Source: a virus. From it: a stretch of DNA of 20,519 nt. The notes beneath the pieces are model-generated. The model worked only from the letters and a program-made list of their open reading frames with translations, made no database searches and had not been told where the DNA came from. The stretch spans positions 1-20,519 of the IMG/VR virus record IMGVR_UViG_3300020175_000072. One strand, written 5' to 3'. Position numbers and translations under genes: made by a program. Each line of letters starts with the position of its first letter. Position 1 is the stretch's first letter. Of this stretch, positions 1 through 20,519 are shown in pieces.

Positions 1-843
1 GGGGTTTCCTGATTGCACATTCCTGATTACCGAACCTACGCCGTCCACCACGCCTCCAGGACCAAAAATGCTATTAGTGCCTCCTCCCAACACTGTGAGT
101 GGGCTAGGTGAATTGTCATAGTTGATTGTTGCAAAACCAGGAACGTTGTTCTTGTTGATTATACCTGATTTGTATATCACTGTCTCATACAGTATCTGCA
201 TGGTGTTGTTCATTATACCTTGACCGTCTGCTTGGTCTAGGTTGTCGTGTGAGAATGATCCTATAACGGGATTGACAAGAGTCATTGATGTGAAACGTTT
301 TTTGTGTAGCACGAATATCTCAATGCCTTTGAGGTATGGTTTCTGTCTCTGCCTCGGTGTGTCCATACCAAACTTGGTCGTTTGTCTCGCATCGCCAAAA
401 TTATAGTAATCATCCTTGGTGTTTGAAATTGTTAGGTCGTTGTTCATGCCTATGGAATCTGCTATGTTGTACTCGTAATACTTCTTCCAGAATGCGTTGA
501 CCGTGTCTGCGTGGTCATCATGGAATGTGATGTTCACGGGTTCGTACGCTATCCTTGTACCCGCATACATCTTCTTGTTGTACTGTGTTTTTTCTTCGTA
601 ACTCAAGTTGTACTTGGGTAGTTCACACTGCTTGACCAACATGTTCAGTTGGTACCTCTCATTGGCATTAAAGCCGTCAACGAACAGGGTTTCATCTGTG
701 TTGAAAACAACATGAAACAGGAACTTCTGTTTTGGCATCAACTTGAAATTGTCGTCTATGTACAATCTCGATGCGTGTTGGTAGTCTTTCATACCCGGTA
801 GTCCGTCCTGGAAACCTTTTAGGAAATTGTTTATGCTTGGCAT
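1..843 (-). CDS. Tail-tube-like virion structural protein (3' end outside window)
   Basis: The reading frame is open from the ATG at 841-843 to the left window edge, 281 codons with no stop, so the C-terminus is missing. The protein begins MPSINNFLKGFQDGLPGM and contains YEPVNITFHDDHADTVNAFW, followed by a tyrosine-rich stretch; this pattern is typical of gp19-fold tube or tube-initiator proteins of T4-like marine phages. Near the edge it is rich in glycine and proline (SPSPLTVLGGG, IFGPGGVVDG). It lies directly downstream of gp19 and may be a second tube-type protein, perhaps at a tail end or in the baseplate; the exact role is inferred. The ATG has no Shine-Dalgarno sequence but has a perfect TATAAATA box 5 nt upstream, which favours this start. 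A terminator separates it from gp19. Confidence 0.7.
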   Translation of the reverse strand, partial: MPSINNFLKGFQDGLPGMKDYQHASRLYIDDNFKLMPKQKFLFHVVFNTDETLFVDGFNANERYQLNMLVKQCELPKYNLSYEEKTQYNKKMYAGTRIAYEPVNITFHDDHADTVNAFWKKYYEYNIADSIGMNNDLTISNTKDDYYNFGDARQTTKFGMDTPRQRQKPYLKGIEIFVLHKKRFTSMTLVNPVIGSFSHDNLDQADGQGIMNNTMQILYETVIYKSGIINKNNVPGFATINYDNSPSPLTVLGGGTNSIFGPGGVVDGVGSVIRNVQSGNP

Positions 844-848
844 AGTGT

Positions 849-856
849 TATTTATA
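849..856 (-). promoter_or_regulatory. Late promoter box TATAAATA, leaderless geometry
   Basis: The minus strand reads TATAAATA, identical to the T4 late promoter consensus, then five bases (ACACT) and the ATG at 843. With the T4 convention (box at about -13 to -6), position +1 falls on the A of the start codon. No -35 element is expected for a sliding-clamp-activated late promoter. Confidence 0.72.
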
Positions 857-861
857 GTCAC

Positions 862-890
862 AAAAAAAGCGCCTATAAAGACGCTTTTTT
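862..890 (-). terminator. Rho-independent terminator after gp19
   Basis: On the minus strand an A-rich arm runs into GCGTC, a six-base loop TTTATA, then GGCGC and a run of seven T. The stem holds one G-U wobble in RNA; the same position is an A-C mismatch on the plus strand, so the signal is stronger for minus-strand transcription. It lies between gp19 and the next gene, which has its own promoter. Confidence 0.75.
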
Positions 891-919
891 GCTTATAATT
901 GCTAACTTAATTTTTTGTA

Positions 920-1546
920 TTACTGTCCACCACCTGTACTCAAAGTACCAATAGTTCTTGCAACTGCTGTTCCAATACCTGTGCCTGTTGGTGTCTGGAT
1001 TGCGTTGTCATATCTAACTGACATCGTGATAGTTGCTGGATCTGAAGTTGCGTATGCTAGTGAGTTGTAGTTTACGTTTTCAACGTATGCACCATATAAT
1101 TCAAATGTTTCTAACACATTCGGTGCACTCGCTCCGTTACCACCGTCAAGCATTTCAATCCTAGTTGTGAATTTGTAATCAATACCAGATGCCGCTGAAC
1201 TCTGTTCAAAGAAATCAAACTGTTTCTGGATCTGTTCGCCAACCAGTTTAGTAACTGAGTTGTTAACGTCGTCTCTTAAAGTGATTGTGATTGGATCCCA
1301 AGTGTGTTTACCTGCAACATAAACTTTTGAGTTGTACACATCCAGTGTCACGTTGTCAAAAGTCAAGTTAGGTCTTGTTATATCAATAACTTGTTTTGTT
1401 AGTTCTGATCTTGGTGTTGATACTCCAAAATTTTCAAGTATTGCTCTGAAACGATACTGTAGTTTTGGCATCAATAAACCCTGTGATGCTGAACTCTGAT
1501 CGTTTGCTAGTGGTACTGTAAATTTTGATAAAGTTGATATTGCCAT
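920..1546 (-). CDS. 19: Tail tube protein gp19
   Basis: This 208-residue protein is the tail tube monomer that stacks in hexameric rings inside the sheath. Recognisable stretches are MPKLQYRFRAILENFGVSTP (residues about 26-45), ELTKQVIDITRPN, AGKHTWDPITITLRDD, GEQIQKQFDFFEQSSAASG and RYDNAIQTP near the C-terminus, all typical of marine T4-like gp19. It is longer than T4 gp19 (163 residues), with an extra N-terminal segment and a Gly/Thr-rich tail. It follows gp18 by 23 bases, the usual T4-like order. The start has a good AGGAGA Shine-Dalgarno. An AATAAATA late-type box overlaps the upstream edge of that element, so a transcript starting there would probably lack most of it. Confidence 0.9.
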   Translation of the reverse strand: MAISTLSKFTVPLANDQSSASQGLLMPKLQYRFRAILENFGVSTPRSELTKQVIDITRPNLTFDNVTLDVYNSKVYVAGKHTWDPITITLRDDVNNSVTKLVGEQIQKQFDFFEQSSAASGIDYKFTTRIEMLDGGNGASAPNVLETFELYGAYVENVNYNSLAYATSDPATITMSVRYDNAIQTPTGTGIGTAVARTIGTLSTGGGQ

Positions 1547-1556
1547 CTGTTTCTCC

Positions 1557-1564
1557 TATTTATT
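1557..1564 (-). promoter_or_regulatory. Late-type promoter box AATAAATA before gp19
   Basis: The box is one base from the T4 late consensus and lies 10 nt before the gp19 ATG, between gp18 and gp19. Its last A is also the first base of the AGGAGA Shine-Dalgarno. With standard spacing, +1 would be near 1551, downstream of most of that Shine-Dalgarno. It may be a genuine internal promoter or a chance overlap with the ribosome binding site. Confidence 0.45.
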
Positions 1565-1569
1565 CAAAA

Positions 1570-4500
1570 TTAGTTCCCTAACTTTGCAATTTCTCCTGTG
1601 TTTTTGATTCTCAACGGTATGTAAATAAATTCAACTGACTTGATCGGCTCAATTGCTATATCCACATAAAGTTCGTTCCTGTCAATCCTTGTAGGTGTGT
1701 TGTTAGTGTCATCACAAACTACTAGGAAGTCAAACAATGCTCTCTGACCTGTTAACTCCAACAAGAATGATTCTATTGCACCCTTGATCTCGTTTCTTGT
1801 AAGTTCATCATTTGGTTCGAAGATGAATGGTTTAGCGATTGCATCCAGTTGTGTTCTTAGATACACTGCTAATCTTGAAACGTTGATCCTGTCTAATGCA
1901 GAACTTGCCGATGTTTTAGTTAAGTTACCGAAGTTAACAATTCCTGCACCTGAGAAGAAAGTGATTGGATTCACTTTGACCTCATGCATTGAATCTCTCA
2001 CTGACTCCGTAACAGATATTGTTTCGAATTCTCCACTTGCTGTGTCGATGTAACCAACTGCTGTGGCGTTGTCAACGACACCTCTTCTTGTTCCTGCTGG
2101 TGCGAACCATGGGAAAGCGATGTTGTCGTTGTTGGCCAGTGTTCTCAACATCATGTGTGATGGTGGAACAACGATTACTTTACCTGTGTTGTCTGTTGTA
2201 GATCCAGACGGATAAAACACACCCAAGTAATCACTTGAGCTTACTAGGCCGTCTTCACCGTTGTCCAGTGCTGACGCTGTGTTGTTTGCCCAGTTTTGTA
2301 TTGAAGTTGACGTGCCCTCTAATCTTAAAGGAGTGTCCCCTACAACAAACGCTGTGTTGTTTCTATCTGTGTTTAGGTTAATCATGTTTTGAATCAGTTC
2401 TGGGTAACCAGGTGTAGCAATTACATTGTAACCTCTTTGGTCTTCTCTGATTGCTTGGTTAGTGTCGATCTCTGATTTCAATTGTTCAACAATTACTTTT
2501 CTCTGTGCTTTTCTTCCAAAAGATCCAGAGCCGTCTGCGTTGTTGCTTGATTTAGTAACCCATCTATCAGGGAAGTAAGTTGATACGCTCTCGTTACTTT
2601 GTCTGATGTTACCTAATCCTGCGGAACCGCTACCTGGATATTTCGTAGTTGTGATGTAACTGTTTTTGTATTCTTTCACATTGTAACCAGATCTTCTAGT
2701 GTTCCAAAGCATGATACCTTGTGGGTAGTTGTCTGGGTTAGGAGCATCTGGATCTAGGAAACCATCGCTCAACAAGTCTTTGATTGTGCTGGATGTACCC
2801 GCACCGCCTGTTGACAATGAATCTGCCTTGTCAGCCGTTGTGTGTAATCTAGCATCTGCAAACACAACACCATCTTCTGTTGTTTGGTCTGCTTTATCAA
2901 CTAATTCCCAAGCCGCGCCTGATGTAGTTACTGCAACTTGGTTCGCTGTGTTTGTAGAACTCAAAGTTGCTGATGTGTTGTATTTGTAAAGTTTTGGATA
3001 GTTTTCTAAGTCTGAAGTGTCAATCCATAAGTCGTTAGTTACAAGTGCAGTACCGTCTGACTGTGTAGTCGGTGCTGTTGCTGAAAACTGTGGACCATTT
3101 GGATCTGTTGTTGAGTATGCTGTCGCATATCCAACCCAAGTCGTTCCATTGTGTGCCATGATGTCTGCTTCGTCAGTCGCAGTGTGGTACCATAATGTAC
3201 CGTCCGCTGGCTCATTAGTTGGAGAACTTGTTGAAGCAGTGTAGCTCAATCTCTTCCAGTTACTTGCCATGATACCTGTGTTAACACTCGAGTCAAGGCT
3301 CTCACCTGTTGGTAGGTCATACAAGTTGTCAATCAATGTTGCACTGTTTGCCGTGTATGTTCCATAACTGTGTGCCGTTGTTGCACTGAAACCTGCATCT
3401 GCTAATGGTGTTCCTGTTCTGTCAACCATTCTGAACTCACCGCCAAGTTTGTGTGACATCTGGATTGCACCTGTGCTTAATTTAGTTGCAGTAACGTTAG
3501 TCAAACCTGCCGCACTTACTGCCGCTACAAAGTCATCAGCACCAGTACCACCTAGTGTTACTGTTACTTCTGAGTTAAGTGCTTCCTGGTTCTTAACTGA
3601 TTCTTGAATCGCAAAAGTTTCTGAACTTGTGAAACTTGGTGAAGTAGTATTACTTGTGATAGTAGTAGCACCACCTTCATATCTAAAGAATTGAAAGTCT
3701 GCAACATTTCCAGTTGAGTCTACACCACCTAAATCATTGGCACCCATGCTTTCTTCAGTGACATTGTACTGTGCATACAATGTGCCTGTAGTCAAAGCAG
3801 TTCCACCGTTTCCTGGATCTAGATTAAAGATTGCAGAGTGATGATTACTGTGAAGTGGACTAGCAACTTGAGAGAAACTTCCACTTGCTGTAGCATAAAG
3901 TTTTGCAACTAATGCCGCACCTGAGTTTGCTGATGTAGTTTTGAACCAAACTGAACCGTTAGGTCTGTTCTCGTCTGCCGTTTTCCAAGTTGGTCTGTTT
4001 GTGTGGCTTTCTTGTAAAAGTTTCACACCGTTTTTCACGCCTGCTGTAATTCCTAGGTCTGCTAAACCAGTACCTGTATTTGCTTCAAACCTGATAGTGT
4101 TAGCACCACCTGTTGAGTCACCTAAAAACTTACCGTTGTGGAAGATTTCTAAGTTACCTGTTGTGCTATTGATCGCTGACGTAACGTTAGTAACATTACT
4201 GCCAATCGCTGTGTTAACATCTGACAATGCCGTACCACCAAAGGTAATTTCAACACCGTTCATTGTGATCTTGTTACCACTTGTAACTGTTGTTCCTGAT
4301 GCAACTGTCACTACCGGTAAAGATGTGTGCCAGTCGGTAGAACCAACATGCACCCATGTGTTACTTGCTGTTTTCTTGTAGATCTTGTTTGTAACGTGTG
4401 TCGTATTGATTGCGTAATCACCAATTACACCTATTGAAGTTTTTGGTGCACCAGTTGAGACACTGCCAACTAGGTCACTTGTTGAAGTGATCAGTGTTGG

Positions 4501-4980
4501 AGTAATTGATGTGAATGATTGATTAGTCTGTGACCACTCAAATAGACCGTAACTGCTTGATGCAAGGTCAAACCAGTATGTGCCATCTGTTGGTGCCGCT
4601 GTTGGTGCCGAGGCACTTCCAACTAATTCTGCTGTGTCCACATTCGCTCTTAGTACGAAAGCTCTGTTGGCAACTCCTAAAAATGAGTAAGCCGCTTGTA
4701 AGCCATACTCATTCAGCTCATAACCATTTAGGCTGTTTCCCGATGCGTCTGTGTAGAATTTCGGATCTCCGAAAGTCTCTGTTAATTCTCTTTGTGACGA
4801 GATCAAATATGCAGTGTTGGCGTTGGCAGTCTGTGTTCCTGCCGCTGTGCCGTCTCCTGCACCATTTTGCTTGTCCTGTGATGATGCTACTATGAATAGT
4901 GGTGTAGTACCCGCATCTGATGGTACGTAGAAACTCTCGTTTATTACTGAAACCTCTACTCCTGGTGATGTTAATGCCAT
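1570..4980 (-). CDS. 18: Contractile tail sheath protein gp18, with a large central insertion
   Basis: The N-terminal ~115 residues (MALTSPGVEVSVIN..., then ...YSFLGVANRAFVLRANVD) and the C-terminal ~300 residues match the sheath family. The C-terminus has FEPNDELTRNEIKGAIESFL, LVVCDDTNNTPTRIDRNEL and an IPLRIKNTGEI ending, equivalent to the FEPNDE/ICDDTNNSP part of T4 gp18 that forms the sheath core. The protein is 1136 residues against 659 in T4. The extra mass sits in the middle (roughly residues 120-720), is rich in Thr/Ser/Gly/Asn, and holds several short modules with a W-x-F or W-x-H core and a downstream Y...W (DGTYWFD, NGSVWFKT, DGTLWYHT, NDLWIDT). These probably form surface-exposed domains on the sheath. 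The ATG has an AAGGAG Shine-Dalgarno and a late-type box 40 nt upstream. It is cotranscribed with gp19. Confidence 0.93.
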   Translation of the reverse strand: MALTSPGVEVSVINESFYVPSDAGTTPLFIVASSQDKQNGAGDGTAAGTQTANANTAYLISSQRELTETFGDPKFYTDASGNSLNGYELNEYGLQAAYSFLGVANRAFVLRANVDTAELVGSASAPTAAPTDGTYWFDLASSSYGLFEWSQTNQSFTSITPTLITSTSDLVGSVSTGAPKTSIGVIGDYAINTTHVTNKIYKKTASNTWVHVGSTDWHTSLPVVTVASGTTVTSGNKITMNGVEITFGGTALSDVNTAIGSNVTNVTSAINSTTGNLEIFHNGKFLGDSTGGANTIRFEANTGTGLADLGITAGVKNGVKLLQESHTNRPTWKTADENRPNGSVWFKTTSANSGAALVAKLYATASGSFSQVASPLHSNHHSAIFNLDPGNGGTALTTGTLYAQYNVTEESMGANDLGGVDSTGNVADFQFFRYEGGATTITSNTTSPSFTSSETFAIQESVKNQEALNSEVTVTLGGTGADDFVAAVSAAGLTNVTATKLSTGAIQMSHKLGGEFRMVDRTGTPLADAGFSATTAHSYGTYTANSATLIDNLYDLPTGESLDSSVNTGIMASNWKRLSYTASTSSPTNEPADGTLWYHTATDEADIMAHNGTTWVGYATAYSTTDPNGPQFSATAPTTQSDGTALVTNDLWIDTSDLENYPKLYKYNTSATLSSTNTANQVAVTTSGAAWELVDKADQTTEDGVVFADARLHTTADKADSLSTGGAGTSSTIKDLLSDGFLDPDAPNPDNYPQGIMLWNTRRSGYNVKEYKNSYITTTKYPGSGSAGLGNIRQSNESVSTYFPDRWVTKSSNNADGSGSFGRKAQRKVIVEQLKSEIDTNQAIREDQRGYNVIATPGYPELIQNMINLNTDRNNTAFVVGDTPLRLEGTSTSIQNWANNTASALDNGEDGLVSSSDYLGVFYPSGSTTDNTGKVIVVPPSHMMLRTLANNDNIAFPWFAPAGTRRGVVDNATAVGYIDTASGEFETISVTESVRDSMHEVKVNPITFFSGAGIVNFGNLTKTSASSALDRINVSRLAVYLRTQLDAIAKPFIFEPNDELTRNEIKGAIESFLLELTGQRALFDFLVVCDDTNNTPTRIDRNELYVDIAIEPIKSVEFIYIPLRIKNTGEIAKLGN

Positions 4981-5019
4981 TTTTCGTATTCTCCTTGCAA
5001 GTTACGTATATACTAGAGT

Positions 5020-5027
5020 TATTTATT
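5020..5027 (-). promoter_or_regulatory. Late-type promoter box AATAAATA for gp18
   Basis: The box is in the intergenic region between the divergent HNH-like gene and gp18. The predicted +1 near 5014 gives a leader of about 34 nt that contains the AAGGAG Shine-Dalgarno of gp18, so this is a conventional leadered late transcript. Confidence 0.6.
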
Positions 5028-5069
5028 CAATCATATGGTTTTTACGACATAATTTAACGTTTTCGAGGT

Positions 5070-5081
5070 GCCTATATAGGC
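5070..5081. promoter_or_regulatory. 12-bp perfect palindrome upstream of the HNH-like gene
   Basis: GCCTATATAGGC is a perfect inverted repeat ending 3 bases before the CGTAAATA box of the plus-strand gene. Its position just upstream of a promoter box would suit a dimeric DNA-binding protein, but no such protein is known here. It would lie outside the transcript if transcription starts at 5097. Confidence 0.35.
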
Positions 5082-5083
5082 GA

Positions 5084-5091
5084 CGTAAATA
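5084..5091 (+). promoter_or_regulatory. Late-like box CGTAAATA, leaderless geometry
   Basis: CGTAAATA shares the TAAATA core of the other boxes and lies 5 nt before the ATG at 5097, the same spacing as the boxes at 849, 7017 and 19706. The first two bases depart from the T4 consensus. There is no Shine-Dalgarno in front of the gene. Confidence 0.5.
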
Positions 5092-5096
5092 CACAC

Positions 5097-5456
5097 ATGC
5101 AGTACAAAGACAGACCGTTGTGTACGGAGTGTAAGACCAAACCCAAGGCCTATGCCTACAAGAGATATGGCCGTGTGTATTGGCGTAGTCGGTGTGACAC
5201 CTGTATCAGGAAACGGGCTGGCAAGCGAGTTGGCGGTGTGACCGCACTACAGAGATCTGGATACAAGAAGCACAGGAAATGTGAGTTGTGCGGGTTCAAA
5301 GCACAAGATAAGGCACAACTGGATGTGCTGTTTGTGGATGGTGATATGAGGAATACTGTGTCTACAAATCTAAAAACTGTTTGCGCCAATTGCCAGAGGT
5401 TGGGCAGTACTCGTAGATTGGGATGGCGTGTTGGTCATCTTGTCGCTGACGATTAG
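5097..5456 (+). CDS. HNH-like zinc-binding protein with missing catalytic histidines
   Basis: The 119-residue protein has two pairs of zinc-ribbon cysteines: C9/C12 with C33/C36, and C62/C65 with C96/C99. The second half follows the HNH nuclease plan (KCELCGFKA, LDV-x-x-VDGD, NLKTVCANCQRL). The position expected to carry the catalytic His in a DV-x-HIDGN motif is F79, the Asn is D83, and the final CANCH histidine is Q100. The fold is probably kept while nuclease activity is doubtful; nucleic-acid binding is the most reasonable guess. Similar small HNH-like proteins occur in marine T4-like phages. It is the only plus-strand gene in this part, is very basic (many Arg/Lys), and its last 87 bases overlap the end of the convergent dNMP kinase gene. 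Confidence 0.75.
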   Translation: MQYKDRPLCTECKTKPKAYAYKRYGRVYWRSRCDTCIRKRAGKRVGGVTALQRSGYKKHRKCELCGFKAQDKAQLDVLFVDGDMRNTVSTNLKTVCANCQRLGSTRRLGWRVGHLVADD

Positions 5457-6023
5457 GTCGTCTATCTTTACGTATAATTCTTCTTTGGAGCCATTGTTCT
5501 CGATGACGAAATCAAACTCTTCCTTTGCCCAGGCGTATTCTGAACTATGTATGCCTTTGGGTTCTATGTTGCCTTCTGTGTAGTCAACAAACCAGTCCGG
5601 GTCTTGTCCTCTTTTTACAAGTATGATCTTGCCTCCACGTTCTCTGATCTGTTTCACTTCGTTGGGAAATCTTGTGTCCGCTATCACGGTGTTTTGGCCT
5701 TTGTATCTGCCTATGCAACTGTCCACCCAGATACCGTCGTACATCTGACCACGCATCACTTCCGTCCCGAAGTATTGTAGTACCCATCTTGGGGTTGTTG
5801 GTTTGCCAAATTTTGCACTCCAAAACTTGTCCGGTTGTTCTCTCCATTGTCTGCTGGATTCCGTGTCTCCTTCGAGTAGAGCCCTGTCCCAATTGAACAT
5901 GGATGCCACTGCATCTTTGAGACTTTTTGCGAAACTGTCTTTTTGATAGTCGTGTTTCTCCACCAGCCTATCAGACACAGTGCCTTTGCCAGAACCTATT
6001 AAACCTACTACACCTACTAACAT
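5370..6023 (-). CDS. 1: Deoxynucleoside monophosphate kinase (T4 gene 1 type)
   Basis: The enzyme phosphorylates dNMPs to dNDPs for phage DNA synthesis. The N-terminus carries a P-loop, GLIGSGKGT at residues 7-15. Other family features are VLQYFGTEVMR (81-91) and ADTRFPNE (115-122), followed by an IILVKR strand. It is 217 residues against 241 in T4. The core ends near DDLIV; the last 28 or so residues (SDKMTNTPSQSTSTAQP and on) are low-complexity and are encoded antisense to the HNH-like gene. The ATG lacks a Shine-Dalgarno but has a strong sigma70-type promoter whose predicted +1 is the A of the ATG, suggesting an early, leaderless transcript distinct from the surrounding late genes. Confidence 0.88.
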   Translation of the reverse strand: MLVGVVGLIGSGKGTVSDRLVEKHDYQKDSFAKSLKDAVASMFNWDRALLEGDTESSRQWREQPDKFWSAKFGKPTTPRWVLQYFGTEVMRGQMYDGIWVDSCIGRYKGQNTVIADTRFPNEVKQIRERGGKIILVKRGQDPDWFVDYTEGNIEPKGIHSSEYAWAKEEFDFVIENNGSKEELYVKIDDLIVSDKMTNTPSQSTSTAQPLAIGANSF

Positions 6024-6029
6024 AGGTTT

Positions 6030-6058
6030 ATTATACTATTTTTTTAAACGTTTTTCAA
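6030..6058 (-). promoter_or_regulatory. Sigma70-type promoter for the dNMP kinase
   Basis: The minus strand reads TTGAAA, a 17-bp AT-rich spacer, then a perfect TATAAT. The -10 hexamer occupies 6035-6030, so +1 falls at 6023, the first base of the start codon. The promoter lies inside the 3' end of the upstream 60-aa gene. This is an early-type promoter, unlike the TAAATA boxes of the structural genes. Confidence 0.75.
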
Positions 6059-6218
6059 TCTCTTTGATTGCTTCTTTTACAGATTTTAATATGGTAATTC
6101 TTAGACTCTTTTTCCTTTGCTTCAGTGCCTTCATGCTCATCAGTTCTAAATCTTGGACCAGTTGTTCCAATTCATCTAGCGTAAGATCTGAATAACTTTT
6201 GTAATTGGAATCTTTCAT
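6036..6218 (-). CDS. Small charged helical protein, unknown function
   Basis: This 60-residue protein (MKDSNYKSYSDLTLDELEQL...) has an acidic first half and a Lys-rich second half ending KEIEKRLKK. It has no cysteine, aromatic core or membrane segment and is predicted by eye to be almost entirely helical, perhaps a coiled coil with hydrophobic residues every three to four positions. I do not recognise a family. It ends 12 bases before the dNMP kinase start, and its coding sequence contains the kinase promoter. A TTTAAATA box lies 7 nt before its ATG and no clear Shine-Dalgarno is present. Confidence 0.6.
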   Translation of the reverse strand: MKDSNYKSYSDLTLDELEQLVQDLELMSMKALKQRKKSLRITILKSVKEAIKEIEKRLKK

Positions 6219-6225
6219 TGCAGGG

Positions 6226-6233
6226 TATTTAAA
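6226..6233 (-). promoter_or_regulatory. Possible late-like box TTTAAATA
   Basis: TTTAAATA lies 7 nt before the ATG of the 60-aa gene, so a T4-like start would leave a 2-nt leader. It is two bases from the consensus in an AT-rich intergenic region, so chance is possible. Confidence 0.35.
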
Positions 6234-6249
6234 TGTAGTTTGTTACCAA

Positions 6250-7011
6250 TTAACCAATAACAAAACTGTGTGGAGTTCCGCCTTCTTGGAAGTTTCCTAT
6301 GTCTGCTTCTAGTCTGTCAATTTCCGCTTGACCTTCTTGCTTCAATGCATCACCGTTCAGTGTGGTACCACCCTGTGGACCTGCTATGGTATTGAATTTA
6401 CCTCTCGCTTCGCCTAACATTATTTTAGAAACAGCGAGTGTGTAATCTCTTATCCACGGTTTACTGTAAATGTCTTTGAACAATGTGATGTCAGGTCGAA
6501 AGTTGTCTGTGTGCATAAGAACTGTCTCATCGTCTGCTCTTGGTCTTTGAGTGATGGTCAATTTTTTTGTGGCCACATCAAAATGGAATTGTATAAAACT
6601 TCCAAACATTTTTCCTATCATTTCCTGGTACGATGCAAAGGCATAGTAGGTTGCTAATCCACCTGTTGCACCCGCTCTTAAAAGATATGTGTTTGTGTAG
6701 GCCAGGTTGAATGGTTCAAACAATGTACCACCTTCACCGCCTTCTGTCCTTGATCCCACAGTCCTCCTGTTAAGGTTCCTAACATTGATGATCTCATCTG
6801 GTAGGATGTAACTGTTTTGATTTTTCTTCAATTCTAAGAACGCATATGATTCTTCCACAGCGTTTGAAGATCTCTGTCTGAATTTGTTTACGGCTCTTTC
6901 CAGGGCCGTTTGATAGTGTTTTGGGTCTAATTCCACGTCAATCATCCCGTCACCGAGATTGTTCTTAACGTAATCGAAAATTTCCTGTTGTCCTGTTTGT
7001 AGTTCTGACAT
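6250..7011 (-). CDS. 13: Neck protein, gp13-like
   Basis: Neck protein gp13 joins the filled head to the tail. Features I associate with marine T4-like gp13 are VELDPKHYQTALERAVNKFR, VEESYAFLELK, GGLATYYAFASYQEMIGKMF, a FIQFHFD strand, LTITQRPR, and near the C-terminus LGEARGKFNTIAGPQGGTTL followed by ALKQEGQAEIDRLEAD. The frame is open up to 7092, but I place the start at 7011 (MSELQTGQQ) because a perfect TATAAATA box sits exactly 5 nt upstream, giving a leaderless transcript. Alternative ATGs at 7017 and 7029 would overlap or precede this box. The assignment rests on remembered family sequence. The gene diverges from the plus-strand structural gene at 7055. Confidence 0.72.
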   Translation of the reverse strand: MSELQTGQQEIFDYVKNNLGDGMIDVELDPKHYQTALERAVNKFRQRSSNAVEESYAFLELKKNQNSYILPDEIINVRNLNRRTVGSRTEGGEGGTLFEPFNLAYTNTYLLRAGATGGLATYYAFASYQEMIGKMFGSFIQFHFDVATKKLTITQRPRADDETVLMHTDNFRPDITLFKDIYSKPWIRDYTLAVSKIMLGEARGKFNTIAGPQGGTTLNGDALKQEGQAEIDRLEADIGNFQEGGTPHSFVIG

Positions 7012-7016
7012 ACTCA

Positions 7017-7024
7017 TATTTATA
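7017..7024 (-). promoter_or_regulatory. Late promoter box TATAAATA for gp13, leaderless geometry
   Basis: This is an exact match to the T4 late consensus, followed by TGAGT and the ATG at 7011. The 5-nt spacing is identical to the box at 849-856, so +1 would be the A of the start codon. It is divergent from the box at 7039-7046. Confidence 0.72.
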
Positions 7025-7038
7025 GTCATTGCCTGTGC

Positions 7039-7046
7039 AATAAATA
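7039..7046 (+). promoter_or_regulatory. Late-type box AATAAATA for the plus-strand structural operon
   Basis: AATAAATA lies 8 nt before the ATG at 7055. A T4-like +1 near 7052 gives about a 3-nt leader. It faces away from the gp13 box, with only 14 bp between the two, and would drive the run of structural genes to 9669. Confidence 0.55.
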
Positions 7047-7054
7047 TGTATGAT

Positions 7055-8224
7055 ATGCCAAGATTATCCATTTTTAAGCCTGAAAAGGGCAATGACTACA
7101 AGTTCTTCGATCGCAACATCAACGAGATGTTTCAGGTGGGCGGCACGGATCTACACCTACACAAATACCTAGGTCCATATGATCAGGGAGATACCAACAA
7201 GGACGGACCTGCATCACCTAGCCAGCCTAGAGTGACCGGAAGTGATCTAAACGAAACGACCATACAGGATTTGCTATTTTTAGAAAACAGAGACAGGAAG
7301 TATTCAAGCGACATCTATACTGTCAGGGGAATATACAATGTACAAGATGCAGATTTCAATCTATCACAGTTTGGCATGTTCTTACAGAACGACACATTAT
7401 TTTTGACTGTGCATCTAAATGATATAGTAGAGAGAATTGGCAGGAAACCAATGAGCGGTGATGTTATTGAATTCCCGCACATGAAAGAAGATTATTCATT
7501 AGATGAAAGTGTGCCAATAGCACTCAAAAGATATTACGTAGTTGAAGATGTAAACAGAGCGGCAGAAGGATTTTCGCAGACTTGGTGGCCGCACTTACTA
7601 AGATTAAAAATGAAAACTCTAGTAGACTCTCAAGAGTTCAGAGATGTAATTGGTGATGCAACAACAGAAGGATCTGTTGCCAGTTATATGAGTACATACA
7701 ACAGGGAAAAAACTATAAACGATCAAGTTGTGGCACAGGCAGAACAAGACGCACCAAAGGCAGGATTCAACTACAAACAATACTACGTTGCACCTATCGA
7801 TGAGAGGGGTAACATACGTACAGAAAATGTCAATACAGAAGAACAAAGGGCCAGTAGTGATAATACTGTTAATGCAACAATAGACACACCGGCAAGTTCA
7901 CATTATGGATTTTACCTAGACGGTGATGGTGTGGCACCCAACGGAAATCCTGCAGGGTTTGGTATAACATTTCCGACAACAGGCGTAGACACAGGTGACT
8001 ACTTCTTGAGGACAGATTTCTTACCGAACAGGTTGTTTAGATATGATGGAGCCAGATGGGTTAAAATTGAGGACAGTGTGAGAATAACTACAACTAACAA
8101 TGATTCTAGAGGAAACTACAAAACAGGTTTCGTCAACAATACTACTGAATCAACAATAAACGGATTAACAGTTACACAAAGACAGTCATTGACAGATGCT
8201 CTGAAACCAAAGGCTGACAATTAA
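7055..8224 (+). CDS. Virion structural protein of T4-like marine phages, neck/tail region
   Basis: The protein of 389 residues starts MPRLSIFKPEKGNDYKF and contains IQDLLFLENRDRKY, GIYNVQDADFNLSQFGMFLQ, GDVIEFPHMKEDY and YYVVEDVNRAAEGFSQTWWP. I recall this pattern from conserved structural proteins of marine T4-like phages. The segment SQFGMFLQND...GDVIEFP also resembles the SNFGMQVQDE...GDLIYFP part of T4 gp14, so a neck role is possible but not secure. After about residue 260 the sequence becomes a Thr/Asn/Gly-rich extension with a GDYFLRTDFLPN/LFRYDGARWVKI module like those in the sheath. I choose the ATG at 7055 over 7046 because 7046 overlaps the promoter box and the homologues I recall start with MPRL. 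The next gene begins 2 bases after the stop. Confidence 0.72.
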   Translation: MPRLSIFKPEKGNDYKFFDRNINEMFQVGGTDLHLHKYLGPYDQGDTNKDGPASPSQPRVTGSDLNETTIQDLLFLENRDRKYSSDIYTVRGIYNVQDADFNLSQFGMFLQNDTLFLTVHLNDIVERIGRKPMSGDVIEFPHMKEDYSLDESVPIALKRYYVVEDVNRAAEGFSQTWWPHLLRLKMKTLVDSQEFRDVIGDATTEGSVASYMSTYNREKTINDQVVAQAEQDAPKAGFNYKQYYVAPIDERGNIRTENVNTEEQRASSDNTVNATIDTPASSHYGFYLDGDGVAPNGNPAGFGITFPTTGVDTGDYFLRTDFLPNRLFRYDGARWVKIEDSVRITTTNNDSRGNYKTGFVNNTTESTINGLTVTQRQSLTDALKPKADN

Positions 8225-8226
8225 GA

Positions 8227-9669
8227 ATGCTACACTTTTACGAAGGACAGGTTAGGAAATTTTTAACTCAATTTATCAGGATTTTGAGTAATTTTTCTGT
8301 AGAGACAGGAAAAGCGAGTGATGGATCTGTGGCTCTGAGAGCAGTGCCTGTGGTGTACGGAGATCCAACAAGACAGGTTTCAAACATCATCAGGAACAAC
8401 AGTGAGAACGCATTGAACTATGCTCCCAAGATCGCTTGTTACGTGAGAGAATTGAACTATGACAGGGAAAGAATGCAGAATCCATATCATATAGAAAAAC
8501 AACATTTAAGGGAAAGAGATGTGGACAGTGATGGAAACTACACAAACCAACTGGGTGCAGGATACACCGTGGAGAAGGTCATGCCTTCGCCTTTTAGATT
8601 AGAAGTAACAGCGGACATTTTCTCATCTAACACTGATCAAAAACTTCAGATACTAGAACAGATACTGTATTTGTTCAACCCGGATTTCGAGATACAGAAA
8701 ACAGACAACTACATTGATTGGACCAGTTTAAGTTATATTGAGTTGGGAAACATCACATTTAGTTCGAGAACCATCCCAGTGGGTGCTGATACTGAAATTG
8801 ATGTAGCAACATTACAGTTTAGTATGCCAATATGGTTATCACCGCCGGTCAAAGTTAAGAAATTAGGTGTTGTTCAAAAGATTATAATGAGCATATATGA
8901 CGACGACGGAGGAATAGCAAAAGGTTTAATAGATGGAGAACTTACATCTAGAAGTTATATTACACCAAACAATTTTGGGTTATTAGTGACTGGGAATCAA
9001 TTAAGATTGCTTGGTTCGACAGGTACAAATGTCAAATCAGGAGGTGACGGATTCCAAACAGGTGCTAACGAACCCAACAACTTTGATCCTTTTGAGACCT
9101 TTGGTCCAGCGGTAAACTGGAAAGTGTTATTAGATCAGTACGGAAAAGTAACGAATGGTACATCACAGATAAGATTAACGCAACCAAATGGAAATGAAAT
9201 TATAGGCACCGTTGCGACTACTACGCTTGATGATACCATCTTATTGTACACAATCGATGGCGATACAATACCAAGCAATTCACTGACTGCCGTCAAGAAG
9301 ATAATAAATCCTGCAACATTTGATCCAGGTACGCCGGCAAATGGAGACAGATATTTGGTTATAAATGATGTAGGAGACAGCACAGCAAGTTTCCGAAGTG
9401 CCACTTGGGGTACACTTGTAGCAAGTGTTGGCGATATCATAGAATACAACAGTGCAACATCAAAATGGAACGTGGCCTTTGACGCTTCAAATCCAGACAG
9501 TACACAACATTATGTAACAAACTTGAACACGGGTATTCAGTACAGATTCAATGGCACTGAATGGGTAAAATCATACGAGGGCGTGTACACACAAGGTAAT
9601 TGGAGCATAGTGCTTGACGGCGGCGCAGACCCCGGTTACAACTCAAGCCTTGACGCTACCACTCCATAA
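8227..9669 (+). CDS. 15: gp15-like tail sheath completion/terminator protein with a C-terminal extension
   Basis: The first ~235 residues follow the plan of T4 gp15, which caps the tail and stabilises the sheath: EGQVRKFLTQFIRILSNF at the N-terminus, RAVPVVYGDP (compare RVPITYASKE), YAPKIACYVRELNYDRER (compare LPRINLHLVDFSYNAP), MPSPFRLEVTADIFSS and ILEQILYLFNPDFE (compare IVEQILPYFQPHFN), then SMPIWLSPP. The protein is 480 residues against 272 in T4; the rest is a Thr/Asn/Gly-rich tail with GDRYLVIND, GDIIEYNSATSKWN and GIQYRFNGTEWVK modules related to those in gp18 and the upstream gene. It starts 2 bases after the previous stop with only a weak AAAGG upstream, which suggests translational coupling. 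Another gp15 homologue could exist elsewhere in the genome. Confidence 0.7.
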   Translation: MLHFYEGQVRKFLTQFIRILSNFSVETGKASDGSVALRAVPVVYGDPTRQVSNIIRNNSENALNYAPKIACYVRELNYDRERMQNPYHIEKQHLRERDVDSDGNYTNQLGAGYTVEKVMPSPFRLEVTADIFSSNTDQKLQILEQILYLFNPDFEIQKTDNYIDWTSLSYIELGNITFSSRTIPVGADTEIDVATLQFSMPIWLSPPVKVKKLGVVQKIIMSIYDDDGGIAKGLIDGELTSRSYITPNNFGLLVTGNQLRLLGSTGTNVKSGGDGFQTGANEPNNFDPFETFGPAVNWKVLLDQYGKVTNGTSQIRLTQPNGNEIIGTVATTTLDDTILLYTIDGDTIPSNSLTAVKKIINPATFDPGTPANGDRYLVINDVGDSTASFRSATWGTLVASVGDIIEYNSATSKWNVAFDASNPDSTQHYVTNLNTGIQYRFNGTEWVKSYEGVYTQGNWSIVLDGGADPGYNSSLDATTP

Positions 9670-9679
9670 TTGTTATAAT
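9650..9679 (+). promoter_or_regulatory. Sigma70-type promoter for the Nudix gene
   Basis: TTGACG at 9650-9655, an 18-bp spacer and a perfect TATAAT at 9674-9679. The -35 lies inside the end of the gp15-like gene. A standard start 6-7 nt downstream falls on the ATG at 9685, again giving a leaderless transcript. Confidence 0.7.
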
Positions 9680-9684
9680 AACTT

Positions 9685-10113
9685 ATGAAAGATAACATTG
9701 TCTGTTCGGGTGCCCTGTTTTATGCAACCAGTACCAAACGTTTCCTATTCTTACAGAGGACTGACCGGAAGACACAAGGAATGTGGGGTTTGGTAGGTGG
9801 TAAAAGTAAATTCACGGAGAGTGCATTTGAAGGACTCAAACGTGAGATAGAAGAAGAGACAGGAAATGTACCTAAGTTCAAAAAAGTTATACCTCTGGAG
9901 ATGTTCACATCAAACGATCAGAAGTTTTTCTTCCACACATATCTAGTGGCCATAGATGCAGAATTCATACCTAAGTTGAACGAAGAACATTCAGGATATT
10001 GTTGGACTGCGTTTGAATGCTGGCCAAAAAATCTACACATGGGCCTTAAAAATACTTTGAACAATAAAAGTATTAAAGGAAAACTACAAACTATTTTGGA
10101 TCTTATAGTCTAA
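9685..10113 (+). CDS. Nudix hydrolase
   Basis: Nudix enzymes hydrolyse nucleoside diphosphates linked to another moiety. The Nudix box is visible: G39, five residues, E45, seven residues, then REIEEETG at 53-60, with E57 and E58 as metal ligands. The residue after the final Gly is Asn rather than the usual aliphatic one, a small departure. Upstream are the usual first strands (FLFLQRTDR) and MWGLVGGK. The substrate cannot be read from the sequence. Length is 142 residues. There is no Shine-Dalgarno; a sigma70-type promoter places +1 at the ATG. It closes the plus-strand run and is followed immediately by a terminator. Confidence 0.88.
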   Translation: MKDNIVCSGALFYATSTKRFLFLQRTDRKTQGMWGLVGGKSKFTESAFEGLKREIEEETGNVPKFKKVIPLEMFTSNDQKFFFHTYLVAIDAEFIPKLNEEHSGYCWTAFECWPKNLHMGLKNTLNNKSIKGKLQTILDLIV

Positions 10114-10114
10114 A

Positions 10115-10140
10115 AAAAAGGCGACCGAAGCCGCCTTTTT
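10115..10140. terminator. Bidirectional terminator between convergent genes
   Basis: The stem-loop lies between the Nudix stop (+) and the stop of the 678-aa fibre gene (-). On the minus strand it reads GGCGGC-TTCG-GTCGCC flanked by A and T runs: a C(UUCG)G tetraloop with one G-U wobble. The plus-strand version has an A-C mismatch at that position and a CGAA loop, so it should still work on the plus strand but less strongly. Confidence 0.85.
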
Positions 10141-10168
10141 GTGTTCTACTAAAAAGTATAGTTATTTA

Positions 10169-12205
10169 CTAGTGACTAACTCTGACCGCCGCTAATACTG
10201 ATCCTTGACCAGCAGTAGTTTTGCTTGTAAGAGCTCTACCAATCACGTTGAATGCTGTGCATTCTGATTTTTGAGCCACTTTAGCATAACCTGGCACTGA
10301 TGCAGATACTAGTCTGTCACCTTTGTTCACTGTACCGATAACTTTTACGTCTACCCTTCCTGTCATTGCTACAAACGGGTGTGAATCATCTGATCCTGCA
10401 CCTGCGTTCATTTTGAATGCCGCTTGGTGTTCACCAGATATAACACCAAACACTTCGTCTGATGCTTCTTCGTTTACCTGTGTGATCTCTTCTGCGCCAC
10501 CTAATGCAACAACTGTTCCTGGTGCGTATACTGAGTCAGATGCGAATCTTTCCGCTACGTCAGAATACTGTGCCGCTGATGCTGTACCTGTTAAGGTACC
10601 TATAAATCCAGTAGCGGTTATTTTACCTGTGCTTGGATTGTATGTGCATGTACCATCTGATTCAAGTCCAAGGTTACCACCGTCTAAGTCTCCACCTGCA
10701 ACAAATACAACTGGATTGTTTTCATTAGTACTTTCGTTGTCTGTAATTGTGACTGTTGTTGCTACTGTGGCCACGTCAGCCGTACCTGTTACGTTACCTG
10801 TCAAAGCACCAGCAAATCCTGTTGCAGTAAGCACTCCCGAACTACTGTTGAAAGTCAAGTTGGTTCCTGTTTTAGGAGGTAAATCTCCAGTGGCCGCTGT
10901 AACAAAAAGTACGTTACAACTTGTATCACTGCTTTCGTCTGCGGCTGTAACTGCCGTTGCCACGTCAGCCGTACCTGTTACGTCACCTGTTACGTTACCT
11001 TCTAGGTTCGCTAAAAGTGTACCTGTTGATACTGTTATACCACCCGACTTGTCAGCCGCTGTTGAAGTTGTTAAACCCATTGCGAATTTGTCTGCTGACT
11101 CATCAAAGATGATTGCCGCGTTGTTACCTGTTGAACCCCTCTCGATGATGATACCTGCATCATTGTGTGATGCTGATATACCTGTGTTAAGTTCAATCAA
11201 GTTATCTGCGATAGTTGTGTTTACTGAACTAACTGTTGTTGTTGAACCGTTTACAGTCAAGTTACCTGTTAATACAAGGTTACCACCAATTGTTGCGTTG
11301 TTAGTAATTGCCGTGTTGCCTGTTGCTGTAAGATTCAACACACCTGAAGAAGCGATTGTTAAGTCTGTGCCGTCACCTTCGATCTTCTCACCATCGTTAC
11401 CAAAAGTCATACCAATGTTTGCTGGTACGTTGATGTCTCCACCTGATCCAACTGATATTGAAAGGTCAGTTCCATCTGATTCTATCTTCTCTGCACCATC
11501 GGCAAACGCTAGACCAATGTTGACCGGTAATACTACGTCTGATGTTGCTGTAAGATTGATCTTTGCTCCAGAACTGATTGTTAGGTCCGTGTCATTAGAT
11601 TCTATCTTCTCACTTCCATTGGCATCAAATACTAAACCTATGTTTTGTGGAATGTGTACGTCTGATGTCGCTGTAAGATTGATCTTTGCTCCAGAATTGA
11701 TTGTAAGGTCTGTGTCATCTGATTCAATTTTTTCACTTCCGTTGGCATCAAATACTAAACCTATGTTTTGTGGAATGTGTACGTCAGTTCCTGCTGTAAG
11801 ATTAATTTTGGCACCTGATGTCACTGTAAGGTCTGTGTTGTCACCTTCAATCTTCTCACCTGTACCAAATGTTACACCTACGTTAGCCGGTACTACTACG
11901 TCAGTTCCTGCTGTAAGGTTGATTGCACCCGATGCCGTGACTGTAGTCGTCGCCGCCGTCTGGCTCAATACTGCGCCGCCGTCTGCTGTGTTAGTGATTG
12001 TTCCGTTCGAACCTGTGTCTGCTACTGCGACACTAGTGTTAAGGACTGTAATATTTGCCTTGTCGTCTACGTATTTCTTGTTGGCCACGTCACCGTCTGC
12101 ACTTGGTGCCGCTGTGGCTAGACCTGTGATGGTGTTAGCACTTGCTGATATCGTGATATTTTCAACTTCTAATCCGTTGTTTACTCTAAAGTTTCTTGTT
12201 GTCAT
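10169..12205 (-). CDS. Fibre-like structural protein with beta repeats and a C-terminal domain
   Basis: Residues 91-295 are tandem units carrying SGAKINLTA, IPQNIGLVFDA and EKIES-x-DTDLT with a period of about 41 residues; this fits a repetitive beta fold of a trimeric fibre. The middle is Thr/Gly-rich with GNVTGTADVAT (about 403-413) and GFAGALTGNVTGTADV (454-469). The C-terminal ~135 residues (AQYSDVAERFASDSVYAPGT to LAAVRVSH) form a distinct domain I recall from marine phage fibre proteins; it may fold or trim the fibre, but no catalytic residues are assigned. The ATG has GGGAGAT upstream and a CATAAATA box 37 nt away. It is the last gene of the minus-strand fibre block. The exact appendage is unknown. 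Confidence 0.7.
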   Translation of the reverse strand: MTTRNFRVNNGLEVENITISASANTITGLATAAPSADGDVANKKYVDDKANITVLNTSVAVADTGSNGTITNTADGGAVLSQTAATTTVTASGAINLTAGTDVVVPANVGVTFGTGEKIEGDNTDLTVTSGAKINLTAGTDVHIPQNIGLVFDANGSEKIESDDTDLTINSGAKINLTATSDVHIPQNIGLVFDANGSEKIESNDTDLTISSGAKINLTATSDVVLPVNIGLAFADGAEKIESDGTDLSISVGSGGDINVPANIGMTFGNDGEKIEGDGTDLTIASSGVLNLTATGNTAITNNATIGGNLVLTGNLTVNGSTTTVSSVNTTIADNLIELNTGISASHNDAGIIIERGSTGNNAAIIFDESADKFAMGLTTSTAADKSGGITVSTGTLLANLEGNVTGDVTGTADVATAVTAADESSDTSCNVLFVTAATGDLPPKTGTNLTFNSSSGVLTATGFAGALTGNVTGTADVATVATTVTITDNESTNENNPVVFVAGGDLDGGNLGLESDGTCTYNPSTGKITATGFIGTLTGTASAAQYSDVAERFASDSVYAPGTVVALGGAEEITQVNEEASDEVFGVISGEHQAAFKMNAGAGSDDSHPFVAMTGRVDVKVIGTVNKGDRLVSASVPGYAKVAQKSECTAFNVIGRALTSKTTAGQGSVLAAVRVSH
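11320..11935 (-). repeat. In-gene tandem repeats of about 123 bp
   Basis: These encode five to six units of about 41 residues. The two central copies, around 11560-11680 and 11683-11803, are nearly identical in DNA (shared segments such as GGCATCAAATACTAAACC on the plus strand), while outer copies have diverged. This points to a recent unit duplication within the fibre gene. Confidence 0.8.
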
Positions 12206-12242
12206 GGTTCCATATCTCCCGCATGATTGTTAATTTAAACTG

Positions 12243-12250
12243 TATTTATG
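12243..12250 (-). promoter_or_regulatory. Late-type box CATAAATA for the 678-aa fibre gene
   Basis: The minus strand reads CATAAATA, one base from consensus. The predicted +1 near 12237 gives a leader of about 32 nt containing a GGGAGAT Shine-Dalgarno. It lies just beyond the stop of the upstream 988-aa gene. Confidence 0.6.
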
Positions 12251-12264
12251 CTGTTTTGGTAATA

Positions 12265-15231
12265 TTATTCTGCTAGACAGTTGATTCTGTACGCATTAAC
12301 CGTTGTAGATCCACCCGATGTTGATGCCACGCTCAATTGTAGACTATTGTCAGCATCTGACTTGAATGCCGCTGTAAAAGATAATTGTGAAGTTCCTTTT
12401 GTTGAAACAAATGGACCCTGTGATACCGAGGCCTCTCCTGGTGCACCTGCACAGTAAACTTCTTGCACACTAAAAGCACCTTCTGTGGAATTTCCTCCGA
12501 CCACGTAGTAAACTGCGGCTGTGGCATCATCCAGATCGAAGTCGTCTAACGCTGTGGCACTCGAACTGACAGTTGTTGCTCCTATGATTTTTTGATTGGC
12601 ATTTTCCACTGCTGTCATGGAGTCTGCTAATAAAGTTTTATGTATCTTTAGTGACAAGTTTGGTTCGTTACCTGCCGCTGAAACCACAACGTTGCTTCCG
12701 CTTATGGCCGCTGACAAAACAATCGCATCATGATTGCCGGAGTTGACGTTACCATACTGTGTTATAAATGCATTGGTTCCATTGTGTACAACCAACGCTT
12801 CTACGACACCTGTTTCGGTTTTACTGTCGTTGTCTACTAATATCAAGTATTTTGCCGCTCTGAATGATGCATGGGCAAACGTGTCTATGCTTTCCGAAGC
12901 GGAGTCAACGTCGGTATTTGCAGTTGTGACAGTGACACCTGATGTAGCGTTAGATGTGTTCGCTGTTGATAATGGAATTTTATAATAACTTAACTTAGAA
13001 TCTGCACTTGGTGCCGTTACTTTCACCCTCACCTGGGCACTTGATATATCAGCCGTTGTGGGGGGTAGTGAATTGTCAGACCCTGATGCACCTCCCCTAG
13101 GTGCACCTATGAATGCATCCGTGTTGTTGTGTGCGACAGTGAATATTGACGCACTAGAATGGTCATTGGTCAAATCACTTAACGCAACAAAGTAAAAAGC
13201 CGCGTCAGCACTTGTGGCCTGGAAGTAATCGATAGTTCTTGCAGAACTACCCACTGATTTGTTATTTTTAACCACTGCCCTTGTATCATCTGATGCGGTT
13301 GCTGTGCTTGAAGCAAAACTTAATGTTCCTGAACCATCAGTCTTGAGCACATCTCCATCACTTCCATCTGTAGTAGGTAATGTAAATGTGACGCCACCAG
13401 ATACAACTTTTACTGCTCCTGTGCCGTTTGCTTTAAGTTCTAAAGGTGAATTTGATTCGTTGGTTGATACCGTGTTGTCTGTTATTGTTACGCCATCTAC
13501 CTGCACAGATGTTAGATTTGTCAGTGCTGTGTCTAGTGCCACAGTGATCGTGTTACCGGAGCCACTTGTTGAGATGTTTGCTCCCCCGGAAACTTGTAGA
13601 GTTTCACTGTCGAGGTCTATGCTTAGTGCTGTTGAATCATCAGTGGCGAAATCTAGATCCTGTGCGGTGACCTGCGAATCCACGTATGTCTTGATTGCCT
13701 TGGCCGATGCCAGGGTGTCATCAGAGCCAGAAACACTTGTTAAGTCTGTGTCTAATACTCCTGATTTTAAATCTGCCACATCGATATTTGAAATACTATT
13801 TCCTGTTCCTTCAACGTCGAATGTTTTGTTTGTAAATGTTAAAGTGTCAGATGCTATGTTGGCATCTTGTGTGTCTACATATGCTTTGATTGACTGTTGA
13901 GTAGCCAGTGCGTTTGCACTATCTGAACCCATGGCATCTTCATCGAGTATAGAAGTGATTGATGTGGTATTGCTTATAGTGAACCCTGCACCAACGTCTA
14001 ATGCACCGTCAACGTTTAGTGCATCGTCGATTCTTACTGCTGTTGAATCCGAAGATGAAATATTGTTTGTAACTAATGCTGTTGATGTAACAGATGACAG
14101 GCCTGATAGGCTGGTATCTAATGCTATTGTGATCGTATTGGCAGAACCACTTGTTGAAATGTTTGCTCCACCCGAAACTTGTAAACTTTCACTATCCAGG
14201 TCTATGCTCAATGCTGTTGAATCGTCTGTAGCAAAGTCTAAGTCAGATGCTGTTACCTGTGCATCCACATATGTTTTAATTGCTTTGGCAGATGCAATGG
14301 TGTTGTCTGATGCTGAAACACTTGATAGGTCTGTGTCTAAGACACCAGAAGCAAAGTCTGCCACTTCTAAATTTGTAATACTGTTTCCTGTGCCATTGGC
14401 ATCTATGGTTTTGTTTGTAAATGTATCTGTTGTTGCTTTACCTACTAGTGTGTCAGTTGCCGCTGGCAGTGTGACTGTTACGTCTGCCGTTGACGCTGGA
14501 CCAAGTAAAGTTACACCGTTGGTTCCGTTGTCTGTACCTTCTAAGAATTTAATTTGTCCACCAGCACTGTTACTGCCAGCACCTATAACAAGACTGTGTC
14601 CTGTTGCTGTCGTGGTGGTTGCCGCAACTGTTGTAATTCTGTCCGTGCCATCAACTTCTATTGTTACATTTCCTGTGCCTGAGTCAACAACTGTTACATT
14701 GCTGTCACCTGTTGATATTGATGTGGTGCTTACTGCTGATACCTCGCTGTCAACATAAGCCTTGATAGATTGTTGTGTGGCTAGTGATGTTGCACTATCA
14801 GAGGACATATTGTCCTCATCTAAAATTGTTGTTACAGTAGATCCACTTGAACCTATTTTAAGATTTTCAAGGTTTACAGTTCCTGTTCCTGATGCATTAA
14901 TTTTGAAGTCATCGTTGCTTCTGTTGGTAGAGATAGCGTTGTCACTTATAGTGATATCATTTAATATTATACCGCCCGTTCCTGATGTTCGTAAGTTTAG
15001 GTCAGCGTTGGATGGAGCAACTAGGTTGGTTATAGATAGGTCACCCTCTCCACTGAATTCTAATCCGTTCCCGGCCGCATTTACTTTGAGTACCTGTCCT
15101 GCTGATCCAATCGATGCTAGGCCCGTTCCGCCATTTGCTACGGGAACCGTTTCACCTGTTTGGAATTCCGCCATTCCAGTGGCCACATTAGATTCGTTAA
15201 AGACTACTCGTACCGGTGTTTTATCTGCCAT
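12265..15231 (-). CDS. Large fibre-like structural protein with internal duplication
   Basis: The 988-residue protein starts MADKTPVRVVFNESNVATGM and continues into a VANGGTGLASIG segment common in phage tail fibres. Two related blocks, residues about 271-385 and 466-580, share FTNKT, GVLDTDL, ASAKAIKTYVD, DLDFATDDSTALSIDLDS and QVSGGANISTSGS; they are spaced 195 residues apart. Two further ILDED...LATQQSIKAYVD stretches (starting near 136 and 438) mark extra repeats. The C-terminal third (from about residue 650) is less repetitive and may hold globular domains; residues RINCLAE end it. There is almost no cysteine, as expected for an extracellular fibre. It is preceded by a late-type box about 63 nt upstream. 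Function as a tail or head fibre is inferred. Confidence 0.7.
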   Translation of the reverse strand: MADKTPVRVVFNESNVATGMAEFQTGETVPVANGGTGLASIGSAGQVLKVNAAGNGLEFSGEGDLSITNLVAPSNADLNLRTSGTGGIILNDITISDNAISTNRSNDDFKINASGTGTVNLENLKIGSSGSTVTTILDEDNMSSDSATSLATQQSIKAYVDSEVSAVSTTSISTGDSNVTVVDSGTGNVTIEVDGTDRITTVAATTTTATGHSLVIGAGSNSAGGQIKFLEGTDNGTNGVTLLGPASTADVTVTLPAATDTLVGKATTDTFTNKTIDANGTGNSITNLEVADFASGVLDTDLSSVSASDNTIASAKAIKTYVDAQVTASDLDFATDDSTALSIDLDSESLQVSGGANISTSGSANTITIALDTSLSGLSSVTSTALVTNNISSSDSTAVRIDDALNVDGALDVGAGFTISNTTSITSILDEDAMGSDSANALATQQSIKAYVDTQDANIASDTLTFTNKTFDVEGTGNSISNIDVADLKSGVLDTDLTSVSGSDDTLASAKAIKTYVDSQVTAQDLDFATDDSTALSIDLDSETLQVSGGANISTSGSGNTITVALDTALTNLTSVQVDGVTITDNTVSTNESNSPLELKANGTGAVKVVSGGVTFTLPTTDGSDGDVLKTDGSGTLSFASSTATASDDTRAVVKNNKSVGSSARTIDYFQATSADAAFYFVALSDLTNDHSSASIFTVAHNNTDAFIGAPRGGASGSDNSLPPTTADISSAQVRVKVTAPSADSKLSYYKIPLSTANTSNATSGVTVTTANTDVDSASESIDTFAHASFRAAKYLILVDNDSKTETGVVEALVVHNGTNAFITQYGNVNSGNHDAIVLSAAISGSNVVVSAAGNEPNLSLKIHKTLLADSMTAVENANQKIIGATTVSSSATALDDFDLDDATAAVYYVVGGNSTEGAFSVQEVYCAGAPGEASVSQGPFVSTKGTSQLSFTAAFKSDADNSLQLSVASTSGGSTTVNAYRINCLAE
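13492..13836 (-). repeat. Duplicated fibre block, copy 2
   Basis: This copy encodes residues about 466-580 of the 988-aa protein. It is the counterpart of 14077-14421, offset by 585 bp, with many third-position differences but nearly the same protein, which indicates an older duplication kept under selection. Confidence 0.75.
14077..14421 (-). repeat. Duplicated fibre block, copy 1
   Basis: This copy encodes residues about 271-385 of the 988-aa protein, with the same order of motifs (FTNKT, GVLDTDL, KAIKTYVD, DFATDDSTALSIDLDS) as the copy at 13492-13836. Confidence 0.75.
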
Positions 15232-15293
15232 ATTGTTCTCGTTCTGTCCCCGGCCTTATTGCACCCACCGGATGGATATCCTATCAACAACTG

Positions 15294-15301
15294 TATTTAT
15301 T
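15294..15301 (-). promoter_or_regulatory. Late-type box AATAAATA for the 988-aa fibre gene
   Basis: It lies between the 254-aa and 988-aa fibre genes. The predicted +1 near 15288 gives a leader of about 57 nt. The Shine-Dalgarno of the downstream gene is weak (GAGAAC). Confidence 0.55.
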
Positions 15302-15310
15302 GTGTGTATT

Positions 15311-16075
15311 TTAAAATTGGAACAGTGTAACGTCAGTGACCTGATCACTTAATGCTGATCCGTTTGAAAGTGTAAAACTCTGTCCCGCCTCTGTGTACAC
15401 GGGGATTGTTTCAACTGTTGCGTTGAATTCCAAATTTAGATCAGGATCTTTCGCTAGAAGTTGTGCATCGGTGAACGTGCTACTGCCGTCACTGACGAAG
15501 ACTTTGACATTTTGAACAGGTCGCACCGCTGTTTTGCCAGTGAGCCCCATTATTGAAATTGGGTTTTGGTTCAGTTTACTTCCTACTGGTAAGACAGCAC
15601 CACTCGCCGCAATTGAGACTGTTCCTGTTCCGTCTGAAGATATGGTCGCTCCGCCCAGGTCGATTGTTTCCGCGGACAAGTATGCTGTCTGCCATCTACG
15701 TGTTTGTGATCCCAACTGGAACACACCGTCCTGGCTAGGTATTAGATTGCCTGCGATTTCTATGCCTGGGCTAGAATCTTCAGTTGATATCGTTGTGCCT
15801 GCTACTCGTATTCCTTCTATAACAACATTTCCACCACTTGAAGTTAGTGTAAGGTCTGCATTACTTGGTGAAGACAATGTTGACCCTATAGCAGTCAGAT
15901 CCCCGAGACTTGATGAAGACCCTCCTCCTCCAGCAACTGCCGAACCACCCGGTGTTACACCGTCACCAATCCTAAGGCTACCTGTGTCCACGTCCACCGC
16001 TAGGTAGCCGGCTTCTATAATGTGTGTTGATAGATTGTAATCTTTGTAAGATCCTACTAGTTTCCTGAATGCCAT
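15311..16075 (-). CDS. Fibre-like protein with an Mtd-type N-terminal module
   Basis: The 254-residue protein opens with AGYLAVDVDTGSLRIGDGVT (about residues 22-41) followed by PGG, the pattern of the N-terminal trimerisation module found in many phage tropism and fibre proteins (compare LAYDT...LRIGDG-x-TPGG). A Gly/Ser linker (GGGGSSSS) follows. Next comes SPSNADLTLTSSGGNVVIEG, a unit shared with the neighbouring 500- and 988-aa proteins, and LGSQTRRWQTAYLSAETI, common in marine phage fibres. The C-terminus is FTLSNGSALSDQVTDVTLFQ plus F. The start has AAGGAGC in front of it and lies 9 bases from the preceding stop, so it is probably cotranscribed with the 148-aa and 500-aa genes. Confidence 0.7.
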   Translation of the reverse strand: MAFRKLVGSYKDYNLSTHIIEAGYLAVDVDTGSLRIGDGVTPGGSAVAGGGGSSSSLGDLTAIGSTLSSPSNADLTLTSSGGNVVIEGIRVAGTTISTEDSSPGIEIAGNLIPSQDGVFQLGSQTRRWQTAYLSAETIDLGGATISSDGTGTVSIAASGAVLPVGSKLNQNPISIMGLTGKTAVRPVQNVKVFVSDGSSTFTDAQLLAKDPDLNLEFNATVETIPVYTEAGQSFTLSNGSALSDQVTDVTLFQF

Positions 16076-16084
16076 GTACGCTCC

Positions 16085-16531
16085 TTATAGGCCGGATAAT
16101 GTTTTCAATCTCTGAACGAATTCACTCTCTGTCTTTGGTTCCTTGTTCTTCATTGCTTTCGGAACCCCTGGTTGGTCGCCACCGTCCACTGTTTCTGGTT
16201 GTTGCACCAACGGTTCGTCAACCCTTGCTTCTTCGTCTGCGGCTCTCTCGTCTGCGTCCTGTTGTATGTTTGAGAACTGTCCGAGGTCCTTGCCTGCTTC
16301 CTGTTTCTTTAATTCTAATTCTTGTTGTGGTGGGAAAACTGTTGCCACTGTGTTTGGATCGTCTGTTGCAACCTTGCCTGGGTTGTCGCTATTGTCCGTT
16401 GCTGGCTTTTCTGTTTTATCATCAGCGTCTGCTACTGATACACCCTTGGCACCCATCAGTTGGTTCAGGAGTGCTTCGTCTTCTTTGTCTGGGATGGCCT
16501 TTATGTTGATGTCGATCTCTTTATATCTCAT
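16085..16531 (-). CDS. Small acidic, probably disordered protein, unknown function
   Basis: The 148-residue protein (MRYKEIDINIKAIPDKEDE...) is rich in Asp, Glu, Gln, Pro and Ala with almost no aromatic residues beyond the first few, so it is probably largely unfolded. The C-terminus SEFVQRLKTLSGL could form a short amphipathic helix. It sits between two fibre-like genes, 9 bases after the previous stop and 9 before the next start, in what looks like one transcript; an AGGG lies upstream of its ATG. It might be a linker, adaptor or assembly factor for fibres, but nothing in the sequence proves this. Confidence 0.65.
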   Translation of the reverse strand: MRYKEIDINIKAIPDKEDEALLNQLMGAKGVSVADADDKTEKPATDNSDNPGKVATDDPNTVATVFPPQQELELKKQEAGKDLGQFSNIQQDADERAADEEARVDEPLVQQPETVDGGDQPGVPKAMKNKEPKTESEFVQRLKTLSGL

Positions 16532-16540
16532 CTATGATCC

Positions 16541-18043
16541 CTATGCATTTACAGTTGTGTTTTGTTGTGCCAGAACAATCCAACCAGTGGATTGATAGAG
16601 CATTGTCATTGTGTCACCCACATCGTCGAATGTGATGCTTGTGCCGTTTAAAAAACTTGCTGGAGTAACAGTAGCATTGCCGCCGTCTGTCTTCAATGTG
16701 ATAATTTTAATCTGTCCTTCTGTGCCATTCGCTAATGAAAAGTTCTGGACTCCAGTTGTTATTAGTTGTGTTACTGTCTCTGTCAAACTTATGACCTCTG
16801 TGCTACCTGAGCCAGTAAGCGTTTGCACACCATTGATCAGTCCGTTAGCAGTCAAAGTGCCTGTGACATTTGTTGTGCCGTCAACAACCAAACCTTCATT
16901 TACGTTGATTGTGGACGAATCAGCGGCAGATAAACTTGTGCCATTGATTGTTATTCCGCCTGCAACAACGTTTCCTGAACCGTTGGCGCTGATTACTAGG
17001 TCTGCGTCAGAGGCATTCGTTGTGATTTCGTTGTCTTTGATCCTCACAAAGTCGATGTCTGACTGTCCTGTGATTGCAACGAATCCAACTGTGGTTAGAT
17101 TTGCAGTTGTTAGGGTGCCTGAGAAGTTACCTGTGCCATCAACCACTAACCCTTCGTTGATATTGATTATAGACGAATCATCTGCTGATAGTGTTGTGCC
17201 AACCACCCTGATACCTGAAGCAACAACGGCTCCAGTACCACCCGGACTCAAATTGAGATCTGCGTTTGAACTAGTGGACACGACGTTATCATTTATTGTT
17301 ATGCCGTCAAATGTACTAGAGCCAGTCGCTGTGAATCCAACGGCGTCTATCTGTCCTGAACTTGAAATGTCAGCGGTTTCTGTGTCGCCACCTGTCACAA
17401 TCAAGCCACCAGTCGCTGTAACTTTGCCGGTTCCTGCTGTGCTTAAAACTAAGGCGTCGTTTGATCTGCTTGCCTTTATCTCGTTGTCAACTATAGTGAC
17501 TCCTTCTATGTCGGCCTGTCCTGTGACAGTAAGTGTTCCATTAGTGGTCAATGCCGCTGTCGTAAGTGTACCTGAAAAATTTCCTGTTCCATCAACTACT
17601 AATGCTTCATTTATGTTGATTGCAGTTGAATCTGAACTATCTAGTGTAGTTCCGTTTACTCTTATAGCACCCAATAGCACATCACCTGTACCACTTGGTT
17701 GTATGCTTATGTCTGCGTTTGAACCATTTGAACTTATAACGTTTGTCGTCAAACTGTTTGCTGTTATATCAGTGGCTGTTACATTGCCGCTGAATATTGC
17801 GTTGCCGCCTTCGCTCATGTCTAACTGTAACGCAGTGATTGTAGCAGAAGAATCCAATCCTTTGAACAGTATGTCATTGTTGTCGCCCATCGACTTGATC
17901 ACCAAGTCTGAAGTAACCCTGCTTATCCTACCAAATTCTGTGCCACCGTCCTGTAGTTTTACATCGGCGTTGTCCGCGTCAAGTATGATATCTCCGACTG
18001 CGTCAATTGTTAAATGGTTTGATGTTCTAATAGTTTTTGACAT
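16541..18043 (-). CDS. Fibre-like structural protein with repeated NEGLVVDGT modules
   Basis: The 500-residue protein carries three related modules beginning near residues 127, 278 and 364: a GIRV-x-GTTL strand, an ADDSS turn, ININEGLVVDGTGNFSGTLT and (twice) a TGQ-[AS]-DI segment. Between them are SNADLNLSPGGTGAV units also seen in its neighbours. The C-terminal ~80 residues (ETVTQLITTGVQNFSLANGT onwards, with ITFDDVGDTMTMLYQSTGWI) form a compact beta domain common at the ends of marine phage fibres. The first 70 residues (DGGTEFGRI...NDILFKGLDS) look like a collagen-free beta shaft. A CATAAATA box ends 6 nt before the ATG and there is no Shine-Dalgarno, so the mRNA would be almost leaderless. 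First gene of the fibre operon. Confidence 0.7.
   Translation of the reverse strand: MSKTIRTSNHLTIDAVGDIILDADNADVKLQDGGTEFGRISRVTSDLVIKSMGDNNDILFKGLDSSATITALQLDMSEGGNAIFSGNVTATDITANSLTTNVISSNGSNADISIQPSGTGDVLLGAIRVNGTTLDSSDSTAININEALVVDGTGNFSGTLTTAALTTNGTLTVTGQADIEGVTIVDNEIKASRSNDALVLSTAGTGKVTATGGLIVTGGDTETADISSSGQIDAVGFTATGSSTFDGITINDNVVSTSSNADLNLSPGGTGAVVASGIRVVGTTLSADDSSIININEGLVVDGTGNFSGTLTTANLTTVGFVAITGQSDIDFVRIKDNEITTNASDADLVISANGSGNVVAGGITINGTSLSAADSSTINVNEGLVVDGTTNVTGTLTANGLINGVQTLTGSGSTEVISLTETVTQLITTGVQNFSLANGTEGQIKIITLKTDGGNATVTPASFLNGTSITFDDVGDTMTMLYQSTGWIVLAQQNTTVNA
16860..17665 (-). repeat. Three diverged fibre modules within the 500-aa gene
   Basis: Modules start near 17665, 17212 and 16954 on the minus strand. 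Each encodes the order GTTL/GTSL, DSS, NEGLVVDGT (NEALVVDGT in the first). Spacing is 151 and 86 residues, so they are not strict tandem repeats. Confidence 0.7.
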
Positions 18044-18049
18044 TTGCAG

Positions 18050-18057
18050 TATTTATG
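18050..18057 (-). promoter_or_regulatory. Late-type box CATAAATA for the fibre operon
   Basis: CATAAATA is followed by six bases (CTGCAA) and the ATG at 18043. With T4-like spacing +1 is one base before the start codon. No Shine-Dalgarno is visible. Confidence 0.6.
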
Positions 18058-18065
18058 TTGTGAAT

Positions 18066-18086
18066 GGGGGAGTGTAAAACTCCCCC
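18066..18086. other. Strong GC hairpin without a U run
   Basis: GGGGGAGT, a 5-nt loop and ACTCCCCC form a perfect 8-bp stem between the 148-aa structural gene and the fibre operon promoter. On the minus strand no U tract follows, so it is not a classic terminator; it could protect the 3' end of the upstream mRNA or mark a processing site. Confidence 0.6.
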
Positions 18087-18104
18087 AAAAAGCACGTATT
18101 TGTA

Positions 18105-18551
18105 TTATCTAACGTCGATGTTCGCTTTGCCAGAATCCTGACCTTCGTCAGTGCCCTCTGCTTTAAGCGTGTACGGTTTAGAACCTGTTGTACCATCTGC
18201 TTGTACATAGTGTACTGTGTTATTAAAGAACTTACTTACGTAAGCGACTGTTGAGTCATCTAAAATAACTTGTACGCAGAATTGTCCTAAGCCACTTGCG
18301 TCGTCGTTTGCAAGTGAACCTGGAGCAACTGCTCTAAGTTGCATAACAACTTCAGTTGAATCTTCCAAGTGAATCTTGAATAAATTAGATCCTCTCTGTG
18401 ATACAATGTAAGCCACTGTTGAATCAACTTTTGATCCACCGAATGGTCTGTAAGCCGTTACTGCAAGGTTACCAGATAATGTTGAAGCGTGTTCTGAACC
18501 TGTGTGAAATCCGGTTCCGCTCATTTTACTTGATTTAATTGGTCTTCCCAT
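18105..18551 (-). CDS. Virion structural protein (MGRP-type), probably abundant
   Basis: The 148-residue protein starts MGRPIKSSKMSGTGF and contains AYIVSQRGSNLFKIHLEDST and VILDDSTVAYVSKFFNNTVH, ending TLKAEGTDEGQDSGKANIDV plus R. Small proteins beginning MGRP with an IVRQRGS-like strand are familiar to me from T4-like marine phages, where they occur among virion genes; the precise role (for example capsid decoration or fibre attachment) is unknown. The start is supported by an AAAGGAGA Shine-Dalgarno 7 nt before the ATG. That element lies inside a 14-bp perfect palindrome, part of a structured leader of about 96 nt after a late-type box. This leader is the longest in the window. Confidence 0.7.
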   Translation of the reverse strand: MGRPIKSSKMSGTGFHTGSEHASTLSGNLAVTAYRPFGGSKVDSTVAYIVSQRGSNLFKIHLEDSTEVVMQLRAVAPGSLANDDASGLGQFCVQVILDDSTVAYVSKFFNNTVHYVQADGTTGSKPYTLKAEGTDEGQDSGKANIDVR

Positions 18552-18558
18552 TTGTTTT

Positions 18559-18610
18559 CTCCTTTAAAGGAGTCCAATCCCAGTTCTCCTGGGTACGCGG
18601 TTGTATCCGC
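18559..18610 (-). promoter_or_regulatory. Structured 5' leader with three hairpins, one holding the Shine-Dalgarno
   Basis: In minus-strand RNA order: GCGG-(6 nt)-CCGC at 18610-18597, CCCAG-(GAGAA)-CTGGG at 18593-18579, and the perfect palindrome CTCCTTTAAAGGAG at 18572-18559. The last includes the AAAGGAG ribosome binding site, which would be paired in the folded form. This could regulate translation or protect the mRNA 5' region. Confidence 0.6.
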
Positions 18611-18652
18611 ATAAGTCTTTCGCATAATGCAAAAGCACGTTTGAACTGTGTG

Positions 18653-18660
18653 TATTTATT
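18653..18660 (-). promoter_or_regulatory. Late-type box AATAAATA for the MGRP-type gene
   Basis: AATAAATA on the minus strand with a predicted +1 near 18647, about 96 nt before the ATG at 18551. It follows the terminator at 18682-18733. Confidence 0.6.
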
Positions 18661-18681
18661 ATTACTTGAGATGTGTAAAGT

Positions 18682-18733
18682 GCAAAGAAAAAGGGTGATG
18701 TGATACAATCCATAAATTAATCACACCACCCTT
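18682..18733 (-). terminator. Rho-independent terminator after the membrane protein gene
   Basis: The minus strand reads AAGGGTGGTGTGAT, a 15-nt loop, then ATCACATCACCCTT followed by TTTCTTT. The 14-bp stem is complete in RNA with one G-U pair; the plus strand has an A-C mismatch there. It ends the transcript of the 77-aa gene. Confidence 0.8.
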
Positions 18734-18762
18734 GAGGTTTACGTATATTCTAGATTTTTATA

Positions 18763-18996
18763 TTATTTTCTGTTGTAGATATGATATAAAATCCAAACTG
18801 CTACCAATCCGATCAAACCTTGATCTGAAAAGCCTTGCAGTACGCCCTGGACGTTCCCGATTACAGAAACGTTTGGCCAGAACGGAATACCTTGACCATT
18901 GAAAAGGATCTCTAAAACGATTCCTAATGCGATTAAACTTACACCGACATCAGCAATACCTTTTGCCCATCCTTTTATTTTGTTAAGATAATCCAT
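18763..18996 (-). CDS. Small two-helix membrane protein, unknown function
   Basis: The 77-residue protein has a short charged N-terminus (MDYLNKIKGWAKG), a hydrophobic segment at about residues 15-33 (ADVGVSLIALGIVLEILF), a loop with IPFWPNVSVIGNVQG, a second hydrophobic segment at about 58-74 (GLIGLVAVWILYHIY) and a basic end NRK. No signal peptide is seen. I recall close relatives next to capsid genes in marine T4-like phages, always uncharacterised. A holin-like role is conceivable from size and topology but unsupported. The GGGAGGT Shine-Dalgarno is strong. It lies between an FkbM-type methyltransferase and a structural gene, and has its own terminator. Confidence 0.75.
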   Translation of the reverse strand: MDYLNKIKGWAKGIADVGVSLIALGIVLEILFNGQGIPFWPNVSVIGNVQGVLQGFSDQGLIGLVAVWILYHIYNRK

Positions 18997-19020
18997 GTTT
19001 GGACCTCCCTTTGTTGTTAT

Positions 19021-19034
19021 GATTCTTGCGAATC
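19021..19034 (-). promoter_or_regulatory. 5' stem-loop with a GCAA tetraloop
   Basis: GATTC-GCAA-GAATC on the minus strand lies in the leader of the 77-aa membrane protein. If transcription starts near 19036 from the CCTAAATA box, the hairpin is at the very 5' end of the mRNA, where it could slow decay. Confidence 0.5.
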
Positions 19035-19041
19035 GTAATTT

Positions 19042-19049
19042 TATTTAGG
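19042..19049 (-). promoter_or_regulatory. Possible late-like box CCTAAATA
   Basis: It keeps the TAAATA core but differs in the first two bases. It lies about 46 nt before the ATG of the membrane protein gene in an intergenic gap. No better promoter is visible here. Confidence 0.35.
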
Positions 19050-19118
19050 TACCTAGTATGAAAGTAAAGTTACCTTATTTGGTCTGCGGTTAGTATGACC
19101 GGTGAAAAAAAATGTTAA

Positions 19119-19700
19119 CTACGCCGTTTTCTTGAAGGTCCAAACTTGATCTGGCCATTTTTTGGTTACACGTGTCATGCCAAGATCAAATAAAAAATTT
19201 TTTATATCTAACTTTGTTCTGCCATATCTTTCTCCTGATTTGTTTCCTTCGACCTGGATCCATGGTCTGTTTCTTAGAATTGTATCCTTCGCACCTTCTA
19301 GGACAGGAAGTTCATAACCTTCTGCATCAATTTTTATAATGTCAACGTTGTCAAACTGAAAAGAATCTAAAGTTTTTATTTCGATGTCTCCATTTTGACC
19401 ACTTACGTGATATGTGCCTGAGTGGTCGGCACACTGCATTGACACACTGCCTTGCCGGTCTCCAAGAGCCATGTTATGTATTGTGCAATTTTGTAATTTG
19501 CCCACATTGTTCATTAACTTAGGTAAAATATCTTTGTTGGGCTCAAATATTTCCACGCTCGTGGCCTTGTCATGCCACCATATGCTCCATGGCCCCCACC
19601 ATGCACCAATATCAATTATTTTCCTAATAGGGTTGTCTTTGACATAATGATAGAGTAGATCATAATTTCCGTTCTTATCCAGGAAGTCGTATTGCAACAT
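19119..19700 (-). CDS. FkbM-type SAM-dependent methyltransferase
   Basis: The 193-residue protein shows the class I methyltransferase plan. Motif I is IIDIGAWWGPWS (28-39), with EIFEPN (50-55) carrying the acidic residue that normally binds the SAM ribose. IKTLDSF then VDIIKIDAEGYELPVLEGA (about 119-137) is the hallmark of the FkbM family, whose members methylate sugars or other small hydroxyl groups. The target in this phage is unknown; it might modify a glycan, the virion or a host surface sugar. It sits between gp23 and a membrane protein, beyond the gp23 terminator, with its own TGTAAATA box 5 nt before the ATG and no Shine-Dalgarno. It is about the minimal domain, with no glycosyltransferase partner in the window. 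Confidence 0.85.
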   Translation of the reverse strand: MLQYDFLDKNGNYDLLYHYVKDNPIRKIIDIGAWWGPWSIWWHDKATSVEIFEPNKDILPKLMNNVGKLQNCTIHNMALGDRQGSVSMQCADHSGTYHVSGQNGDIEIKTLDSFQFDNVDIIKIDAEGYELPVLEGAKDTILRNRPWIQVEGNKSGERYGRTKLDIKNFLFDLGMTRVTKKWPDQVWTFKKTA

Positions 19701-19705
19701 ACAAT

Positions 19706-19713
19706 TATTTACA
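19706..19713 (-). promoter_or_regulatory. Late-like box TGTAAATA, leaderless geometry
   Basis: TGTAAATA, then ATTGT and the ATG at 19700. The 5-nt spacing repeats that at 849, 7017 and 5084. One base differs from the consensus. Confidence 0.6.
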
Positions 19714-19727
19714 GGAATTTAAGTCAT

Positions 19728-19757
19728 AAAAAAAGGGCGACCGGAGCCGCCCCTTTT
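19728..19757 (-). terminator. Rho-independent terminator after gp23
   Basis: The minus strand reads GGGCGGC-TCCG-GTCGCCC followed by seven T. The C(UCCG)G loop belongs to the stable UNCG class. As in the 10115 terminator, a G-U pair next to the loop-closing pair becomes A-C on the other strand. It separates the capsid gene from the methyltransferase gene. Confidence 0.85.
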
Positions 19758-19779
19758 CGAAATAAAAATAAACCTTGGC

Positions 19780-20519
19780 TTATTTGAATTTTAAGTTTGT
19801 TCCGCTGTTCATTCCTACTAATCCTACGTAGTCTGCCGCGTTACCTAGTGAAGATGCAGTGTTCGTTAATTCAACGTAACCGTATCTTGTTAGGAAACCA
19901 ACAACTGGTTCGAATGTAGCCGGATCTAGTACAACACCAGAAGACATTAAAGGAATGTAAGGACAATAGAACGCTGGTGCGTCTGCCTCACTTGCTCCTT
20001 TGTAACCAACTAGTACGTCTGTACCGTCTGAAGCGTAAGCGTCAACGTAAACTCTCATAGCGCCGTTTAATGTACCAACAAATTTAGTGTTAGTAGGTGC
20101 TTCGAAAGTACCTTCAGTTGTTCTTGCGAACGCTGAAGTTGATGCTGATTGAAGAACTGTTAAAGCAGTTGGAGATACTACAGCGTAGTTTCCAGCTCCT
20201 CTTCTTGTTCTTGTTGCGATTTGGTTAGCAACTCTGTTGATAAGAACAGCCAATGCCGCGTGTTCATCACCTACGAATGTTGCAGTACCTGACACAGCCG
20301 CTTGGTCAAAAGTCTCACTAGCCGTTCCAGCCAATGTTCTTAATGAACCAATTACTTCTTGGTCGATCTCAGCAGTAATCTCTTGAGCTAATGCCGCCAT
20401 GATTTCCGCTTCTACATCGATACCTTGCTGTGCTTGAGCATCTTGAGCCGCTTCAAACGTCCATCTAGCACTTAATTTTCTAGATTTCGCTTCAACCGGT
20501 TGTTTCAAGATCTGGATTG
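19780..20519 (-). CDS. 23: Major capsid protein gp23 (C-terminal part, 5' end outside window)
   Basis: The frame is open to the right window edge, so the N-terminus is missing; about 246 residues are present and the first visible Met-like start (TTG) is not the real start. Family stretches are EAKSRKLSARWTFEAAQD, GIDVEAEIMAALAQEITAEI and DQEVI at the left, GAMRVYVDAYASDGTDVLVG then YKG in the middle, and YCPYIPLMSSGVVLDPATFE with FLTRYGYVELTN near the end, matching VYIDQYA/YKGPNE/YYAPYVAL/MGFKTRYG of T4 gp23. The protein forms the hexamers of the head. A strong terminator follows 23 bases after the stop, as expected for the most highly expressed late gene. Confidence 0.93.
   Translation of the reverse strand, partial: IQILKQPVEAKSRKLSARWTFEAAQDAQAQQGIDVEAEIMAALAQEITAEIDQEVIGSLRTLAGTASETFDQAAVSGTATFVGDEHAALAVLINRVANQIATRTRRGAGNYAVVSPTALTVLQSASTSAFARTTEGTFEAPTNTKFVGTLNGAMRVYVDAYASDGTDVLVGYKGASEADAPAFYCPYIPLMSSGVVLDPATFEPVVGFLTRYGYVELTNTASSLGNAADYVGLVGMNSGTNLKFK

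Follow-up and report, generated by a model that had tools for sequence, protein, structure and literature searches.

In this phage DNA, the leader of a gene beside the capsid gene gp23 clearly belongs to the freshwater-2 RNA family (Rfam RF02980) and has a candidate regulatory role. Because the element almost always precedes this one gene, named here MGRP for the first residues of its product, control of MGRP is very probably its role. Its carriers are aquatic relatives of the T4-like jumbo phages. The features of the leader, located in the window (the whole stretch of 20,519 nt analysed, IMG/VR record IMGVR_UViG_3300020175_000072), are as follows.

18653-18660, minus strand: T4-type late promoter octamer AATAAATA, identified from its sequence, with a predicted transcription start at ~18647
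18617-18635, minus strand: hairpin H1, CUUUUGCA/UGCGAAAG, 8 bp with loop UUA, covarying
18594-18613, minus strand: hairpin H2, UAUGCGG/CCGCGUA, 7 bp with one invariant U-G and a variable loop, stem conserved in sequence
18579-18593, minus strand: hairpin H3, CCCAG/CUGGG, 5 bp, covarying stem, with conserved AGAAC at 18583-18587
18571-18577, minus strand: UUGGACU, which might pair with AGUUCAA at 18641-18647 to give a closing helix (P0, this being the 3' strand), unproven
18559-18572, minus strand: Shine-Dalgarno (SD) hairpin CUCCU-UUAA-AGGAG over the SD AAAGGAG (18559-18565), predicted pairing
18549-18634, minus strand: match to Rfam RF02980 freshwater-2, model positions 1-84 (full), 78 bits, gathering score 49.9, E 1e-10
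18105-18551, minus strand: MGRP gene, 148 aa, beta-rich, downstream of gp23, product beginning MGRP

RF02980, a family of type Cis-reg, was the one Rfam 15 match in the whole window at E up to 1. The leader scored 78.0 against 49.9 bits over the whole model, and its three consecutive hairpins carry the consensus pairing with no non-standard pair marked in the model alignment. The model ends in an AUG that is the MGRP start at 18551, which places the element in a cis-regulatory position. Leader and consensus share the three hairpins, the conserved CUUAUGCGG/CCGCGUA, the UAGAAC region, AAAGGAG and the AUG; however, the consensus begins past the first mRNA bases and leaves the SD region unpaired, whereas in the window leader the SD is predicted to be masked. 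No paper explaining freshwater-2 or RF02980 was found in the literature searched; the family reportedly goes back to Weinberg et al. 2017 in NAR. What we add is the gene, the late promoter, the phage context, the SD-masking and compact subtypes and the signs of leader exchange, some of which the original description may already hold.

Read along the minus strand, the leader consists of AATAAATA (18660-18653), about 6 nt, AGUUCAA (18647-18641), H1, H2, H3, and UUGGACUCCUUUAAAGGAG, the stretch between H3 and the ATG at 18551 that contains the SD. We take the octamer to be a late promoter from its resemblance to the T4 late consensus, and the start is a prediction. From ~18647 to the ATG (18549-18551) the leader measures 96 nt, as the earlier note had estimated. 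Hairpins H1-H3 are also present in the thermodynamic fold of 126 nt that include the leader. The energy of this fold is -35.2 kcal/mol, compared with -20.6 ± 3.2 in shuffled sequences, none of which reached so low a value (z -4.6; 0 of 200). TAAATA was found upstream of each of 118 unique leaders parsed, and GU(U)C follows 5-7 nt after it in 106. These 118 come from among the pattern matches listed, with identical leaders counted once; L138 and L141 (which end before the start codon), L157 (whose promoter motif is cut off where its stretch ends) and L084 (a chance match described below) were dropped before counting, and L126 was retained although its downstream gene is not MGRP.

The distance from TAAATA to the MGRP start, 101 nt, was the longest among 17 genes examined. 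The contrast originally drawn with leaderless neighbours holds for the flanking genes at 16541-18043 and 19119-19700, where 6 and 5 nt separate TAAATA from the ATG; it fails for the gene next upstream (18763-18996), where the distance is 45 nt. In four window ORFs, 5097-5456 (plus strand), 6036-6218, 16541-18043 and 19119-19700 (all minus strand), the ATG follows a late-type TAAATA by only 5-7 nt, so that late mRNAs of these ORFs would have little or no leader. In the interval that separates the 77-aa gene from the MGRP promoter, we noticed by eye a long terminator-like stem, GGGUGGUGUGAU/AUCACAUCACCC, followed by a U-run (18683-18735, minus strand). A terminator scan found none at this position, probably because its loop limit is 8.

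The element is tied closely to MGRP. Among IMG/VR records with a close MGRP relative, it lies directly upstream of the start in 39 of 39 (33 above the Rfam cut-off and 6 at 43-45 bits). A DNA pattern built on the H2 region found at least 119 loci; the gene starts with MGRP in 110 of these and otherwise in 7, and 2 have no start. Five of the seven other starts (MARP, MARG, MGRS, MGRA) cluster with MGRP by blastp, and those of L126 and L084 do not. L084, which has no late promoter and an unrelated gene, looks like a chance match. The element of L126 (1577-1677, minus strand) is genuine, but the gene that follows it is a fibre-like one of 239 aa (MATKK...), and its SD mask is CCUU/AAGG instead. 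A second pattern, made of H3 and the SD without the 5' half of H2, added at least 92 loci; all 92 listed precede MGRP, and 91 have TAAATA upstream. Thus, the element stands before MGRP in 207 of the 211 pattern matches listed (110 + 5 + 92 of 119 + 92).

The phage records, the longest of 364,554 bases, each hold a single strong copy; two weak extra matches examined as second copies were SD-like stretches only. Of 50 whole records searched, 49 had a match at E 0.01 (35 above the cut-off), and the exception was Agrobacterium phage Atu_ph07, whose whole record gave no element match. The MGRP homologues of Atu_ph07 (L245, 3001-3981) and of Sinorhizobium phage Phosso (L246, 601-1305) each follow a late-type promoter with only a short leader in between, and no element was seen by eye in the Phosso leader. 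Protein searches with MGRP found no named phages besides these two, and a DNA search with the leader found none (one 31-base match at E 0.3 was taken as chance). A genome scan returned 55 loci (56 core matches by a looser pattern), of which only L234 has MGRP together with the late promoter; the remaining loci were taken as chance. L234 is a contig in the bin of a Rickettsiales MAG (MED657) and is probably a phage contig.

Variation among relatives supports H1 and H3 as RNA structures. Among 46 distinct leaders of the window's class, double changes were found in 6 of the 8 pairs of H1 and 4 of the 5 pairs of H3. The covariation score was 0.249 against 0.107 ± 0.006 in shuffled data (0 of 500), and sliding the strands gave at most 0.124. 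Strand-permutation tests in three classes agreed, with z of 13.1 (window's class), 13.8 and 4.7 for H1 and of 8.8 (window's class), 6.5 and 4.1 for H3 (0 of 2000 each), compared with 1.0, -1.3 and -0.2 in control regions. Stem variation without compensation, named in the earlier note as the sign that its reading was wrong, was absent for both H1 and H3. Because MAFFT aligns the variable H1 badly, just 62.8% of the H1 cells pair on its alignment, and H2 and H3 are the only hairpins that RNAalifold retrieves. H2 behaves differently from these two stems: 6 of its 7 pairs are invariant, including the U-G, and one shows a double change (46 leaders), while its loop varies in length. UAUGCGG was present in 92 of the 92 loci listed by the pattern that does not contain it. 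In H3, the loop keeps AGAAC while the stem sequence changes, and no linker separates the H2 and H3 stems. H1 is thus a structural part, whereas in H2 and the H3 loop the sequence itself is under constraint. The near-invariant H2 stem and the kept AGAAC suggest that something specific probably recognises these parts.

This constraint bears on whether the leader is simply a 5' stabiliser, in which terminal stem-loops only shield the late mRNA from 5'-end-dependent decay. Such a role would suit a structure that starts a few bases from the predicted transcript start and precedes the gene adjoining gp23. It would also suit the short leaders, in which the 5' GU(U)C pairs with bases before UAUGCGG (z 4.3 in 12 compact leaders; z 2.6, 5 of 2000, in 23 short leaders including those of the second scan). 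However, plain protection would not require a stem conserved in sequence, whereas UAUGCGG/CCGCGUA hardly varies and the H3 loop retains AGAAC above a freely changing stem. The idea of a stabiliser, also raised in the earlier note, thus accounts for the position near the 5' end but not for the conservation of the H2 stem and H3 loop, and we consider it unlikely, if the best placed of the alternatives.

We next turn to the SD. In the window leader (identical to that of L001), the SD is predicted to pair with the anti-SD with probability 0.97, leaving it unpaired with probability 0.03. Thus, sequestration of the SD, as originally proposed, describes this leader well; the 14-bp palindrome said to bring it about is a 14-nt palindrome in CTCCTTTAAAGGAG but as RNA a 5-bp hairpin with a 4-nt loop. 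Across the 118 leaders, folded with ~30 coding bases included, the mean probability that the SD is unpaired was 0.09 in 36 leaders with the anti-SD GGACUCC, 0.74 in 59 extended, 0.55 in 11 other and 0.54 in 12 compact leaders. This probability fell below 0.25 in 34 of the 36 anti-SD leaders and in 5 of the 82 others. (Class-wise folding-energy z-scores come from randomly drawn leaders: 19 of 36, 31 of 59, 2 of 11 and 5 of 12.) The pairs of the SD hairpin show no double change among the 46 leaders, which is expected since the SD is fixed, so that covariation is neutral on this hairpin.

In a tree of 103 MGRP proteins, which has few columns and many unresolved forks, all anti-SD leaders fall in one clade of 46 (100/100); to fit the branches with good support, the anti-SD label must have changed at least 5 times. 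L007 and L010, which have no SD mask, precede proteins close to those behind the masked L011 and L012. Masked and open leaders before nearly the same protein indicate that masking is dispensable, and suggest that leaders were exchanged, as if by recombination. More broadly, L007, L010 and L032 differ in leader class from L011, L012 and L170 before closely similar MGRP proteins. SD masking is therefore a subtype feature that has arisen, disappeared or been exchanged inside a single MGRP clade, and not the common function of freshwater-2.

The same distribution argues against a metabolite-binding riboswitch with the SD hairpin as its expression platform. A compact conserved core joined, in one subtype, to an SD-masking hairpin has the look of one; however, of the 82 leaders that do not belong to the subtype, 77 have no masked SD, so the platform is not conserved with the core, and nearly always one gene family lies downstream, with no metabolic gene. 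We regard a riboswitch as improbable. The manA, wcaG and PhotoRC-II RNAs are likewise structured 5' elements of marine metagenomes and T4-like cyanophages, but they precede metabolic, exopolysaccharide or photosynthesis genes (PMC2864571), whereas here it is one gene family adjoining the capsid gene.

A site that acts as DNA, in protein binding, replication or packaging, would sit well with one strong copy per phage record. The stems of the element are compensated, however, the H2 spacer varies in length, the DNA symmetry is broken where RNA can form U-G, and the orientation to promoter and SD is fixed, all of which make a DNA site very improbable.

Proximity of an SD hairpin to a T4-type late promoter also recalls T4 genes e, soc and 49 and I-TevI, where the SD likewise lies in an RNA hairpin near such a promoter. 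For gene e and I-TevI, the late transcript is described as starting without the 5' strand of the SD hairpin (PMC3014915, PMC2988022), so that the SD is masked on early read-through and free on late transcripts. The window differs: its octamer (18653-18660) lies 5' of every strand of the structure, and the late transcript therefore retains both strands of the SD hairpin, which leaves a timing switch of this type with hardly any likelihood. The least probable alternative is a leader peptide from an AUG inside H2: the AUG of UUAUGCGG is present in all 118 leaders parsed, and the window also contains a 34-codon frame that overlaps the MGRP start (by eye), but the upstream frames are spread over 46, 41 and 31 of the 118 relative to MGRP and range in length from 2 to 40 codons, so a conserved upstream frame or peptide was rejected.

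Other pairings were tried and set aside. P0, which would join the 5' end of the mRNA to bases just ahead of the SD, appeared in the first fold, but paired in 95.6% of cells against 94.3% when shuffled, with one covarying pair. Permuting 5' end against linker gave z 1.6 within its class; z 4.9 with all leaders pooled mostly reflects differences between classes. Its probability exceeded 0.5 in 1 of the 36 anti-SD leaders folded with coding sequence and was 0.01 in the window leader, and apparent paired changes occurred only in L163 and L133/134, too few to count. Pseudoknots of the H1 or H2 loop with the 5' end gave z 1.5 (p ~0.07) each in 59 extended leaders, with L082, L108 and L121 striking. 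ARAGORN found no tRNA-like element in the window.

We hypothesize instead that, in T4-like jumbo phages, freshwater-2 acts in cis on how MGRP is translated from a late transcript of its own, a reading whose chances we put at about even. A trans-acting factor, most likely an RNA-binding protein of the phage or the host, would recognise a surface made up of the H2 stem and the H3 loop with its AGAAC, and this putative factor would set how often ribosomes initiate on MGRP. H1 would be a structural part that holds the mRNA 5' end close to a stem. In the window's subtype, the added SD hairpin could serve as a brake that keeps initiation low until it is opened, so that the state of H2-H3 would be read out as access to the SD; in open-SD subtypes, the core would act otherwise, for example through ribosome recruitment or mRNA protection. 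This hypothesis is supported by the compensated H1 and H3, the RF02980 membership, the fixed place between a late-type promoter and the MGRP SD and the single strong copy per record. Against it count the dispensable SD masking and the two jumbo-phage MGRP genes whose short leaders, behind a late-type promoter, lack the element. The element before a different gene in L126 speaks against MGRP itself as the required factor. The translational control element suggested in the earlier note is thus borne out in its Cis-reg family, compensated stems and fixed promoter-SD place, while the SD sequestration it stressed is a feature of one subtype, as given above, and has no covariation of its own.

A translational operator of this kind has a counterpart before the DNA polymerase gene 43 of T4 and RB69, described as one hairpin with a UAAC loop (PMC3014915). 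Both place a hairpin upstream together with the SD region, and the protein target is proven there and proposed here; the window leader differs in having three hairpins, an AGAAC loop and the MGRP gene. More tentatively, and with less confidence than for cis-acting control as such, freshwater-2 might be a translational operator that aquatic T4-like jumbo phages dedicate to one capsid-adjacent protein. In this view, an RNA-binding protein encoded by the phage would read H2-H3, and the leader would be an exchangeable module whose SD brake comes and goes by recombination while the gene stays unchanged. The link to a gene, a promoter and large aquatic phages turns an orphan Rfam motif into a testable question: which factor reads H2-H3, and why does a single late gene adjoining the capsid gene need control? 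Open- and masked-SD leaders before nearly identical proteins offer a natural comparison series for addressing it.

The MGRP protein itself gave no PHROG or Pfam match at E 0.1, and among 79 family members scanned, at most 3 matched any one PHROG at E 0.01, weakly. Its predicted fold is beta-rich (mean pLDDT 80.6). Foldseek found no confident match for the model in the PDB (best E 0.066); among viral models it matched a protein of Agrobacterium phage Atu_ph07 and a 'possible surface protein' of a Yersinia phage. The closest named phages to the partial gp23 (PF07068) of the window are jumbo phages, with Sinorhizobium phage Phosso first (78%), followed by a Vibrio phage and PA5oct-like Pseudomonas phages. 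Gp23 lies upstream of MGRP on the same strand, with its midpoint within 3 kb, in 127 of 156 loci tested, several of which are short or on a shared contig, and downstream in none. In five loci (L089, L112, L118, L128 and L178), the MGRP-type proteins are 366-416 aa long, compared with the usual 110-165.
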